Assembly (NCBI RefSeq): GCF_900129575.1
Contig: NZ_FQWE01000002.1
Span: 124,001-188,000 of the forward strand
Source: Flavobacterium segetis
GTDB lineage: Bacteria; Bacteroidota; Bacteroidia; Flavobacteriales; Flavobacteriaceae
Direction of reading: 5' to 3'
DNA length: 64,000 nt
Under the pieces are notes generated by a model, which saw only the letters and a program-made list of their open reading frames with translations, was not told where the DNA came from and ran no database searches. A program made the translations under genes and the position numbers. This document shows positions 1 through 64,000 of this stretch, piece by piece (the first letter of the stretch is position 1; each line of letters opens with the position of its first letter).

Positions 1-635
1 GTGACGTAGGAAAAGGAACTGCAGCTTCATTTAGAGGTGCTGGATCTATTGTTACAGTTACTGAAATTGACCCAATTTGTGCTTTACAAGCTGCAATGGA
101 CGGTTTTGAAGTGAAAAAATTAGATACTGTAATTGCAACAGCTGATATCATTATTACAACAACTGGAAATAAAGATATCGTTCTAGGTTCTCACTTTGAG
201 AAAATGAAAGATAAAACTATTGTTTGTAACATAGGACACTTTGATAATGAAATAGACATGGCGTGGTTAAATACTAATCATGGTGCAACTAAAGTGGAGA
301 TCAAACCACAAGTTGATAAATATACAATTGCTGGTAATGACATTTTAGTTTTAGCGGAAGGTCGTTTAGTAAACTTAGGTTGTGCTACTGGCCACCCAAG
401 TTTTGTAATGAGTAATTCATTCACAAACCAGACTTTAGCTCAAATTGAATTATGGAAAAACAGTGCTTCATACAAAAATGAAGTGTATATGTTACCAAAA
501 CATTTAGATGAAAAAGTAGCATTCTTACACTTAGCTAAATTAGGTGTTGAATTGGAAACTTTACGTGACGATCAAGCGGCCTACATTGGCGTTGAAGTTG
601 CTGGACCATTCAAACCAGAATATTACAGATACTAG
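1..635 (+). CDS. ahcY: Adenosylhomocysteinase (S-adenosylhomocysteine hydrolase), C-terminal part
   Basis: This is the 3' part of a gene cut by the window edge; the open frame runs from base 3 with no start in the window. It begins inside the NAD-binding site ([14 protein letters not shown], then [15 protein letters not shown]). It keeps the hallmark C-terminal sequence with [14 protein letters not shown] and ends PFKPEYYRY, the usual AhcY terminus. The enzyme reversibly splits SAH into adenosine and homocysteine in the cytoplasm and needs bound NAD. This closes the methyl cycle whose other enzymes (MetH, MetK) are also in this window. A strong terminator follows at about 680-735. The identity is very secure; only the missing N-terminus is unseen. 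Confidence 0.96.
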
Positions 636-679
636 TCCGATTTGTCATTACGACAAATGAGCCATATCATTTTAAATAT

Positions 680-735
680 AAACCCTTACAGGAAACTGAG
701 CTAAACTCAATTTGAATGTGAGGGTTTATTTTTTT
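680..735 (+). terminator. Rho-independent terminator after ahcY
   Basis: AAACCCTTACA (680-690) pairs with TGTGAGGGTTT (717-727), allowing one G-U. An inner TGAG/CTCA stem lies at 697-709, and a run of seven T follows at 729-735. Confidence 0.8.
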
Positions 736-779
736 AGTACTGCACAAACAAAACTTAACTATTTACATAAGTCGAACTT

Positions 780-1112
780 ATGAAAAACTTTTTATTTTTA
801 GGTATTGCCATTATCTTCGAGATTATTGCGACTTCGGCATTAAAAAAATCGGAAGAATTTACTAAGTTGATTCCAAGCCTCATTACAATTGTTGGTTATT
901 GCGGTGCATTTTACTTCTTGAGTTTTGCCATAAGGACCATACCAGTTGGAATTGCTTATGCAATTTGGTCTGGAGTGGGAATGGTATTGATTACCATAAT
1001 TGGCGCTGTTTTTTTTAAACAAATTCCAGATTTACCAGCTGTTATTGGCTTATCGTTAATTTTAATTGGCGTTATCATAATCAATGTTTTTTCAAAAACT
1101 ACTGGATATTAA
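780..1112 (+). CDS. Small multidrug resistance (SMR) family transporter, EmrE-like
   Basis: A 110-residue protein with four hydrophobic segments, the exact size and plan of SMR proteins. Glu14 in the first segment (IIFEIIATSALKKSE) matches the substrate/proton-binding Glu14 of EmrE. The stretch IPVGIAYAIWSGVG, with Trp63, matches EmrE helix 3. Such proteins work as antiparallel dimers in the inner membrane and exchange protons for lipophilic cations or, in the Gdx branch, guanidinium. The AYAIWSG motif and the SE following helix 1 look more like the drug-exporting branch than Gdx, but substrate cannot be settled by sequence. It stands alone between ahcY and a repeat, and no clear promoter was identified. 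Confidence 0.9.
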   Translation: MKNFLFLGIAIIFEIIATSALKKSEEFTKLIPSLITIVGYCGAFYFLSFAIRTIPVGIAYAIWSGVGMVLITIIGAVFFKQIPDLPAVIGLSLILIGVIIINVFSKTTGY

Positions 1113-1163
1113 TTGTAGACGTCTTAGCAGTAAAATTATGATTTATAAATACTGATTTTATTT

Positions 1164-1280
1164 GGGCATGACCCTTCATGTTGCTTCGTCGCTCCTCCTC
1201 TCAACTTCGGGTCGGGCTATTCGCTGTATCTTTTGTTCTGCTAGCGCTTCACAAAAGGATGCCGCTATTATCCCTCATGC
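1164..1280. repeat. Dispersed hairpin repeat, full-length copy
   Basis: Copy of an intergenic element that begins GGGCATGACCCTTCAT, contains CGTCGCTCCTCC and GTCGGGCTATTCGC, has a central TTTTGT/ACAAAA hairpin, and ends GCTATTATCCCTCATGC. Related copies lie at 2135-2168, 12633-12744, 12969-13019, 14251-14326 and (opposite strand) 23610-23740. The two halves pair imperfectly into one long hairpin. Confidence 0.75.
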
Positions 1281-1359
1281 GAAAAAAAGCTCGTTTAATT
1301 CTTATTAAAGAAATAAGTTTCTATTTTTACATTGAAAAGAACTAATTCAATAAAAACAA

Positions 1360-1632
1360 ATGAAGCTTAAAGATATCTTAACCATCGCCAAAAACGAATT
1401 AGCAGATTTGTCAACTATCGAAAATCCTGATTTTCGATTAGAACAAGCAATTTTTAAACAAAATGAAAAAATGTGGGAAGTCGTAGTTTCTTATCTGGTA
1501 GAAAACACAAATAAACCATCTAAAGCCTTCTCTGCTCTATCGCCTGAATTTGCTTTTCTTAGAATGTATAAAAAACTAGAGATTAACGAAAAGAATGAGG
1601 TAATTAGCTTTTTAATCTATGATAAAGCATGA
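1360..1632 (+). CDS. Hypothetical protein paired with a PIN-domain protein (possible antitoxin-like partner)
   Basis: A 90-residue acidic, probably helical protein with no signal peptide or membrane segment and no DNA-binding motif that I recognise. It starts MKLKDILTIAKNELADL and ends FLIYDKA. Its last codon overlaps the ATG of the PIN-domain gene (ATGA at 1629-1632), so the two are translationally coupled. Small gene plus PIN gene with overlap is the layout of VapBC toxin-antitoxin pairs, but nothing here resembles a VapB DNA-binding domain, so an antitoxin role is inference from position only. The pair lies between two copies of a 34-bp direct repeat. Confidence 0.65.
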   Translation: MKLKDILTIAKNELADLSTIENPDFRLEQAIFKQNEKMWEVVVSYLVENTNKPSKAFSALSPEFAFLRMYKKLEINEKNEVISFLIYDKA

Positions 1633-2084
1633 TAATAGTTGATTCAAATGCTTTGATTGTATTGTTAATTGGCACTATTGATCCAAAATTATTTAAAACA
1701 CATAAAGCTACATCAATATATGATGAAGATGATTTTCATGAATTATTAAATGTAATTGAAGATTTTAAAGAAATTATAGTTTTACCAAATATTTGGACTG
1801 AAGTTGATAATCTTTTAAATACCTTCGGAGGAAATTACAAATATCCATATATTCAAAAAATACGAGAAGTAATTAAAATTACATCGGAAAACTATATTGA
1901 CTCAAAAAAAGGTTGCGAATTGGAAAGTTTTTCACAAATAGGACTAACAGATTCACTGGTGCTTGAACAAGCAAAATCTTGCAAAATATTGATTACATCA
2001 GATTCTCAACTCTCAGATTATGCAATAGCTTACGGCATTAAAGTATATGATTTGGTAAAGGTTAAAAATGAAAAATTAAGATAA
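1629..2084 (+). CDS. PIN-like domain protein (putative ribonuclease)
   Basis: A 151-residue protein with the PIN-fold acidic pattern: Asp5 in IIVDSNALI, Glu58 in NIWTEVDNLL, Asp108 in GLTDSLVL and Asp125 in LITSDSQLSD. In PIN ribonucleases these residues hold the metal ions at the active site. The C-terminal strand-helix with TSD and the preceding LTD spacing fit PIN proteins well. It is co-translated with the 90-residue gene just upstream. It could be a VapC-like toxin or another PIN nuclease (RNA processing). The family is fairly secure, toxicity is unproven. A truncated repeat copy follows directly at 2135-2168. Confidence 0.72.
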   Translation: MIIVDSNALIVLLIGTIDPKLFKTHKATSIYDEDDFHELLNVIEDFKEIIVLPNIWTEVDNLLNTFGGNYKYPYIQKIREVIKITSENYIDSKKGCELESFSQIGLTDSLVLEQAKSCKILITSDSQLSDYAIAYGIKVYDLVKVKNEKLR

Positions 2085-2134
2085 AAATGTTGTTTGATTG
2101 AATAAAACAATTTCCCCGTTTCATTGCTTTAAAC

Positions 2135-2168
2135 CTTCACAAAAGGATGCCGCTATTATCCCTCATGC
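2135..2168. repeat. Truncated copy of dispersed repeat; 34-bp direct repeat flanking the PIN module
   Basis: The 34 bases from CTTCACAAAAGG to CCCTCATGC are identical to 1247-1280. Only this end of the element is present here, so the PIN module sits between one full copy and one fragment of the same repeat in the same orientation. Confidence 0.8.
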
Positions 2169-2320
2169 TATTTAAAAGTAAAGCAAATGTTTTAGAGGTA
2201 ATCTAAATCAGGTTGTGCTCTATTTAAAGATCTGGAATAAACGTACTACCATCTTATTCCTTATATATCTATTCCATAATCAATAAGTATTGAAATAAAT
2301 AAAATTAATACTAAAATAAT

Positions 2321-2496
2321 CCGTTGGTTGTAATTATTCAAAACATCAGTTCGAGTATTTTTATGGAGTAAAACGGCGTAAAAAACGTATCGAAAATCGT
2401 TTTTAATGAAATTTTTCTTGTTCTCGATACATTTTTCTATCGAAAAATACTCGAACTGACGAAAAATCACCATCAAAAACTAATTACAACCAACGG
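2321..2496. repeat. Nested inverted-repeat element (176 bp)
   Basis: The outer arms CCGTTGGTTGTAATTA (2321-2336) and TAATTACAACCAACGG (2481-2496) are perfect 16-bp inverted repeats. The inner arms TCAGTTCGAGTATTTTT (2346-2362) and its exact complement (2443-2459) form a second 17-bp pair. Further inside, GTATCGA and TCGATAC pair again. No transposase is present. It resembles a MITE or a structured intergenic element. Confidence 0.75.
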
Positions 2497-2499
2497 GTT

Positions 2500-2652
2500 A
2501 AAGTAGATTCTCGTAATTTAAAAGTGACTTCTTATACAAAGCAGATTGCAAAGTTAAAACTGGAAAAAGAAGAATTAGAAAAAAAGCAAGAAGCGGAAGA
2601 AAAATTAAAAAAAGAAGAAAAAGAAAAGAAGGTACAAATTAAAAAAAATTAG
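2500..2652 (+). pseudogene. C-terminal gene remnant, Lys/Glu-rich coiled coil
   Basis: An open frame begins right at the edge of the nested inverted-repeat element with no start codon. It runs 50 codons to TAG at 2650-2652, reading KVDSRNLKVTSYTKQI followed by a long Lys/Glu-rich helix ending KKVQIKKN. Codon use is gene-like and a good terminator follows. It looks like the tail of a gene whose front was lost or separated by the element. Parent family not recognised. Confidence 0.5.
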
Positions 2653-2696
2653 AAAAGTTCAAAAGTTTAATACCTGATAAACATGAAAATAAATTT

Positions 2697-2735
2697 ATCC
2701 TTACAAACCACTGTGCATTGTAAGGATTTTTTTAT
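2697..2735 (+). terminator. Rho-independent terminator
   Basis: ATCCTTACAA (2697-2706) and TTGTAAGGAT (2719-2728) form a perfect 10-bp stem followed by a T-run. It ends the gene remnant at 2500-2652. Confidence 0.8.
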
Positions 2736-2768
2736 TCATATTCTGCTTACGAATTTTTATTATTAAAA

Positions 2769-3212
2769 TTACTTTCTCTTTTTACTAAAGAATCGTTGCA
2801 TTAAATTAGCAGCTTCAGCGGCTAGAATACCACTGACTACTTTAGTTTTAGGATGTAATTGTGTTCCCATTTTTACGTAACCACGATTATCATCCGTTGC
2901 ACCATACACAATTTTCGAAATTTGGCTCCAGTACAATGCCCCAGCACACATTTGACAAGGCTCGAGTGTAACATAAAGCGTGCATCCGATTAAGTATTTT
3001 CCACCAAGATAATTTGCAGCAGCAGTGATTGATTGCATTTCGGCATGAGCCGTAACATCATTCAATAGTTCTGTTAAATTATGACCTCGGGCAATTATTT
3101 TATTATCGATCACAATAATAGCACCAACCGGAATTTCATCTTTATCAAAAGCTATTTCTGCTTCTTGTAACGCTTTTTTCATGAAATATTCGTCGGTGAA
3201 AAGATTTATCAT
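2769..3212 (-). CDS. tadA: tRNA-specific adenosine deaminase / nucleoside deaminase
   Basis: A 147-residue zinc deaminase. The HAE motif (His56, Glu58) supplies a zinc ligand and the catalytic proton shuttle; PCQMC (Cys86, Cys89) supplies the other ligands, in the context TLEPCQMCAGALYWSQI typical of TadA. TadA converts the wobble adenosine of tRNA-Arg(ACG) to inosine. The MFMKK-like N-terminus (DEYFMKKALQEA) also fits TadA, supporting the ATG at 3212. Guanine deaminases share the fold, but the EPC-x-MC-AGA motif favours TadA. It is divergent from dxs, with about 90 bases between the two starts. Confidence 0.88.
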   Translation of the reverse strand: MINLFTDEYFMKKALQEAEIAFDKDEIPVGAIIVIDNKIIARGHNLTELLNDVTAHAEMQSITAAANYLGGKYLIGCTLYVTLEPCQMCAGALYWSQISKIVYGATDDNRGYVKMGTQLHPKTKVVSGILAAEAANLMQRFFSKKRK

Positions 3213-3289
3213 TTTGTACTAAATTTATTGATCTTAATTTCTTTTTAAAACTACTTTTTTAACGATTGTAAAAATACAATTTCAAATCG

Positions 3290-3297
3290 TACATTTG
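3290..3297 (+). promoter_or_regulatory. Promoter -7 element (TACATTTG) for dxs
   Basis: A perfect match to the Bacteroidota -7 consensus TAnnTTTG ends five bases before the dxs ATG; an ATTG about 21 bases upstream may be the -33 box. Transcription would start at or within a base or two of the start codon, implying a nearly leaderless mRNA. Confidence 0.55.
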
Positions 3298-3301
3298 CTT
3301 T

Positions 3302-5083
3302 ATGACGACTAATATACTTTCAAACCTCAATAATCCCGCTGATTTACGTCTTCTCAATGAAGCCCAACTTCCTCAACTCGCTAGGGAATTACGTGACTTT
3401 ATCATCAACATCGTATCTGTGAAAGAAGGACATTTAGGTGCTAGTTTAGGAGTGATAGAATTAACAATTGCACTACATTATGTGTTCGATACCCCTAATG
3501 ATTTACTCGTTTGGGATGTAGGTCATCAAGCGTATGGACACAAGATTTTGACCGAGAGGAGAGAAGTTTTCCATACTAATAGACAAATAGGCGGTATCTC
3601 TGGCTTTCCTAAAAGAAGTGAAAGCATATACGATACCTTTGGCGTAGGCCACTCCTCCACTTCTATTTCAGCAGCATTAGGAATGGCAATTGCTTCTAAC
3701 CTAAAAGGAGAAAGTGAAAAACAGCATATAGCAGTAATTGGCGATGCTTCAATAGCATCAGGAATGGCATTTGAAGGATTGAATCACGCTGGAGTAACTA
3801 ATGCTAATTTATTGGTAATTCTTAATGATAACGCTATAGGAATTGATCCAAGCGTTGGCGCCTTAAAAAAATACTTGACTGCAGTTAAAGAAGGTAAAAA
3901 CCCGAGACAAAATAATATGATAAAGTCATTGAATTTTGATTATTCAGGTCCTATTGACGGTAACGATATTTTTGCTGTAATAAAAGAATTAAAAAGACTA
4001 AAAAATTTAAAAGGCCCTAAGTTCCTTCACATCATAACTACTAAAGGAAAAGGACTTAAACAAGCCGAAGAGGATCAAGTAAAATACCATGCACCTGGAA
4101 AATTTGACGCTGTGACAGGCGAGATAATAAAAAAAATAGAGGATAATCTACCTCCTAAATTTCAAGATGTTTTTGGATTGACACTTTTAGATTTAGCCAA
4201 AAAAAATGAAAAAATTATTGGTATCACTCCTGCAATGCCATCTGGAAGCTCTATGAATTATATGATGACTGCTTTTCCAGATCGAGCTTTTGATGTGGGA
4301 ATTGCTGAACAACATGCCGTCACTTTAGCCGCAGGAATGGCAACACAAGGAATGATTGTATATTGTAACATCTATTCTACTTTTTTACAAAGAGCCTACG
4401 ATCAGGTAATTCACGATGTAGCCTTGCAAAACTTGCCTGTTATATTTTGTCTAGATAGGGCTGGATTAGTAGGTGAAGATGGCGCGACGCATCACGGCGT
4501 TTTTGATATAGCTTATTTACGCTGTATCCCAAATATGATTGTCTATGCTCCAAGAAATGAAATTGCGCTGCAAAATATTTTATACACAGCACAATTAGGG
4601 CTAAACCATCCTATTGCCATCCGATATCCGAGAGGTCGAGGGTTTATTGAAGATTGGCAATCCAACTATTTAGGGAAATACGAAAAAATAGAAATTGGAA
4701 AAAGTATTTGTCTACAAAAAGGGTCTAAAGTAGCTGTTTTATCGAATGGCACGATTGGAAACAATGTTTCTTTGGCTTTAGCCAACATAAAAAATCCTGA
4801 AATTATTGCGCATTACGATTTCCCATTCGTAAAACCATTAGATGAGGTTCAGTTGCACTCTATTTTTCAAAAATTCAAATCAGTTATAACAATCGAGGAT
4901 GGAACCATAAAAGGTGGTTTTGGAGGTGCAATCGTAGAATTTGCAGCAGCAAATAATTATCACTGTAATATCAGTCTGCTCGGAATTCCTGATGAATTTA
5001 TGGAACATGGAACTGTAGCTGAATTACAACAATCTTGCAAAATTGACGTTAAAAGTCTCGAAACTCTTTTTTCATCGTATTAA
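3302..5083 (+). CDS. dxs: 1-deoxy-D-xylulose-5-phosphate synthase
   Basis: A 593-residue thiamine-diphosphate enzyme that condenses pyruvate and glyceraldehyde 3-phosphate, the first step of the MEP isoprenoid pathway. Visible signatures are VKEGHLGASLGVIEL and VGHQAYGHKI in the N-terminal domain, the TPP/Mg site GDASIASGMAFEGLNHAG ending in LNDN, the catalytic Glu region VGIAEQHAVTLAAG, and GLVGEDGATHHGVFD in the pyrimidine domain. It is slightly shorter than the usual 620-640 residues, mostly in the linker after residue 195. The TPP site reads GDAS rather than the usual GDGA, a mild variation. The start at MTTNILSNLNNPADLR is typical. Confidence 0.95.
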   Translation: MTTNILSNLNNPADLRLLNEAQLPQLARELRDFIINIVSVKEGHLGASLGVIELTIALHYVFDTPNDLLVWDVGHQAYGHKILTERREVFHTNRQIGGISGFPKRSESIYDTFGVGHSSTSISAALGMAIASNLKGESEKQHIAVIGDASIASGMAFEGLNHAGVTNANLLVILNDNAIGIDPSVGALKKYLTAVKEGKNPRQNNMIKSLNFDYSGPIDGNDIFAVIKELKRLKNLKGPKFLHIITTKGKGLKQAEEDQVKYHAPGKFDAVTGEIIKKIEDNLPPKFQDVFGLTLLDLAKKNEKIIGITPAMPSGSSMNYMMTAFPDRAFDVGIAEQHAVTLAAGMATQGMIVYCNIYSTFLQRAYDQVIHDVALQNLPVIFCLDRAGLVGEDGATHHGVFDIAYLRCIPNMIVYAPRNEIALQNILYTAQLGLNHPIAIRYPRGRGFIEDWQSNYLGKYEKIEIGKSICLQKGSKVAVLSNGTIGNNVSLALANIKNPEIIAHYDFPFVKPLDEVQLHSIFQKFKSVITIEDGTIKGGFGGAIVEFAAANNYHCNISLLGIPDEFMEHGTVAELQQSCKIDVKSLETLFSSY

Positions 5084-5121
5084 ATTATTTATTTTCCCTG
5101 ATTAAACATAACACTATTATA

Positions 5122-6156
5122 ATGAAATTATTCTCTTACACTTTATTACTGATTTTCTTCACTTTATCTTTTCAATGTTTTGCTCAAGAAACTCCCGTAG
5201 TATATTTGTCAGATACACTTCAACCTGCTACTCATCAGTATATTGCAATGAAACCAACTGTAATTAAGCTGAAAATTCAAACAAAAACACAATATTTGCC
5301 GTTATCGTATTGGAATAACAAAAACACATTAGGTCTTGATATCTCTGAAGTAGCATTTGTCAACTGGAATGCTGGAGGAACTAGCTCTATTTCTGGATTA
5401 TTAAAAGGAAAATTTCATAGAAATTATAGCAAAGGAAATTTGAACTGGTCTAACGAAGTTATTTTTAGATATGGAATAAATAAACAAGAAGGAAGAGACA
5501 TTAGAAAAACAGATGATGCATTTCAATTGAATTCAACATTTGGCTATCGAACAGATGAAAATTCTAATTGGTTTCACTCCGCAAAATTTAATTTTAACAC
5601 CCAGTTTACTAATGGTTATGCATACCCAAATACCAGCAAAGCAATATCAAAACCGTTTGCCCCAGCCTATATTTTTATGGGAATAGGAGCTGAAAATATT
5701 AATAAAGAAAAAAATAGAACTTTTTATATTTCGCCATTTACTTTCAAAACTACATTAGTTTTAGATCAAACATTAGCAAATGAAGGTGCTTACGGAGTTG
5801 ATAAAGCTATTTATGATATTGAAAAGAATTTAATCAGTGAGGGAAGACAGTCCAGAATGGAACTTGGTTTTTTAATCACCAATAAATTTAAAAAAGAAAT
5901 CATGAAAAACATAAGCATTGAAAATAGTTTAAGTTTATATTCTGATTATATCAATCGTTTTGGTAATGTTGATATCGACTGTGATTTGACGTTTGCTCTT
6001 GTAGTTAATCAGTATGTAAAAGCTAATATAGGAGCTCACGTAATATATGATGATGACATTAAAACTAAAAGAGAAGTTGCAGGAATGCAAGTTACAGAAG
6101 GTCCAAAAACGCAAATCAGACAAGCAATAGGCGTAGGAATAGAATATATTTTTTAG
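5122..6156 (+). CDS. DUF3078 domain-containing protein, secreted/outer-membrane
   Basis: A 344-residue protein with a clear Sec signal peptide (hydrophobic stretch to about residue 20, ending FAQE). The body has the features of DUF3078: the WNAGGTSSISGLLKG motif, then alternating aromatic beta strands (RYGINKQEGRDIRKTDD, FNTQFTNGY) ending in a terminal aromatic strand (GVGIEYIF), as in outer-membrane beta-barrels. Function unknown; common in Bacteroidetes. It lies 38 bases after dxs and may be co-transcribed with it; a strong terminator follows immediately. Family assignment is from remembered motifs. Confidence 0.8.
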   Translation: MKLFSYTLLLIFFTLSFQCFAQETPVVYLSDTLQPATHQYIAMKPTVIKLKIQTKTQYLPLSYWNNKNTLGLDISEVAFVNWNAGGTSSISGLLKGKFHRNYSKGNLNWSNEVIFRYGINKQEGRDIRKTDDAFQLNSTFGYRTDENSNWFHSAKFNFNTQFTNGYAYPNTSKAISKPFAPAYIFMGIGAENINKEKNRTFYISPFTFKTTLVLDQTLANEGAYGVDKAIYDIEKNLISEGRQSRMELGFLITNKFKKEIMKNISIENSLSLYSDYINRFGNVDIDCDLTFALVVNQYVKANIGAHVIYDDDIKTKREVAGMQVTEGPKTQIRQAIGVGIEYIF

Positions 6157-6158
6157 CA

Positions 6159-6192
6159 AAAAGTCCTAATAAAAAAATTTATTAGGACTTTT
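6159..6192. terminator. Bidirectional terminator between DUF3078 gene and dgt
   Basis: AAAAGTCCTAATAAA (6159-6173) and TTTATTAGGACTTTT (6178-6192) are perfect inverted repeats with A- and T-runs on both sides, serving the two convergent genes. Confidence 0.85.
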
Positions 6193-6215
6193 TTAAATTA
6201 TTTCAATTCAAACTT

Positions 6216-7562
6216 CTAGTTTTTTACCGCAGTAATTGTTTTATAAAAAAGCAACGCATTTCCATCCGTCAGCATAGAGACAAAATGGCAAATATGAAGC
6301 AACCTTTCGTAAAGATTCTCTTTTTCAATATGATGCTTTTCTGGTAATAATTTTAGAATCAACGCATCATAATTGGACTCCTTTCCATCATATTTATTAT
6401 TGTAAGCAGTGATAAATTTATCAAGAAGGGTTTGAATAATTTGGTAACCTATAATTTCTTTTTCAATCACCTCTCGACTTTGATAAATCTTGTCAACGCT
6501 GATTTTTATAATATCATCCATTTGGACTTTATACTTGCTTTTATCCATTAACGAATAAGGAAATTTTCCGTTTAAAATTGCTTCTTCATTTTCAACAAAA
6601 ACTTTTACAGCGTCGTTTATCAAACTTCCAATAGCTAAGGCGCGTAAATAACTGATTCTGTCTTCTTTAGTTGTCAGCGTTTTATATTTTGAAATATCGA
6701 TGCTATCCTTTACCAATTTGATTAAATATTCTAAAGCAAAATCTTCTGAAACTAGACCAAGATTAATACCATCTTCAAAATCAATAATTGTATAGCAAAT
6801 ATCATCGGCAGCTTCTACTAAATACGCTAATGGATGCCTTTCAAAACCAATATCATTTCCTGATTTGTTAGGAATCATTCCCATATCATCAGCTACTTCT
6901 TCAAAAAACTTTTTGTCAGTTTGAAAAAAACCATACTTTTTATCGGCAATATTTTTTGTTGGTTTCTTAGGTAGTGATTCTTTAGGGTATTTCATGAAAG
7001 CACCAAGCACGGCGTATGTCAATCTAATACTTCCTTCAATCCCGGGACGTGAACTTGTTACAACTGAAAAACCATTTGCATTACCCTCGAAATCAATTAG
7101 ATCTTGCCATTCCTTTTCGGCGAGAAATTCTTTGTGTTTTTGTCCGTTTCCAATTGAAAAATACTCTCCAATTGCTTTTTCACCAGAATGACCAAAGGGA
7201 GGATTTCCAATGTCATGTGCCAGTGAGGCTGCGGCGACAATAGCCCCAAAATCATTCATATGAAAACCGTGAGCCTCTTTTAGATGTGGATATTTCTCGA
7301 TAATCTTTTTGCCAACTAATCGTCCAAGAGAACGTCCCACCACTGAAACTTCTAAACTATGCGTTAAGCGGGTGTGCACAAAGTCGGTTTTAGAAAGCGG
7401 AATTACTTGGGTTTTATCCTGCAAGCTTCTAAACGCTGCTGAAAAAACAATTCGGTCATAATCAACTTCAAAACCTAAACGCGTATCATCTTGTTCTACC
7501 CGCAATCTTTTGCCTTTGTCGCCTTGCCTTCTTAGTGATAAAAGTTGTTCCCAGTTCATCAT
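6216..7562 (-). CDS. dgt: Deoxyguanosinetriphosphate triphosphohydrolase (dGTPase)
   Basis: About 448 residues with an HD-domain phosphohydrolase signature: FVHTRLTHSLEVSVVGRSLG, then SLAHDIGNPPFGHSGE, and the later HPLAYLVEAADDICYTIIDFEDG. The N-terminal SAAFRSLQDKTQVIPLS is typical of Dgt. The enzyme hydrolyses dGTP to deoxyguanosine and triphosphate and so controls dNTP pools. The longest open frame starts at a TTG (7568); the ATG at 7562 (or 7559, MNWEQLLSLRR) is the better start because Dgt proteins usually begin close to this motif. It stands alone, convergent with the DUF3078 gene. Confidence 0.92.
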   Translation of the reverse strand: MMNWEQLLSLRRQGDKGKRLRVEQDDTRLGFEVDYDRIVFSAAFRSLQDKTQVIPLSKTDFVHTRLTHSLEVSVVGRSLGRLVGKKIIEKYPHLKEAHGFHMNDFGAIVAAASLAHDIGNPPFGHSGEKAIGEYFSIGNGQKHKEFLAEKEWQDLIDFEGNANGFSVVTSSRPGIEGSIRLTYAVLGAFMKYPKESLPKKPTKNIADKKYGFFQTDKKFFEEVADDMGMIPNKSGNDIGFERHPLAYLVEAADDICYTIIDFEDGINLGLVSEDFALEYLIKLVKDSIDISKYKTLTTKEDRISYLRALAIGSLINDAVKVFVENEEAILNGKFPYSLMDKSKYKVQMDDIIKISVDKIYQSREVIEKEIIGYQIIQTLLDKFITAYNNKYDGKESNYDALILKLLPEKHHIEKENLYERLLHICHFVSMLTDGNALLFYKTITAVKN

Positions 7563-7683
7563 TATCAATTATAATTTTCTAAATTTTTAATGAGCGAATA
7601 TAAAGAAAAAGAGGCCACATAAAGCAAAAAAAAGCTGCCAATAATGACAGCTGATTGAATTAATTTTTGATCATAAACACCAT

Positions 7684-8151
7684 TTATAATTTCATTCTCG
7701 AAATATATTCATGTCTATTTATCACATAAGTGACTGATAATGTATCATGCCATCCTCTTGCATTGCTTGATAAAAATGAGAACGCTTCAATAGGTATCAA
7801 GCGAACTAATGTTCTAATAACAACACTTTTTGCTTTAGGTCGAATCCCATTGTGTTTTACAACCATAGTTTTTGTAAAATATTTTCCAAAAGTTCGTGAA
7901 AAATAGAGTTCCATAATTGTGTAATAAAAAAACATAACAACTAGTGCAAAAATTACATTTTCAACTATAGTTAGTGAAGTTATCCATTCTGATAATTTAA
8001 AATTACCTGTCAATTCTCCCATTATATTTATGGCTGCTCCAATACCGACTGTAAACATATAAACAATAAATAAGTCAATGATAAGGTTTAGGAACCGCTG
8101 TCCTTTAGAAGCTAATAAATCGTCGGTAATCGTAAATTCTTTAGTTTCCAT
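7684..8151 (-). CDS. RDD family membrane protein
   Basis: A 155-residue protein with three to four hydrophobic segments. It has the RDD-family opening: an Arg (KGQRFLNL) shortly before an Asp in the first membrane helix (LIIDLFIVYM), followed by FGKYFTKTMVV and RTLVRLIPIEAFSFL near the C-terminus. RDD proteins are inner-membrane proteins; some are proposed to be ion antiporters, but function here is unknown. A long gene-free stretch lies upstream, with a promoter-like CAAAGTTA at 8228. Confidence 0.82.
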   Translation of the reverse strand: METKEFTITDDLLASKGQRFLNLIIDLFIVYMFTVGIGAAINIMGELTGNFKLSEWITSLTIVENVIFALVVMFFYYTIMELYFSRTFGKYFTKTMVVKHNGIRPKAKSVVIRTLVRLIPIEAFSFLSSNARGWHDTLSVTYVINRHEYISRMKL

Positions 8152-8227
8152 TTTTTAGGTTTTAGTTCAGAAAAATAATAATTATAAAATATTACTATTT
8201 CTTATTGAAGGTTATTATTTAGTCGTG

Positions 8228-8235
8228 CAAAGTTA
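8228..8235 (-). promoter_or_regulatory. Promoter -7 element (TAACTTTG) for the RDD gene
   Basis: Read on the minus strand this is TAACTTTGC, matching TAnnTTTG, about 77 bases before the RDD start. No well-spaced -33 box is seen (a TTTG lies only 14 bases upstream). Confidence 0.4.
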
Positions 8236-8289
8236 ATCAATTCAAAACACAAAGTGGTTACATTATTGTATTCGAGTTTTATGAAATTC

Positions 8290-8831
8290 TCACTTCTATT
8301 AAAATGATTTTAATCGCTTCATTTCATTAATAAATTGTTAATCGCTTACCGCATAACCATAATAACATGCCAGAGATAATATCACGAAGTCGATCTCTAC
8401 TGTTTTTTTGAAACGAACCAGTATATCTTTGTTGGATCAAGTTTTAACATGCTCCCAGTTAAATATTTAATAAACTTTGCGCTACTTTTTACAATCTAAA
8501 ATTAATTTTCGACCTTATTACTTAATTTTAAAAACAATTTATCATGATTATGTAGCAGCATTCTATTTTAAATCTGCACTTTCCTCTTAAATCAATTAAA
8601 ACAATAATTGCAGTTTTTCTAATTTATTTATTACCCTCAATGCTTGAACATAAACTATCATTTGCATTAAAGTCTCTGTTTAAAAAACAAAACTTTACTA
8701 TTACAAAACAATTATAATAAAATAGACAAAAATTAAAATATACAATTCTAATTTTGTTTTGAAATTAATGACTAGATGTACAAAATGATTAAACGATTAT
8801 CATTCAGCAAAATAGAATACAAGTATTAAAA
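8290..8831. other. Gene-free AT-rich stretch, nothing recognised
   Basis: About 540 bases of very AT-rich sequence between the RDD promoter region and the 3' end of metF. No open frame, RNA motif, strong hairpin or repeat was recognised on either strand. Confidence 0.5.
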
Positions 8832-9788
8832 TTAAAAAATTTCATTCGCAATTTGTTTAATATTTTCAGATTTTCCCATAGAATAGTAATGCAATACAGG
8901 AACACCTGCGGCTTTAAGCTCCCTTGATTGCTGGATAGCCCATTCTATTCCAACTTTTTTAATTGCAACATTATCTTTACAATTATCTACCGCTTGTATC
9001 AAATCCTCAGGTAAATCAATACGAAAAATTTGAGGTAAAACCTGTAAATGTCTTTGTATAGCAAGCGGTTTGATACCAGGAATGATAGGTACTGTAATTC
9101 CCATTTCTCGTGCTTTAGCAACAAACTGAAAATATTTTTCATTATCAAAAAACATTTGAGTTACGACATAGTCGGCTCCAGCATCAACTTTTTCTTTTAA
9201 ACGTTTTAGATCAGAAAGCAGTGATGGAGATTCTAAATGTTTCTCGGGATAACCGGCAACTCCAATACAAAAATCAGCTTTGTTGTCTACGTGGATCACA
9301 TCATGCAAATACTTTCCTTCATTCAACAACTTTATTTGCTGCACAAGATCTATTGCGTGGCAATTTCCACCCATTTTTGGCACAAAGGACTGCTCCTCTT
9401 TCATCGCATCACCGCGTAAGGCCATGACATTATTGATGCCTAAGTAATGACAGTCAACTAATAGATACTCGGTTTCTTCTTTGGTAAATCCTCCACAAAG
9501 CACATGTGGCACTGTATCGACATTGTACTTATGTTTGATTGAAGCACATATTCCCAGTGTACCTGGTCGCATTCTTGTTAATTTTTTATCTAATAAACCA
9601 TTTCCTTTATCTACATAAATAAACTCCTCTCGGGAGGTCGTCACATCAATAAACGGCGGTTTAAACTCCATTAACGGATCGATATTATCGTATAATTCCT
9701 GAATACTTTTCCCCTTTTGAGGCGGAATAATTTCAAAAGAAAATAATGTTTCGCCTTTTGCTTTTTCTATATGTTGTGTTACTTTCAT
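8832..9788 (-). CDS. metF: 5,10-methylenetetrahydrofolate reductase
   Basis: A 318-residue FAD enzyme that reduces methylene-THF to 5-methyl-THF, the methyl donor for MetH. Key regions are FSFEIIPPQKG at the N-terminus (the conserved Glu of the family), DVTTS, VMALRGD, and the segment GADYVVTQMFFDNEKYFQF with the flavin/folate loop. IPGIKPL near the C-terminus is also typical. It is 79 bases downstream of metH and probably the last gene of the SAM-I-controlled metH operon. The length matches bacterial MetF (about 295-320). Confidence 0.95.
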   Translation of the reverse strand: MKVTQHIEKAKGETLFSFEIIPPQKGKSIQELYDNIDPLMEFKPPFIDVTTSREEFIYVDKGNGLLDKKLTRMRPGTLGICASIKHKYNVDTVPHVLCGGFTKEETEYLLVDCHYLGINNVMALRGDAMKEEQSFVPKMGGNCHAIDLVQQIKLLNEGKYLHDVIHVDNKADFCIGVAGYPEKHLESPSLLSDLKRLKEKVDAGADYVVTQMFFDNEKYFQFVAKAREMGITVPIIPGIKPLAIQRHLQVLPQIFRIDLPEDLIQAVDNCKDNVAIKKVGIEWAIQQSRELKAAGVPVLHYYSMGKSENIKQIANEIF

Positions 9789-9867
9789 TATTAAGTCTTA
9801 ATGTTTGATAGTCGAAGGTCGAAAGTCATCTCTTTAAGACGTTATGACTTTTGACTGTACGACAAAA

Positions 9868-12549
9868 TTAATCTGCAATATTTGGACTCAGCCACTTCGT
9901 TGCCACTTCAGTAGACACGCTTCTTCGCTTGGCGTAATCAATCACTTGATCTTCTTTTATTTTCCCGAGTCCAAAGTACTTACTTTCTGGATTTCCAAAA
10001 TAATAACCTGATACTGACGAAGCGGGCCACATTGCCATACTTTCAGTCAGTGTCACTCCAATTTCTTGTTCTACATTTAGCAATTTCCATATAGTTGGCT
10101 TTTCTAAGTGATCTGGACAAGCCGGATAGCCTGGTGCAGGACGGATTCCTTTATACACTTCTTCAATCATGGACTCCGTACTTAAATTTTCATCAGCCGC
10201 GTAACCCCAAATTTCCTTACGGATCTTTTCGTGTAAATACTCGGCGAAAGCTTCAGCAAATCGATCTGCTAAAGCTTTCACCATAATCGAATTATAGTCG
10301 TCTAAATCTCTTTCAAATTCGGCTGCCCATTCATCAACACCAAAACCAGTTGTTACACAAAAACAGCCCATATAATCAGTTTTACCACTATCTTTTGGCG
10401 CAATAAAATCAGATAAAGCAATATTTGGAGCGCCTTTGGTTTTCAGCGACTGTTGACGAAGCGTTATGAATTTTTCTACCACTTTTCCCTCTTCATTTTT
10501 TAGTTCAATATCATCATCATTGACCTGATTCGCTGGGAAAATTCCGTAGATGCCTTTAGCCGTCAATTTCTTTTCTTTTAAAATAACATCCAACATTTCT
10601 TTGGCATCAGCAAAAACAGAAGTGGCTTGCTCGCCTACAACCTCATCAGTTAAAATCGCTGGATATTTCCCAAACAACTGCCAAGTTCTAAAAAAGGGCG
10701 TCCAATCGATATACGGAACTAAGATGTCCAAATTAACTTCGATAGCTTTCGTTCCAATAAAATTTGGCTTTTTTAGACTGAAGCTGTTCCAATCTAATTG
10801 TAGTTTGTTTTTTCGTGCTTGCTCTATCGTTAAGAAGTTTTTATCGCGGGAACGGTTTAAAAACGTCTCTCTAAAAGCATCATACTCTGCTCGAATATCA
10901 CTTGCATATATTTTTTTGTCTTTATTCAATAAACTCCCCGCAACTGTAACTGCTCTTGAAGCATCGTTTACGTGAATAACCGTTTCTCTATACTGAGGTG
11001 CAATTTTCACGGCAGTATGGGCTCGTGATGTTGTTGCTCCGCCAATCATTATTGGAATTTTTAAACCTTGTTTATCTAATTCTTTTGCCAGATATACCAT
11101 TTCGTCTAATGACGGTGTAATTAATCCGCTTAATCCTATGATATCGACGTTGTGCTCTATCGCAGCCGCAATAATTTTTTCTGGAGGCACCATTACACCA
11201 AGATCTACAATTTCGTAATTATTACAAGCTAAAACTACCGAAACAATATTTTTCCCTATGTCGTGTACATCTCCTTTTACCGTTGCCATCAATATTTTGC
11301 CGTTCCCTCGCTTGTCGCCCGCTTGCTTGCTAGCTTCAATATAAGGCAGTAAATAGGCTACCGCTTTTTTCATTACACGAGCTGATTTTACCACTTGCGG
11401 TAAAAACATTTTCCCTGAACCAAATAAATCTCCTACGACATTCATCCCCGTCATCAAGTTGATTTCAATAACTTCAATAGGCTTTGTAGCCACCAATCGT
11501 GCTTCTTCAACATCCTCTTCAATAAATTGATCAATCCCTTTCACCAGTGAATGTGTAATTCTTTCTTGCACCGTTCCTGATCGCCATTCTTGAACTGCTT
11601 TTTCATTGCTTTTTGTGTCGCCCTTCACGTTTTCAGCAAAATCAAGTAAACGCTCTGTCGCATCATCGCGTCTGTTTAGAATTACGTCCTCAACACGTTC
11701 TAAAAGATCCTTTGGAATTTCGTCATAAATCGATAACATTTCTGGATTTACAATTCCCATTGTCATTCCGTTTTGAATAGCATGGTACAAAAAAACCGAG
11801 TGCATGGCCTCTCGCACCGTATCATTCCCTCTAAAAGAAAAAGAAACATTACTCACCCCACCACTAATATGTGCATGCGGCAAGTTTTCACGAACCCATT
11901 TTGTTCCTCTGAAAAAATCCAAAGCATTTAAGCGGTGTTCTTCCATTCCTGTTGCTACGGGAAATATATTTAAATCGAAAATAATATCTTGAGCAGGAAA
12001 ACCAACTTTATCCACTAATATATCATACGACCGCTGGCAAATCTCGATTCGGCGCTCGTAATTATCAGCTTGTCCAGTTTCATCAAAAGCCATCACAATG
12101 ACTGCAGCGCCGTAACGCTTGATTAATTTAGCATGATGAATAAAGGCTTCTTTACCTTCTTTCAAAGAAATAGAATTTACCACACTCTTTCCTTGTACCA
12201 CCTTCAAACCGGCTTCGATAATCTCCCATTTCGAGCTATCAATCATAATTGGCACACGCGAAATATCAGGCTCGGCAGCGATTAAATTCAGAAATTTTGT
12301 CATCGCATATACCCCATCAAGCATCCCTTCATCCATATTAATATCGATGATTTGGGCGCCGCCTTCCACTTGCTCCTTGGCAATACTCAGTGCTTCTTCA
12401 TATTTTTCTTCCTTGATTAATCGAAGGAATTTTCTAGAACCCGTAACATTGGTACGTTCCCCAATATTCACAAACACGCTATCTGGCCTAATGATCAAAG
12501 GCTCTAATCCCGCCAATACAAGGTTTCTTCTAGTTTTTTTTTCTGCCAT
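9868..12549 (-). CDS. metH: Methionine synthase, cobalamin-dependent, folate/B12/activation part
   Basis: An 893-residue protein holding the C-terminal three-quarters of MetH. In order it has the pterin-binding domain ([14 protein letters not shown], then [11 protein letters not shown]), the B12 cap, the B12-binding domain with the DxHxxG cobalt ligand motif ([11 protein letters not shown], around residue 440) and the SAM-binding reactivation domain ([12 protein letters not shown]). It transfers methyl from methyl-THF through cobalamin to homocysteine, but the homocysteine domain is encoded separately upstream. The open frame extends to 12645, but those extra 32 codons run into a dispersed repeat, so the ATG at 12549 ([12 protein letters not shown]) is preferred. 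Confidence 0.93.
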
Positions 12550-12632
12550 TTTATTTATTTTTAATCCTTCAAGGTCTAACAACCAAGGAGGTTCAGCTTT
12601 TTTGTTTTTGCTATAAAGCCATTTATTTATTT

Positions 12633-12744
12633 GTGCGTGCCCCAAAAGGGTCAGGCTATTCGTTCCCGCTCTTTTTCTTGAATTGCCTCGGATTTAAACT
12701 CGAGGCAATTCAAGAAAAAGGAGCTCCACTACTATCCCTCACGC
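12633..12744. repeat. Dispersed hairpin repeat copy with a perfect 20-bp stem
   Basis: Same family as 1164-1280: begins GTGCGTGCCCC, has AGGCTATTCG and ends ACTATCCCTCACGC. The centre is replaced by a perfect 20-bp inverted repeat (12671-12690 with 12701-12720) around GATTTAAACT. It lies between the two metH parts. Confidence 0.7.
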
Positions 12745-12780
12745 GGTTTAATGCTTTCCATCTCACTCCCATTTCTTTTT

Positions 12781-13145
12781 GTCATTGCGAGGAACGAAAC
12801 GATCTCATACAGTAATTCCATCAACATTATCTTATTTACCTCATTCCCTTTAAGGAAGAATTACATCAGTTACTCTCTACGTGATTCCTTCGTTCCTGGG
12901 AATGACAAAGCTAAAATCTATACTTTTATTATCTTTGCGGGCACGGATTACAAATCTGCGCTATCTGCTTTAAACTCGAGGTAATTCAATAATAAAAGCT
13001 CCACTGTTATCCCTCACGCGAGTCTATGCATTCAAAGTCAACTGTATTCTATTTTTCAGTCTATATTCTTATCTTTCCGAGAAAGGAGGAATCTTTGTTA
13101 CAAGAGCAACTTGATTAGATTCTTCGTTCCTCAGAATGACAAAAT
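12781..13145. repeat. Cluster of short repeats between the metH parts
   Basis: The stretch holds GTCATTGCGAGGAACGAAA (12781) and two inverted partners, CTTCGTTCCTGGGAATGAC (near 12888) and CTTCGTTCCTCAGAATGAC (near 13122). A GGGCACGGATTACAAATC motif is at about 12940, like the one in the array at 48 kb. The half-copy of the hairpin repeat at 12969-13019 is also inside. No coding potential was seen in this gap. Confidence 0.6.
12969..13019. repeat. Half-copy of the dispersed hairpin repeat
   Basis: TTTAAACTCGAGGTAATTC through GCTCCACTGTTATCCCTCACGC repeats, with changes, the right half of the 12633-12744 copy. The left half is absent. Confidence 0.6.
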
Positions 13146-13161
13146 AGTAAAGTTTTACGTC

Positions 13162-14163
13162 TTACAGCAACTCATTCGAAACTCTGGGTTTGTATTCCTT
13201 AGCGATATCTGCGATTAGCCTAATGTGCTCTGGTGTTGTCCCACAGCATCCACCAATGATATTTACTAAATTATCGTCGAGGTACGTTTTTATCTGTGCT
13301 TGCATTTCCTCTGGTGTTTCATCGTATTCACCAAAGGCGTTAGGCAATCCTGCATTAGGATGCGCTGATACATTGAAAGACGTATTTTGAGATAGCGTTT
13401 GCAAATAAGGCTTTAATAAATCGGCTCCTAAAGCGCAATTGAATCCTACACTCAACAGCGGAATATGTGAAACTGAAACTAAAAAAGCTTCCACTGTTTG
13501 CCCTGAAAGTGTTCTTCCCGATGCATCCGTAATGGTTCCAGAAACCATGATTGGAATGTCAATATTGCGTTTGTCTTTTACTTCTTCGATCGCAAAAAGT
13601 GCTGCTTTGGCATTTAAAGTATCGAAAATAGTTTCAACTAATAATAAATCACTTCCACCGTCAATTAAGGCTTCAACTTGTTGCTTGTATGCAACACGCA
13701 AATCATCAAAAGTTACAGCCCTGTAACCTGGATCATTTACATCTGGCGACATGCTGGCCGTGCGATTGGTTGGCCCGATTGAACCCGCTACAAAACGAGG
13801 TTTATCTGGATTTTTGGCTGTGAATTCATCGGCTACTTCACGGGCAATCCGTGCCGATTCATAATTCAATTCATAAACAATGTCTTCTAAGTGATAATCA
13901 GCCATCCCAATTGTGGTGCCTGAGAAGGTATTGGTTTCTACAATATCTGCTCCTGCTTCAAAATAGGCTACGTGAACGGCGCGAATTGATTGTGGCTGTG
14001 TGAGTGATAGTAAATCATTATTACCTTTAAGAGAATGCGGAAAATCTTTAAAACGTTCTCCTCTAAAATCTTCTTCAGAGAAGTTGTATCGTTGCAACAT
14101 AGTTCCCATGGCTCCATCGAGAATGAGTATGTTTTTTTTAATGGCTTCGTAAATGCTTGACAT
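13162..14163 (-). CDS. Methionine synthase, homocysteine-binding part (homocysteine S-methyltransferase domain)
   Basis: A 333-residue protein equal to the N-terminal domain of MetH. It shows [16 protein letters not shown] at the start, [10 protein letters not shown], and the zinc-cysteine sites FNCALGA and [10 protein letters not shown] that hold homocysteine thiolate. On its own it lacks folate and cobalamin domains and must act with the MetH part encoded next downstream, about 600 bases away across repeats. A SAM-I riboswitch lies upstream at 14410-14525. A free-standing BHMT/MmuM-type enzyme is the alternative, but the MetH-like sequence and neighbour argue for a split methionine synthase. 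Confidence 0.9.
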
Positions 14164-14250
14164 AACTTTTTATTTCTTAAAAATCACAATCGATATTGCG
14201 ATTTATACTTTTGATTACTAATTACAAAAGTTCACTATTGTTTGTCTTTA

Positions 14251-14326
14251 GCCCTGATGGTAGCGGCATCCTATTGTGCCGGTGTTCGGCGCAATAGATA
14301 TAGCGTACAACAGGAGGAGTCATGAT
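14251..14326. repeat. Short copy of the dispersed hairpin repeat
   Basis: On the minus strand it reads GACTCCTCCTG, CGCTATATC, a hairpin TATTGCGCC/GGCACAATA, then GGATGCCGCTACCATC, matching the core of the 1164-1280 copy. It lies in the leader between the SAM-I riboswitch and the first metH part. Confidence 0.6.
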
Positions 14327-14409
14327 TAAGAGACCAATCGTCTGCTCTAAAAAAATAATATTAATGTTGTCAAGAAAAGTTTTGAGAAATACGTGAGATG
14401 TATTCTTGT

Positions 14410-14525
14410 GTTATCTATCTTAGATACTGAAATAATTTCAGTGTAAAGTAGAATGTAGCACCTTCTTTAAAGATAAAGGGTTGCTAAGGTTTCATTGGGT
14501 CTTTCCCTCCGCCTTTCGTGATAAC
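14410..14525 (-). ncRNA. SAM-I riboswitch (S-box) upstream of the metH operon
   Basis: On the minus strand P1 is GTTATC/GATAAC (14525-14520 with 14415-14410). The conserved S-box core follows: AAAGGCGGAGGG, GACCCAATGAAACC, TTAGCAACCC, the AAGGTGCTACATTC segment, and a variable P4 hairpin. These are the diagnostic SAM-I elements in the right order. It should switch the metH-N/metH-C/metF operon off when SAM is plentiful. I see no obvious intrinsic terminator between it and the gene, so the mechanism is open. Confidence 0.92.
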
Positions 14526-14560
14526 TGTCAATAAATATAGGAACGGTGCAAAGTAAAGAC

Positions 14561-14592
14561 AAAGCGCTAATACTTGCAAGTATTAGCGCTTT
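14561..14592. terminator. Perfect 32-bp palindrome, terminator between FNR gene and metH leader
   Basis: AAAGCGCTAATACTTG is followed directly by its exact complement, ending CTTTAATTTTTA. It lies just past the 3' end of the FNR gene and just upstream of the metH leader promoter region. The T-run is better on the plus strand, so use as an FNR terminator is probable but not certain. Confidence 0.65.
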
Positions 14593-14619
14593 AATTTTTA
14601 ACTAGTTTGTAGTAAGTTG

Positions 14620-15672
14620 TTAAACTATCGCCTTCACTACTGCTTTTGGTGCTTCTTTACGAGTTCCATCAAAGCCGTCAACTCCCGAAACTGTTGTGTA
14701 TTTCAATACATACTTTTTACCTGGATTGATAATTTGATAGGCTGCTTGGCACATTATAGTGGCCTCATGGAAACCACAAAGAATTAATTTTAATTTTCCA
14801 GGATACGTATTCACATCTCCTATTGCAAAAATTCCCGGAATATTTGTTTGATAATCTAATGAATTATTTACTTTGATTGCATTTTTTTCAATCTTTAATC
14901 CCCAATTTCCTATCGGACCTAATTTTGGTGTAAGTCCAAAAAGCGGAATAAAATAATCCGTTTCTATGGTTCTTCTGGCGCCATTTTCATCAAGTACAAC
15001 GGATTCGATATGCTCTGCTCCATTGAGTCCTACTACTTCAGCGGGTGTAATCAACCTGATTTTTCCGGCATCTTTTAATTCCTGGACTTTTTCAACAGAA
15101 TCTAATGCTCCTCTAAATTCATTTCGTCTATGAATCAAAGTCACTTCAGAGGCAACGTTAGAAAGGAATATACTCCAGTCTAAAGCAGAATCGCCGCCAC
15201 CTGAAATAACGACTCTTTTATCTCTAAATTTTTCTGGGTTTTTAATAAAATACTTGATTCCTTTACCTTCATAAAAATTGATTCCATCAATAAGTGGTTT
15301 TCTAGGTTCAAAACTTCCTAGACCTCCAGCAATAGCCACTACCGAAGCTTGAATTTTGGTTCCATTATTTGAAGTAACAATAAAACTCCCATCCTCTTGC
15401 TTGTCAATCGTTTCTGCTCGTTCTCCAAGTGTAAATCCAGGCTCAAATTGCTTGATTTGTTCCATCAGATTATTCACTAAATCACCTGCTAAAACTTCAG
15501 GAAATCCCGGAATATCATAAATTGGTTTTTTAGGATACAATTCTGATAATTGACCACCCACTTGCGGGAGTGCATCTAATATATGGCATTTTAATTTCAA
15601 TAATCCTGCTTCAAAAACGGCAAATAAGCCAGTTGGTCCAGCTCCTATTATAAGTATGTCTGTTTTAATCAT
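14620..15672 (-). CDS. Ferredoxin--NADP reductase, thioredoxin-reductase-like type
   Basis: A 350-residue FAD/NAD(P) flavoprotein. The FAD site is IIGAGPTGLFAVFEAGLL and the NADPH site is ISGGGDSALDWS. The FAD tail motif is IFAIGDVNTYPGKLKLI. The redox CxxC of thioredoxin reductase is missing between the domains, which marks the YumC/TrxR-like ferredoxin-NADP reductase family. It follows the siroheme and sulfite reductase genes in the same direction, so supplying reduced ferredoxin for sulfite reduction is a reasonable inference. A separate promoter-like TTACTTTGC lies upstream near 15736-15743. Confidence 0.87.
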   Translation of the reverse strand: MIKTDILIIGAGPTGLFAVFEAGLLKLKCHILDALPQVGGQLSELYPKKPIYDIPGFPEVLAGDLVNNLMEQIKQFEPGFTLGERAETIDKQEDGSFIVTSNNGTKIQASVVAIAGGLGSFEPRKPLIDGINFYEGKGIKYFIKNPEKFRDKRVVISGGGDSALDWSIFLSNVASEVTLIHRRNEFRGALDSVEKVQELKDAGKIRLITPAEVVGLNGAEHIESVVLDENGARRTIETDYFIPLFGLTPKLGPIGNWGLKIEKNAIKVNNSLDYQTNIPGIFAIGDVNTYPGKLKLILCGFHEATIMCQAAYQIINPGKKYVLKYTTVSGVDGFDGTRKEAPKAVVKAIV

Positions 15673-15735
15673 TTTTTTTTAATTAATCTCCTCAACTCCC
15701 TAATTGGAGATTGAGAAAGCATTTTATATTTAGTG

Positions 15736-15742
15736 CAAAGTA
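15736..15742 (-). promoter_or_regulatory. Possible promoter -7 element for the FNR gene
   Basis: Minus-strand TACTTTGC, a one-base-short version of TAnnTTTG, lies 64 bases before the FNR start. The same short form also occurs before the metH leader. No -33 box is convincing. Confidence 0.3.
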
Positions 15743-15813
15743 ACTATTGTTTCTTTTATTTTTTGATGACAAATATCATAATTATCCGTTTTAAAAAAAA
15801 CAGAAAGTTGTTA

Positions 15814-16455
15814 TTAAGATTTATTACAATTTATGCCTAAGGCTTGCGGCTTGTTTTTCAGACTCTTTGTAGAGGCTATAGGGTTTTTTAAGGCTTCGGT
15901 GATCTCATTCATTTTCTGAACTTTCTCTTCAAAATTACCTTTCAAAGTCTTGCGATATTCATTCAAGTTTTCAACCATTTTATTGATGTCTTCCGGAATT
16001 ACCTCTTCAAAAAACTCTCGCAATCTTTTGGCCGTTGTTGGTGATTTTCCGTTAGTTGAAATCGCAATTTTCACATTCCCTTTGGTTACAATTCCGCCTA
16101 AATAATAATCGCATAAAGGCGGTGTGTCTGCAATGTTGCAAATCAAAAATCTTTTTCTAGACAAATCATATATTCTTTTATTTACCTTCAAATCATCGGT
16201 GCAAGCAATTACCATGTGGCGTTTGCGCAACATCCAGCGATTGAACTTTCTATACGTCAGCTTTACGGATGGATGGGTTACCGCCAACGCTTCTAATTCA
16301 GGTAAAAATTTCGGTGCCACTACCTCAACAGTTGCATTTGGACTAGATTTTAATAAAAAGGACAACTTTTCTAAACCTACATTTCCTCCACCCACAATAA
16401 GTGTACTCAAATTGTGTAATTTCAAAAATATGGGATACAATTCATTCCTTTCCAT
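15814..16455 (-). CDS. Precorrin-2 dehydrogenase / sirohydrochlorin ferrochelatase (siroheme synthase N-terminal type)
   Basis: A 213-residue protein like the N-terminal half of CysG or yeast Met8p. It has the NAD-binding motif TLIVGGGNVGLEKLSFLL, IACTDDLKVNKRI, and the C-terminal IAISTNGKSPTTAKRLREFFEE. It oxidises precorrin-2 and inserts iron to make siroheme for the sulfite reductase two genes upstream. The start overlaps the end of the uroporphyrinogen methyltransferase gene by 14 bases, a typical operon arrangement. Confidence 0.92.
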   Translation of the reverse strand: MERNELYPIFLKLHNLSTLIVGGGNVGLEKLSFLLKSSPNATVEVVAPKFLPELEALAVTHPSVKLTYRKFNRWMLRKRHMVIACTDDLKVNKRIYDLSRKRFLICNIADTPPLCDYYLGGIVTKGNVKIAISTNGKSPTTAKRLREFFEEVIPEDINKMVENLNEYRKTLKGNFEEKVQKMNEITEALKNPIASTKSLKNKPQALGINCNKS

Positions 16456-17236
16456 AAACTAGCACCTTATTGTGATGTGATTTCAATTCTTTATAGAAAC
16501 CGCTTCTTTTCTTACTATCTCCTACAACTTCTCCAATAACAATGATGGCAGGAGAACTTAAATTTTTATCTGTAACAATTTTTTGAATCGTATTTACCGT
16601 TCCAATTCCGACTTGCTCCTGTGGAGTGGTTCCGTTTTGTATAATTGCAACAGGCATTTCTCCTTTTGATTCTTTTTGGAACAAAGCCACAATTTCATCT
16701 AGCTTACTCATGCCCATCAAAATCACAACAGTTGCAGTGGATTGCGCTGCTAAGACCACATCAGTTGATAATTTACGGGCAGAAGTAGTGCCTGTTATCA
16801 CCCAAAAGCTCTCTGAAACACCTCTTTTTGTCAATGAAATTCCTTGCGATGCAGGAACTGCAATCGATGATGAAATCCCAGGAACCACAAACGTAGGAAT
16901 TCCGAAACTTTCAGCGAATTCTATTTCTTCTATTCCTCTTCCAAAGATAAATGGGTCTCCACCTTTCAACCGAACCACATGTCCATAAGTCAATGCATTA
17001 TCTACAATCAACTGATTGATTTCAAGTTGTGTGTAAGCATGACAACCTTTTCTTTTGCCAACAAATATTTTTAGTGCTTTTTTAGGAGCAAAAGAAAGTA
17101 GATCTTCGTTTGCCAGAGCATCGTATAAGACCACATCCGCTTCTGCTAGGACTTTTGCACCTTTTATAGTCAATAAATCTGGATCTCCCGGTCCAGCGCC
17201 AACTAATGTAATTCGAGAATTTATTTTATTTTTCAT
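16442..17236 (-). CDS. cobA: Uroporphyrinogen-III C-methyltransferase
   Basis: A 264-residue SAM-dependent methyltransferase of the SUMT family. Motifs are VGAGPGDPDLLTIKGAKVL, VVLYDALAN, RLKGGDPFIFGRG, VVPGISSSIAVPA and TGTTSARK. It makes precorrin-2 from uroporphyrinogen III, the first step to siroheme. Its end overlaps the next gene (siroheme synthase N-terminal type) and its start overlaps the sulfite reductase gene by 11 bases, so the three are translationally linked. Together with its neighbour it does the work of E. coli CysG. Confidence 0.93.
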   Translation of the reverse strand: MKNKINSRITLVGAGPGDPDLLTIKGAKVLAEADVVLYDALANEDLLSFAPKKALKIFVGKRKGCHAYTQLEINQLIVDNALTYGHVVRLKGGDPFIFGRGIEEIEFAESFGIPTFVVPGISSSIAVPASQGISLTKRGVSESFWVITGTTSARKLSTDVVLAAQSTATVVILMGMSKLDEIVALFQKESKGEMPVAIIQNGTTPQEQVGIGTVNTIQKIVTDKNLSSPAIIVIGEVVGDSKKRSGFYKELKSHHNKVLVYGKE

Positions 17237-19319
17237 CTAAAAGGTCTTTAGCTCTGAATGTTTCAATAGTTTCAAAAAAAGTGACTGCTTCCTCTAAATA
17301 TTTTTTGGCAAAAGCCTCAGAAGGTTCATTTTGATTGATCTGAAATACTAATTCTTTCAAACTGGTTTTTAAGGGAATTTTTTTTGTTGCCACAAAAACA
17401 GTGTCAAATAAATCGATTATTCCAGCTTGATGATTTGTTTTTTGGTTTTCTGAAAGTAATAAGGCTTTAGATCCATTTACAAAACCAGCATAAGCGTGAT
17501 AAATAGCGTCTGTATGATTTTTATCTTCAAAAGCTTCTCTGGCAAATGTCAACTTATCTTTAGCTTCCAATAAAAGCGTAGCAACTAAATCAATCACAAC
17601 TCCTGCACATTCGCCTACACCAACTGCTTTAACATAATTATCAGCATTTCCCCAATCTACAAAATCAGCTTCGGTAAGATTAGCCAAGTCGGCTAAGGGT
17701 TTCAACATTTCATAGAAATATTTCTCGCCTTTGGCATCATAATAATTCAAGAATGATTGTCCATTTGTATTAGCTTCAAAATCATTTAAAATGTACCGCA
17801 ATGCATCAGGTCCTCTCCGGCTTGGAATTTTGATTACTTTATCTGAAAATCGTCCTGATCCATTTCCTAAATTTCCACCGCCCAATAATACTTGAAGTGC
17901 TGGTGCAACAAGTTTTCCAGCATTGATTGACATTCCTTGAAAACCTATTTCGGCCATATTGTGTTGTCCACAAGCATTCATACAACCACTAATTTTGATC
18001 GTGATTTCGCGATTATCCCTGTATTGAGGATATTCTGCTGCTAGTACTCGTTCTAATTCTACTGCAATTCCGGTGCTGCTTGCAATTCCTAGATTACAGG
18101 TATCTGTTCCCGGGCAGGCTGTGATGTCTGAAATTGTATTGTATCCCAAGGTTACAAAATCTAATTTGGCCAATTCTTGATAGAAAAACGGCAAATTTTG
18201 TTCTTTCACGTGGCGAATCAAAATATCTTGTCTCAATGTAAAGCGCAGTTCATTAGCTGCATAATTTTTTATTAAGTCCGCTAATAATCGTGCTTTGTCA
18301 GTATAAAAATCACCTAATAAAACTTTAATTCCAATGGCATAATATCCTTCTTGTTTTTGAGCGATTACGTTTGAATTTTTCCACGCCTCAAAAGCTACTC
18401 TATCTTCGATTTCTACTTCCGGCGCTTCTAATAGAGGAGCTGGAATTGCACCATCAAAAGCTGTTGTATCTATTTCAACTACGTGGTGTGACAAGGCAAG
18501 TTTCTCTTCATCGACTAAACGTAAGAATTCATCGCGTCCGATATCTTTAATTAAGAATTTCATCCGTGCTTTCAACCTTTTAGCTCTTTCGCCAAAGCGA
18601 TCAAATATTCGCAAAACTCCTTCAGTAGTTGGAATAATTTGGTTCACCGGAATAAATTCTGATAATAATTCGGCGTGGCTTGGTTGAGAACCTAATCCAC
18701 CACCAAGCATTACTTTGAATCCTCTTTCTCCATTTACAATCCTTGGAATAAAACCTAAATCATGTAAATAACTCAAGGCAGTATCTTTATCAGAAGACGA
18801 AAATGAAATTTTGAATTTGCGCCCCATTTCTTGACAAATGGGATTTCTTAAAAAAAATTGAAACATAGCGTGTGCATAGGGAGAGACATCAAAGAGTTCC
18901 TCTACATCAATTCCTGCCGTTTCACTCGCTGTAATGTTTCTGACCGTATTGCCACAAGCTTCACGAAGTGTAACGTCATCTTTCTCTAATTCAGCCCATA
19001 ATTGCGGTGTTCTATCTAAACTCACATAGTGAATCTGGATATCCTGCCGTGTTGTTATATGCAAACGCCCGGTTGAATATTCGTCAGATACTTTTGTAAT
19101 CCGCAGTAATTGTTCGCTTGTCACTTTGCCAAAAGGCAACTTAATCCGAATCATTTGAACGCCTTCCTGACGCTGACCATACACTCCTCTCGCCAAACGA
19201 AGGCTACGGAAGCGCTCGTCGTCAATTTTTCCATTACGGAATAAAGCAATTTTTTTTTCTAAATCGATAATGTCTTTTTGGACAATCGGGTCTTCTATTT
19301 CGGTTCTAAAACTTTCCAT
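17226..19319 (-). CDS. Ferredoxin-type sulfite/nitrite reductase with C-terminal HEPN-like domain
   Basis: A 697-residue siroheme/4Fe-4S reductase with duplicated ferrodoxin-like halves. The cluster cysteines appear as CPGTDTCNLG and SGCMNACGQH (CxxxxxC and CxxxC), and STGRLHITTRQDIQIHYV and ELRFTLRQDILIRHV are the substrate-binding repeats. In this operon (cysH, cysD, cysN, siroheme genes) it should reduce sulfite to sulfide. It is about 130 residues longer than usual enzymes; the extra C-terminal part (from about residue 590, EAFEDKNHTDAIYHAYAGF) is helical and looks like a HEPN domain, but lacks an obvious Rx4-6H nuclease motif. Nitrite reduction cannot be excluded from sequence. Confidence 0.88.
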   Translation of the reverse strand: MESFRTEIEDPIVQKDIIDLEKKIALFRNGKIDDERFRSLRLARGVYGQRQEGVQMIRIKLPFGKVTSEQLLRITKVSDEYSTGRLHITTRQDIQIHYVSLDRTPQLWAELEKDDVTLREACGNTVRNITASETAGIDVEELFDVSPYAHAMFQFFLRNPICQEMGRKFKISFSSSDKDTALSYLHDLGFIPRIVNGERGFKVMLGGGLGSQPSHAELLSEFIPVNQIIPTTEGVLRIFDRFGERAKRLKARMKFLIKDIGRDEFLRLVDEEKLALSHHVVEIDTTAFDGAIPAPLLEAPEVEIEDRVAFEAWKNSNVIAQKQEGYYAIGIKVLLGDFYTDKARLLADLIKNYAANELRFTLRQDILIRHVKEQNLPFFYQELAKLDFVTLGYNTISDITACPGTDTCNLGIASSTGIAVELERVLAAEYPQYRDNREITIKISGCMNACGQHNMAEIGFQGMSINAGKLVAPALQVLLGGGNLGNGSGRFSDKVIKIPSRRGPDALRYILNDFEANTNGQSFLNYYDAKGEKYFYEMLKPLADLANLTEADFVDWGNADNYVKAVGVGECAGVVIDLVATLLLEAKDKLTFAREAFEDKNHTDAIYHAYAGFVNGSKALLLSENQKTNHQAGIIDLFDTVFVATKKIPLKTSLKELVFQINQNEPSEAFAKKYLEEAVTFFETIETFRAKDLLDEK

Positions 19320-19348
19320 CTGTGTTTTGTTTTTGGCAAAAGTTATAT

Positions 19349-20593
19349 TTAGTTTATAAATCCAACTCCGGCTGTGGTATTAGTAGCTACGTCTATTAGG
19401 ATAAAAGCGCCGTTTGATTTATTGTCATTGTAAGCATCAAAATACAAGGCTTTACTCAACTTGATACTTACTTCGCCTATTTCATTGATTGCTAAATGAT
19501 TTGCTGGAACAGTTCCTGAATAATCAGTTGAGATTACATTTTTCACGCGATCTATTTTCGCCAAAACTCTGTTAGTATTGTGTTGTACCAAATATTTTGC
19601 GCCAGCAACTAGCTTTTTACTGTCCATCCAGCAAATTGTGGTGTGAATTTCTTTTTCAATTTTAGGAAGTTCATCTGATTTTACAATCATATCGCCTCGA
19701 GCGACATTGATGTCATTTTCTAATTCAATTGTAATGGAAGTTCCAGTAGAAGCTTCATCAAATTGTTTATCAAAAAAATGAATTTTAGAGACAACAGACT
19801 CTGTTAAAGAAGGCAGAACCGTTACGGCATCACCTACTTTTATATTGTTACCATACAATTTCCCAGCATATCCTCGAAAATCGTGAAAGTTTTCAGTTTT
19901 TGGACGAATAACCGTTTGCACTGGGAAACGTGTTTTTCCTTTTTCAAAAACATCCGCTGGTTCTAAACCTTCCAGATGCTCTAATACCGTCTGTCCTCTA
20001 TACCAGGACATATCATCGGATTTATTAACCACATTGCCGCCGTTAATTGCGCTCAAAGGAATATAACTTACTGTTTGCTCTTTAAAAGTACTTTTAGCAT
20101 TTAAAGCTTGAAAATCAGCTTTGATCTTATTAAAAACTTCCTCAGAATAATCAACTAAGTCCATTTTATTGATCGCCACTATTACTTCTTTCACTCGCAA
20201 TAAATTATTTATAAAAAAATGACGCTTTGTTTGCTCAATAACTCCTTTACGGGCATCAATCAAAATAATGGAAACCTGTGAAGTCGAAGCTCCCGTAACC
20301 ATGTTTCGAGTGTATTCAACATGTCCTGGCGTATCAGCAATGATATAGCTTTTCTTAGCTGTTGAAAAATAAATATGTGCCACATCAATCGTAATTCCTT
20401 GCTCTCGCTCAGCAACTAAACCATCTGTAGCTAAGGAAAAATCGAGATAATCATAACCTTTTTGCTTGCTACTTTTCTCAATTGCTTCTATTTTATCTGT
20501 TGTCAATGATTTTGTATCGTATAATAACCGTCCAATTAAAGTACTCTTACCGTCATCTACACTTCCTGCTGTTGCTATTTTTAAAACTTCCAT
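19349..20593 (-). CDS. cysN: Sulfate adenylyltransferase subunit 1 (GTPase)
   Basis: A 414-residue translation-factor-like GTPase: G1 GSVDDGKSTLIGRLLYD, G3 DTPGHVEYTRNM, G4 NKMDLVD, followed by two beta-barrel domains. CysN couples GTP hydrolysis to APS formation by CysD. It has no fused APS-kinase domain (CysC), consistent with direct use of APS by the reductase encoded upstream. It lies between cysD and the sulfite reductase gene in the same direction. Confidence 0.95.
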   Translation of the reverse strand: MEVLKIATAGSVDDGKSTLIGRLLYDTKSLTTDKIEAIEKSSKQKGYDYLDFSLATDGLVAEREQGITIDVAHIYFSTAKKSYIIADTPGHVEYTRNMVTGASTSQVSIILIDARKGVIEQTKRHFFINNLLRVKEVIVAINKMDLVDYSEEVFNKIKADFQALNAKSTFKEQTVSYIPLSAINGGNVVNKSDDMSWYRGQTVLEHLEGLEPADVFEKGKTRFPVQTVIRPKTENFHDFRGYAGKLYGNNIKVGDAVTVLPSLTESVVSKIHFFDKQFDEASTGTSITIELENDINVARGDMIVKSDELPKIEKEIHTTICWMDSKKLVAGAKYLVQHNTNRVLAKIDRVKNVISTDYSGTVPANHLAINEIGEVSIKLSKALYFDAYNDNKSNGAFILIDVATNTTAGVGFIN

Positions 20594-20671
20594 ATTATTT
20601 ATTTGTATTAAGGTTTAAGTATGAAGTATTAAGATCGTAAGTTCAAAAACTTACTCCGTATCACTTACTCC

Positions 20672-21571
20672 TTAAAAATACCCTTGTTGTTTTCTTTTTT
20701 CCATTGCAGCTTCAGATCGTTTATCATCAATTCTAGCACCACGTTCTGAAATTGTCGAGGTTCTAATTTCGCCTACCACTTCTTGAATTGTTGTAGCATA
20801 AGAATCAACAGCAGCGGTACAACTCATGTCGCCAACGGTTCTAAAACGAACAATTCGTTCCTCTATTTGTTCGTCTTCCTCTTGATATACAAAAGGAGAA
20901 TGCGACCAGATTAATCCATCTCTCATAAATACTTTACGCGTATGTGAAAAGTAAATACTAGGAATTTCAATGTTTTCTTGTTCGATATAACTCCAAACAT
21001 CTAATTCAGTCCAATTTGAAATTGGAAAGACGCGCACATTTTGACCGTTTTCAATTTTTCCGTTCAAAATATCAAATAATTCGGGACGTTGATTTTTTTC
21101 ATCCCATTGTCCAAAATCATCGCGCACGGAAAATATCCGTTCTTTAGCTCTTGCTTTTTCTTCGTCACGGCGGGCTCCACCTATACAAGCATCAAACTTA
21201 AATTCTTCAATTGCATCTAATAAGGTTATGGTTTGTAAACTATTTCGACTCGAATATTTGCCTGATTCCTCCACCACTTTCCCTTGATCAATAGCTTGTT
21301 GAACATGACGAACAATTAACTCCAAACCTAATTCAGCGACCAACTTATCCCTAAATGCAATTGTTTCTGGAAAATTATGTCCCGTGTCAACATGTAACAA
21401 TGGAAAAGGAATTTTAGCCGGAAAAAATGCTTTTTGAGCCAATCGCACTAAAGTAATCGAATCTTTTCCACCTGAGAAAAGTAAAACGGGTCTGTCAAAT
21501 TGAGAAATGACTTCTCTAAATATATATATCGCTTCGCTTTCTAAAGCGTTTGTTTTTAATAATGTGATCAT
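20672..21571 (-). CDS. cysD: Sulfate adenylyltransferase subunit 2
   Basis: About 299 residues of the ATP-pyrophosphatase family, with the PP-loop LLFSGGKDSITLVRLA, HVDTGHNFPETIAFRD, IGGARRDEEKARAKERIFS, and the RFRTVGDMSCTAAVDS and ERGARIDDKRSEAAME C-terminal signatures of CysD. It adenylates sulfate to APS with CysN. The open frame extends to 21610, but MITLLKTNALESEAIYIFREV at 21571 aligns with the normal CysD start; the extra 13 residues are unlike the family. Confidence 0.94.
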   Translation of the reverse strand: MITLLKTNALESEAIYIFREVISQFDRPVLLFSGGKDSITLVRLAQKAFFPAKIPFPLLHVDTGHNFPETIAFRDKLVAELGLELIVRHVQQAIDQGKVVEESGKYSSRNSLQTITLLDAIEEFKFDACIGGARRDEEKARAKERIFSVRDDFGQWDEKNQRPELFDILNGKIENGQNVRVFPISNWTELDVWSYIEQENIEIPSIYFSHTRKVFMRDGLIWSHSPFVYQEEDEQIEERIVRFRTVGDMSCTAAVDSYATTIQEVVGEIRTSTISERGARIDDKRSEAAMEKRKQQGYF

Positions 21572-21637
21572 TTTTCTATGGTAATTTGTTAAACTGCTTA
21601 TTTGGTGCATGGATTAAACAGTGAAGCGATTAAGTTT

Positions 21638-22339
21638 TTATTTTTGGTGTAAACCACATTCTTTATGACTAGATTCCCACCACCATCTTCCTGCCCTTAT
21701 ATCTTCTCCTGCGTTTATTGCTCTGGTGCAAGGCGCACATCCTATACTTATAAATCCTTGTTTGTGTAAAGTATTTTGCGGTACGTTATTTATTTCTAAA
21801 TATTCTTCTACCTCTTTTAAACTCCACTTTAATAAAGGATTGAATTTTATTATTTCGAACTTTTCATCGTATTCAAAAAGTGATAATTCACTTCTGTTTA
21901 TAGATTGCTCTGCTCTTAAACCTGTAATCCAAATTTTATTCCCATATAATGCTTTAGTTAGCGGCTCAACTTTTCGAATAAAGCAGCACTCCTTTCTATT
22001 GTCCACAGAATGATAAAAACTATTAGGTCCTTTATTATCCAGTATTTTTTCTACTGCCACCGCTTCAGGAAAATAAACTTTTATATCGATGTTATAATTT
22101 TTTAAAGTTTTATCAAAGACATCATACGTTTCTTGAAATAATCTTCCAGTGTCAAGAGTAAAAATGTTTATTGCATACTTATTGTTAGCTATAATAGCAG
22201 TAATCACTTGATCTTCCTGTCCAAAAGAAGTTGAAAAAGCAACTTGATTTTTATATTCATGCGCTAAAAAATCTAATGTTTGCTCAATAGAAAATTTTTC
22301 TGTTTTATGAATTAATGTCGACAGTATTTCTTTATCCAT
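21638..22339 (-). CDS. cysH: Adenylyl-sulfate (APS) reductase, assimilatory
   Basis: A 233-residue reductase of the PAPS/APS family. It has the SFGQEDQVI loop, LDTGRLFQETYDV, the C-terminal ECGLH with the catalytic cysteine, and two extra cysteine pairs (KECCFIRKVEPL and GCAPCTRAI). The CC...CxxC set binds a 4Fe-4S cluster and marks enzymes that use APS rather than PAPS. That agrees with the absence of a cysC gene in this cluster. It is the first gene of the sulfate-reduction operon, under the promoter at 22390-22419. Confidence 0.9.
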   Translation of the reverse strand: MDKEILSTLIHKTEKFSIEQTLDFLAHEYKNQVAFSTSFGQEDQVITAIIANNKYAINIFTLDTGRLFQETYDVFDKTLKNYNIDIKVYFPEAVAVEKILDNKGPNSFYHSVDNRKECCFIRKVEPLTKALYGNKIWITGLRAEQSINRSELSLFEYDEKFEIIKFNPLLKWSLKEVEEYLEINNVPQNTLHKQGFISIGCAPCTRAINAGEDIRAGRWWWESSHKECGLHQK

Positions 22340-22364
22340 TTTAGTCCTTAATTTATTCTATTAC

Positions 22365-22384
22365 CCTATAGGCTTTGTAGATTA
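22365..22384 (+). promoter_or_regulatory. Shared 20-bp operator motif, copy 1 (cys operon)
   Basis: CCTATAGGCTTTGTAGATTA matches the consensus CCTATRGRYTWDGTAGAYTA also found at 22598-22617 (minus) and 32974-32993. Here it sits over or just downstream of the predicted cysH transcription start, a position suited to repression. Confidence 0.5.
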
Positions 22385-22389
22385 CAAGG

Positions 22390-22419
22390 CAAAAGTACTA
22401 TTTATTTTTAATTAACAAA
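22390..22419 (-). promoter_or_regulatory. Promoter of the cysH-cysD-cysN-sir-siroheme operon
   Basis: On the minus strand TTTG (22419-22416) is followed after 18 bases by TACTTTTG (22397-22390), nearly the full Bacteroidota consensus. It lies about 50 bases before the cysH start. Confidence 0.75.
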
Positions 22420-22597
22420 ATAATTTAAAAAAATTATTAACTGGAAATAGCATCCTTCACAAGATTAATAGTTGCAATTTCAGCACATCAAGTTCTTAAT
22501 TTATTATATTCTAAAAAGCAGATCATTATATTATGATATCCCTAAAATTTATCAAAACTACCTGTCTAATATGTAAAACTTACTATTACAATATATT

Positions 22598-22617
22598 TAG
22601 TCTACCTAACCCATAGG
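22598..22617 (-). promoter_or_regulatory. Shared 20-bp operator motif, copy 2 (permease)
   Basis: On the minus strand CCTATGGGTTAGGTAGACTA, 15 of 20 identical to copy 1 and 16 of 20 to the metK/metY copy. It covers the place where a -33 box of the permease promoter would be. Confidence 0.5.
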
Positions 22618-22636
22618 ATGATTTATTATTAATTTT

Positions 22637-22644
22637 TATTTTTG
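22637..22644 (+). promoter_or_regulatory. Promoter -7 element (TATTTTTG) for the TauE/SafE permease
   Basis: A TAnnTTTG match 15 bases before the ATG. No TTTG box is found at the proper distance; instead the shared motif occupies that position. Confidence 0.5.
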
Positions 22645-22658
22645 CATAAAATTTTAGT

Positions 22659-23441
22659 ATGGATTTTGAAATTGGATTAGTTGCTGCAGGTTTAACCGTT
22701 GGTTTCATCGTAGGTATGACTGGAGTAGGCGGCGGCTCATTGATGACACCTATTTTATTATGGTTTGGAATTCCTCCAACAACTGCAGTGGGCACAGACT
22801 TACTCTACGCCGCCTTTACTAAAATGGGAGGCGTTTATGTACATCATAAAAAAAAGAATATAAATTGGACTATTACAGCCTGGCTTTCATTAGGCAGTAT
22901 TCCCTCAGCTCTCCTTACATTATGGATTTTACACAGTATAAAAACTGATATTACTGTTTTAAATAACATTATAAAAAATGGATTAGGCTGGGCTCTTTTA
23001 TTTACCGCAGTGGCTATTATATTTAAAAAGAAACTTTTACTGCTTTCTCAAAAACATTCTGGCGACAAATTTCACAGTGAAAGTAAAACCCGGAATACAC
23101 TGACTGTTGTAATAGGTTTAATACTGGGAGCAGTTGTTACCTTAACGTCTATAGGAGCTGGTGCTTTAGGAACTGTAACTTTATTTTTCTTATATCCATT
23201 ATTAGCTACGCCGCGACTAGTGGGAACCGAAATTGCTCATGCCGTTCCATTGACACTTGTAGCTGGATTAGGGCATGCTTCAATGGGAAATCTAGATCTT
23301 GGATTATTAGCGCAATTATTAGTAGGATCACTGCCCGGTATATATTTAGGAAGTATTTTAAGTGGCAAAGTCCCTGATCTATTTCTTAGAAATGCAATAG
23401 CGATAATGCTCTTTATTGTAGGATATAAACTAATTTTTTAG
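22659..23441 (+). CDS. TauE/SafE family sulfite exporter / permease
   Basis: A 260-residue protein with about eight hydrophobic segments. The two halves carry the family's repeated Gly-rich motifs: GFIVGMTGVGGGSLMTPIL and then TLTSIGAGALGTVTLFFLYP. These inner-membrane proteins move sulfur anions such as sulfite or sulfoacetate. It is transcribed divergently from the sulfate-reduction operon and shares a DNA motif with it, so a role in sulfate uptake or sulfite export in that pathway is likely. Direction of transport cannot be read from sequence. Confidence 0.87.
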   Translation: MDFEIGLVAAGLTVGFIVGMTGVGGGSLMTPILLWFGIPPTTAVGTDLLYAAFTKMGGVYVHHKKKNINWTITAWLSLGSIPSALLTLWILHSIKTDITVLNNIIKNGLGWALLFTAVAIIFKKKLLLLSQKHSGDKFHSESKTRNTLTVVIGLILGAVVTLTSIGAGALGTVTLFFLYPLLATPRLVGTEIAHAVPLTLVAGLGHASMGNLDLGLLAQLLVGSLPGIYLGSILSGKVPDLFLRNAIAIMLFIVGYKLIF

Positions 23442-23609
23442 TTTTATGAAGGTATGATTTTTTTAAATTATACAATATATAATCTTCTGTATTTTCTTTA
23501 ATCTTTTACAAATACATTAAAACACAGGAGTCTTTCGCTTTTTTAAAAGTTCAAAACGATACTAAATCACTACAAGGATTTACTGTTTGCGACAAAGCTC
23601 TTTTTTACT

Positions 23610-23740
23610 GCGTGAGGGATTGCAGTGGAAATCCTTTTTTACTATATGAAGTGCTAACGCAATAGAATAAAAAAGATTGGAACAAAAAGCCCGACCAGAA
23701 ATGCAAGGAGGAACGACGAAGTAAATGAAGGGTCACGCCC
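23610..23740. repeat. Dispersed hairpin repeat, inverted full-length copy
   Basis: Starts GCGTGAGGGATTGCAGTGG and ends AAGCCCGACC, GGAGGAACGACGAAG, ATGAAGGGTCACGCCC: the reverse complement of the 1164-1280 family with a longer central part. It fills the gap between the permease and the Rrf2 gene (transcribed toward each other). Confidence 0.75.
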
Positions 23741-23766
23741 AAAAGGATAAACTTTTAGTACTCGAT

Positions 23767-24177
23767 CTAAAAAGCAATATCGGCGAGGGTATTACTTTCT
23801 AAAATTTGCAAGGTATTGTCGCGTACTTCTATCATTAATTTGCGAACTGCACAGGCAGTTTCATCTTTACAATCTTCACATTTTTCATAGAAATTATGAC
23901 TAGCACAAGGTAAAAGTGCTATTGGACCTTCGAGAATCCGGTAAACATGAGCCATATTGATGTCTCTTGGTTCCTTAATTAAGTAATAACCACCACCCTT
24001 ACCTTTCTTAGCTCCTAAAAATCCAGAGTGACGCAATAATAGTAATATACTTTCTAAAAATTTTAACGAAATGTTTTCACTCTTTGCTATCTCAGCTATT
24101 TGTACTGGCGTATTGTCTTTTTGGCGAGCCAAAAAAGTCAGTGCCTTTATTCCGTATTTAGTTTTTTTAGAGAGCAT
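23767..24177 (-). CDS. Rrf2 family transcriptional regulator
   Basis: A 136-residue winged-helix regulator with the typical Rrf2 start MLSKKTKYGIKALTFLA, the recognition region SLKFLESILLLLRHSGFLGAKKGKGGGYYL, and a cysteine cluster at Cys91, Cys100, Cys103 and Cys109. IscR-like relatives bind an Fe-S cluster through similar cysteines, while CymR senses the cysteine synthase complex. Beside the sulfate-reduction genes, it is the best candidate to bind the shared 20-bp motif, whose reverse complement (ATAGTCTACT) resembles an IscR half-site. That link is inference. Confidence 0.9.
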   Translation of the reverse strand: MLSKKTKYGIKALTFLARQKDNTPVQIAEIAKSENISLKFLESILLLLRHSGFLGAKKGKGGGYYLIKEPRDINMAHVYRILEGPIALLPCASHNFYEKCEDCKDETACAVRKLMIEVRDNTLQILESNTLADIAF

Positions 24178-24350
24178 TTGATGCGATTTATGATTTTTGA
24201 ATGCGTATTACCCATATATGATTTAAAAAAAATCATGACACTTTAAATTATTCGTTCAAATCTACAATGTAAAATCGTTAATTACAAATCTAAGAATGAA
24301 GAGAACTATTGTAAATAGTTTCTGAATTACACGTTTATATTTTTGCCATT

Positions 24351-24950
24351 AAACCTCTAAAATATTTTTAACTGGAAAGCTGAGATTATCAAATGGTAGT
24401 CTTTTTAATAAAGTGCCATTTGTAGCTGGCTTTCGACCACTATATTTATCATTTTCTAAAACATAACTATAAACTTTTTCATCGATTGGTTTTACAATTC
24501 AATACTCTTTTACGCCATTTTCTTGATATAAATTGAATTTCATATTCATTTATCTAGTAGAATTTTCACCCAATAGAATTTTAATAACGAGATCAGGAGC
24601 ACCTAAGCAGCGTTTATCATCTAATTTACTAGTACCAAATAGTACACATAAATCATTCTAAACAGCAGTTATAATTTGATTATCGCCCGTGCTCACTTTA
24701 TCGTCATTTAATCGAACATCAAATGGCGCCGCATACATTTTGTAATCTTGATCTTTTAAAAACTTAGCTATTGTTAAAGTGATTGACATAGAAATTCCTT
24801 GATGTTTCCTGCTTGAAGTAAGACTCATCTTGAAAATAATAGCTTTTACTAATTCCATACGCTCTTTAAATTGCCACAGCAAATAATCGGCATAGGTGTA
24901 ACTTCCATTTAGGTCTAGTTAATCACTATTTGTAATAACAGTATTAATAT
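24351..24950 (-). pseudogene. Uma2-family (DUF820) restriction-endonuclease-fold protein, decayed
   Basis: Read on the minus strand the region gives pieces of one Uma2-type protein: YTYADYLLWQFKERMELVK, MYAAPFDVRLNDDKVSTGDN, SKLDDKRCLGAPDLVIKIL, NLYQENGVKEY, and VLENDKYSGRKPATNG. They stay mostly in one frame but are broken by several stop codons (after IITAV, after STR, after VKEY, and near the N-terminus). Only a 74-codon piece (24658-24882) remains open. Uma2 proteins are a large PD-(D/E)XK-like family of unknown function. It is a pseudogene between the Rrf2 gene and metZ. Confidence 0.8.
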
Positions 24951-25067
24951 CGATAGCGTTTATAATAAACTCACGCAATTTAGAAATAGAAAATATTGAA
25001 TTATAACTGCATGTGTTGTTTATAAAAATTAGCTCTAAAGCTGCATTCAAAATTGTTAATCACAAAT

Positions 25068-26240
25068 TTAAGAAAGCGCTTGTTCTAAATCAGCTATTAC
25101 GTCTTTTACAGTTTCTAATCCTACTGACACGCGCACTAAACCATCAGTAATGCTCACCGCTAAGCGTTCGTCAACTGACAATTTACTGTGGGTTGTAGAT
25201 GCGGGATGCGTAACAATTGTTCTAGTATCGCCAATATTTGCAGAAAGTGAACACAATTTAATTTTATCTAAGAAGGCTCTTCCTGCTGAAAGTCCGCCTT
25301 TTATCTCAAAAGCGATAATATTTCCTCCTAAAAGCATTTGTTTTTTAGCAATATCATATTTTGGGTGCGATTTTAAAAAGGGGTATTTTACACTATTTAC
25401 ATTAGCATTTTTTTCTAAAAATTGGGCTACTATTAATGCATTTTCGCAATGTTTTTCTACACGAACTGCTAATGTTTCTAAACTTTTAGATAAAATCCAA
25501 GCATTAAACGGCGATAAAGCTGGACCAGTATTTCTAGAAAATAAATATATTTTGCGAATTAAATCCTCATTTCCAACGGTAACACCACCCAGAACTCTGC
25601 CTTGACCGTCAATTAATTTTGTAGCAGAATGAATTACTAAATCAGCGCCCCACTTTATAGGTTGCTGAATGTAAGGGGTTGCAAAACAGTTATCAATTAC
25701 CAATATTAAATTGTGTTTTTTAGCAATGTTGCCTAATAACTCTAAGTCTATAATATCTACTGCTGGATTTGTTGGAGATTCTGCATATAAAATTTTAGTG
25801 TTTGGCTTTATGAAACTTTCAATCGTCTCTGGTTTATTGATATCAAAATAAGAAGTTTCAATATTCCATTTTGGAAAATAAGTCATAAATAGAGCATGTG
25901 TAGAACCAAATACACTGCCTGCAGAAACGATATGGTCTCCTGAATTTAATAATGCTGCAAAAGTCGAAAACACAGCAGCCATGCCTGTTGCAAAAGCATA
26001 ACCAGCCTGGGCACCCTCCATTTTACATATTTTTTCGACAAACTCGCTTGTATTAGGATTGCTAAAACGACTATAAATATTTCTGTCTTTTTCCTCTGTG
26101 AAGGAAGCGCGCATGTCCTCGGCATCATCAAAGACAAAACTAGATGATAAATACAAAGGAACAGAATGTTCTTGAAATTGCGTTCTTTCTAACTGGGTGC
26201 GTATGGCTTGAGTTTCAAAACCAAATTCTGAATTGTTCAT
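25068..26240 (-). CDS. metZ: PLP-dependent homoserine-ester sulfhydrylase (MetZ-like)
   Basis: A 390-residue Cys/Met-metabolism PLP enzyme. The PLP lysine is in HSATKLIDGQGRVLGG; other signatures are YSRFSNPNTSEF, ATGMAAVFSTF, and ESPTNP. It most resembles O-succinylhomoserine sulfhydrylase, which adds sulfide to activated homoserine to give homocysteine. Cystathionine gamma-synthase or gamma-lyase are close relatives and remain possible. It is the last gene after the MetX-aspartokinase-HSD fusion and osmC, all in one direction behind a SAM-I riboswitch. Confidence 0.82.
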   Translation of the reverse strand: MNNSEFGFETQAIRTQLERTQFQEHSVPLYLSSSFVFDDAEDMRASFTEEKDRNIYSRFSNPNTSEFVEKICKMEGAQAGYAFATGMAAVFSTFAALLNSGDHIVSAGSVFGSTHALFMTYFPKWNIETSYFDINKPETIESFIKPNTKILYAESPTNPAVDIIDLELLGNIAKKHNLILVIDNCFATPYIQQPIKWGADLVIHSATKLIDGQGRVLGGVTVGNEDLIRKIYLFSRNTGPALSPFNAWILSKSLETLAVRVEKHCENALIVAQFLEKNANVNSVKYPFLKSHPKYDIAKKQMLLGGNIIAFEIKGGLSAGRAFLDKIKLCSLSANIGDTRTIVTHPASTTHSKLSVDERLAVSITDGLVRVSVGLETVKDVIADLEQALS

Positions 26241-26342
26241 AATATGAAAGCCTCATTATCCCAAAAGAGGGAATAATTACGAGGAATTTAATGGTTAATA
26301 GTGTGTTCTTTTTTAGTATCAATGGTCTAATTGAAAAATCTT

Positions 26343-26774
26343 TTAACTTTCTAATTTTTTTCCATTCAAAACCACTTTATAATGTACTGTTGCAGTGGGC
26401 TCTAACGTTTTAGAAACAGAGCAGTATTTTTCAAAAGATAGTTGTGCTGCTTTTGCTGCTTTATCTTCTTTGATATCACCTTCTAAATAGAAAACAACAT
26501 AAATGTTTTTAAAGGGTTTTGCCTCGCCTACTTGAATTCTTTCTCCTTCTACCTCAGCTTTGAAAGACGTAATTTCTTGTCGCTGTTTTTTTAAAATCGA
26601 AATCATATCAATGGCACTACAGCCTGCAACCCCCATTAAAATCAACTCCATAGGACTTGGTCCCATATCATTTCCTCCAAATTCTGGACGGCTGTCTACG
26701 TTTACTAGATGTCCTCTTTCATTTTTTAATTCGAAATGAAAATTATCGTTTATTCTATTTAATGTTACTTTCAT
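26343..26774 (-). CDS. OsmC family protein
   Basis: A 143-residue OsmC/Ohr-fold protein with GPSPMELILMGVAGCSAIDMISILKKQR, which carries the first conserved cysteine, and a later conserved cysteine in FEKYCSVSKTLEP. OsmC/Ohr proteins reduce peroxides with these two cysteines; the YhfA-like branch has unclear function. It lies between metZ and the trifunctional fusion gene, so it may be co-expressed with methionine synthesis. A GC-rich palindrome is found just upstream at 26792-26814. Confidence 0.85.
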   Translation of the reverse strand: MKVTLNRINDNFHFELKNERGHLVNVDSRPEFGGNDMGPSPMELILMGVAGCSAIDMISILKKQRQEITSFKAEVEGERIQVGEAKPFKNIYVVFYLEGDIKEDKAAKAAQLSFEKYCSVSKTLEPTATVHYKVVLNGKKLES

Positions 26775-26791
26775 AATTTTCCCCTCATCAA

Positions 26792-26814
26792 CCCTCCCGC
26801 CGCGGCGGAGAGGG
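26792..26814. repeat. GC-rich palindrome
   Basis: The 12-bp palindrome CCGCCGCGGCGG (26797-26808) is flanked by CCCTC and GAGGG, making a strong hairpin in otherwise AT-rich DNA. There is no T-run, so it is not a standard terminator. A similar CGCCGCGGCG is found at 47926. Confidence 0.6.
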
Positions 26815-26893
26815 AGCTAAGACTTGAGGTGTGTCCCTTTTTTTAATTAATATATTTTTAATGTAAAATCGTTAATCTGCAATCTAAAATCAC

Positions 26894-29800
26894 TTACCCT
26901 TTATCAGACAATCTTAAAACATCACCAAAAACGCCTCTTGCAGTCACAGCTGATCCAGCGCCTGCACCTTGTATTACAATAGGTCGATCTCCATAAGACT
27001 CTGTGTAAATTTCGAAGAAAGAATCAGACCCTTTTAATCCACCTAATGCGGTATCTGAAGGTACGGAAACTAATTTTACTTCTAATATTCCTTTGTCATG
27101 CTGTAAATCTCCTGATAGTTCTCCTATGTATCGCAGAACATGATTTGGTTTTTGGTCTGCTTTTATTTTATCGTAAATAGGATCAAATTCCCTTAATTTA
27201 CTTAAGAAATCAGCGACATTGCCTTCCCGTAACTGTTCAGGAATAAGATTTTGAATAGCAACCTCTTCAAACTCGTTTTGCAAGTCTAACTCTCGCGCTA
27301 GGATCAATAATTTTCTTCCTACATCATTCCCACATAAATCTTCCCGTGGATCTGGTTCAGTATATCCGTTATCAATTGCCTCTTTCAAAATGTCGCTAAA
27401 TGGAGCATCATTTGCAGAAAAATTATTGAATAAATAACTTAAAGTACCAGAGAAAACACCTTTGATTTTAGTAATATTTTCACCTGAAAGATGCAATAAT
27501 TTTATAGTATCAATCAAAGGCAGTCCAGCTCCAACATTAGTTTCATACAAATAATTTTTCTGGTTGTCAGCTAATGATTTTCGCAAGTCTTTGTAAAATC
27601 CGTAACTCAAAGTATTGGCTACTTTATTTGATGAAATTAAATCAAAGCTACTTTCTACTAATGGAATATAATTCTCCACAAATGTGGCGCTAGCGGTATT
27701 GTCTATTGCAATTAAATTTTCTAAATGATGTTCATTAGCGTATGCAATTACATCCTCGATTGTATAAGAAGTACCACTGCTCTCGATTTCATTTCTCCAG
27801 TTTGTCGTTACTCCATTTTTATTCAAAAGGATTTTTTTAGAATTAGCAATTGCAAAAACATTCAATTTGATATGCTTTCTTTCTTCAATGGCTTCTGCTG
27901 ATTGTAAAATTTGGTTAATCAACGTTCCACCTACTAATCCATGACCGAAAATAGCAATATTAATTTTCTTTGAAACTCCAAAAATCTCTCCGTGAATAAC
28001 GTTTAGTGCTTTATAAAGTTCTGTTTTCTTAACTACTAAACTCACATTCTTTCCCGTTACTGTATTATTAAAAAGGATTGGGATTATTTTATTTTTAATT
28101 AAGGCTGTGTAGGGTTTATGAAAAGTACTTAAATCCTGACCTATGATTGAAATTACTGAAACATTATCAGTTACCGTAATTTTATTAACATCTTTCGAAT
28201 AGAAATCGTTTTCAAATTCCTTTTCTAATTCAATCATTGCTTTTGTCGCTTTATCAGCGGCAACTACTAAACCAATTCCTCTTTCTGATGATCCTTGAGA
28301 AATGATACTTACACTAATATCATTATCGCCCATCACTCTAAAAATTCGGGCATCAACTCCTGTTTTTCCCAGCAATCCTCTTCCTTCAAGATTCACTAAA
28401 GCTACGTTTTCTAAAACTGAAAGCGTTTTTATTCCCGCTCCATTAGCATTAGATGTGATAAGAGTTCCTTTATTCTCGTGATTGAAAGTGTTCAAAATAC
28501 GAAGCGGAATGTTTTTTTCCAATAAAGGAATTATGGTTTTTGCATGTAGAATTGTTGCACCAAAATTAGCCAACTCGTTCGCTTCATTAAAAGTTAAATG
28601 GTCAATCTTTTTAGCATCAAGAACTAAATCAGGATTAGCAGTGTAAATTCCGTCTACATGCGTGAAGTTTTGTAATTCTTCTGCATTGATAAAATTAGCT
28701 ATCAAGGAAGCCGTATAATTACTTCCATTTCTACCTAAAGTTGTGGTTTCGTGTTTGGCATTGGCACCAATAAAACCTGTAATTACTAAGACAGAGTCTT
28801 GATTGTCTTTAAAAATCTGGATGATATTCTTTTTAGAAAGCGCTTCTAAAGGCTGCGCATCGCCAAAATTAGAGTCGGTAACAATTAACTCTCGAGTATC
28901 TGCTAACTTTGCAGAAACACCTCTACCCTGTAACATGGACACCAATAACTTAGCGGCAAGCACCTCACCTTGTGCTAATATTTGATCTTTAATTTTAGGA
29001 CTATAATCGCCTATTAAACTTACCCCTTCAAATAACTTGTCTAGTTTATCAAATTCTGTCGAAAAATCAATAGTCTCAAAACCGTCTCTTTGATAGTTTT
29101 TAAAACTTTCTAGCAGTGGTTTATAATTTCCGTTCTTAACTGCAATGGTCAGAATATCATCTAACTCGTCCGTTGCTTTTCCTCGGGCTGATACGACTAT
29201 TGCAACCTTTTCATTTTGCTTTATTTTACTTTCAATGATAGTTAAAACTGTATTAATCCCTTGTCCATTTGCTAAAGATTTTCCACCAAATTTTAGTATT
29301 TTCATTTGTTTTTTATTTTTGAAGACGATTTCTAATAAATTGTCTAATTGCTCGTATTCCATCAAAAAGGCATCGTGCCCGTGTTGCGAGTCAATTTCGC
29401 TGTAGAATACATTATTTTTAAATTTTTTAATCTCGTTATATGTTTCTTTATTCTCCTTTGCTGTAAAAAATAAATCAGAGTTGATTCCCACTATATAAAT
29501 ATTGGCTTCTACTTTAGAAATAAGTGACGCTAAAGACTCTTGATTCCGAGTAATATCTATCGTTTTTAAAAGTTGGTTCATCATCTTGTACGCTGAGAGC
29601 TGAAACCTCTTTTCTAGTTTTTCTCCGTGATAATTCAACCAACTTTCCACTTGAAACGTTTCTAGTTGTTTATTAATATCTCTATTAAATTTTTCTTTAA
29701 AAGATTCTGGAGTTCTATAACACATCATGGCATGGATGCGCGCATCTTCGATAGGTTTTTTAGAGTTATTCAAAATTTTCTCCTGCAAATAACAGTTGGC

Positions 29801-30280
29801 AATTAACCAATCTGTCGCCTTCCAGTCCGTTGCTATAGGAATAAAATTTTGAGCTAACTTTGGCTCTAAAGCTATAATCTCCCAACCTATTCCGCCACCT
29901 ACAGATCCGCCTATAAGTGCAAATAAATCATTGATATTTAATACCCGGAGTCCTTCAAGAAAAATTCTAGCGATATCTCTTGCAATAAAATCTCTATAAT
30001 TCTCAATAGTAGCTGCATTAAAACCGTTTCCCGGCACATCAAAAGCGACAATTGTATATTTACGAGTATCAATGGTTTTATCAATTCCCACAATATCATT
30101 CCACCATCCAGACTCACCTATTACTTGCGAGTTTCCAGTTAGTGCATGATTGATTAAAATTATAGGAGCCGTATGTAATGGTGCACCAAAAACCTGATAA
30201 CTTAAGTTTAGCGTAGCATAAATAGCACCATTATGTGTGGTGAAATTTTCAAGGGTAATGTGTGTTGGTTTATTTTCCAA
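26894..30280 (-). CDS. Trifunctional fusion: homoserine O-acyltransferase (MetX-like)-aspartokinase-homoserine dehydrogenase
   Basis: An 1128-residue protein. Residues 1 to about 320 form a MetX-like alpha/beta hydrolase: INHALTGNSQVIGESGWW, nucleophile Ser126 in IGGSVGGG, Asp269 in GINSDLF and His302 in GHDAFLMEYEQL. Residue 326 begins a full aspartokinase (MKILKFGGKSLANG, later GRNGSNYTASL) with ACT-like regulatory repeats. The last part is homoserine dehydrogenase (IAIFGHGLVGGTL, SNKVANTL, TNVGAGLPLIDTI, NGYTEPDPREDLCGNDVGRKLLIL). It thus makes homoserine and activates it for MetZ/MetY. The start is TTG at 30280: no in-frame ATG exists between it and an upstream stop. Confidence 0.92.
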   Translation of the reverse strand: MENKPTHITLENFTTHNGAIYATLNLSYQVFGAPLHTAPIILINHALTGNSQVIGESGWWNDIVGIDKTIDTRKYTIVAFDVPGNGFNAATIENYRDFIARDIARIFLEGLRVLNINDLFALIGGSVGGGIGWEIIALEPKLAQNFIPIATDWKATDWLIANCYLQEKILNNSKKPIEDARIHAMMCYRTPESFKEKFNRDINKQLETFQVESWLNYHGEKLEKRFQLSAYKMMNQLLKTIDITRNQESLASLISKVEANIYIVGINSDLFFTAKENKETYNEIKKFKNNVFYSEIDSQHGHDAFLMEYEQLDNLLEIVFKNKKQMKILKFGGKSLANGQGINTVLTIIESKIKQNEKVAIVVSARGKATDELDDILTIAVKNGNYKPLLESFKNYQRDGFETIDFSTEFDKLDKLFEGVSLIGDYSPKIKDQILAQGEVLAAKLLVSMLQGRGVSAKLADTRELIVTDSNFGDAQPLEALSKKNIIQIFKDNQDSVLVITGFIGANAKHETTTLGRNGSNYTASLIANFINAEELQNFTHVDGIYTANPDLVLDAKKIDHLTFNEANELANFGATILHAKTIIPLLEKNIPLRILNTFNHENKGTLITSNANGAGIKTLSVLENVALVNLEGRGLLGKTGVDARIFRVMGDNDISVSIISQGSSERGIGLVVAADKATKAMIELEKEFENDFYSKDVNKITVTDNVSVISIIGQDLSTFHKPYTALIKNKIIPILFNNTVTGKNVSLVVKKTELYKALNVIHGEIFGVSKKINIAIFGHGLVGGTLINQILQSAEAIEERKHIKLNVFAIANSKKILLNKNGVTTNWRNEIESSGTSYTIEDVIAYANEHHLENLIAIDNTASATFVENYIPLVESSFDLISSNKVANTLSYGFYKDLRKSLADNQKNYLYETNVGAGLPLIDTIKLLHLSGENITKIKGVFSGTLSYLFNNFSANDAPFSDILKEAIDNGYTEPDPREDLCGNDVGRKLLILARELDLQNEFEEVAIQNLIPEQLREGNVADFLSKLREFDPIYDKIKADQKPNHVLRYIGELSGDLQHDKGILEVKLVSVPSDTALGGLKGSDSFFEIYTESYGDRPIVIQGAGAGSAVTARGVFGDVLRLSDKG

Positions 30281-30360
30281 TTTGCAAATCTTTTATAATT
30301 TTTGATTTGTGTGTGGAAATATTAGAAAGAAAGCTAGGAGTTACTAGACCAATTCTTAGT

Positions 30361-30464
30361 GTTATCTTTCCACGGTGAGCGTGGTAGAATGCAGCACCTT
30401 CTTCGATAAATCGAAGGGTTGCTAAGGCTTCATCGGGTCTAATCCCTCTGCCTTTCTTTATAAC
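30361..30464 (-). ncRNA. SAM-I riboswitch (S-box) upstream of the MetX-AK-HSD fusion
   Basis: On the minus strand P1 is GTTAT/ATAAC. The core AAAGGCAGAGGG, GACCCGATGAAGCC, TTAGCAACCC and GGTGCTGCATTCTACC follows, with a P3 hairpin CTTCGAT/ATCGAAG and a P4 hairpin CCACGCTCACCGTGG. All S-box landmarks are in order. It ends 80 bases before the TTG start. No terminator is evident downstream, so control may be at translation. It would repress homoserine production and acylation when SAM is high. Confidence 0.93.
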
Positions 30465-30493
30465 ATTTCAATACGTTTATGAACTTATTACTG

Positions 30494-30525
30494 CAAATTA
30501 AGCACTATTTTATTAAACAACCAAA
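30494..30525 (-). promoter_or_regulatory. Possible internal promoter for the SAM-I-controlled transcript
   Basis: Minus-strand TTTG (30525-30522), 21 bases, then TAATTTGC (a one-base-short -7 box, 30500-30494). It would start transcription just before riboswitch helix P1, separate from the upstream attenuator transcript. Confidence 0.45.
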
Positions 30526-30697
30526 CTTTTTATACGCAATCGAAATAGTTGTTTGAGGTTTTAATCAGAATAAAATAAAAAGGAAAAATTGCTATTTTAA
30601 CGAGTGATCTAAAGAAAATTTTCTCCGTCAATACATTAAAATAACAATTTTAAAATTTCTTTTAGAAATTCCAGATCCGAAAATAATTTCCGATTGC

Positions 30698-30904
30698 TTA
30701 AATAAACAACGCGTCATTTTCTTCAGAATACATTAGAAAAAGTAAGGAGGTAGGCACTGTTTTTTGTGCTAACGCATTTTTAGAAATTTCGAATCTAGGA
30801 TGAATCAATTTATTTGACTCGGCACGGATTCCTACTATTTTACTTTTAGCAGTAAAAGTCTTTAAAAGCCTAAACGGCCTTAAGAAAAAATTAGCAACAC
30901 TCAT
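30698..30904 (-). CDS. Small hypothetical protein between attenuator and riboswitch
   Basis: A 68-codon open frame, basic in its first half (FFLRPFRLLKTFTAKSKIVG) and ending YSEENDALFI. No family recognised, no signal peptide or clear membrane helix. It follows the threonine-type attenuator by about 55 bases and precedes the SAM-I riboswitch by some 230 bases, so it would be the first gene reached when the attenuator reads through. No ribosome-binding site is evident. It may be a real regulated small protein or a chance frame in the leader. Confidence 0.35.
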   Translation of the reverse strand: MSVANFFLRPFRLLKTFTAKSKIVGIRAESNKLIHPRFEISKNALAQKTVPTSLLFLMYSEENDALFI

Positions 30905-30958
30905 AACATTTGAATTTAGATTAATTATTTATTTTCTATTATTTTTATTTTTAAAGGC

Positions 30959-30993
30959 AAAAACCCTTTTAGATTTTTATCCAAAAGGGTTTT
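30959..30993 (-). terminator. Attenuator terminator of the threonine-type leader
   Basis: On the minus strand AAAACCCTTTTGGA (30993-30980) pairs with TCTAAAAGGGTTTT (30973-30960), a 14-bp stem with one G-U and a six-base loop, ending in T5. Part of it (30989-30978) can pair instead with the segment right after the leader stop codon. Confidence 0.8.
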
Positions 30994-31012
30994 ACGTAAT
31001 ATTGTAAACTCA

Positions 31013-31024
31013 CTCTCTTGGATA
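31013..31024 (-). promoter_or_regulatory. Antiterminator segment of the threonine-type leader
   Basis: Minus-strand TATCCAAGAGAG directly follows the leader peptide's TGA and can pair with CCCTTTTGGATA of the terminator stem over 11 of 12 positions (one G-U). A ribosome at the stop codon would cover it, allowing termination; a ribosome stalled earlier would free it. Confidence 0.7.
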
Positions 31025-31102
31025 TCAACGGTCATAAATATACATTGTAGTATTTAAGAGCGCAGCTGTTGCAACTGAGGTATAATTTGTTTTGTGTACC
31101 AT
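31025..31102 (-). CDS. Leader peptide of a threonine-type transcription attenuator
   Basis: A 25-codon frame from ATG (31102-31100) to TGA (31027-31025), beginning MVHKTNYTSVAT and ending LLNTTMYIYDR. It has five threonines, with Thr18, Thr19, Met20 and Ile22 close to the end. These amino acids are products of the aspartokinase/homoserine dehydrogenase pathway encoded downstream. The antiterminator and terminator follow immediately. This matches the classical thr-operon attenuator design; the role of each codon is inference. Confidence 0.7.
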   Translation of the reverse strand: MVHKTNYTSVATAALLNTTMYIYDR

Positions 31103-31384
31103 AATTTTATTATTTATACATACTGTTTTGTTTAGAAACCCTTCTTAACCATTTATTAATCAAAAAAAAGATTCTATTTGTCTATGGAAGCGTTGGTCTG
31201 ATAATTCATTTTAAATTATATAGAAGACAACCCTTAGGAAGTTTTCTAAGCGACTATAATAAAATTATAAAGCATTGAAATCATTTTCCTTTTGTATTTA
31301 CTCAAAAATGCAAAATATATTCCAATAAACCAAATAAATTCAGGAATATTTCTTATTAATATTGACTTTTTAGAGTATACTAAA

Positions 31385-32677
31385 TTATACTAATTGAGAC
31401 ATATTTATATTTGCAAAAACAGTTTCTAAATCTTCAATAAGATCCTGAACATCTTCTAACCCTACAGACAGTCTTATCAAATCTTGAGAGACGCCAGTTG
31501 CTATTTGTTCAGCGGCTGATAACTGCTGGTGCGTAGTACTTGCAGGATGAATTATCAATGACTTAGTATCACCAATATTTGCCAGTAATGAAAATAATTT
31601 AGTTTCATCTGCTACTTTTTTAGCAGCTTCAAATCCTCCTTTAAGTCCAAAAGTAACAATACCACTTTGCCCTTTCGGTAAATATTCTTGTGCCAAATCA
31701 TAGTATTTATTGGCTTTTAATCCAGGATAATTTACCCATGCTACCCCATCATGATTTTCTAACCAATGCGCCAGCTTTAAAGCATTTTCACTATGACGTT
31801 GAATTCTTATTGGTAGGGTTTCTAAACCTTGAATAATTTGGAAAGCATTAAACGGACTTAAAGCAGCACCAAAATCGCGCAAACCTTCAATTCTCACTTT
31901 AGCGATAAATGCAGCACGACCTAAAACCTCGTGATATACTAATCCATGATAACCAGCTGAAGGCTCTGTAAATTCTGGAAAATTTCCATTAGACCAATCG
32001 AAATTTCCTGCATCGATCACTACACCTCCAAGCGAAGTGCCATTTCCAGTTATATACTTTGTCAAGGAGTGAATAACAATGTCAGCTCCATATTGAATAG
32101 GGTTTAATAAGTACGGCGATGCAACTGTATTATCAACCATAAAAGGCACTTTAGCGGCTTTGGCCTCAGCCGAAATACTTTTTAGATCTAGAACATCTAG
32201 TTTTGGATTACCAAGTGACTCTACAAAAAATGCTCTTGTATTATCCTGAACTGCATTTTTAAAATTGCTCGCATCAGATGGATCAACAAATGTGGTGGTA
32301 ATCCCGAGTCTAGGTAAAGTAACTTTTAATAAATTGTAAGTCCCACCGTACAAACTACTTGACGCCACGATATGATCACCAGCTTTTAATAAAACTAATA
32401 GTGCTGTGGAAATTGCTGCCGTTCCAGATGCCGTGACTACAGCTCCTATTCCGCCTTCAAGCGTTGCTAAACGTTTTTCTAAAATATCATTAGTAGGATT
32501 GTTTAATCTAGTGTAGATAAATCCAGGCTCAGAAAGTGCAAAAACATTTGCAGCATGATCAGAGTTGTTAAATACATAAGAACTTGTTTGGTAAATAGGA
32601 ACGGCTCTTGTTCCAGCATTTTTAGTTACATCATGTCCAGCGTGTAAAGCGTTTGTTTCAAATTTTTGTGTACTCAT
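31385..32677 (-). CDS. metY: O-acetylhomoserine sulfhydrylase
   Basis: A 430-residue PLP enzyme of the MetY type, longer than MetZ/MetB as usual. The PLP lysine is in VIHSLTKYITGNGTSLGGV; YTRLNNPTNDILEKR and the MetY-specific inserts PEFTEPSAGYHGLVY and FIAKVRIEGLRDFGAALSPFNAF are present. It joins sulfide to O-acetylhomoserine, giving homocysteine and acetate. The leader carries a short peptide and a terminator (32776-32877). It is divergent from metK, with the shared 20-bp motif between them. Confidence 0.93.
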   Translation of the reverse strand: MSTQKFETNALHAGHDVTKNAGTRAVPIYQTSSYVFNNSDHAANVFALSEPGFIYTRLNNPTNDILEKRLATLEGGIGAVVTASGTAAISTALLVLLKAGDHIVASSSLYGGTYNLLKVTLPRLGITTTFVDPSDASNFKNAVQDNTRAFFVESLGNPKLDVLDLKSISAEAKAAKVPFMVDNTVASPYLLNPIQYGADIVIHSLTKYITGNGTSLGGVVIDAGNFDWSNGNFPEFTEPSAGYHGLVYHEVLGRAAFIAKVRIEGLRDFGAALSPFNAFQIIQGLETLPIRIQRHSENALKLAHWLENHDGVAWVNYPGLKANKYYDLAQEYLPKGQSGIVTFGLKGGFEAAKKVADETKLFSLLANIGDTKSLIIHPASTTHQQLSAAEQIATGVSQDLIRLSVGLEDVQDLIEDLETVFANINMSQLV

Positions 32678-32775
32678 AGTTTTTAGATTTAATTCAGTTA
32701 ATACTATTATAATTATTTAATTCTTAAATTCATTTTTTAAAATGTTCTACAGATTTATTACTGCTTTTTTATCAT

Positions 32776-32801
32776 AAAAAAACCCCTGCTGTTAGCAGAG
32801 G
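32776..32801 (-). terminator. Attenuator terminator in the metY leader
   Basis: On the minus strand CCTCTGCT, loop AAC, AGCAGGGG, then seven T. It is a compact intrinsic terminator about 100 bases before the metY start codon. AACAGC in its loop and 3' arm can pair with GCTGTT at the end of the leader peptide frame. Confidence 0.8.
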
Positions 32802-32829
32802 TCTTTATGATATGTTTTAATGTTTAAAA

Positions 32830-32877
32830 CTATACAACAGCGAGCTCCGCGGAATACTCCGGCATCTTAAAACACAT
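32830..32877 (-). CDS. metY leader peptide MCFKMPEYSAELAVV
   Basis: A 15-codon frame with ATG at 32877-32875 and TAG at 32832-32830. Sulfur residues Cys2 and Met5 come first. The last codons (Ala-Val-Val, plus-strand 32836-32841) contain GCTGTT, complementary to AACAGC of the downstream terminator. A ribosome completing the peptide would mask this segment and let the terminator form; stalling at the Cys or Met codons would favour read-through. Real translation is not proven. Confidence 0.65.
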   Translation of the reverse strand: MCFKMPEYSAELAVV

Positions 32878-32973
32878 ATTGACAGCACTTAAATTCATTT
32901 TTTCTTTTTTGATGAAGCAAATGTGCAAACTATTTTTTAATTCTCCAAATAAAAATTAATTTAATTTACAAAA

Positions 32974-32993
32974 CCTATAGATTTAGTAGACTA
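32974..32993 (+). promoter_or_regulatory. Shared 20-bp operator motif, copy 3 (metK/metY intergenic region)
   Basis: CCTATAGATTTAGTAGACTA, 16 of 20 identical to each of the two copies at the cys operon/permease region. It lies upstream of the metY leader on one side and about 65 bases upstream of the metK -7 box on the other. Confidence 0.5.
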
Positions 32994-33057
32994 TGTTAAA
33001 TTATCTTAATTTAAATTAAAAATCGGAAAGATTAATTTACAATTCAAAATGGTTTCA

Positions 33058-33065
33058 TACATTTG
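33058..33065 (+). promoter_or_regulatory. Promoter -7 element (TACATTTG) for metK
   Basis: A perfect TAnnTTTG match, with TTTA at 18 bases upstream as a weak -33 box. Transcription would start near 33072, just before riboswitch helix P1. Confidence 0.6.
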
Positions 33066-33076
33066 CACTCGAATAC

Positions 33077-33171
33077 AAGAGGAAAAATTTGAACTGATTG
33101 CAACCTCTTCATAATGAAATCAATTCATTGTGAATGCTGAATATTTTTCAGTAGAAAAAATGCTAAAGCAG
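33077..33171 (+). ncRNA. SAM-II-like riboswitch upstream of metK
   Basis: Helix P1 is AAGAGG (33077-33082) with CCTCTT (33104-33109). The loop ATTTGAACTGATTGCAA nearly matches the SAM-II loop of the metX riboswitch, with ATTGCAA placed directly before the 3' P1 strand. The conserved GCTAAAG occurs at 33162-33168, followed by CAG that can pair with CTG of the loop to form the pseudoknot. Between P1 and GCTAAAG are two extra hairpins (AATGAA/TTCATT, CTGAA/TTCAG). CTTTAG at 33180-33185 could alternatively sequester GCTAAAG, a possible switch. Confidence 0.7.
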
Positions 33172-33237
33172 AAACTCTCCTTTAGTCCTTTTCAGCAATT
33201 ATTTTTTCTCGTTTAATTTATAAAAATAATATTTATT

Positions 33238-34488
33238 ATGGCTTATTTATTTACGTCAGAATCTGTGAGTGAGGGACATCCAGACAAAATTGCAGATCAA
33301 ATTTCAGACGCACTAATTGATAATTTTTTAGCATTTGATGCGAATTCAAAAGTAGCCTGCGAAACTCTAGTTACAACTGGTCAAGTTATTTTAGCCGGTG
33401 AAGTAAAATCAAATACATATTTAGATGTGCAACATATTGCTCGTGAAGTAATCAGAAAAATAGGTTACACGAAGAGCGAATATATGTTTGAAGCAAATTC
33501 TTGTGGAATTCTCTCTGCAATTCACGAACAGTCTGCCGATATTAATCAAGGTGTTGATCGAGCAAATCCTGAAGAGCAAGGTGCAGGTGATCAAGGAATG
33601 ATGTTTGGCTATGCCACTAATGAAACAGATAATTACATGCCACTTGCGCTTGATTTATCTCATAAATTATTACAAGAATTAGCAATTTTACGTCGTGAAA
33701 ATAACGAAATCACTTATTTACGTCCCGATGCGAAATCTCAAGTTACTTTAGAATATAGTGATGATAATAAACCAACACGTATTGAAGCAATTGTAATTTC
33801 AACTCAACACGATGATTTTGATGAAGAAGCTACAATGCTTGCAAAAATCAAAAAAGATCTTGTTGCTATTTTAATTCCAAGAATTATTGCAAAAAATCCA
33901 GCTCACGCTCATTTGTTTAATGATAAAATTCAATATCATATTAATCCAACTGGGAAATTCGTAATTGGAGGACCACACGGAGATACTGGATTGACTGGAA
34001 GAAAAATAATTGTAGATACCTATGGCGGAAAAGGAGCTCATGGTGGTGGTGCATTTTCTGGAAAAGATCCAAGTAAGGTAGACAGAAGTGCGGCTTACGC
34101 AACACGTCATATCGCTAAAAATCTAGTTGCAGCCGGTGTTGCTGATGAAATTTTAGTTCAAGTATCATATGCAATTGGTGTAGCTAAGCCAATGGGAATC
34201 TTTATTGATACTTATGGAACATCAAAAGTAAATATGACCAATGGAGAAATTGCTAAGAAAGTAGAAACAATTTTTGATATGCGTCCTTACTTTATAGAGC
34301 AACGCTTAAAATTAAGAAATCCAATTTATAGTGAAACTGCAGCTTACGGACATATGGGTCGTACTCCAGAAACAGTAACAAAAACATTTACTGCTCCAGG
34401 CGGATTGACTAAAACCGTTACAGTAGATTTATTTACATGGGAGAAAGTAGATTTTGTAAATCAAGTAAAAACTGCTTTTGGATTATAA
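33238..34488 (+). CDS. metK: S-adenosylmethionine synthetase
   Basis: A 416-residue enzyme making SAM from methionine and ATP. Motifs: [37 protein letters not shown], the phosphate loop [21 protein letters not shown] and [20 protein letters not shown]. It has about 30 residues more than the E. coli enzyme, mainly in the middle (after residue 190, [17 protein letters not shown]), as in other Bacteroidetes. A SAM-II-like riboswitch in its leader would give feedback control by its own product. Confidence 0.97.
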
Positions 34489-34503
34489 TTCAGGAAATAC
34501 TGC

Positions 34504-34547
34504 AATCAAATTGGGGATTTTGTTCAATCAAAATTCCCAATTTGATT
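34504..34547. terminator. Bidirectional terminator between metK and the barrel gene
   Basis: AATCAAATTGGGGATTTTG (34504-34522) and CAAAATTCCCAATTTGATT (34529-34547) form a 19-bp stem with one G-U, a T-rich tail downstream, and an A-rich start. Confidence 0.8.
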
Positions 34548-34549
34548 TT

Positions 34550-37300
34550 CTAAATATTATACTTCAAAATAAAAGTCACAAATCGCGGTAAAATAACACT
34601 TTCATTCGCGTTGTAACCATTTACATTAAAAGTATTATTTAATCTTGATCTTGTATTAAGCAGGTTGTTTGCTTGAATCCTATACTCAAACTTGCTATCT
34701 TTTTTTAAATAATTTAAACTAGCGGTCATAATTTTGAAATTATTAGCAACGCCTGTTGTCTCATTTTTAAATCGGTTAAAAGAATAATCCCAGTTAATAT
34801 TTAAACCATTTAAGAAATAATAATTCAATTTTATAGTTGGCGACTGAGTGGTAAAAAGCGTACTGGCTTGCTTTGAAAAATTTATTCGGTACCCTAAATC
34901 TATATTTGGATATTTTTTAAATTGCGTCGCTAGTGCCGCGTTGTAGCCATGATTTACGTTCTCAATATCTTGAATAAATTCTTGGACGTCACCACTTACT
35001 AATCTTCGATTTAAAACGAAATTTTTATTCCAACTCGCATTAAACCCACCTGTTACTTTATAATATTTTTTAAAACTTTTAGAATAGAATAAGTTACCGT
35101 TTAAATTCTCATTTTTAGCATCTAGATTTAGTCGGTCTGAGGTAGAGTAAATACTTTGAAATAATATCCCGTTTACGACCGGATTTTGGGTAGTTGTATA
35201 TCCTAAGCTTCCAAAAATTGTTGTAAAATTGTATAGATTGTATTTAGAATAGGCCAGTCTGTTTGTGGTGACTAAAGAATTTTCTAATTGCGAATTCCCT
35301 CTCGCAATACTATTAAAATTAGTAAATACATATCCTTCAACTAAGGAATTTACATCATTAAAGCCATTTTTTATATTGAAGTTATAAGTAAAATTCTCTG
35401 ATTTTTTCAAATCCCATCTCGCAAACATATCTGGTAAAAATCGATTGAAATTTAATTTAAAAGGGTTGCTAAATTGTGAATTATTAGTATTGTACTGATG
35501 CAGCGCAAATCCAGGATTGAATGTAAACTTACCCATGATAAACTTATAATGCAATCCTAAAAAAACATCATTAAAACGATATCTTACATCGTTATTGTAC
35601 GCATCTTGCTCAATAGAATTTATAGTATTGTTTTGTAAAATTTGTAAAATACTTGAATTATAACTTTGAAACGCATTTGTATTTCCTACAGTTACGTTAA
35701 ATATACTTTTATTAGAAACTTGATAGTAATAATCAACTTTAGCATCAATTTTATTTGTTTTTACAAATCTAGATTGCTGGATTTCTAAAGAATTTTCATT
35801 AACAAAAATATTAGAAGGGTCATCAGGATTTGATGAGTTGCTATTTTGGTATGGATTAACTGAGAGTTGAGGATTATAAAATGGATCTTCATCCTCATAT
35901 TGATGTTGTATCTCTAAAACCCAAGTGTTCTTTGGATTTTGAGTATAAAATAAATTTAAACTTTGATTAAATGCTACTGGATTTTGTTTCTGGAACGAAA
36001 TTATAGAATTGGAACTATTAAAAGAGCCTCCATTATTTATCGAATTAAAATTGGATTGACTGTTTTCATTTTCTTCTTGTCCATTTTTTCTGAAGAACAC
36101 ATCGTAATCAAGCTGGAATTTATCATTGCCCTTATACTTCGAACCAAGTTTTGCAATAAATGCATTATTCCTGGAGTCAGTTTTATTATTTCTGTTCTCA
36201 AGAGTTGCAATTTCAGTAGTATTAGGTTGAAAAATCGCTCTTTCAGAATTAGTAATAGAGCGATTAAACGTAGCGGAATATGCTGCGAATCCTGTTACAT
36301 TCCATTTCTTTGAAAAAGATTGATTTATATTTATAGTTCCAAATTTATCACTTGCCTTAGCCACATTATCACCACCAGAAAGACCAAAGAAGTTTCGATT
36401 GAGCGCTAATGTGGTACCGCTTCTACCAATTGTGTTTCTGGCACCACCTGTAATTCTAAAAAAATCTGCCGAGGTTAATGAAACTTCTCCAATATTATTT
36501 AAATTTACGATCGAATTTATACTTGTTTTAGGTGAATAGTAGAATAATTTGGGATTAATAATATATCCGTTGCCATTAGCTAAACCAGCACTTGCATCCC
36601 CAAACCAAAACTTATCTTTCCCTTTTTTAAGTTTTATATTTAAAGCAATATCATCATTATTATTTTCAAGACCTTTCATTTGCGAAACTTCATTAAAATT
36701 GTGCATGACTTGAATTTTATCTACAGCATCTGAAGGAATATTTTTAGAACCTAACTTCGTATCTCCGTCCATAAATGGTTTTCCGTCTACAAATAGCTTC
36801 GCTACTTTTTTACCCTCTACTTGAATTTGTCCATCAGCCATGACTTCAAACCCCGGCAATTTCTTAAAAACATCCTCTAATTTTCGCTCTTCGCCTGTTT
36901 TAAATGAATCAGCGTTATAAATAATAGTATCGCCTTTAATGGAAACGGGCATTTCGCGCACAATTTCAACACCACCTAATTCAATGCCACCAGCTTCCAT
37001 TGTGATGTTTTGCAGCATGTTTTCTGCTTGAGTGGTGATGGTTATTTCTTTGTTCTGCATTCCAAGGTAACTCAACTTAATAATATAGATAGTATTTGGC
37101 TTTAGGTTCAAAATGTACTTCCCTTTGTCAGAAGTTATTGCATAACCATCCATAGCTTTTGTAGCTTGGTTGACTGCCATTACATTGGCCATTTCTAAGG
37201 GCATTTTTTCATTATCTAAAACCAACCCTTCAAATCGAATATTTTGTGAATAAGAGATAGAAGCTAAAAGTACCGTCATAAAAAAGAGGATATTCTTCAT
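34550..37300 (-). CDS. TonB-receptor-like outer-membrane beta-barrel with carboxypeptidase regulatory domain
   Basis: A 916-residue protein: signal peptide (first 18 residues, ending SYSQ), a carboxypeptidase-regulatory-like domain (about 20-105, KLSYLGMQNKEITI), a plug-like domain (IYNADSFKTGEERKLEDVFKKLPGFEV, VDGKPFMDGD), and a long beta-barrel with Asn/aromatic-rich strands to a final FILKYNI. It lacks an evident TonB box. Such proteins in Bacteroidetes accompany GLPGLI proteins, and a GLPGLI gene lies 39 bases upstream in the same direction. Substrate unknown. Confidence 0.87.
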   Translation of the reverse strand: MKNILFFMTVLLASISYSQNIRFEGLVLDNEKMPLEMANVMAVNQATKAMDGYAITSDKGKYILNLKPNTIYIIKLSYLGMQNKEITITTQAENMLQNITMEAGGIELGGVEIVREMPVSIKGDTIIYNADSFKTGEERKLEDVFKKLPGFEVMADGQIQVEGKKVAKLFVDGKPFMDGDTKLGSKNIPSDAVDKIQVMHNFNEVSQMKGLENNNDDIALNIKLKKGKDKFWFGDASAGLANGNGYIINPKLFYYSPKTSINSIVNLNNIGEVSLTSADFFRITGGARNTIGRSGTTLALNRNFFGLSGGDNVAKASDKFGTININQSFSKKWNVTGFAAYSATFNRSITNSERAIFQPNTTEIATLENRNNKTDSRNNAFIAKLGSKYKGNDKFQLDYDVFFRKNGQEENENSQSNFNSINNGGSFNSSNSIISFQKQNPVAFNQSLNLFYTQNPKNTWVLEIQHQYEDEDPFYNPQLSVNPYQNSNSSNPDDPSNIFVNENSLEIQQSRFVKTNKIDAKVDYYYQVSNKSIFNVTVGNTNAFQSYNSSILQILQNNTINSIEQDAYNNDVRYRFNDVFLGLHYKFIMGKFTFNPGFALHQYNTNNSQFSNPFKLNFNRFLPDMFARWDLKKSENFTYNFNIKNGFNDVNSLVEGYVFTNFNSIARGNSQLENSLVTTNRLAYSKYNLYNFTTIFGSLGYTTTQNPVVNGILFQSIYSTSDRLNLDAKNENLNGNLFYSKSFKKYYKVTGGFNASWNKNFVLNRRLVSGDVQEFIQDIENVNHGYNAALATQFKKYPNIDLGYRINFSKQASTLFTTQSPTIKLNYYFLNGLNINWDYSFNRFKNETTGVANNFKIMTASLNYLKKDSKFEYRIQANNLLNTRSRLNNTFNVNGYNANESVILPRFVTFILKYNI

Positions 37301-37339
37301 TTTATAAATTATGTTTTTAAAAATTGGGATGAATTGCTT

Positions 37340-38248
37340 TTACCCTCCAAATCGCATTGGTATTCCACTATTTGCTCCACGACCTTGATTCATTTCTCTA
37401 AATTCCTGCATCTTTTTGATTACTGTTTCATCGTAGTCCTTTTGAGAAATGACTTTACCTTTAGTCGAAGCTTTAATATCGACTCTATCTTTCGAGTTCA
37501 TAATTACTTTAGAGCATAACGTAATCGTCTTGCCATCATTTACTTCTAATATTAAACCTGGCAATCCCCAATACCCTTCTGGACCTTGACTTACTGGGAT
37601 TTCTGGAGTGTACCATGCGGTAATCGTAATTTCTTTGGGAAGTTCAATAGCATCCATAAAATTAGTTTTCTTTTCATCAGCAGGTTTGGCAGATTCTTTT
37701 TTAACATCTTCCTTCTTGTCCTCTTCTTTTTTAGGTCGGAAATTTCTAAAGTCACTCGTACTTGGCGCTTTAATAGCAGTGGCTTTGTAACAAGTATAAC
37801 CGCCAATCATTCTAGTTTCAGATTCCAATTTCCATTTTAAATTGGTCAAAGAGTCCTTTACTAAAAATTCTTTTCCCATAAATTCCTTATCTACGGTATA
37901 CATTTTTTCTTTTACATTTTTATATAAAGTTCCGCCACCGCCCGTCATAGAACTCATCATTCGCATACCAGCGCCTGCCTGTGCCGAAGCTTCTAGCTTT
38001 TCCTCCTCTTTATAGATTGAAGCCGACTTATTAAAATTAAGTACAAATGTTTTTTCGAACATTTTCTTCATTCTTTCCTCGATCATTTTTTGCATATCAG
38101 GAGTCATATTTTTATTACCTTCCATTCTTGACTTAAAATCAGAAGTACTGGTCTTAGATTCGTATATTGCCAGTCCCTGAAATTCTTGAGCTTGAAGTCC
38201 CATAAATGATGTTACTATTAACGCTAATATGAAAATTATTTTATACAT
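37340..38248 (-). CDS. GLPGLI family protein
   Basis: A 302-residue exported protein with signal peptide (to about residue 20, MGLQAQ) and the family's namesake motif in PEGYWGLPGLILEVNDG. Upstream of the motif TAWYTPEIPVSQGP and earlier YTCYKATAIK-like strands are also typical. A charged Lys/Glu insert (KKEEDKKEDVKKESAKP) is in the middle. Function is unknown; these proteins are often encoded next to TonB-receptor-like barrels, as here, suggesting a joint periplasmic/outer-membrane role. Confidence 0.92.
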   Translation of the reverse strand: MYKIIFILALIVTSFMGLQAQEFQGLAIYESKTSTSDFKSRMEGNKNMTPDMQKMIEERMKKMFEKTFVLNFNKSASIYKEEEKLEASAQAGAGMRMMSSMTGGGGTLYKNVKEKMYTVDKEFMGKEFLVKDSLTNLKWKLESETRMIGGYTCYKATAIKAPSTSDFRNFRPKKEEDKKEDVKKESAKPADEKKTNFMDAIELPKEITITAWYTPEIPVSQGPEGYWGLPGLILEVNDGKTITLCSKVIMNSKDRVDIKASTKGKVISQKDYDETVIKKMQEFREMNQGRGANSGIPMRFGG

Positions 38249-38348
38249 AATATGATATTTTTATAAATTGGTATTAAAAATACTGATTTTGTTACAACGA
38301 TTCTGTTAAAAATTAATAAGACTATCAAAATCGTAATTGGTTTAATCG

Positions 38349-38356
38349 TAATTTTG
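38349..38356 (+). promoter_or_regulatory. Promoter -7 element (TAATTTTG)
   Basis: A TAnnTTTG match ending five bases before the ATG at 38362. Transcription would begin at or next to the start codon, as for dxs. Confidence 0.5.
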
Positions 38357-38361
38357 CTATT

Positions 38362-39153
38362 ATGAAAAAAATAATGTTTTTATTGTTTCTAATTTCTTTT
38401 GCCATTGGATCGAGTCAAAATTTAAATCTTAAAGCCATTAAAAAAAGCTTGATTTCTTTCACAGCTGATGAATTTTTAGGTTACGATCAATTTGGTTTTT
38501 ATTACACACTCGACAACAATGTTTTTTCTAAAATTAGTGAGCAAGAAACTTTTCAATATAAAAATGTTTCATTAGGCAAAATCGCAAAAGTTGACCTTCA
38601 AAATCCGCTTAAAATTGTTTTATTCTATGAAAACTTTAATACCATTGTTACTTTAGACAATCAATTAAATGAAAGTCAAAAAATTAATTTTTCAGAAAGT
38701 AGCATTCCAATAGTTGTTACAGCAATTGGGTTATCAGCACAAAATAAACTTTGGATTTCTAATAGCATGAATCAGCAATTAGGATTGTATGATTATTTAA
38801 ATAATAATTACAATACAATTTCAGTTCCTTTTATAGAGCCAAGTAAAATTTATTCCTCTGATTTTAATAATTTTTATTGGATTGATGCAAAAAATAATTT
38901 TTATAGCTGCGATGTTTTTGGGAAAGTAACTTTTATAGAGTTAATTCCTGACTTTGAATCAATTTCAATTATCAATGAAAATAAATTTTTATATTCAAAA
39001 AACGCAGTAATAATTCTGCGCGATATAGAAAAAGACAAAAATTATCAAATTGAAATTTCAGAAAAATCGTTTGAAAAATTTTATTATAGAGACCAAATTT
39101 TATCTATTTTTACAATCGAAGGAATTACAAATTATAAAATCACAATACCGTAA
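38362..39153 (+). CDS. Hypothetical exported protein, beta-propeller-like
   Basis: A 263-residue protein with a signal peptide (ending FAIGSSQ). The body consists of short repeated strand patterns such as NVFSKISEQETFQYKNV, FENFNTIVTLDNQLNE, NKLWISNSMNQQLGLYDY and NFYSCDVFGKVTF, as in beta-propeller or WD-like folds. No catalytic motif is seen. Its stop codon overlaps the ATG of the deoxynucleoside kinase gene by one base, an unexplained coupling. The fold is a guess from repeat pattern. Confidence 0.7.
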   Translation: MKKIMFLLFLISFAIGSSQNLNLKAIKKSLISFTADEFLGYDQFGFYYTLDNNVFSKISEQETFQYKNVSLGKIAKVDLQNPLKIVLFYENFNTIVTLDNQLNESQKINFSESSIPIVVTAIGLSAQNKLWISNSMNQQLGLYDYLNNNYNTISVPFIEPSKIYSSDFNNFYWIDAKNNFYSCDVFGKVTFIELIPDFESISIINENKFLYSKNAVIILRDIEKDKNYQIEISEKSFEKFYYRDQILSIFTIEGITNYKITIP

Positions 39154-39767
39154 TGCACATAGCAATAGCAGGGAACATAGGTTCAGGAAAGACTACTTTA
39201 ACACGCTTATTAGCTAAACAGTTTAAATGGGAACCGCATTACGAAGATGTAGTTGACAATCCTTACTTGGATGATTTTTACCATCAAATGGAACGCTGGT
39301 CGTTTAACTTACAAATTTATTTCTTGAATAGTCGTTTTCGTCAAGTGATGCAAATTCGTGAAAGCGGTAAAAAAATTATTCAAGATCGCACCATTTATGA
39401 AGATGCTCATATTTTTGCACCAAATCTTTATGCAATGGGTTTAATGACCAATAGAGATTTTCAAAATTATTCCTCTTTATTTGAATTAATGGAATCTACG
39501 GTAAAACCACCAGATTTGTTAATCTACTTACGAAGTTCAATTCCAAATCTTGTGGGACAAATTCATAAAAGAGGCCGCGAGTATGAAAACTCTATTTCAA
39601 TTGAATATTTGAGCCGTTTGAACGAGCGTTATGAAGGATGGATAGAAACGTATGATAAAGGAAAACTGATGATTATAGATGTAGACAATATCAATTTCGT
39701 AGATGATCCTGAAGATTTAGGAACTATTTTTAATAGAATTGACGCAGAGCTGAATGGGTTGTTTTAG
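39153..39767 (+). CDS. Deoxynucleoside kinase
   Basis: A 204-residue kinase of the dNK/dGK-dAK family. P-loop AGNIGSGKTTLTRLLAK, the substrate-binding FYHQMERWSFNLQIYFLNSRF, the DRTIYEDAHIFA motif (DRS-like) and the LID Arg region KRGREYENSISIEYLSRLNERYE are present. It phosphorylates deoxynucleosides for salvage; the purine or pyrimidine preference is not readable from sequence. It is translationally coupled to the exported protein upstream. Confidence 0.9.
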   Translation: MHIAIAGNIGSGKTTLTRLLAKQFKWEPHYEDVVDNPYLDDFYHQMERWSFNLQIYFLNSRFRQVMQIRESGKKIIQDRTIYEDAHIFAPNLYAMGLMTNRDFQNYSSLFELMESTVKPPDLLIYLRSSIPNLVGQIHKRGREYENSISIEYLSRLNERYEGWIETYDKGKLMIIDVDNINFVDDPEDLGTIFNRIDAELNGLF

Positions 39768-39897
39768 AATAATCTATCCTACACTGAAAATTGCTGAGTT
39801 CCTTAAAAATATAGTACAATAAATAATAAATTTAATGAAACACTTAAATAAACATTCATCCACTACAAATAATTTTTTGTAGATCTACGAAATTAAT

Positions 39898-39937
39898 AAA
39901 AATGCCTCACTCATAATTTCTAGAGTGAGGCATTTTT
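39898..39937. terminator. Bidirectional terminator
   Basis: AAAAATGCCTCACTC (39898-39912) and GAGTGAGGCATTTTT (39923-39937) form a perfect 15-bp stem between the convergent kinase and pyrophosphatase genes. Confidence 0.9.
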
Positions 39938-39984
39938 TATAAACCTACGTCAAAGCTTTAAACTTTGTTAATGGTTATCTCTTG

Positions 39985-42348
39985 TTATTTTAAAGCATCA
40001 ATTTTTGCTTGAACTTCAGCATCAGTTCCTTCAAAATTTTGAACTTCTTGTTTACCGTTAATTGTAGTCGTAACTGTTGCCGTTACTTTTCCATCAATAT
40101 TTGATTTTTCTATAGCTACTTCTTTAGAACTAATTTCTGTTGCTACTGAATTTTCAGAAATTGTAGGACTACCTTCTCCTAAAATTGGAGCAATGACTAA
40201 ACCTATTAAACAAGTCAATTTAATTAAAATGTTCATCGATGGCCCAGAAGTATCTTTGAATGGATCACCTACAGTATCACCAGTTACAGCCGCTTTATGC
40301 GCATCAGAACCTTTAAAAGTCATTTCGCCATTGATTTCGACACCTGCTTCAAAAGATTTTTTTGCATTATCCCAAGCACCTCCAGCATTGTTTTGGAAAA
40401 CAGCCCAAAGCACACCTGAAACAGTTACTCCAGCCATATAACCTCCTAACATTTCTGCTACTATTGAATTTCCTGTTCCGTAAATTAACAACCCTAATAG
40501 TACAATTAGAATTGGAAAACCAATCGTTAGAATTCCTGGCAACATCATTTCGCGTAAAGCCGCCTTTGTAGAAATTTCAACGCATTTTCCGTATTCTGGT
40601 TTTCCAGTTCCTTCCATAATTCCTGGAATTTCTTTGAACTGGCGACGCACTTCGTAAACCATGTCCATTGCAGCTTTTCCAACAGAATTCATCGCTAAGG
40701 CAGAAAAAACCACAGGAATCATTCCACCCACAAACAACATGGCTAATACCGGCGCTTTGAAAATATTGATACCGTCAATTCCTGTAAACGTTACATAAGC
40801 AGCAAATAAAGCTAGTGAAGTTAACGCAGCCGAAGCAATAGCAAAGCCTTTTCCTGTTGCTGCAGTTGTGTTACCCACTGAATCTAAAATATCTGTTCTT
40901 GTTCTCACCTCTTTTGGTAACTCGCTCATTTCAGCAATTCCTCCTGCGTTATCCGCTATAGGTCCAAAAGCATCTATTGCTAATTGCATTGCAGTAGTTG
41001 CCATCATTGCTGAAGCAGCTAATGCGACACCATAAAATCCTGCTAAAGCGTACGTTGACCATATTGCAGCTGCAAATAATAAAACGGTTGGAAAAGTAGA
41101 AATCATTCCTGTTGCTAAACCAGCAATTACGTTTGTTCCAGCACCAGTTGATGATTTTTGCACAATTGCCATTACTGGTTTTGTACCTAATCCTGTATAA
41201 TATTCTGTTACTGACGAAATAGCACCGCCAACAAATAAACCTATTAATGAAGCATAAAATACTCTCATTGAAGAAATTTCTTTTAATCCTTCTCCAAAGA
41301 ATTCCATATTCATGGTTGTTGGCAACATCCATTGAATTAAGAAGAAGCAAGCGATTGCGGTTAAAGCAATAGAAACCCAATTACCCATATTTAAGGCACT
41401 TTGCACTTCTTTTTCTTTAGCATCATCAGAAGAAATTTTAACAATCATAGTCCCAATAATGGAAAATAATATTCCGAAACCGGCAATTGCCATTGGAAGT
41501 AAGATTGGTCCAATTCCACCAAAACCTTCACTCATAATATTTCCACCCATGTCTTTAATCACATAGTTTCCTAAAACCATTGCTGCTAAAACTGTTGCTA
41601 CATATGAACCAAATAAATCGGCACCCATTCCAGCAACGTCTCCAACATTGTCACCAACATTATCTGCAATAGTCGCGGGATTCCTTGGATCATCTTCTGG
41701 AATACCAGCTTCTACTTTACCAACTAAATCTGCTCCAACATCGGCAGCTTTAGTGTAAATCCCACCACCTACTCTTGCAAATAAAGCAATTGATTCAGCT
41801 CCTAAAGAGAATCCAGCTAATGTTTCTAAAACGATTGTCATGGTTTCTGTGTCTTTCCACACACCACCTGAAAGGATTTGAAATAAAATTATAAAGAAAG
41901 CTGTTAAACCAAGAACTGCTAGGCCAGCAACTCCTAAACCCATAACGGTTCCACCACCAAAAGAAACTTTTAGTGCTTGTGATAAACTTGTACGAGCAGC
42001 TTGTGTAGTACGAACGTTTGTTTTAGTTGCGATTTTCATTCCCATATTTCCAGCCCAAGCCGAAAATATAGCTCCAAATACAAAAGCAACAACAATTAAT
42101 AAGTGTGTTTTAACTCCGGGAATGAATGTAATTCCAGCTAAAACAAAACTTGCTCCAATAACAAAGAAAGTTAGTAATCTGTATTCTGCTTTTAGGAAAG
42201 CTAAAGCACCTTCATAAATATAATCTGAAATTTCTTTCATTTTACCGTCTCCAGCATCTTGCTTTAAAACCCATGCTCTTTTATACATCATAAAAAGAAG
42301 GCCAATTATTGCCATGATTATTGGCACATAAATCATTATTGAATCCAT
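39985..42348 (-). CDS. hppA: Membrane-bound ion-pumping pyrophosphatase, K+-dependent type
   Basis: A 787-residue integral membrane protein with about 16 helices. It has the pyrophosphate site segment [34 protein letters not shown] (read at about residues 205-240), and [18 protein letters not shown] near the end. The sequence [13 protein letters not shown] has Ala rather than Lys, which marks the K+-dependent subfamily, some of which pump Na+ as well as H+. A hydrophilic C-terminal tail of about 55 residues (from [11 protein letters not shown]) extends beyond the last helix. The neighbouring gene is a soluble pyrophosphatase. Confidence 0.95.
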
Positions 42349-42402
42349 AATTCTAATTTGGTTTTTAGTTATAATTATCTAACCTAGGAAACGAAAATAA
42401 AC

Positions 42403-42440
42403 AAAAAAAGCAATACTCTTGACGGAGTATTGCTTTTTTT
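42403..42440 (-). terminator. Terminator after the soluble pyrophosphatase gene
   Basis: AAAAAAAGCAATACTC (42403-42418) and GAGTATTGCTTTTTTT (42425-42440) are perfect inverted repeats, located between ppa and hppA. Confidence 0.88.
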
Positions 42441-42460
42441 ATACAAATCTTGAAAATTAT

Positions 42461-42991
42461 TTACTTAATACTAAATAATCCTTCTGGTTTGTTTTCAATT
42501 TGATCAAAACGTTCTGTACATTTCTTAATAATATCATAAGCTTCGTGAACATCTCCCCAACCACCAACATCTACACTTTTATTTTCTAAGTCTTTGTAAA
42601 CTTGAAAGAAGTGTTCAATTTCTTTTAATAAATGCGGATTCATGTCAGATAAATCGTTTAGTGAATTCCAAATTGGGTCTGAAACGGGAACGCAAATCAC
42701 TTTTTCATCTGGTCCTTTATCATCAGCCATGTGGAAAACACCTATCGGTTTAACTTCCATAACACAGCCTGGAAAAGTAGGCTCATTTACTAAAACTAGA
42801 ACATCTAACGGATCTCCATCCAAAGCCAAAGTTTCAGGGATAAAACCGTAATCAGCAGGATACATCATTGAGGAAAATAACATTCTATCAAAACGCATTC
42901 TTTTTATTTCGAAATCATATTCATATTTATTTCTACTTCCTCTTGGTATTTCGATTAAAACATCGAAAGTTATTAATTTGTCTGCCGTCAT
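42461..42991 (-). CDS. ppa: Inorganic pyrophosphatase, soluble family I
   Basis: A 176-residue enzyme with the metal-binding signature DGDPLDVLVL and EIPRGSRNKYEYD plus YPADYGFIPETL. It splits PPi to two phosphates in the cytoplasm. It has its own promoter (43022-43053) and terminator, followed by the membrane pyrophosphatase gene in the same direction, so the two PPi-consuming enzymes are adjacent but separately expressed. Confidence 0.95.
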   Translation of the reverse strand: MTADKLITFDVLIEIPRGSRNKYEYDFEIKRMRFDRMLFSSMMYPADYGFIPETLALDGDPLDVLVLVNEPTFPGCVMEVKPIGVFHMADDKGPDEKVICVPVSDPIWNSLNDLSDMNPHLLKEIEHFFQVYKDLENKSVDVGGWGDVHEAYDIIKKCTERFDQIENKPEGLFSIK

Positions 42992-43021
42992 TTTTCTTTT
43001 TCTTTTCTATAATTAAGGGTG

Positions 43022-43053
43022 CAAAAGTAGGTAATCTATCTCTTTTTTACAAT
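43022..43053 (-). promoter_or_regulatory. Promoter of ppa
   Basis: Minus-strand ATTG (43053-43050), 20 bases, TACTTTTG (43029-43022); a close match to the Bacteroidota consensus about 30 bases before the ppa ATG. Confidence 0.6.
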
Positions 43054-43099
43054 AAAATGTTTGATGCGAATAAAGTTCACAAAAGTCCGTATGTAAGTT

Positions 43100-43702
43100 C
43101 TAATACTCCACCGTTCTATTGCGCTTTTTAAGATAATAGTGCCATAGTAAAAAGGTTGCAAATGAGCGATAGGGACTCCAGTTTATAGCGTAGACCTCCA
43201 TCTCTTCTTTACCGTGAAGATCAAGTAATTCTTTTATAGTATTTACCACCGCGACATCGCCCAATGGCAGAAGATCAGGTTCTTGTAAGCAAAACATTAA
43301 GTAAACATCAATGGTCCAGTTTCCTATTCCTTTTATTTTAATAAGTTGCTCTCGAACTTGCGATGCCGTTTGAGTTGCTAAGTTTTCTAAATCAATTTCG
43401 CGAGCTAATACAGCTGTCGCCAATGCTTTAATGTAAGTCGCTTTTTGACGGCTTACACCAAAATTCCTTAATTCCTCAGTTGAAATCGAAACTAAAACCT
43501 CAGGCTCAATGGCGTTTACGTTACTTTTTATTTTTGTGAATGTTGCTTTAGCAGAATCAATAGAAACTTGCTGCTCTAAGATTAGCAGCACTAAGGTTTC
43601 GAATCCTTGCGGTCGTCTGGGAATAGTAGGCAATCCAAATTGTTTCACAATAGTTTTGAAAATAATGTCCTTCTCTATCAAATAGTCAAAAGCGTGCTGC
43701 AT
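43100..43702 (-). CDS. DNA-3-methyladenine glycosylase, AlkA-like HhH-GPD
   Basis: A 200-residue base-excision glycosylase: ILEQQVSIDSAKATF, helix-hairpin-helix LIKIKGIGNWTIDVYLMF, and the catalytic Asp in LLPLGDVAVVNTI. It removes alkylated bases from DNA. It is short, lacking the N-terminal beta domain of E. coli AlkA, like MAG1-type enzymes. It precedes ppa with about 110 bases between them. Confidence 0.88.
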   Translation of the reverse strand: MQHAFDYLIEKDIIFKTIVKQFGLPTIPRRPQGFETLVLLILEQQVSIDSAKATFTKIKSNVNAIEPEVLVSISTEELRNFGVSRQKATYIKALATAVLAREIDLENLATQTASQVREQLIKIKGIGNWTIDVYLMFCLQEPDLLPLGDVAVVNTIKELLDLHGKEEMEVYAINWSPYRSFATFLLWHYYLKKRNRTVEY

Positions 43703-43813
43703 AATCTACTGGATTTTAAGCTTGAATGGAAAGAGTATCCTTTTTAAAAAGTAATTTGTAGGAACTGCAAAAAAAACAGCTGATTTCTCTTGCAAATTCG
43801 GAAAAAATAGCTT

Positions 43814-46300
43814 CTAAAAATTGAAACCAAAGGATCCTTTTACTGTAAAACGATTTGTATCTGGAACATTTAGATAGTTCCCTCGCCACGCAAAGTCAAT
43901 ACGGAATAACTTAAAAATATTCCCAATGCCTGCGCTATATTCCCAATATCCTTTTTCGGGCGCATTATATACTAAACCGGATGCATTTACCGCGCGATTT
44001 GCATCAGAAATAGTACCATAAACTCCTTTCACTGAAACGATTTCTCTCCAATTAAGTTTGCGCATAAATGGAATTCTAGAAAAAAGACGACCACTAAAAT
44101 TATGATTCCATTGCAACGTTGCATATTGATCAGAGACAAATTCATAAAAATTTAGATTGCTAAAAGTGTTCTCTATTGTAAAGAAAGTTTGATTTCCAGG
44201 TATCACACTCATCAATCCTAAGGGAACGGTACCAAAAGTTTTTCCAACCTCAACAATAATGTTGCTGCGACCTAATGGACCTATAATTATAGGCTGTTTA
44301 TAATATAATTGTAATTTATCGTATTGAAAATCACTATCTAACAAGCCCTTAAAACCATGACTATAATTTACAAAAAATCGAGTGTAGGGACTATCTACAT
44401 TCTCTCTTTCGACAGCAAATCCAATTGTTTTTCTTTTAGGAGTATATTCAACTTGAAGGCTAACTTCTGACTGTTTTACGTCACTTTTAGTAACTCCATT
44501 AGCAATATCTGTAAAATAATCGAGACTAAAAGTGGGTGAAGCCGACTCAAGTGTGCGATAAGAAAAACCGGTTTGGAAGGTCAAATTTTTAACGGGTTCC
44601 ATTTCTACAGCCACGTTACTTAAATTGATATTAGTCAATTTTCCGTTGCTTCCCGATGAGAATACAGAGGAAGACGCAAAACTTCTACCTAAAATATCAT
44701 AGGTTGTAGTTAGACTCGCGCCTATTTGCTCAATATCACGTCTATTTCCACCAGATAAAATAATTCGATTCTTTTTATCTACCATCCATTTTCCAGAAAA
44801 TCCGTATTTAAATTTATCATCTTTAAAACCATAAGCTGTGTAACCTTGAAGTCTCCAGGAATCACTTGTTCCAAAATAGGTTCGACCACCTACTCGCAAT
44901 CGTGCACCTTCAACAACATTATATCCAAATGTGGAGAAAATAGGTCCATAATCGAAATTGCCATATTGGATAAAACCACTCGCTAAAACTTGAACGGTGC
45001 TGTATATCTGTTTGAATCGCTTGACGGTTTGTAATGTATCAAGCATTTTGTAAACACCTATTTCATCCTTAGATAAGTTCTCAAAGCGATTGTCATCCCA
45101 ATATTCATCTGACTTATTATAGACTTCAGGATCCATATAATTGACCTCATCTTTATAAAAAGATGTTGGTTTTTCTATATTAAATTTATGATCTCTAAAA
45201 TAAGAGGTCCGTTTTCCATAAATTCCCTTCGACTTTTCTTTTTTGTTTAAAGCAAAATCAGACATTAAATAATCCTTAGTCAATAGAAAAACAGAGTCGC
45301 TGACTACTTCAAATTCTTGTTCTAAATAGATATCCTTAACCCAGTTTATATTAGCACTTTTAGTCACTGCTAAATTAATTTTTTTGATTGCGTATGTAGA
45401 ATCGTTTACCCAAAAATCACCTTTAAAAGTAAGTTCATTTTTACGTCTTGGATAAAAAACAATATTGTAACACCATTTTTTATCAATAAAAGCGCTATCT
45501 CTCAGGACATAATTATAAACATCAATACCCGTTTTAGAGAGTGGACTTGTAAAACTTTTGTCAAAAAAAGTTAGGTAATTATCATAAATATCATAGTTAG
45601 AATACAAGTCTTTTACAAAACTTAAAATTTGCTGATTTCCATTAAAACCGGATGTTTTACTAGCTTTTAATTTTTCTTTTACTTTTTTCAATTTCAAATC
45701 ACCATAGACATCTGCCAATGTTTCATTTACAAAAATGGGCAAGTAGGTTTTACCAGTAATTTTTGAAGTGTCCATTTTGTTAAAAATAAATTCCATTCCG
45801 TTGAACAACTTACTTTTCATAAAAGCACTATCAATAGAATTCAAATCAAATTCTATTTTTTCGTATTTTTCTAACTGATATTGATTAAATAAATAGAGCC
45901 CATTTTTTCTTTTTTTCTCCCAAATTTTTCTCAGGATATCTAAAGCTGGGTTATTTTTTTTTGAGGTTTTACCGGTGTAAATGACAACTTCATTTAAACT
46001 TTCAGCTCCGCTTAACTGAATTTTCATGTTGTAAGTTGCTAATTTATCTAAAGTAACTTCACGCTCAGAATACCCAACAGAGGAAATTAACAAAACAGGA
46101 TATGTTTTAGAAGATTCGAGATAAAACAAACCATCTTCATTTGCTACAATTCCTTCACTGGAATTTTTAAAAACTACAGTAGCAAATGGAATTGGCTGGT
46201 TTTGCTTATCTAGTACAACACCACTCACTTTAGTTTGTGCGAATATTGTTGTCGTGAAAAACATCACAAAATACAGGAAAAATAAGAAATTGCTTTTCAT
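43814..46300 (-). CDS. DUF5686 outer-membrane protein with carboxypeptidase regulatory-like domain
   Basis: An 828-residue protein: signal peptide (to about residue 21), a carboxypeptidase-regulatory-like domain (about 22-105, KVSGVVLDKQNQPIPFATV, ISSVGYSEREVTL), a middle DUF5686-type region (LADVYGDLKLKKVKEKLKASKTSGF, NYVLRDSAFIDKKWCYNIVFYPRR), and a C-terminal barrel ending KGSFGFNF. Function unknown, common in Bacteroidetes. It is a single gene between the glycosylase and pdhB. Confidence 0.87.
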   Translation of the reverse strand: MKSNFLFFLYFVMFFTTTIFAQTKVSGVVLDKQNQPIPFATVVFKNSSEGIVANEDGLFYLESSKTYPVLLISSVGYSEREVTLDKLATYNMKIQLSGAESLNEVVIYTGKTSKKNNPALDILRKIWEKKRKNGLYLFNQYQLEKYEKIEFDLNSIDSAFMKSKLFNGMEFIFNKMDTSKITGKTYLPIFVNETLADVYGDLKLKKVKEKLKASKTSGFNGNQQILSFVKDLYSNYDIYDNYLTFFDKSFTSPLSKTGIDVYNYVLRDSAFIDKKWCYNIVFYPRRKNELTFKGDFWVNDSTYAIKKINLAVTKSANINWVKDIYLEQEFEVVSDSVFLLTKDYLMSDFALNKKEKSKGIYGKRTSYFRDHKFNIEKPTSFYKDEVNYMDPEVYNKSDEYWDDNRFENLSKDEIGVYKMLDTLQTVKRFKQIYSTVQVLASGFIQYGNFDYGPIFSTFGYNVVEGARLRVGGRTYFGTSDSWRLQGYTAYGFKDDKFKYGFSGKWMVDKKNRIILSGGNRRDIEQIGASLTTTYDILGRSFASSSVFSSGSNGKLTNINLSNVAVEMEPVKNLTFQTGFSYRTLESASPTFSLDYFTDIANGVTKSDVKQSEVSLQVEYTPKRKTIGFAVERENVDSPYTRFFVNYSHGFKGLLDSDFQYDKLQLYYKQPIIIGPLGRSNIIVEVGKTFGTVPLGLMSVIPGNQTFFTIENTFSNLNFYEFVSDQYATLQWNHNFSGRLFSRIPFMRKLNWREIVSVKGVYGTISDANRAVNASGLVYNAPEKGYWEYSAGIGNIFKLFRIDFAWRGNYLNVPDTNRFTVKGSFGFNF

Positions 46301-46432
46301 AATTATTCAAAAAAAAAAACTTCATCAAATACTCATTGATGAAGTTTCAAATATAGTTAATAAACGCTTTTGATTAATCAATCTTATCAGCTGAAATTAT
46401 TAAATTTCTCTTCAATCAATTATCAAATATTA

Positions 46433-47413
46433 TTACTTTTTATACATTACTTTTTTTACTGCTTTAATTACATCATTTGAATTTGGCAACCACTCTTTTA
46501 GTAATACTGGAGAGTAAGGCGCTGGGGTATCAGCTGTTGTAATACGTTGTATAGGCGCATCAAGAAAGTCAAAAGCACGCTCTTGAACAATATACGTTAT
46601 CTCTGAAGCTACACTAGCAAACGGCCAAGCTTCTTCAAGAACAACTAAGCGATTTGTTTTTCGAACAGAGGTTAAAATCGCATCATAATCCATAGGACGA
46701 ACAGTTCTTAAGTCGATAATTTCACAAGAAATTCCTTCTTTCGCTAATTCGTCAGCAGCAATGTGAGCCTCTTTGATAATTTTTCCAAAAGAAACGATCG
46801 TTACATCAGTACCTTCACGTTTAATATCAGCAACTCCAAGTGGAATAATATATTCACCATCTGGCACTTCGCCCTTGTCGCCGTACATTTGCTCTGATTC
46901 CATAAATATTACAGGATCATTATCACGAATTGCAGCTTTCAACAACCCCTTAGCATCATAAACTGTAGATGGAACAACTACTTTAAGACCCGGTGTGTTT
47001 GCAAACCAGTTTTCCAATGCTTGAGAGTGTGTAGCTCCTAATTGTCCTGCAGAAGCTGTAGGACCACGAAAAACAATAGGAACATTAAATTGTCCACCTG
47101 TCATTTGGCGCATTTTAGCAGCGTTGTTGATGATTTGGTCAATACCCACTAAACAAAAGTTGAATGTCATATATTCCACAATAGGTCTACAACCATTCAT
47201 AGCTGATCCTACGGCAATACCTGTAAAACCTAGCTCAGCGATAGGAGTATCAATAACTCTTTTCTCACCAAATTCAGCAAGCATTCCTTTAGACGCTTTG
47301 TAAGCACCATTATATTCTGCAACTTCCTCGCCCATTAAATATATAGATTCGTCATGACGCATTTCCTCACTCATCGCTTCGCAAATGGCTTCTCTAAATT
47401 GTATCGTTCTCAT
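46433..47413 (-). CDS. pdhB: Pyruvate dehydrogenase E1 component, beta subunit
   Basis: A 326-residue transketolase-like subunit. Typical segments: IQFREAICEAMSEEM, LMGEEVAEYNGAYKASKG, VIDTPIAELGFTGIAVG, RGPTASAGQLGATHSQ, and IDLRTVRPMDYDAI. It forms an alpha2beta2 E1 with PdhA and decarboxylates pyruvate using ThDP. The alpha subunit gene is not adjacent, so the subunits must be encoded apart, as in other flavobacteria. A branched-chain E1 beta is excluded by the close PdhB likeness (EYMTFNF). Confidence 0.95.
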   Translation of the reverse strand: MRTIQFREAICEAMSEEMRHDESIYLMGEEVAEYNGAYKASKGMLAEFGEKRVIDTPIAELGFTGIAVGSAMNGCRPIVEYMTFNFCLVGIDQIINNAAKMRQMTGGQFNVPIVFRGPTASAGQLGATHSQALENWFANTPGLKVVVPSTVYDAKGLLKAAIRDNDPVIFMESEQMYGDKGEVPDGEYIIPLGVADIKREGTDVTIVSFGKIIKEAHIAADELAKEGISCEIIDLRTVRPMDYDAILTSVRKTNRLVVLEEAWPFASVASEITYIVQERAFDFLDAPIQRITTADTPAPYSPVLLKEWLPNSNDVIKAVKKVMYKK

Positions 47414-47448
47414 ATTATTATGTTGTAAGTGTCTAATTTTTCGAACAG

Positions 47449-47456
47449 CAAAATTA
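47449..47456 (-). promoter_or_regulatory. Promoter -7 element (TAATTTTG) for pdhB
   Basis: Minus-strand TAATTTTGC about 36 bases before the pdhB ATG. No clear TTTG box at the usual distance. Confidence 0.45.
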
Positions 47457-47459
47457 ATT

Positions 47460-47986
47460 ATTTTAAATCACTTTAAAGCATAAAATTAATTAAAATAATC
47501 ATGCCACCTTTGGTGTTATTTTAAGCGACAATTTTACTTCTATTACGAATTTGAAACTCGCTAAAGTGGTGCTGTCAAATGTTTACAATTCTTTGAAATT
47601 TTATTCAGCGTTCTCTTCTATTTAGTGTCGAGTAAGAATTAATTGTCTGCACCTATTGTAATTTACAATGGTCGTATTAGAGTATCCTTTTTAAATTTGG
47701 TAATAGTACATGCCATCTTCAAAACACTTTTTTTATTGATTGTAAAGTAGGAATAAGTCCACTGGCACACAAAGAAAGATCGATATGATAATAGCTTGCT
47801 CGTTTGCGCAAATGTTTTGATTGCGGATAGTACTTTTTATGATCTGCTCTCCATCCTAGGCATAAGTGAGATATAAATATTTATTGTAGGAGCTATTTCC
47901 AGCTATCATTCCAATCTTGTTTGTCCGCCGCGGCGAATAAAAAAGGATTTTCCCTTCTATCTGGGCTAGGGTTTTCGGCTTCATAA
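47460..47986. other. Gene-free stretch upstream of pdhB
   Basis: About 525 bases with no credible open frame or RNA motif. It contains only a GC-rich CGCCGCGGCG (47926-47935) like the palindrome at 26797. The tandem repeat array begins at its right end. Confidence 0.45.
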
Positions 47987-48447
47987 AGAACTATTTTATG
48001 AGAATTGTTCATTAATTTTCAAAATTACTTTCTGAATTGAAACTTATATAACACAAAAACTAAACAATTATGCTTGGTTTTTCTTTGGTTTAATTGCTCA
48101 ACTTTGTGGGCACGGATTGCAAATCCGCGCAATCGGGAGAACTATTTTATAAGAATTGTTCATTAATTTTCAAAATTACTTTCTGAATTGAAACTTATAT
48201 AACACAAAAACTAAACAATTATACTTGGTTTTTCTTTGGTTTACTTGCTCAACTTTGTGGGCACGGATTGCAAATCCGCGCAATCGGGTTTCATAAAGAA
48301 CTATTTTATGAGAATTGTTCATTAATTTTCAAAATTACTTTCTGAATTGAAACTTATATAACACAAAAACTAAACAATTATGCTTGGTTTTTCTTTGGTT
48401 TACTTGCTCAACTTTGTGGGCACGGATTGCAAATCCGCGCAATCGGG
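47987..48447. repeat. Three tandem copies of a 151-bp repeat
   Basis: The copies are 47987-48137, 48138-48288 and 48297-48447, each from AGAACTATTTTAT to GCGCAATCGGG, differing at only a few positions. Copies 2 and 3 are separated by TTTCATAA. Each ends with the hairpin GGGCACGGATTGCAAATCCGCGC. Diverged forms of this motif recur at 48537 and about 12940. Confidence 0.92.
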
Positions 48448-48475
48448 TTTTAGGAAAATTTTCTCTGTAAAACAC

Positions 48476-48505
48476 AAAAAACCGAGCAAATTGCTCGGTT
48501 TTTTT
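48476..48505. terminator. Terminator-like hairpin
   Basis: AAAAAACCGAGCAA and TTGCTCGGTTTTTTT around a single A form a perfect stem with T-run; on the minus strand it would follow the RHS pseudogene. Confidence 0.75.
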
Positions 48506-48552
48506 ATACTCATTTCTTACTTGCTTAACTTTGCGGGCACAGATTGCAAATA

Positions 48553-48616
48553 TGCGCTATCGTTATCTACATAGCCGAGCGATCTGGGCTATCGTTGTCG
48601 ACATATCCGAGCGATC
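48553..48616 (-). repeat. Two 32-bp tandem copies at the RHS 3' end
   Basis: On the minus strand GATCGCTCGGATATGTCGAC continuing to GATAGCCCA is followed at once by GATCGCTCGGCTATGTAGAT continuing to GATAGCGCA. The second copy contains the stop codon of the RHS frame. Confidence 0.75.
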
Positions 48617-51453
48617 AGGTTTATCAGATCCTGGATAATTATAATTATATTTATTCTGATTTAATGTTTCAGGATTTAATTTATCAATATTTACCTTATT
48701 GTCTTTCATGCTGGAATATAAAGTTTCGGATGCAGATTTAGTAAGGTCAGCATCTTTATCGTTTTTGTTTACATACTCCCTTAAAGTTTCAGCATTGTCT
48801 CCTTTGTCTTTAATTAGTACGTTTTTATTATTAGCGTCTTCATGCCAATCAGGAGCACGACCATCAGGATCTACAAATATTAAAGGATTATTAAAGCAAA
48901 AGTTATATGGCGACATACTAGGAAATTTTTCTGCCGGTGGATCAACATTTAGCCAAAGTGAGGTCTTCATATCCAGATACCTCGCCCCATAATAGCTAAG
49001 ATTCGTTTCTCTATCCAATTCTTTTCCATTAAACAAATAAGGCGAAGAAAATGAGCTTACATGCTCCTCAAATAAAACCTCTCCAAAGGCTATGTACTCC
49101 ACATGCTGGCTTATGCTTCCGTTTCGGGTGCTAATATACGAAGTGCTTCCCAAACGAAGTTCATCGAATACCAATGACAAATATAAACGAATGAGATAAA
49201 TGATCAGGGTGAAAATAAAAAATTTCATTCTCTGGCAGTCCAATTCCTGTAAAACCTTCGGCGGCTTGCACCGTTTCAGGGTTTATGGGTGGGCCAAATT
49301 GTACCGGCGGTCCCGGCACTCCTCCTGGTTTATTGAAAATAGGATTTCGTGGCCAACCTTCTGGCGGTTCTTGGTTTTCTTCAACGGGTTTTAAAACTTC
49401 ACTCGGGTAAGGATCGCCTGTATACTCGGGTGTGGCATAAATACCTTGTTGAGTAGGTGGTCCCGGTGGAACGCCTAAGCTTTTGACATAATTGTCTAGC
49501 GCTTTTTGTTCTGCTGCCGTTCGTTGAGTGTAATTCACACTTCCTGCGGTAATTTTTAGTGGTTGTGCAAAAGCTCCATTTCCTAGTTTGCTCACAATAG
49601 GCCCTAATCTTTCAAAATAATGTACATTAAATTTCCCTTTACTAATCACAAAATACGAGCTTAAATAATTTGTATAATCATCTCTATGAATAATGGCAAC
49701 TGCCGTTTGACCGTTGATGGCTACGTTCTGGCTATCTCCACTGCTTTTTAGGTCTCTTTCGTCCGTTGTCATTGATTCCCATAAGTCGGTTTTCTTCGTC
49801 CCACGTCATTTTTCTAAAACTTTTATCTTCCGTATAGCTTGTTGGATTTCCGTTACCATCATAAACATACTCTCTTGGCTGCGTTTTACCTGCTTCAGTA
49901 ATTTTATTTGGAGCATTCGGATGTGCCTCATTATCGTAATTATAATCTAAAACATAGCCTTTTTGTTCGTTGTTGACCGTATGTAACAAGTCTTTCTTGG
50001 TGATGTTGTGCATTTTGTTATAGCTCATGTTCAGCTCATAACTCGCTTTGGTAAACTCCCCTTGATAGGTTGCTTTTACACTCTTTAAGGGGTAAAAATC
50101 ATCGTATTGGTAATCGTGGTTGGAAGTTCCTCCCAAAGTGTTATTGATAATAGGAGCGCTATTTTTGATATTCAATACATTTCCAACCAAATCATAGCCG
50201 TAAGAATTGTTCATTATTTGCCTCGCGCCACTTTTGGCTTGCAGTTGCTGCAATCGGCGCATCGTTGGATCATAGGTATAATCCGTTTCGGTATCGTTTC
50301 CATATTTCAAATACTTACGTTGCTCAAACTCATCGTACGCCAATTGTTTGATATAATCGTAGGTATGACTTTCTTTTTTTCCGTGCATGCTTTGCAAGTT
50401 TCCTGCTTGATTATAAGCATAATTGACTACTTCGCCATCAATGTAAGTCATTTTTTGGATGCGGTTCAAAGTATCTTATTTGAACTGCGAAATATAGGTT
50501 TGTAAAACCGTTGAGTTTAATTACTACATTTCTTCTTTTGACATCCGTTTGCAATTGACTGATTTTGCACAATGCATCAGTTTGTGTTGTGAGCATCATA
50601 GGAACGCCATTGTAATTGTCCATTTTAAACAAAGTTGCATTGGCACTCCCATATGGTAAAGTTACTTTGACGGCACGACCTACCTCGTGATATTTCGTTG
50701 TTGTTGCAGTAACATTTGAGATGGGAGCACTAAAATCAGCCTTTATTGTGGTTGTTGGATAAGAACTAGATGTTGGACGACCCAAACCGTCATAAATCAC
50801 TTTTCCAGAAACAATTTACGCTTCTTGATCGGGACTTCCCGCGGCAGTAAACAAACTGGCTGTTTTCTTGACCTGCAAGGCTCTACCCAAACCATCGTTA
50901 TAAGTGTAGGTTACGATGTCCTTGTCTAGTTCAGGATCGTAATTTCTAGTTTCCGCATACGGCACTTTGGCGTTTGGGAAATAATCATAGGCAATCGTGT
51001 ACGGCTTGCCACTCGCAATTTCGTATGGCCCGCGAATAGTCGCTGGACGACCAATGGCGTCAATTGTATATTCGTTGCTTTGATCGTTACGATCGGTGGT
51101 TTTAAGCGGAATCTCAAAACGGTAATCGTATTCCATTTTTTTTTGCACCCAAAAGCATCTTTAATTTCAGTCAAAAACTGATGGTACTCGCCATCGTACA
51201 CATAATTCATCGTCATGCGTTGGCCTATGTAATTAGCAGGTACTGTTGTTTTTTGCAGGTTTCCGAAGCCATCATAAACAATGTCGGTAAGCGCTATTTT
51301 GTCAGCTGCACTGTAGTTTTTTATTTGGGTCACCTCAGCAGTCGTTGTGTTGATGGTAGTTGCTCTTTTTCGGCGCAAACCATCCTTGGTAAATACTTCT
51401 AATTGTTTGGGAATTTCACCGTAATATGGAGTCACGCTATAATAATCGATTTA
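48563..51453 (-). pseudogene. RHS repeat-associated protein, truncated and frameshifted
   Basis: Six overlapping open pieces encode one RHS/YD-repeat protein. YD-type repeats such as IVYDGFGNLQKTTVPANY, VTYTYNDGLGRALQV, MTYIDGEVVNYAYNQAGN and YVYDGNGNPTSYTED lead to the RHS core SSPYLFNGKELDRETNLSYYGARYLD and VDPDGRAPDW. Breaks seen: a frameshift at an A9 run near 51137-51145, an in-frame TAA at 50816-50818, a frameshift and TAA near 50480-50520, a frameshift near 49755, and about 46 inserted bases inside HPDHL/GSTSY near 49170-49210. The 5' part is missing before 51453. Intact relatives are large surface or toxin proteins. Confidence 0.88.
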
Positions 51454-51679
51454 AAATATCAGCAGCGAAAATCTTTAATGAAATTTTTACTTAAAAATTT
51501 TTATGTTTTTAATGGAGGATCTAGAAAATACTTTAAATAAATTTTTTTCTTTTAAAAAAAATATAGTGTAAAGTAAATTCTAGCTTTCGCTAATTATAGA
51601 ATAAATTAAAAATACGATAACGTAATAGTTTAACAAATAAATATTATGCACGCATAGTATATTATTCGATTTAATATTT

Positions 51680-51687
51680 TAAATTTG
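51680..51687 (+). promoter_or_regulatory. Promoter -7 element (TAAATTTG) for etfBA
   Basis: TAnnTTTG match 34 bases before the etfB start; no clear -33 box. Confidence 0.4.
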
Positions 51688-51720
51688 TAAAAGAAATTAA
51701 GAATAAATAAAAATATACTT

Positions 51721-52467
51721 ATGAAAATATTAGTTTGCATCAGTCATGTTCCTGATACTACTTCAAAAATCAACTTTATCAACGGCGATTCTGAATTTGA
51801 TACAAATGGCGTTCAATATGTTATTAATCCAAATGACGAATTTGGTCTTACGCGTGCGATTTGGTTTCAAGAAAAACAAGGTGCAACAGTTACAGTTGTA
51901 AATGTGGGTGGACCTGAAACAGAGCCAACTTTAAGAAAAGCTTTAGCAATAGGCGCTAACGAAGCAATTCGTGTAAATGCCGATCCTGCTGATGGTTTTT
52001 TTGTAGCAAAACAACTTGCAGAGGTTATTAAAAATGGCGCTTATGATCTTATAATTGCTGGAAAAGAATCTTTAGATTATAACGGTGGAATGGTTCCAGG
52101 AATGATTGCAGGAATTTTAGGTTATAACTTTCTAAATTCTTGTACTGAGCTCACAGTTGATGGTGTTACTGTAAAAGCAATCCGCGAAATAGACGGTGGA
52201 AAAGAAACAGTAAGCACAACATTACCATTAATTATAGGTGGACAAAAAGGATTAGTTGAGGAAAAAGATTTACGTATTCCAAACATGAGAGGAATTATGA
52301 CTGCAAGATCAAAAACTTTGACTGTGCTTGAACCAATCGATGCTTCTGTTAACACAAAAGCGATGAAATTTGAAAAACCGGCACCTCGATCAGCAGTAAA
52401 ATTGATTGATGCTGATAATCTTGATGAGTTGATTAATTTATTACACAACGAAGCAAAAGTAATTTAA
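51721..52467 (+). CDS. etfB: Electron transfer flavoprotein, beta subunit
   Basis: A 248-residue subunit with CISHVPDTTSKINF at the N-terminus, the NPNDEFGLTRAIW segment, AMP-binding region (LIIAGKESLDYNGGMVPGMIAGILG) and LPLIIGGQKGLVEEKDLRIPNMRGIMTARSK. It pairs with EtfA, encoded 169 bases downstream, to carry electrons from acyl-CoA and other dehydrogenases to the quinone pool. Confidence 0.95.
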   Translation: MKILVCISHVPDTTSKINFINGDSEFDTNGVQYVINPNDEFGLTRAIWFQEKQGATVTVVNVGGPETEPTLRKALAIGANEAIRVNADPADGFFVAKQLAEVIKNGAYDLIIAGKESLDYNGGMVPGMIAGILGYNFLNSCTELTVDGVTVKAIREIDGGKETVSTTLPLIIGGQKGLVEEKDLRIPNMRGIMTARSKTLTVLEPIDASVNTKAMKFEKPAPRSAVKLIDADNLDELINLLHNEAKVI

Positions 52468-52636
52468 GAATTAGATTGAGGATTAATGATTTCTGACTTT
52501 TATGGTAAAAAAATCTAAAATTATAATTTTAATTTAAAATCTTAAATCAGAAGTTAAAATCTTAAATCCAACTTTAGTTTTGTAATCAGATTAAAATCTG
52601 AAATATAGAATCGTTAATATAAAATCTAAAATTATT

Positions 52637-53614
52637 ATGTCAATATTAATATACGCGGAATACGCTCCCGAAGCTTCGGGAGGAAAATTTAAAAAAGTAG
52701 CTTTTGAATTAGCTTCTTACGCAAAAAAAGTTGCTGAAACTCTTGGTACAACTGTAACAGCTGTCACTATAAATGCAGGTGATGTTTCAGAACTTGCAAA
52801 ATATGGTGTAGATAAAGTTCTTAAGGTAAATAATGATAAATTATCTGGATTTACTGCGAAAGCTTATGCTGATGTCATCAAGCAAGCTGCGATAAAAGAA
52901 AATGTGAAATTAGTATTATTATCATCAACCACTGATAGCGTTTACTTAGCATCATTTGTGGCTGTTGCATTAGAAGCAGGTTATGCATCGAATGTTGTAG
53001 GCTTACCCATTTCAACATCACCATTCTTAGTAAAGAGAACAGCATTTTCAAACAAGGCTTTTAACACAACGGAAATCGAAACTGAGATAAAAGTTTTAGG
53101 CTTAGCCAAAAATTCTTATGGTATTTTTGAAACTCCGAGCACTCTAACCCAAGAAGATTTTAATCCAATTATTGGAGAAAATGACTTTGGTGTAAAAGTG
53201 GAATCAGTAGAAAAAATATCAGGAAAAGTATCTATTGCTGATGCAGATATTGTAGTTTCTGCAGGTCGTGGTCTTAAAGGTCCAGAAAACTGGGGCATGG
53301 TAGAAGAGTTAGCAACAGTCCTTGGGGCTGCAACTGCTTGTTCGAAACCAGTTTCTGATTTAGGATGGAGACCTCATGGAGAACACGTTGGTCAAACAGG
53401 AAAACCAGTTGCGACAAACCTTTATATTGCAATAGGAATTTCAGGCGCTATTCAGCATATAGCTGGAATCAATTCGTCTAAAGTAAAAGTGGTTATTAAT
53501 AGTGATCCTGAAGCACCATTTTTTAAGGTTGCTGATTACGGAATTGTAGGCGATGCATTTGAAATTGTACCTAAATTAATTGAAAAATTTAAAGCTTTCA
53601 AAGCGCAGATTTAG
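52637..53614 (+). CDS. etfA: Electron transfer flavoprotein, alpha subunit
   Basis: A 325-residue subunit. The C-terminal FAD domain shows VVSAGRGLKGPENWGMVEELA, GWRPHGEHVGQTGKPVATNLYIAIGISGAIQHIAG and NSDPEAPFFKVADYGIVGDAFEIVPKL. Where many EtfA have ...SRAAVD..., this one reads ACSKPVSD, a known sort of variation in Bacteroidetes. It forms the ETF heterodimer with EtfB; the terminator at 53637-53690 follows. Confidence 0.95.
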   Translation: MSILIYAEYAPEASGGKFKKVAFELASYAKKVAETLGTTVTAVTINAGDVSELAKYGVDKVLKVNNDKLSGFTAKAYADVIKQAAIKENVKLVLLSSTTDSVYLASFVAVALEAGYASNVVGLPISTSPFLVKRTAFSNKAFNTTEIETEIKVLGLAKNSYGIFETPSTLTQEDFNPIIGENDFGVKVESVEKISGKVSIADADIVVSAGRGLKGPENWGMVEELATVLGAATACSKPVSDLGWRPHGEHVGQTGKPVATNLYIAIGISGAIQHIAGINSSKVKVVINSDPEAPFFKVADYGIVGDAFEIVPKLIEKFKAFKAQI

Positions 53615-53636
53615 TAGATTATATTAAACTTTAAAT

Positions 53637-53690
53637 AATGCTATCTAAAAATAAGATATTTGTATCTTTGCATTTAGATAGCATTTTTTT
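53637..53690 (+). terminator. etfA terminator with a promoter element in its loop
   Basis: AATGCTATCTAAA (53637-53649) and TTTAGATAGCATT (53673-53685) form a 13-bp stem followed by T-run. The 23-base loop contains TATCTTTG (53663-53670), a perfect -7 box likely used by the next gene. Confidence 0.75.
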
Positions 53691-53741
53691 ATGCGAACTT
53701 TTTTACTAATTTGAGAATTCAGACCTATTCATTAAATAATT

Positions 53742-54365
53742 ATGAGCTTAGTTAAATTATCCATAAAAGGAATTTCTTATAGTCAAACTCAAAATGGAGC
53801 ATACGCTCTAATATTGAATGAAGTTGATGGTGAACGTAAATTACCCATCGTTATTGGTGCTTTTGAAGCTCAATCTATTGCAATAGCTCTCGAAAAAGAA
53901 ATAAAACCACCACGTCCTCTTACGCACGATTTATTTAAAAATTTTGCTGAGCGTTTTGATATTGTTGTCAAGCAGGTCATTATTCATAAATTAGTTGATG
54001 GTGTATTTTACTCAAGTATTATTTGTGAAAGAGATAAAATAGAAGAAATTATAGATGCAAGGACTTCTGATGCGATTGCCTTAGCTTTACGTTTTAACGC
54101 TCCTATTTTTACTTATAAAAACATTTTAGACAAAGCCGGAATTTATCTTAAAACAAATCCTTCTGACAGCAATCAAGATTCGCAAGATCTTGATGATGTA
54201 CTTTCCAATCCCGAAACTTTTGGTCGTGCAGAAGAAAGCAATCAATCAGGATCTACCTATTCAAAACACAGTTTGACTGAATTAAATGAATTACTAGATC
54301 AAGCTGTTTCCAATGAAGATTATGAAAAGGCAGCAAAAATAAGGGATGAAATATCAAAAAGATAA
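53742..54365 (+). CDS. Bifunctional nuclease family protein (DUF151) with UVR motif
   Basis: A 207-residue protein. Residues 1 to about 130 match the DUF151 fold: LSIKGISYSQTQNGAYALILNEVDGERKLPIVIGAFEAQSIAI (read in part), RPLTHDLFKNF, and DARTSDAIALALRFNAPI. The C-terminal 35 residues (LNELLDQAVSNEDYEKAAKIRDEISK) are a UvrB/UvrC-type helical motif. Members have reported DNase and RNase activity in plants and bacteria; the role here is unknown. Confidence 0.88.
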   Translation: MSLVKLSIKGISYSQTQNGAYALILNEVDGERKLPIVIGAFEAQSIAIALEKEIKPPRPLTHDLFKNFAERFDIVVKQVIIHKLVDGVFYSSIICERDKIEEIIDARTSDAIALALRFNAPIFTYKNILDKAGIYLKTNPSDSNQDSQDLDDVLSNPETFGRAEESNQSGSTYSKHSLTELNELLDQAVSNEDYEKAAKIRDEISKR

Positions 54366-54470
54366 CCGTACTTATCTAACATTATTTCGTTTTCATAAAA
54401 TAAATTGCTGCAATAAAACTTTTAATAAAAAAGTTACTTATTTTTACGGCTATTGACTCAAAACTATTTT

Positions 54471-55754
54471 ATGAAACCAACTATTACCTTCATTTTAGCA
54501 AGTCTGTTTTTTTCAACAGCAGCATTCTCACAAGACTATTATTTGCATTGCGGAAAAATGTTAAATACTAATTCCGGAACTGAATTATCCAATCAAACTA
54601 TTGTAGTTTCTAACAATAAAATTGTGAAAATTTTAAATGGATTTATACCAAAACCGAAAGCGGCCGATGTAGAAATTGATTTAAAGGACAAATATGTCTT
54701 ACCAGGTCTTATTGATCTTCACGTTCATATTGAAGGAGAACACGATACAAAAAGCTACATGTCTAAATATTTAGACAATGAAGCTGACATAGCTATTCAG
54801 GCCGTTCGCTGTGCTGAAGTTACGCTATTGGCAGGCTTTACAACTGTACGAGACTTGGGTGGAACCGGGGTTAATATATCCATCAGAAATGCAATCAATA
54901 AAGGAATTGTAAAAGGACCAAGAATATATACTGCTGGAAAAGCTATTGCAACAACAGGCGGACACGCTGACCCTACTAATGGTAGTAATAGAAAGTTAGT
55001 GGGAGATCCTGGACCTCATGAAGGCGTAATCAATTCTCCAGAAGAAGCGGTTAAGGCAGTAAGAGAAAGATATAAAGAGGGAGCTGACGTAATAAAAATC
55101 ACCGCAACAGGTGGCGTTTTGAGTGTAGCTAAAAGCGGTAAAAACCCGCAGTTTTCATTGGATGAAATAAAAGCAATTACAACTACAGCAAAGGATTATA
55201 ATATGCTAACTGCAGCGCATGCTCATGGAGATGAAGGAATGCAAAGAGCCATTCTTGGCGGAATAAAAACCATTGAACATGGCACTTTCATGAGTGAAGA
55301 AACAATGGAATTGATGAAGAAATATGATTCATATCTCGTTCCTACACTAACCGCTGGTAAGGAAGTACAGAAAAATGCTGAGATACAAGGATATTATCCT
55401 GACATTGTGGTTCCAAAAGCAAAAGAAGTAGGTCCGCAAATCAAAGCAACTTTTGCTAAAGCTTATAAAAAGGGTGTAAAAATCGCTTTTGGGACTGACG
55501 CTGGAGTTTTTGCTCACGGCACTAATGCAAAAGAATTTGGATATATGGTTGATGCCGGTATGCCAGCTTTAGCAGCAATACAATCCGCTACTATTACAAA
55601 CGCGATGTTACTAGGAATTGGAAATGAAGTAGGTCAGTTAAAAGAGGGTTTTCTCGCTGATATTGTTGCGGTTAATGAAAGTCCTTTAACAAATATCAAA
55701 TCTTTAGAAAAAGTAGTATTTGTAATGAAAAATGGAACAATTTATAAGAATTAG
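54471..55754 (+). CDS. Exported metal-dependent amidohydrolase
   Basis: About 427 residues with a signal peptide (MKPTITFILASLFFSTAAFSQ). The amidohydrolase motifs are GLIDLHVHIEGE (first two His), ITATGGVLS with the likely carboxylated-Lys region VIKITATGG, AAHAHGDEGMQ, IEHGTFM and FGTDAGVFAHG. It resembles the Xaa-Pro dipeptidase/imidazolonepropionase-like periplasmic group; substrate unknown. The open frame begins at a TTG (54453), but ATG 54471 gives a standard signal peptide. It precedes thyA by 24 bases. Confidence 0.9.
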   Translation: MKPTITFILASLFFSTAAFSQDYYLHCGKMLNTNSGTELSNQTIVVSNNKIVKILNGFIPKPKAADVEIDLKDKYVLPGLIDLHVHIEGEHDTKSYMSKYLDNEADIAIQAVRCAEVTLLAGFTTVRDLGGTGVNISIRNAINKGIVKGPRIYTAGKAIATTGGHADPTNGSNRKLVGDPGPHEGVINSPEEAVKAVRERYKEGADVIKITATGGVLSVAKSGKNPQFSLDEIKAITTTAKDYNMLTAAHAHGDEGMQRAILGGIKTIEHGTFMSEETMELMKKYDSYLVPTLTAGKEVQKNAEIQGYYPDIVVPKAKEVGPQIKATFAKAYKKGVKIAFGTDAGVFAHGTNAKEFGYMVDAGMPALAAIQSATITNAMLLGIGNEVGQLKEGFLADIVAVNESPLTNIKSLEKVVFVMKNGTIYKN

Positions 55755-55778
55755 TATTTTCTACGATAGCTTAACATA

Positions 55779-56603
55779 ATGAAACAGTATATAGATTTAG
55801 TACAACATGTAATGGAAAACGGTAGTCAAAAAGGAGACCGAACTGGAACAGGGACTAAAAGCGTTTTTGGTTATCAAATGCGTTTTGATTTAAATGATGG
55901 TTTTCCAATGGTGACAACTAAAAAGTTACATCTTAAATCAATTATCTATGAGTTACTTTGGTTTTTAAAAGGAGATACAAACATAAAATATCTTCAGGAG
56001 AATGGCGTTAAAATCTGGGATGCTTGGGCTGATGAAAACGGTGATTTAGGTCCTGTTTACGGTCATCAATGGCGCAACTGGAATAGTGAGGAAATTGATC
56101 AAATTTCAGATCTTATTATTGAACTTAAATCAAATCCTAATAGTCGTAGAATGCTAGTGTCCGCTTGGAATCCATCTGTTCTTCCTGATACTAAAATATC
56201 ATTTGATGAAAATGTCGCTAATAATAAAGCTGCATTACCTCCATGTCACGCTTTTTTTCAGTTTTATGTTTCTGATGGAAAGTTATCATGTCAATTATAT
56301 CAACGAAGTGCTGACATTTTTCTAGGTGTACCTTTTAATATTGCATCTTATGCATTATTAACAATGATGATTGCGCAAGTTTGTGATCTGCAACCGGGAG
56401 AATTTATACACACTTTTGGTGATGCACATATTTACAACAACCATTTTGAGCAGCTCGAATTACAATTGTCACGCGAGACAAGACCATTACCAAGAATGGT
56501 TTTAAATCCTGTAATCAGAAATATTTTTGATTTTGATTATGATGATTTCACGCTTGAAGGATATGACCCACACCCCGCAATAAAAGGTAGTGTAGCAATA
56601 TAA
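55779..56603 (+). CDS. thyA: Thymidylate synthase
   Basis: A 274-residue enzyme: [42 protein letters not shown], the catalytic Cys in [35 protein letters not shown] and [12 protein letters not shown]. It methylates dUMP using methylene-THF, giving dihydrofolate. Dihydrofolate reductase (folA) is encoded nearby at 57492, which regenerates THF. A strong terminator follows. Confidence 0.97.
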
Positions 56604-56605
56604 AA

Positions 56606-56642
56606 AAACGATGTTTTAGTTAAATTCTAAAACATCGTTTTA
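56606..56642 (+). terminator. Terminator after thyA
   Basis: AAAACGATGTTTTAG (56606-56620) and CTAAAACATCGTTTT (56628-56642) form a perfect 15-bp stem with loop TTAAATT. Confidence 0.88.
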
Positions 56643-57147
56643 ATTTCCTGTAAATTCATTTTATTTGTAAATTTCTGCCGTGGGTAAATAGACAAAGGAG
56701 CTACCATTAATATGAATCTATTGATACACGACAACTTTAATGTGAATAATAACTTCTTTAAAAATCCGATTTACCAATTTACTGCAATTGACTTTAGGTC
56801 TGTCCAAATTATTAAACACCTAGAACAGAAGCTTTATTAGTATTCTTTACTATTACTAATAGAGCAACTTTACAAACTAGTTTTTTATTAAAAATCACTC
56901 TTAATCTAGATAACTAATTCATTTGCTAGTTTGTGTTACAAAGAATGAAAATATTTTTCGATATAGTTTTACATTTAAAGGTTTGAGATAATTGTTGAAA
57001 GAGTGCAACAATATAATTGAATTAAAAAATTAACTAAGAATAAACTTATTATTTTTAATATTTCAGACTTTTACGGTTTAATTAAACGTTCGTTCAAACT
57101 GTTAATTTCGAAAATAAATTTTATCTTTATAAACTAAAATTAAAAAG
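56643..57147. other. Gene-free stretch between thyA and the 2TM gene
   Basis: About 500 AT-rich bases with no credible open frame. The right end holds an imperfect palindrome AAACGTTCGTTCAAAC (near 57083-57098) and a weak -7-like TATCTTTA (57122-57129) before the 2TM gene. Confidence 0.4.
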
Positions 57148-57495
57148 ATGGAAAAAGAATTGCATGAGCAATATGAATATGCGAGAAGAAGAATTAAACA
57201 AAAAAAGAGATTGTATTCTCATTTTGTTGTCTTCGTCCTAGGAAGTTTAGTTTTATTTTTAGGACACAACTTTCTAAACAGTACCGTACTTTCTGAATGG
57301 TATTTATGGATTATTACGATATGGCTATTTTTATTTATATTACATTTTATCAAAATATTTATCACTGATCGATTTATGAATAAAGACTGGGAGCGCGAAC
57401 AAATCGATCGTCTCGTAGCATTACAAAAGAAAAAAGTAGAGGAATTGGAAATACAAATAGCAAATGATGAAACAACAAATAGCACAACACTATGA
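57148..57495 (+). CDS. 2TM domain-containing protein
   Basis: A 115-residue protein with two membrane helices (FVVFVLGSLVLFLGHNF and WYLWIITIWLFLFILHFIKIF), a basic start (YEYARRRIKQKKRLYSHF), and a cytoplasmic tail with WEREQIDRLVALQKKKVEELE. This matches the small Bacteroidetes 2TM family, sometimes fused to LytTR-type histidine kinases. Its stop overlaps the folA ATG (ATGA), so the two are co-translated, though no functional link is known. Confidence 0.82.
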   Translation: MEKELHEQYEYARRRIKQKKRLYSHFVVFVLGSLVLFLGHNFLNSTVLSEWYLWIITIWLFLFILHFIKIFITDRFMNKDWEREQIDRLVALQKKKVEELEIQIANDETTNSTTL

Positions 57496-57974
57496 TTATA
57501 ATGATTGCGGCAGCAGCCGAAAATAACGCTTTAGGAAAAGACAATAAAATAATTTGGCATTTACCTAATGATTACAAACGTTTTAGATTACTGACCTCCG
57601 GCCATCATATTATTATGGGTCGGAAAACGTATGAAAGCCTTGGCAAGCCTTTACCAGATAGAAAGCACATTATAATTACTAGACAGGAAAATTATCAAGT
57701 TGAAAATTGTATTGTAGTGGATAATATGGAAAAAGCGCTAAAAGCTTGTCCAAAAAATGAAGACTCTTTTATTATCGGCGGTGGCGAAATTTATTCTTTA
57801 GGAATGCCCTTTGCAGATAAGTTAGAAATAACTCGAGTACATGAAAATTTTGATGCCGATGCGTACTTTCCCGAGATCAATGATCATGAATGGAAAATAA
57901 TTGAATCAGAGTTCAATGCGAAGGACGAAAAGAACAATTATGATTACACCTATCAAACTTTCATTAGAAAATAA
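57492..57974 (+). CDS. folA: Dihydrofolate reductase
   Basis: A 160-residue enzyme. Catalytic Asp27 is in IIWHLPNDYKRF; other motifs are IMGRKTYESLGKPLPDRKHIIITR and FIIGGGEIYSLGMPFADKLEITRVHENFDADAYFPEI. It reduces dihydrofolate with NADPH, completing the thymidylate cycle with ThyA just upstream. The ATG at 57492 overlaps the previous stop; the ATG at 57501 (MIAAAAENNALG) is possible. Confidence 0.96.
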   Translation: MIIMIAAAAENNALGKDNKIIWHLPNDYKRFRLLTSGHHIIMGRKTYESLGKPLPDRKHIIITRQENYQVENCIVVDNMEKALKACPKNEDSFIIGGGEIYSLGMPFADKLEITRVHENFDADAYFPEINDHEWKIIESEFNAKDEKNNYDYTYQTFIRK

Positions 57975-57975
57975 A

Positions 57976-58008
57976 AAAAAACATCCTTTTTACAGGATGT
58001 TTTTTTTA
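57976..58008. terminator. Bidirectional terminator after folA
   Basis: ACATCCT (57981-57987) and AGGATGT (57994-58000), with flanking A8 and T8, make a strong terminator between two convergent genes. Confidence 0.85.
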
Positions 58009-58029
58009 ACCAATGATTAGAGCGATGTC

Positions 58030-58347
58030 CTAGTCTTGAAGGAGTATTTGATAACATAAAACAAAAATTACAAATACTAAAATAGAGCCTGAAAAGGATA
58101 GTATAATATTTGCTGTTTTTTGAGAGTACATCTCAAAAAAGCCTTTAATACCAAATACCACGAAGGTACTAAAAACGAAAAAAATCAAAATTTCCAAAAA
58201 CAAATTTAATCCTAAGAACGTATGTTGCGCATTATAATCAATACCGTTTTGTAGAACAGTATTTTCAAAAACACTTACAAGAACAAATGAGATCAGCAGC
58301 GCTAAAAAAATCCACTTGATTTGGCTCATCGACTCTTTATTAATCAT
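58030..58347 (-). CDS. Hypothetical membrane protein
   Basis: A 105-residue protein with three hydrophobic segments (IKWIFLALLISFVLVSVF, LFLEILIFFVFSTFVVFGI, IILSFSGSILVFVIFVLCY). No recognisable motif or family. The ATG at 58347 or the second Met six codons later may be the start. It is divergent from menG. Confidence 0.6.
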   Translation of the reverse strand: MINKESMSQIKWIFLALLISFVLVSVFENTVLQNGIDYNAQHTFLGLNLFLEILIFFVFSTFVVFGIKGFFEMYSQKTANIILSFSGSILVFVIFVLCYQILLQD

Positions 58348-58515
58348 TTTTTTTGGTTAACTAATTAGATCACAAATTTGAAGAATAAAAATAGTAAACG
58401 CAATACCCACTTTTAGTGATATTTCAATATTAAATACTATTTTAAAATAATTATTGAAATGGCTATAAAATTACATTTGAATTAAAACAAAAACCTACTC
58501 AATTTTCGAAACACA

Positions 58516-58546
58516 TTTTAAGTTACTGAAGTTTATTATATCTTTG
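58516..58546 (+). promoter_or_regulatory. Promoter of menG
   Basis: TTTT (58516-58519), exactly 19 bases, TATCTTTG (58539-58546); ATG follows 15 bases later. One mismatch to the full Bacteroidota consensus. Confidence 0.6.
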
Positions 58547-58560
58547 TCCAAATTAAAAAA

Positions 58561-59292
58561 ATGTCTGAAAAAATAACTCCATATAAAGATTCTGCCTTAG
58601 GCAAAAAAGAACAAGTAGCACAAATGTTTGATACTATTTCTGGAAATTACGATAATCTAAATCGGGTAATCTCGTTTGGTATTGACCTTAAATGGCGTAA
58701 AAAAGTACTTCAAATGGTTTCGAAGTCAAATCCAAAAATAATTTTAGACATTGCAACTGGAACAGGTGACCTCGCCATTTTAATGGCGCAAACTAATGCT
58801 GAAAAGATCATTGGTTTAGATATCTCGTCAGGAATGCTAGATGTAGGGAAGAAAAAGATTGCTGTCAAAAATTTATCTAACACAATTGAAATGATTCTTG
58901 GTGATTCAGAGAATATGTCTTTTGAAGATAATTATTTTGATGCTATCACGGTGGCTTTTGGTGTTCGTAACTTTGAAACTTTAGATAAAGGACTTCAAGA
59001 GATTTTGAGAGTTTTGAAACCAAACGGTCTTTTTGTTATTTTAGAAACATCCGTTCCGGAAAAAACTCCTTTTAAACAAGGCTACAATTTTTACAGCAAG
59101 AACATCCTTCCAATTATTGGAAAATTATTTTCTAAAGATAATGTTGCCTATGGTTATCTATCAGAATCAGCAGCGGCTTTTCCTTATGGTGAAGCGTTAA
59201 ACAATATTTTAAGGAAAAATGGGTTTATAGACGTTGTCGCTTTGCCGCAAACTTTTGGAGTGGCAACTATTTATTCAGCTTCTAAAAAATAA
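58561..59292 (+). CDS. menG: Demethylmenaquinone methyltransferase (UbiE/MenG)
   Basis: A 243-residue SAM methyltransferase: [31 protein letters not shown] motif [45 protein letters not shown] and [18 protein letters not shown]. It makes the final methylation of menaquinone, the quinone of flavobacteria. The porT gene starts one base after its stop, a common flavobacterial neighbour. Confidence 0.95.
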
Positions 59293-59293
59293 T

Positions 59294-60007
59294 ATGAAAA
59301 AACTATTTGTCTTTTTGTTAATTGTCAGTACTTATTATGGATATGCTCAAGGGTCAAAAAATATCTTTAGTAAAGATCCAATTATCAATTTAGAAAATTT
59401 TCAAAAAAGTAGAATTTACTATGGTTTCTATTTAGGGTTTAATGCTTATGATTTCAAAATTGATTATAAAACTGAAACACCAGACATTTTAGTAAAAAAA
59501 ACTACCGGTTTTAATGTGGGAATTGTAGCAGATTTAAAATTACATGAATATTTTAATCTAAGATTTGAGCCGGGATTATATTATACAAAACGAGACTTAT
59601 ACTATCCGTCCAACCCTGATTTTGTAAAAAGCAGTGATGCTATTAGAGAGGTGAATAGCACCTATATCCACTTTCCTTTATTATTGAAATTTTCATCTCT
59701 AAGAACTGGAAATATTCGTCCTTATCTTGTAGGAGGATTATCAGCGACATTAAATTTATCAAGTAATGCTAAGCTGGAGGATGATAATTTACAGCAGCGT
59801 TTTAGAGTAAAAGCTTGGTCACCTAATTATGAATTAGGTTTTGGCATTGATTTATTCTCTGAATACTTTATTTTTTCACCTTCAATACGCGGCGTTTTTG
59901 GAATAAATGATGAATTAATTAGAGACAAAGATCCTAATAGTCCTTGGACAGGAAATATAGAATCATTAAAATCAAGAGCGATTTTTATTAATTTTACATT
60001 CCATTAA
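59294..60007 (+). CDS. porT: PorT/SprT-like outer-membrane protein of the type IX secretion system
   Basis: About 237 residues with a signal peptide (MKKLFVFLLIVSTYYGYAQ) and a small beta-barrel body: RIYYGFYLGFNAYDFKI, FNVGIVADLKLHEYFNLRFEPGLYY, IRPYLVGGLSATLNLS, and a final aromatic strand FINFTFH. The sequence and the location next to ubiE/menG fit PorT (SprT in F. johnsoniae), needed for type IX secretion and gliding. The start is set at ATG 59294; the upstream part of the frame is menG sequence. Confidence 0.85.
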   Translation: MKKLFVFLLIVSTYYGYAQGSKNIFSKDPIINLENFQKSRIYYGFYLGFNAYDFKIDYKTETPDILVKKTTGFNVGIVADLKLHEYFNLRFEPGLYYTKRDLYYPSNPDFVKSSDAIREVNSTYIHFPLLLKFSSLRTGNIRPYLVGGLSATLNLSSNAKLEDDNLQQRFRVKAWSPNYELGFGIDLFSEYFIFSPSIRGVFGINDELIRDKDPNSPWTGNIESLKSRAIFINFTFH

Positions 60008-60033
60008 AGTTTTTAAATTCTATCTTTTTTTAA

Positions 60034-60759
60034 TTAGCTGCGTCTAAACTCACTTAATATAATAGCAGTTGCAGTTGCTACATTCAAACTTTCTGTTTTC
60101 TGAATATCACCAAAACGTGGAATTGTTATTCGGTTTTGAATTAAATCCTCTAGTTCAGTTGAAATTCCATTAGCTTCATTTCCCATTACAATAATTCCTT
60201 CTTTAGGTAGAATACTTTTATATATGTTCTCACCGTTCATGTATGTTCCAAAAATCGGTAAAGATGTTTGGATTAAAAAATTAGTCAAATTTATGTAATT
60301 AACATTTACTCTTCCAATTGATCCCATAGTTGCCTGAACAACTTTCGGATTATAAATATCAACTGTTTCTGTTGAACATAAAACTTCTTGAATACCAAAC
60401 CAGTCGCACAAACGAAGTATAGTTCCTAAATTTCCTGGATCTCGGATTGAATCTAAAACTACGATCAAACCACTTTCACTTACAGGTTTTTCATTTGGCA
60501 TTCTAAAAATAGCTAAACAAGAATTTGGTGTTGCTAATGCGGTAATTTTTTTTAATTCATCATCACTTATTGTCGTTTTTAGATGTAAATTGACTTTCTC
60601 AAAATCATTTTTAGTTGTGTATAGCTGTTCTAATTCAAAATTAGAATCCAATAATTCTTGAATTCCCTTTACACCTTCGGCAAAAAATAATTTATTAGCA
60701 ATCCGATATTTTTTTTGCTGCAAACTCGTTATAAGTTTTATTTGGTTTTTACTAACCAT
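60034..60759 (-). CDS. TrmH/SpoU family RNA 2'-O-methyltransferase
   Basis: About 241 residues. The N-terminal substrate domain begins SKNQIKLITSLQQKKYR, then KLFFAEGVKGIQELL. The SpoU motifs are LDSIRDPGNLGTILRLCDWFGI, IVMGNEANGIS and TESLNVATATAIILSEF. It methylates a ribose in rRNA or tRNA; the target is unknown. The frame extends to 60936, but the ATG at 60759 matches the family start, and the extra part overlaps the divergent gene. Confidence 0.92.
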   Translation of the reverse strand: MVSKNQIKLITSLQQKKYRIANKLFFAEGVKGIQELLDSNFELEQLYTTKNDFEKVNLHLKTTISDDELKKITALATPNSCLAIFRMPNEKPVSESGLIVVLDSIRDPGNLGTILRLCDWFGIQEVLCSTETVDIYNPKVVQATMGSIGRVNVNYINLTNFLIQTSLPIFGTYMNGENIYKSILPKEGIIVMGNEANGISTELEDLIQNRITIPRFGDIQKTESLNVATATAIILSEFRRS

Positions 60760-60768
60760 AAAATAATG

Positions 60769-60776
60769 TACTTTTG
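60769..60776 (+). promoter_or_regulatory. Promoter -7 element (TACTTTTG)
   Basis: TAnnTTTG match 21 bases before the TTG start of the BamA/TamA-like gene; no well-spaced TTTG box. Confidence 0.5.
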
Positions 60777-60796
60777 AATTAAATATTTTAGAACAC

Positions 60797-63364
60797 TTGA
60801 AAAAAATTTCCACAAAAATAACTGCATTTATTGTAATTGCAACACTTATTTGCGCTTGTAACGCTGTAAAAAGAGTTCCAGATGGAAAAATGTTGCTTAC
60901 AAAAAACGAAATAACTTTAAATGATAAAAAAATCACTGAAGAAACGATTTTTGACCAACTTTATCAAAAACCGAATTCAACGTTTTTAGGATACCGTTTG
61001 CGTTTAAATTTGTACAATCTCGCTAACTTAAATCCTGATTCCACTTATCAAGCTAAATTTTTGAATCATCCCGGCAAATACGAGAAACAGGCAAAGTGGC
61101 TTTCAGCGAAACAAGTAGATCGACTTGGACAATCATTTTTTTACAAAGGAATCCACAACTTTTTGACCACCACTGGCGAGCCTCCGGTAATTATTGACTC
61201 GGTAAAAGCTAGTAAATCTTTATTGCGATTAAAATATTATTATTTTAATAAAGGCTATTTTAATGTCAAAGCACTGTATAACGTTGATACCACTGATGTA
61301 AAAAAAGCTAGAATCACGTATGCAATTACATCTGGAAACGCTTTTTTTTTAGACTCAGTTAAAACCGCAATTTCTACACCCGTTTTAGATTCACTTTACA
61401 AAATAACGAAAGCAAATACATTTATCAAATCAGGATTACAATATAAAACAGAAGATTTTGAAAACGAAAGAAATCGTATAACTACAAATTTTCGTAATAA
61501 TGGCGCTTATTATTTCCAGCCAAATTATGTGACATTCAATATTGATACAATTAAAAAAGCCAACAAAGCGGATATTACATTATTGATAAATGATTACTCC
61601 TTTCAACAAGGCGATTCAACTCGAACTGAACCATTCAAATTATATAAAATAAGTGATGTCAATATTTATACTGATTACTCCTCAAATAGCAATACTTTAA
61701 ACATTAAAGATAGCACGGTTTATAAAAACTTTAATCTGTTTAGTCAGAAAAAATTAAAATACAAACCAAAAGCAATTACAGATGCAGTTTTTATTACAAA
61801 AGGTAGTTCATATGCCGATTTCAAAACTGTTTTAACTACACGCTATCTTAATAATTTAAAAATCTTTAATTATCCCTCTATACAATATGAAGTTGACAAA
61901 AGAGATACTACCGCACAATCTCTAATTGCCAAAGTATATTTGACACCTAGAAAAAAATTTAGTTTTGGTACTACTTTCGATGTAACTCATTCTAATATTC
62001 AGGATTTTGGTATTGGATTAAGCGTTTCAGAAACAATTAGAAATGTATTTAATGGTGCAGAAACACTTGAAATTGCTGCACGAGGAAATATTGGAGCATC
62101 AAAAGATTTAGCTAATCCAAGAAATAATTTCTTTAACGTCTCAGAGTATGGCTTAGATGTGAAACTAAATATCCCTAGAATTTTGCTGCCATTTAACACC
62201 GATAGAATAATTCCTAAAAGTATGATCCCTTCTACTTTAATAACGGCTGGTTTTGCAAAACAGCAAAATATAGGCCTGGACAAAGAGAATTTTACTGGAG
62301 GAGTTTCTTATAATTGGACTCCGAAGATCAATAATACCGCTCGTTTTGATCTTTTTAATACACAGTTTGTTAGGAATTTAAATCCTCGTAACTATTTTAA
62401 TGTTTACTCATCCTCTTATAATGCATTAAATAATTTAAGTAAACAATATAACACAAACACGACCTATTACGATAATCCTGTAGATAAAAATTTAGTTATT
62501 GAAGAGGGAACTAGTGGTTTTACGAAAGATGTTCTTTCTGGTAATACTACTTTTTTGCAGCCACTGGCAACAGCAGATTTTGAGTCGATTAAAAGTATTG
62601 AAGAACGAAGACAGCGACTGACTGAAAATGATTTTATTTTAGCCACTAGTTTTACTTTTTCGAAAACAACTAAAAAAGATTTATCTGATAATAATTTTTA
62701 TCTTTTTAAAACTAAAATAGAATCGGCAGGAACTATTCTATCCGCATTTGCAAAAACAACAAATCAAAAAGAAAATTCGAATGGTAATTATGAAATTTTT
62801 AATTTAGAATACTCAGAGTATGTAAAAACAGAGTTTGATTATATTAAGCATTGGGATTTATCTCGTGAGAATATAATAGCCTTTAGATCATTTTTTGGGA
62901 TTGCAATTCCATTTGGAAACTCGAATTACATTCCTTTTTCACGCAGTTACTTTTCTGGAGGTTCGAATGATAATCGAGCTTGGCAACCCTACGGTTTAGG
63001 TCCAGGAAGCAGTGGAGCATTAGATGACTTTAACGAAGCCAATATGAAAATTGCTGTTAGTGCCGAATACCGATTTAAAATTGCTGGAAGTTTAAAAGGA
63101 GCTGTTTTTGCAGACGCAGGTAACATTTGGAACGTATTAGATAATGTAGTTGATCAAAAATCAACATTCACAAGTTTAAATGACTTAAAAGAAATTGCCT
63201 TAGGTTCTGGATTTGGATTACGATACGATTTAAGCTTCTTTGTAATTCGATTTGATTTAGGATTTAAAACCTACAATCCAGCTAATGAAACTAACAGAAG
63301 ATGGTTTCAAGAATACAACTTTTCAAACTCAGTTTTAAATTTTGGAATAAATTATCCATTCTAA
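60797..63364 (+). CDS. BamA/TamA-family outer-membrane lipoprotein
   Basis: An 855-residue protein. It begins at TTG with a lipoprotein signal (TAFIVIATLICACN, lipid Cys21). It has POTRA-like repeats (SLLRLKYYYFNKGYFNVKALYNV, FENERNRITTNFRNNGAYYFQP) and a C-terminal 16-strand-type barrel with SRSYFSGGSNDNRAWQPYGLGPG and AEYRFKIAGSLKGAVFADAGNIW, ending FGINYPF. The (G/S)xRxW-like NDNRAWQ segment is an Omp85-family landmark. It may assemble or translocate surface proteins; Bacteroidetes lipoprotein variants are not well understood. Confidence 0.9.
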   Translation: MKKISTKITAFIVIATLICACNAVKRVPDGKMLLTKNEITLNDKKITEETIFDQLYQKPNSTFLGYRLRLNLYNLANLNPDSTYQAKFLNHPGKYEKQAKWLSAKQVDRLGQSFFYKGIHNFLTTTGEPPVIIDSVKASKSLLRLKYYYFNKGYFNVKALYNVDTTDVKKARITYAITSGNAFFLDSVKTAISTPVLDSLYKITKANTFIKSGLQYKTEDFENERNRITTNFRNNGAYYFQPNYVTFNIDTIKKANKADITLLINDYSFQQGDSTRTEPFKLYKISDVNIYTDYSSNSNTLNIKDSTVYKNFNLFSQKKLKYKPKAITDAVFITKGSSYADFKTVLTTRYLNNLKIFNYPSIQYEVDKRDTTAQSLIAKVYLTPRKKFSFGTTFDVTHSNIQDFGIGLSVSETIRNVFNGAETLEIAARGNIGASKDLANPRNNFFNVSEYGLDVKLNIPRILLPFNTDRIIPKSMIPSTLITAGFAKQQNIGLDKENFTGGVSYNWTPKINNTARFDLFNTQFVRNLNPRNYFNVYSSSYNALNNLSKQYNTNTTYYDNPVDKNLVIEEGTSGFTKDVLSGNTTFLQPLATADFESIKSIEERRQRLTENDFILATSFTFSKTTKKDLSDNNFYLFKTKIESAGTILSAFAKTTNQKENSNGNYEIFNLEYSEYVKTEFDYIKHWDLSRENIIAFRSFFGIAIPFGNSNYIPFSRSYFSGGSNDNRAWQPYGLGPGSSGALDDFNEANMKIAVSAEYRFKIAGSLKGAVFADAGNIWNVLDNVVDQKSTFTSLNDLKEIALGSGFGLRYDLSFFVIRFDLGFKTYNPANETNRRWFQEYNFSNSVLNFGINYPF

Positions 63365-63378
63365 TCCTAATTAATTCT

Positions 63379-63386
63379 TATTTTTG
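63379..63386 (+). promoter_or_regulatory. Promoter -7 element (TATTTTTG) for fbaA
   Basis: TAnnTTTG match 39 bases before the fbaA start. Confidence 0.45.
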
Positions 63387-63424
63387 CAAGACTAAAAACT
63401 AAACAGAATTTAAAAATAAAAACA

Positions 63425-64000
63425 ATGGCACACAATATAAAACCAGGCGTAGCTACAGGAGATCAAGTTCAAGAAATTTTTAACTACGCTAAAGAAAAAG
63501 GATTTGCATTACCCGCGGTAAATGTTACAGGCTCCAATACAATCAACGGAGTTCTTGAAACAGCTGCAAAATTAAATGCTCCAGTTATCATTCAGTTTTC
63601 TAATGGAGGAGCACTTTTTAATGCTGGTAAAGGACTTTCTAACGCTGGTGAAAAAGCTGCTATAGCTGGCGGAGTTGCTGGTGCATTGCACATTCACACT
63701 CTAGCAGAAGCCTACGGTGCAACTGTGATATTGCACACTGATCATTGTGCTAAAAAATTATTACCATGGATTGATGGACTACTTGATGCATCAGAAGCTC
63801 ATTTTGCTAAGACTGGAAAGCCGTTATTTTCTTCACACATGATTGATTTATCTGAAGAACCAATCGAAGAGAACATAGAAATATGTAAAGGTTATTTAGA
63901 AAGAATGAGTAAAATGGGGATGACACTAGAAATCGAACTTGGAATTACAGGTGGCGAAGAAGATGGAGTTGACAACTCAGATGTCGATAGTTCAAAATTA
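63425..64000 (+). CDS. fbaA: Fructose-bisphosphate aldolase class II, N-terminal part
   Basis: The first 192 codons of a class II (zinc) aldolase; the gene runs past the window. It has KPGVATGDQVQEIFNYAKE, ALPAVNVTGSNTINGVLETAA, VIIQFSNGGALFNAGKG and the metal/catalytic site VILHTDHCAKKLLPWIDGLLDASE (His, Asp, His), then EIELGITGGEEDGVD. It is of the long E. coli FbaA type. It splits fructose 1,6-bisphosphate in glycolysis and runs in reverse in gluconeogenesis. Confidence 0.96.
   Translation, partial: MAHNIKPGVATGDQVQEIFNYAKEKGFALPAVNVTGSNTINGVLETAAKLNAPVIIQFSNGGALFNAGKGLSNAGEKAAIAGGVAGALHIHTLAEAYGATVILHTDHCAKKLLPWIDGLLDASEAHFAKTGKPLFSSHMIDLSEEPIEENIEICKGYLERMSKMGMTLEIELGITGGEEDGVDNSDVDSSKL

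Follow-up and report, generated by a model that had tools for sequence, protein, structure and literature searches.

The metY gene of Flavobacterium segetis is very likely controlled by a classical ribosome-mediated transcription attenuator (probability about 0.88), in which the sensed signal is probably charged tRNA-Met and tRNA-Cys, mainly the former. The window analysed here is a 64,000 nt stretch of the F. segetis genome, in which a short leader ORF and an intrinsic terminator sit between metK and metY on the minus strand (Table 1). An Rfam scan of the window placed a SAM-II riboswitch at metK, which is divergent from metY, and a SAM-I riboswitch downstream of metY, before an ORF similar to metX and thrA; the metX part of this ORF scores under the curated cut-off. 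A first-pass annotation of the same DNA had described a shorter, 15-codon ATG-to-TAG frame, MCFKMPEYSAELAVV, followed by a terminator and metY. The terminator and the identity of the next gene were borne out. The short frame is present as well (nt 32877–32830, minus strand), but the start that aligns with those of relatives is the in-frame ATG at nt 32898, 7 codons further upstream. In the window, positions -3 and -12 relative to this start codon are A, and both belong to the set reported to promote initiation in F. johnsoniae (PMC6847099); positions -6 and -13, however, are G and C.

Table 1. Features of the metY leader region in the F. segetis window (positions are those of the window)
Feature	Position	Strand	Basis
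Leader ORF MNLSAVNMCFKMPEYSAELAVV, 22 codons	32830–32898	minus	sequence; start and frame shared by aligned relatives
Stop codon (TAG) of leader ORF	32832–32830	minus	sequence
Presumed stall region, control codons Met8 Cys9 Phe10 Lys11 Met12	32863–32877	minus	core codon counts in relatives
Region 1, 5' strand of protector helix	32877–32883	minus	pairs with region 2
Region 2, 3' strand of protector helix	32833–32839	minus	predicted in the no-ribosome fold of the window
Small hairpin CGGA-GTAT-TCCG, directly 5' of antiterminator strand	32850–32861	minus	columns 50–53:58–61, 91.5% of cells paired
Antiterminator 5' strand GCGGAG, leader codons 17–18	32845–32850	minus	pairing and matched changes across genera
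Region 3, GACCTCTGC, common to antiterminator and terminator	32795–32803	minus	alignment and helix counts
Intrinsic terminator, stem 32803–32781, T run to about 32776	32776–32803	minus	helix 4, 96.2% of cells paired
metY, O-acetylhomoserine aminocarboxypropyltransferase, regulated gene	31385–32677	minus	TIGR01326, 638 bits (cut-off 495.1)

The region combines the properties by which such an attenuator is recognised: a short ORF with an intrinsic terminator close behind it, both ahead of the regulated gene, control codons for the pathway amino acid at the stall position, one strand common to antiterminator and terminator, a predicted protector helix that would work against the antiterminator on a ribosome-free leader, and a reading frame that is kept through the control codons and free afterwards. 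In the mechanism proposed, RNA polymerase would transcribe the short leader, with translation of its ORF beginning immediately. If Met-tRNA and Cys-tRNA are plentiful, the ribosome would pass the core, reach the stop codon and cover GCGGAG, so that CTCTGC would pair with GCAGGG and transcription would end at the T run. Were Met (or Cys) scarce, the ribosome would stall in the core and cover region 1, leaving GCGGAG free to pair with CTCTGC; the terminator would then be blocked and metY transcribed. On a leader carrying no ribosome, the helix of regions 1 and 2 would hold GCGGAG in a loop, and the terminator would form. The stalling, the ribosome footprint, the coupling of transcription to translation and the signal are what we infer in this scheme; its anatomy can be followed directly in the relatives.

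An indication that the leader is translated comes from the behaviour of its frame in 44 aligned leaders (alignment A1, built without rows L022, L065 and L076). The distance between the start ATG and the last column of the core (column 48) is 36 or 39 nt, always a multiple of three (44/44), and from that column to the end of the antiterminator strand it is 18 nt in 30 leaders and 17 nt in the other 14. The 14 shifted leaders keep GCAGAG, and read ...PQR or ...PQS at this point, not ...SAE. Conservation as RNA with a disrupted reading frame, which the first-pass annotation had counted against its own proposal, is thus found in the 3' half of the leader and not in its 5' half, and since a ribosome-mediated attenuator predicts that the frame is kept in the 5' half only, this split outcome fits such an attenuator. 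The annotation had also suspected selection on peptide or RNA. The whole peptide is not conserved, and a conserved-peptide reading was rejected because of the frame shifts in the 3' half; what is kept is the Met/Cys core, as codons, and the GC-rich 3' half CCGGAGTATTCCGCGGAG, as RNA that comprises the small hairpin and the antiterminator strand. Degenerate DNA patterns of the 15-codon peptide matched only 2 of 397 genomes of the family and 2 of 150 of the genus, each including the genome of the window. The other family match (L003) is a chance one inside an ABC transporter gene, and the other genus match (L005) is a true leader, located before a TonB receptor.

The control codons are confined to the core. 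With L068 set aside, 43 leaders have Met or Cys at 222 of 344 codons in the interval 13–36 nt upstream of the antiterminator, an interval chosen after inspection of the alignment; the corresponding counts are 4 of 143 for the codons preceding the interval and 8 of 401 for those following it. The same holds in 17 leaders from 16 or more other genera (L112 left out), where the core has 89 of 136 and the flanks have 2 of 73 and 3 of 170, so that flanking Met/Cys content is 1.8–2.8% on either side. Fewer Met/Cys codons occur in the core in the remaining two reading frames. The core sequences themselves vary (MCFMM, MSMMM, MCCMM, MMCMM). In some genera they contain Met and lack Cys, as in MKKVMYNMSMMMWKISAEDSIV and MKLNTNIMSMMMWKVSARATIM, so Met appears to be the more general signal. 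The core of the window is a weak example, with 3 Met/Cys codons of 8 relative to a mean of 5.2 in the 43 leaders, and with Lys where a Met codon is usual; over the whole leader, Met and Cys account for 3 of 21 residues (p = 0.004). The leader of F. psychrophilum (L022) lacks the usual stop codon and extends to 41 aa. The earlier suggestion that Cys and Met residues of the leader fit control of metY by the supply of these amino acids is supported.

Pairing between the coding segment and the terminator had also been proposed, with GCTGTT of the Ala-Val-Val codons opposite AACAGC. These letters are present, but only 60.9% of cells are paired in the 44-leader alignment, a value reached by 446 of 500 column shuffles, and this pairing was rejected. 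The idea that the coding segment can disrupt the terminator is nevertheless supported by a different pairing. The antiterminator strand, GCAGAG in most relatives and GCGGAG in the window, base-pairs with the 5' terminator arm CTCTGC, and as this arm is common to both helices, antiterminator and terminator are mutually exclusive. A run of at least 6 consecutive base pairs is found in 43 of the 44 leaders (93.5% of cells paired), the exception being L068, where the strand is broken (GCAGCG). Within Flavobacterium the antiterminator is almost invariant, none of its pairs having changed on both strands in the 44-leader alignment, and so it proves little there. Matched changes are seen across genera. 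A change of A:U:A to C:G:C in the antiterminator and both terminator arms occurs in leaders of four genera (L101, L107, L108, L110), a three-way change of A:U:A to G:C:G is found in L103, and other matched sets in L109, L111 and L119; this comparison left out L112, whose leader lacks an antiterminator run in the expected position.

The remaining helices were assessed in the same 44-leader alignment. Helix 4, the terminator, is paired in 96.2% of cells and the protector helix (helix 1, regions 1 and 2) in 86.4%, with three pairs of the latter changed on both sides. Region 1 overlies the codons just before the core. In the window 5 of the 7 pairs of the protector helix can form and 2 are broken, and in L006 the helix is degenerate. 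Taken as a whole, the named structure has 25 cells changed on both sides, compared with 7.1 in shuffles, and its paired cells, both-side-changed cells and covariation score all exceed 500 of 500 shuffles, for helices that were picked after the alignment had been inspected. For the helices without the antiterminator, pairs with both partners changed are no more numerous than in shuffles (4, shuffle mean 3.0; 158/500), and RNAalifold returned almost no consensus structure from the full alignment.

In single-sequence folding, the 131-nt leader of the window is more stable than expected (z = -3.64; all 200 shuffles were less stable). For its antiterminator the single-sequence significance is poor, since 32 of 200 shuffles do as well. 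The window taken alone is a weak case, and it is the relatives that carry the argument. Using assumed values for the limits of the ribosome footprint, the stretch freed by a core-stalled ribosome is predicted to adopt the antiterminator fold at -16.9 kcal/mol before the 3' arm of the terminator is made. With the ribosome at the stop codon, the terminator fold is predicted at -16.6 kcal/mol, and the no-ribosome structure of regions 1 and 2 at -16.1 kcal/mol. Once the whole terminator has been made, the terminator-containing fold is the more stable (-23.2), so the choice between folds would be kinetic, as it is in known attenuators.

Other explanations of the region are each improbable. One is nascent-peptide arrest, as in TnaC: the ribosome would halt on a particular peptide in response to free methionine, cysteine or a related metabolite, and the terminator would respond to that halt. 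A short ORF with conserved core residues ahead of a terminator would suit this, but the sequence is not conserved: mainly the Met/Cys identity of the core holds, the cores vary, and the C-terminal half changes frame, which makes peptide arrest a poor candidate. Slightly less probable again is that the RNA binds a ligand or protein, in the manner of a riboswitch, and that the ORF is incidental. Several conserved helices, and the nearby SAM-II (metK) and SAM-I (before metX) elements, give this reading some plausibility; against it, the indels of the 5' half are of triplet length and, together with the Met/Cys codons, point to translation. In addition, nt 32775–32901 have no match to the Rfam 15 SAM families and no Rfam family reaches its cut-off there, and T-box RNAs have neither a gathering-score match in the window nor a place among the weak matches at nt 32600–33240. 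Least probable of all is a plain, unregulated terminator, giving partial termination or ending another transcript, accompanied by a chance ORF. The window alone might be read in this way, its antiterminator not being significant and its Met/Cys content modest, but conservation across genera, the matched three-way changes and the frame test argue against it, as does the positioning of the leaders before metY or metX-like genes. Ribosome-mediated attenuation is the reading followed below.

Of 298 places identified by scanning for metY, the best 80 were analysed; among these the closest metY belongs to F. micromati (92% identity). The metY leaders of relatives fall into two sequence types. Type A, that of the window, is exemplified by MNLIAINMCFMMPEYSAECTIV, MKLVTINMCCMMPESSAECTIV and MNLTMCNMCRMMWKLPQSTSIA with a CCTCTGC...GCAGAGG terminator, and type B by MKTIAKRNMMCCKMMQMCIPICCCQK with the terminator CCTTTTGG...CCAAAAGG. 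Searches used the models R1 (type A) and R2 (type B), which the loci used for building match by construction. Within the upstream DNA retrieved for the best 80 loci (at most 3 kb each), A is found at 48, B at 67, both at 38 and neither at 3. Thirty of the 32 loci without A in the fetched DNA were then searched as genomes (L052 and L060 left out), and 27 of them have a type A element, in every case on the metY strand and 2.9–3.7 kb upstream of metY; none was found in the genomes of L055, L072 and L081. Where the two types are neighbours they lie 19–125 bases apart, both in the genus of the window and in nine other genera (in one of the latter, G111, a second R2 match was judged to be chance). 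The type B core, in a bin of 10–44 nt chosen after the alignment was inspected, has 208 Met/Cys codons of 367, and as its flanks are also rich (46/246 and 55/252), B is bounded less sharply than A. In a few of 31 type B rows (L055, L060, L072, L022) the antiterminator run is short or misplaced.

In the whole genome of the window, whose leader is one of the rows used to build R1, this model finds one strong place, the metY leader (E = 3.8e-18; next best 0.28). R1 matches at E ≤ 1e-3 occur in 26 of 239 Flavobacteriaceae genomes, about 20 of which are genuine, with six showing only chance-like matches. Of 26 R1 loci outside the window, 18 (L099–L115, L119) have, by eye, a Met-rich leader and a terminator, and the gene downstream is metY or metY-like in 15, metX-like in two (L100, L115) and unclear in one (L110); seven others (L116, L117, L120–L124; E 1e-4 to 1e-3) look like chance. 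R2 has no strong match in the genome of the window, the best (L094, E = 3.2e-4) being a terminator by eye. The metY gene of the window is therefore preceded by type A only, with no type B partner upstream, and B was presumably lost in this lineage.

Related elements lie on the other side of metY. A type-B-like leader, MVHKTNYTSVATAALLNTTMYIYDR, with a CCCTTTTGG terminator occurs at nt 30960–31102 (minus strand) of the window, and this terminator corresponds to a weak R2 match (L095, E = 0.023). The leader is followed by a small ORF of 68 aa without a Pfam match (nt 30698–30904, minus strand), and the two precede the SAM-I riboswitch that comes before the metX-like/thrA ORF. At this position before the metX-like gene, many relatives have a second A and/or B element; the metX arrays have a low Met/Cys content, which counts against the attenuator reading. 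Small proteins ending like SLLFLMYSEENDALFI, which by eye appear mutually related, are found downstream of attenuators before metY and metX in L010, L016, L130 and near nt 30698–30904 of the window. Upstream of a nirB nitrite reductase gene (TIGR02374, scoring over the cut-off) at L162:120-3073 lies a leader resembling type A, MKIIANNRCKMMLDYSAGMLL. The window also contains five matches to Flavo-1 RNA, of unknown function (nt 1206, 12645, 14246, 23602 and 47892).

At some loci elsewhere in the order, metY is associated with a different regulator. In a sample of Flavobacteriales, metY was matched in 22 of 119 genomes. Twenty of these 22 loci were scanned with Rfam, and at 6 of them (L128, L135, L138–L141) metY is immediately preceded by a SAM-I riboswitch. 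None of these six has a match to R1 (E ≤ 0.01) or R2 (E ≤ 0.001). The five loci of the genus of the window (L129–L133) contain A, B or both and lack a SAM-I element upstream of metY, and in 20 loci chosen from the best 80 all eight SAM-I matches are downstream of metY. L128 may have two serial sensors, as a Met/Cys-rich ORF stands between its SAM-I element and metY. Met-rich ORFs with terminators were seen by eye upstream of metY in other families of the order, at L134, L137 and L142, which match R1 or R2 only weakly (E 1.5e-4 to 1e-3); in the leader at L142, the segment ACTTAAAAGAG is by eye complementary to the terminator loop and the edge of its stem.

A TonB receptor, recognised by a motif of the receptor's end, is found upstream of metY in 28 of the best 80 loci, namely 25 of the 29 B-only loci and the three with neither A nor B. 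Two genomes (G400, L159; G317, L160) show the order metK, A leader, 948-aa TonB receptor, B leader, metY. A TonB plug domain was found in the receptor of G400, and NCBIfam gives no specific name above cut-off for either 948-aa protein. The location of the receptor between the A and B leaders suggests a role in methionine or sulfur uptake.

The trp- and his-type attenuators that act by ribosome-mediated control of transcription are known from Proteobacteria. With these the metY leader has in common an ORF with control codons, a strand shared by antiterminator and terminator, and a protector helix overlapping the control-codon region; it is unlike them in its Met and Cys control codons, its Bacteroidota host and the frequent presence of two different attenuators in series. 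The signals of the Salmonella mgtCBR attenuators are not known to be sulfur amino acids. Two short ORFs and attenuators are likewise described in the one mgtCBR leader (PMC3641672), in this case of a Mg2+ transport/virulence operon, unlike metY. SAM-I leaders of metY regulate the same gene, presumably for the same purpose, shutting off metY when methionine is plentiful, but sense SAM directly, unlike the ribosome-based leaders. Cysteine leader peptides of Actinobacteria are reportedly the subject of a 2020 study by Canestrari. Leader ORFs with Cys codons upstream of sulfur genes of Actinobacteria are described as having a Cys run near the stop and no conserved terminator hairpin (PMC1262725). 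In the metY leaders, by contrast, Met dominates, the core is mid-ORF and an intrinsic terminator is present; the window leader, with a single, mid-ORF Cys, does not qualify as a poly-Cys leader of that kind.

The nearest precedent comes from the same genus and concerns the same inferred type of regulation. In F. psychrophilum, leader-peptide attenuation was inferred upstream of amino-acid biosynthesis operons, with conserved 5' elements at pheA, hisG and others (PMC9723704). The main text of that paper does not contain the word methionine; metY is not among the genes named in its section on conserved 5' elements and may be listed in its Table S7. As of 2010, leader peptide systems were stated to be known only from Proteobacteria and Actinobacteria, the same paper adding Firmicutes (PMC2965389). 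A literature search, thin on subscription papers, found no methionine-sensing classical attenuator, and a 2010 comparative study by Lopatovskaya et al. may cover one. Such switches are little described in Bacteroidota, and the attenuators mentioned for this group in the literature found are predictions.

A leader that senses scarcity of Met although its own initiation needs Met raises a question, as Met starvation should also lower initiator tRNA, and a conflict would thus be built into any Met attenuator. A joint reading of the present data, held tentatively and at somewhat less than even odds, is that a two-input array of Flavobacteriaceae, a Met-dominated A and a Met+Cys B in series, replaces the metY SAM-I of other genera, that A also governs the TonB receptor in some species, and that the Cys codons and serial layout may resolve the Met conflict. 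If this is true, the TonB receptor under A would be a methionine or sulfur uptake gene. The attenuation mechanism itself is not new; what is noteworthy is the proposed Met signal, the arrangement of attenuators in series and their exchange with riboswitches. The metY leader would provide a concrete, testable example of an attenuator with clear control codons in Bacteroidota, and across genera a single gene, metY, would come under either a SAM riboswitch or ribosome-based attenuators.
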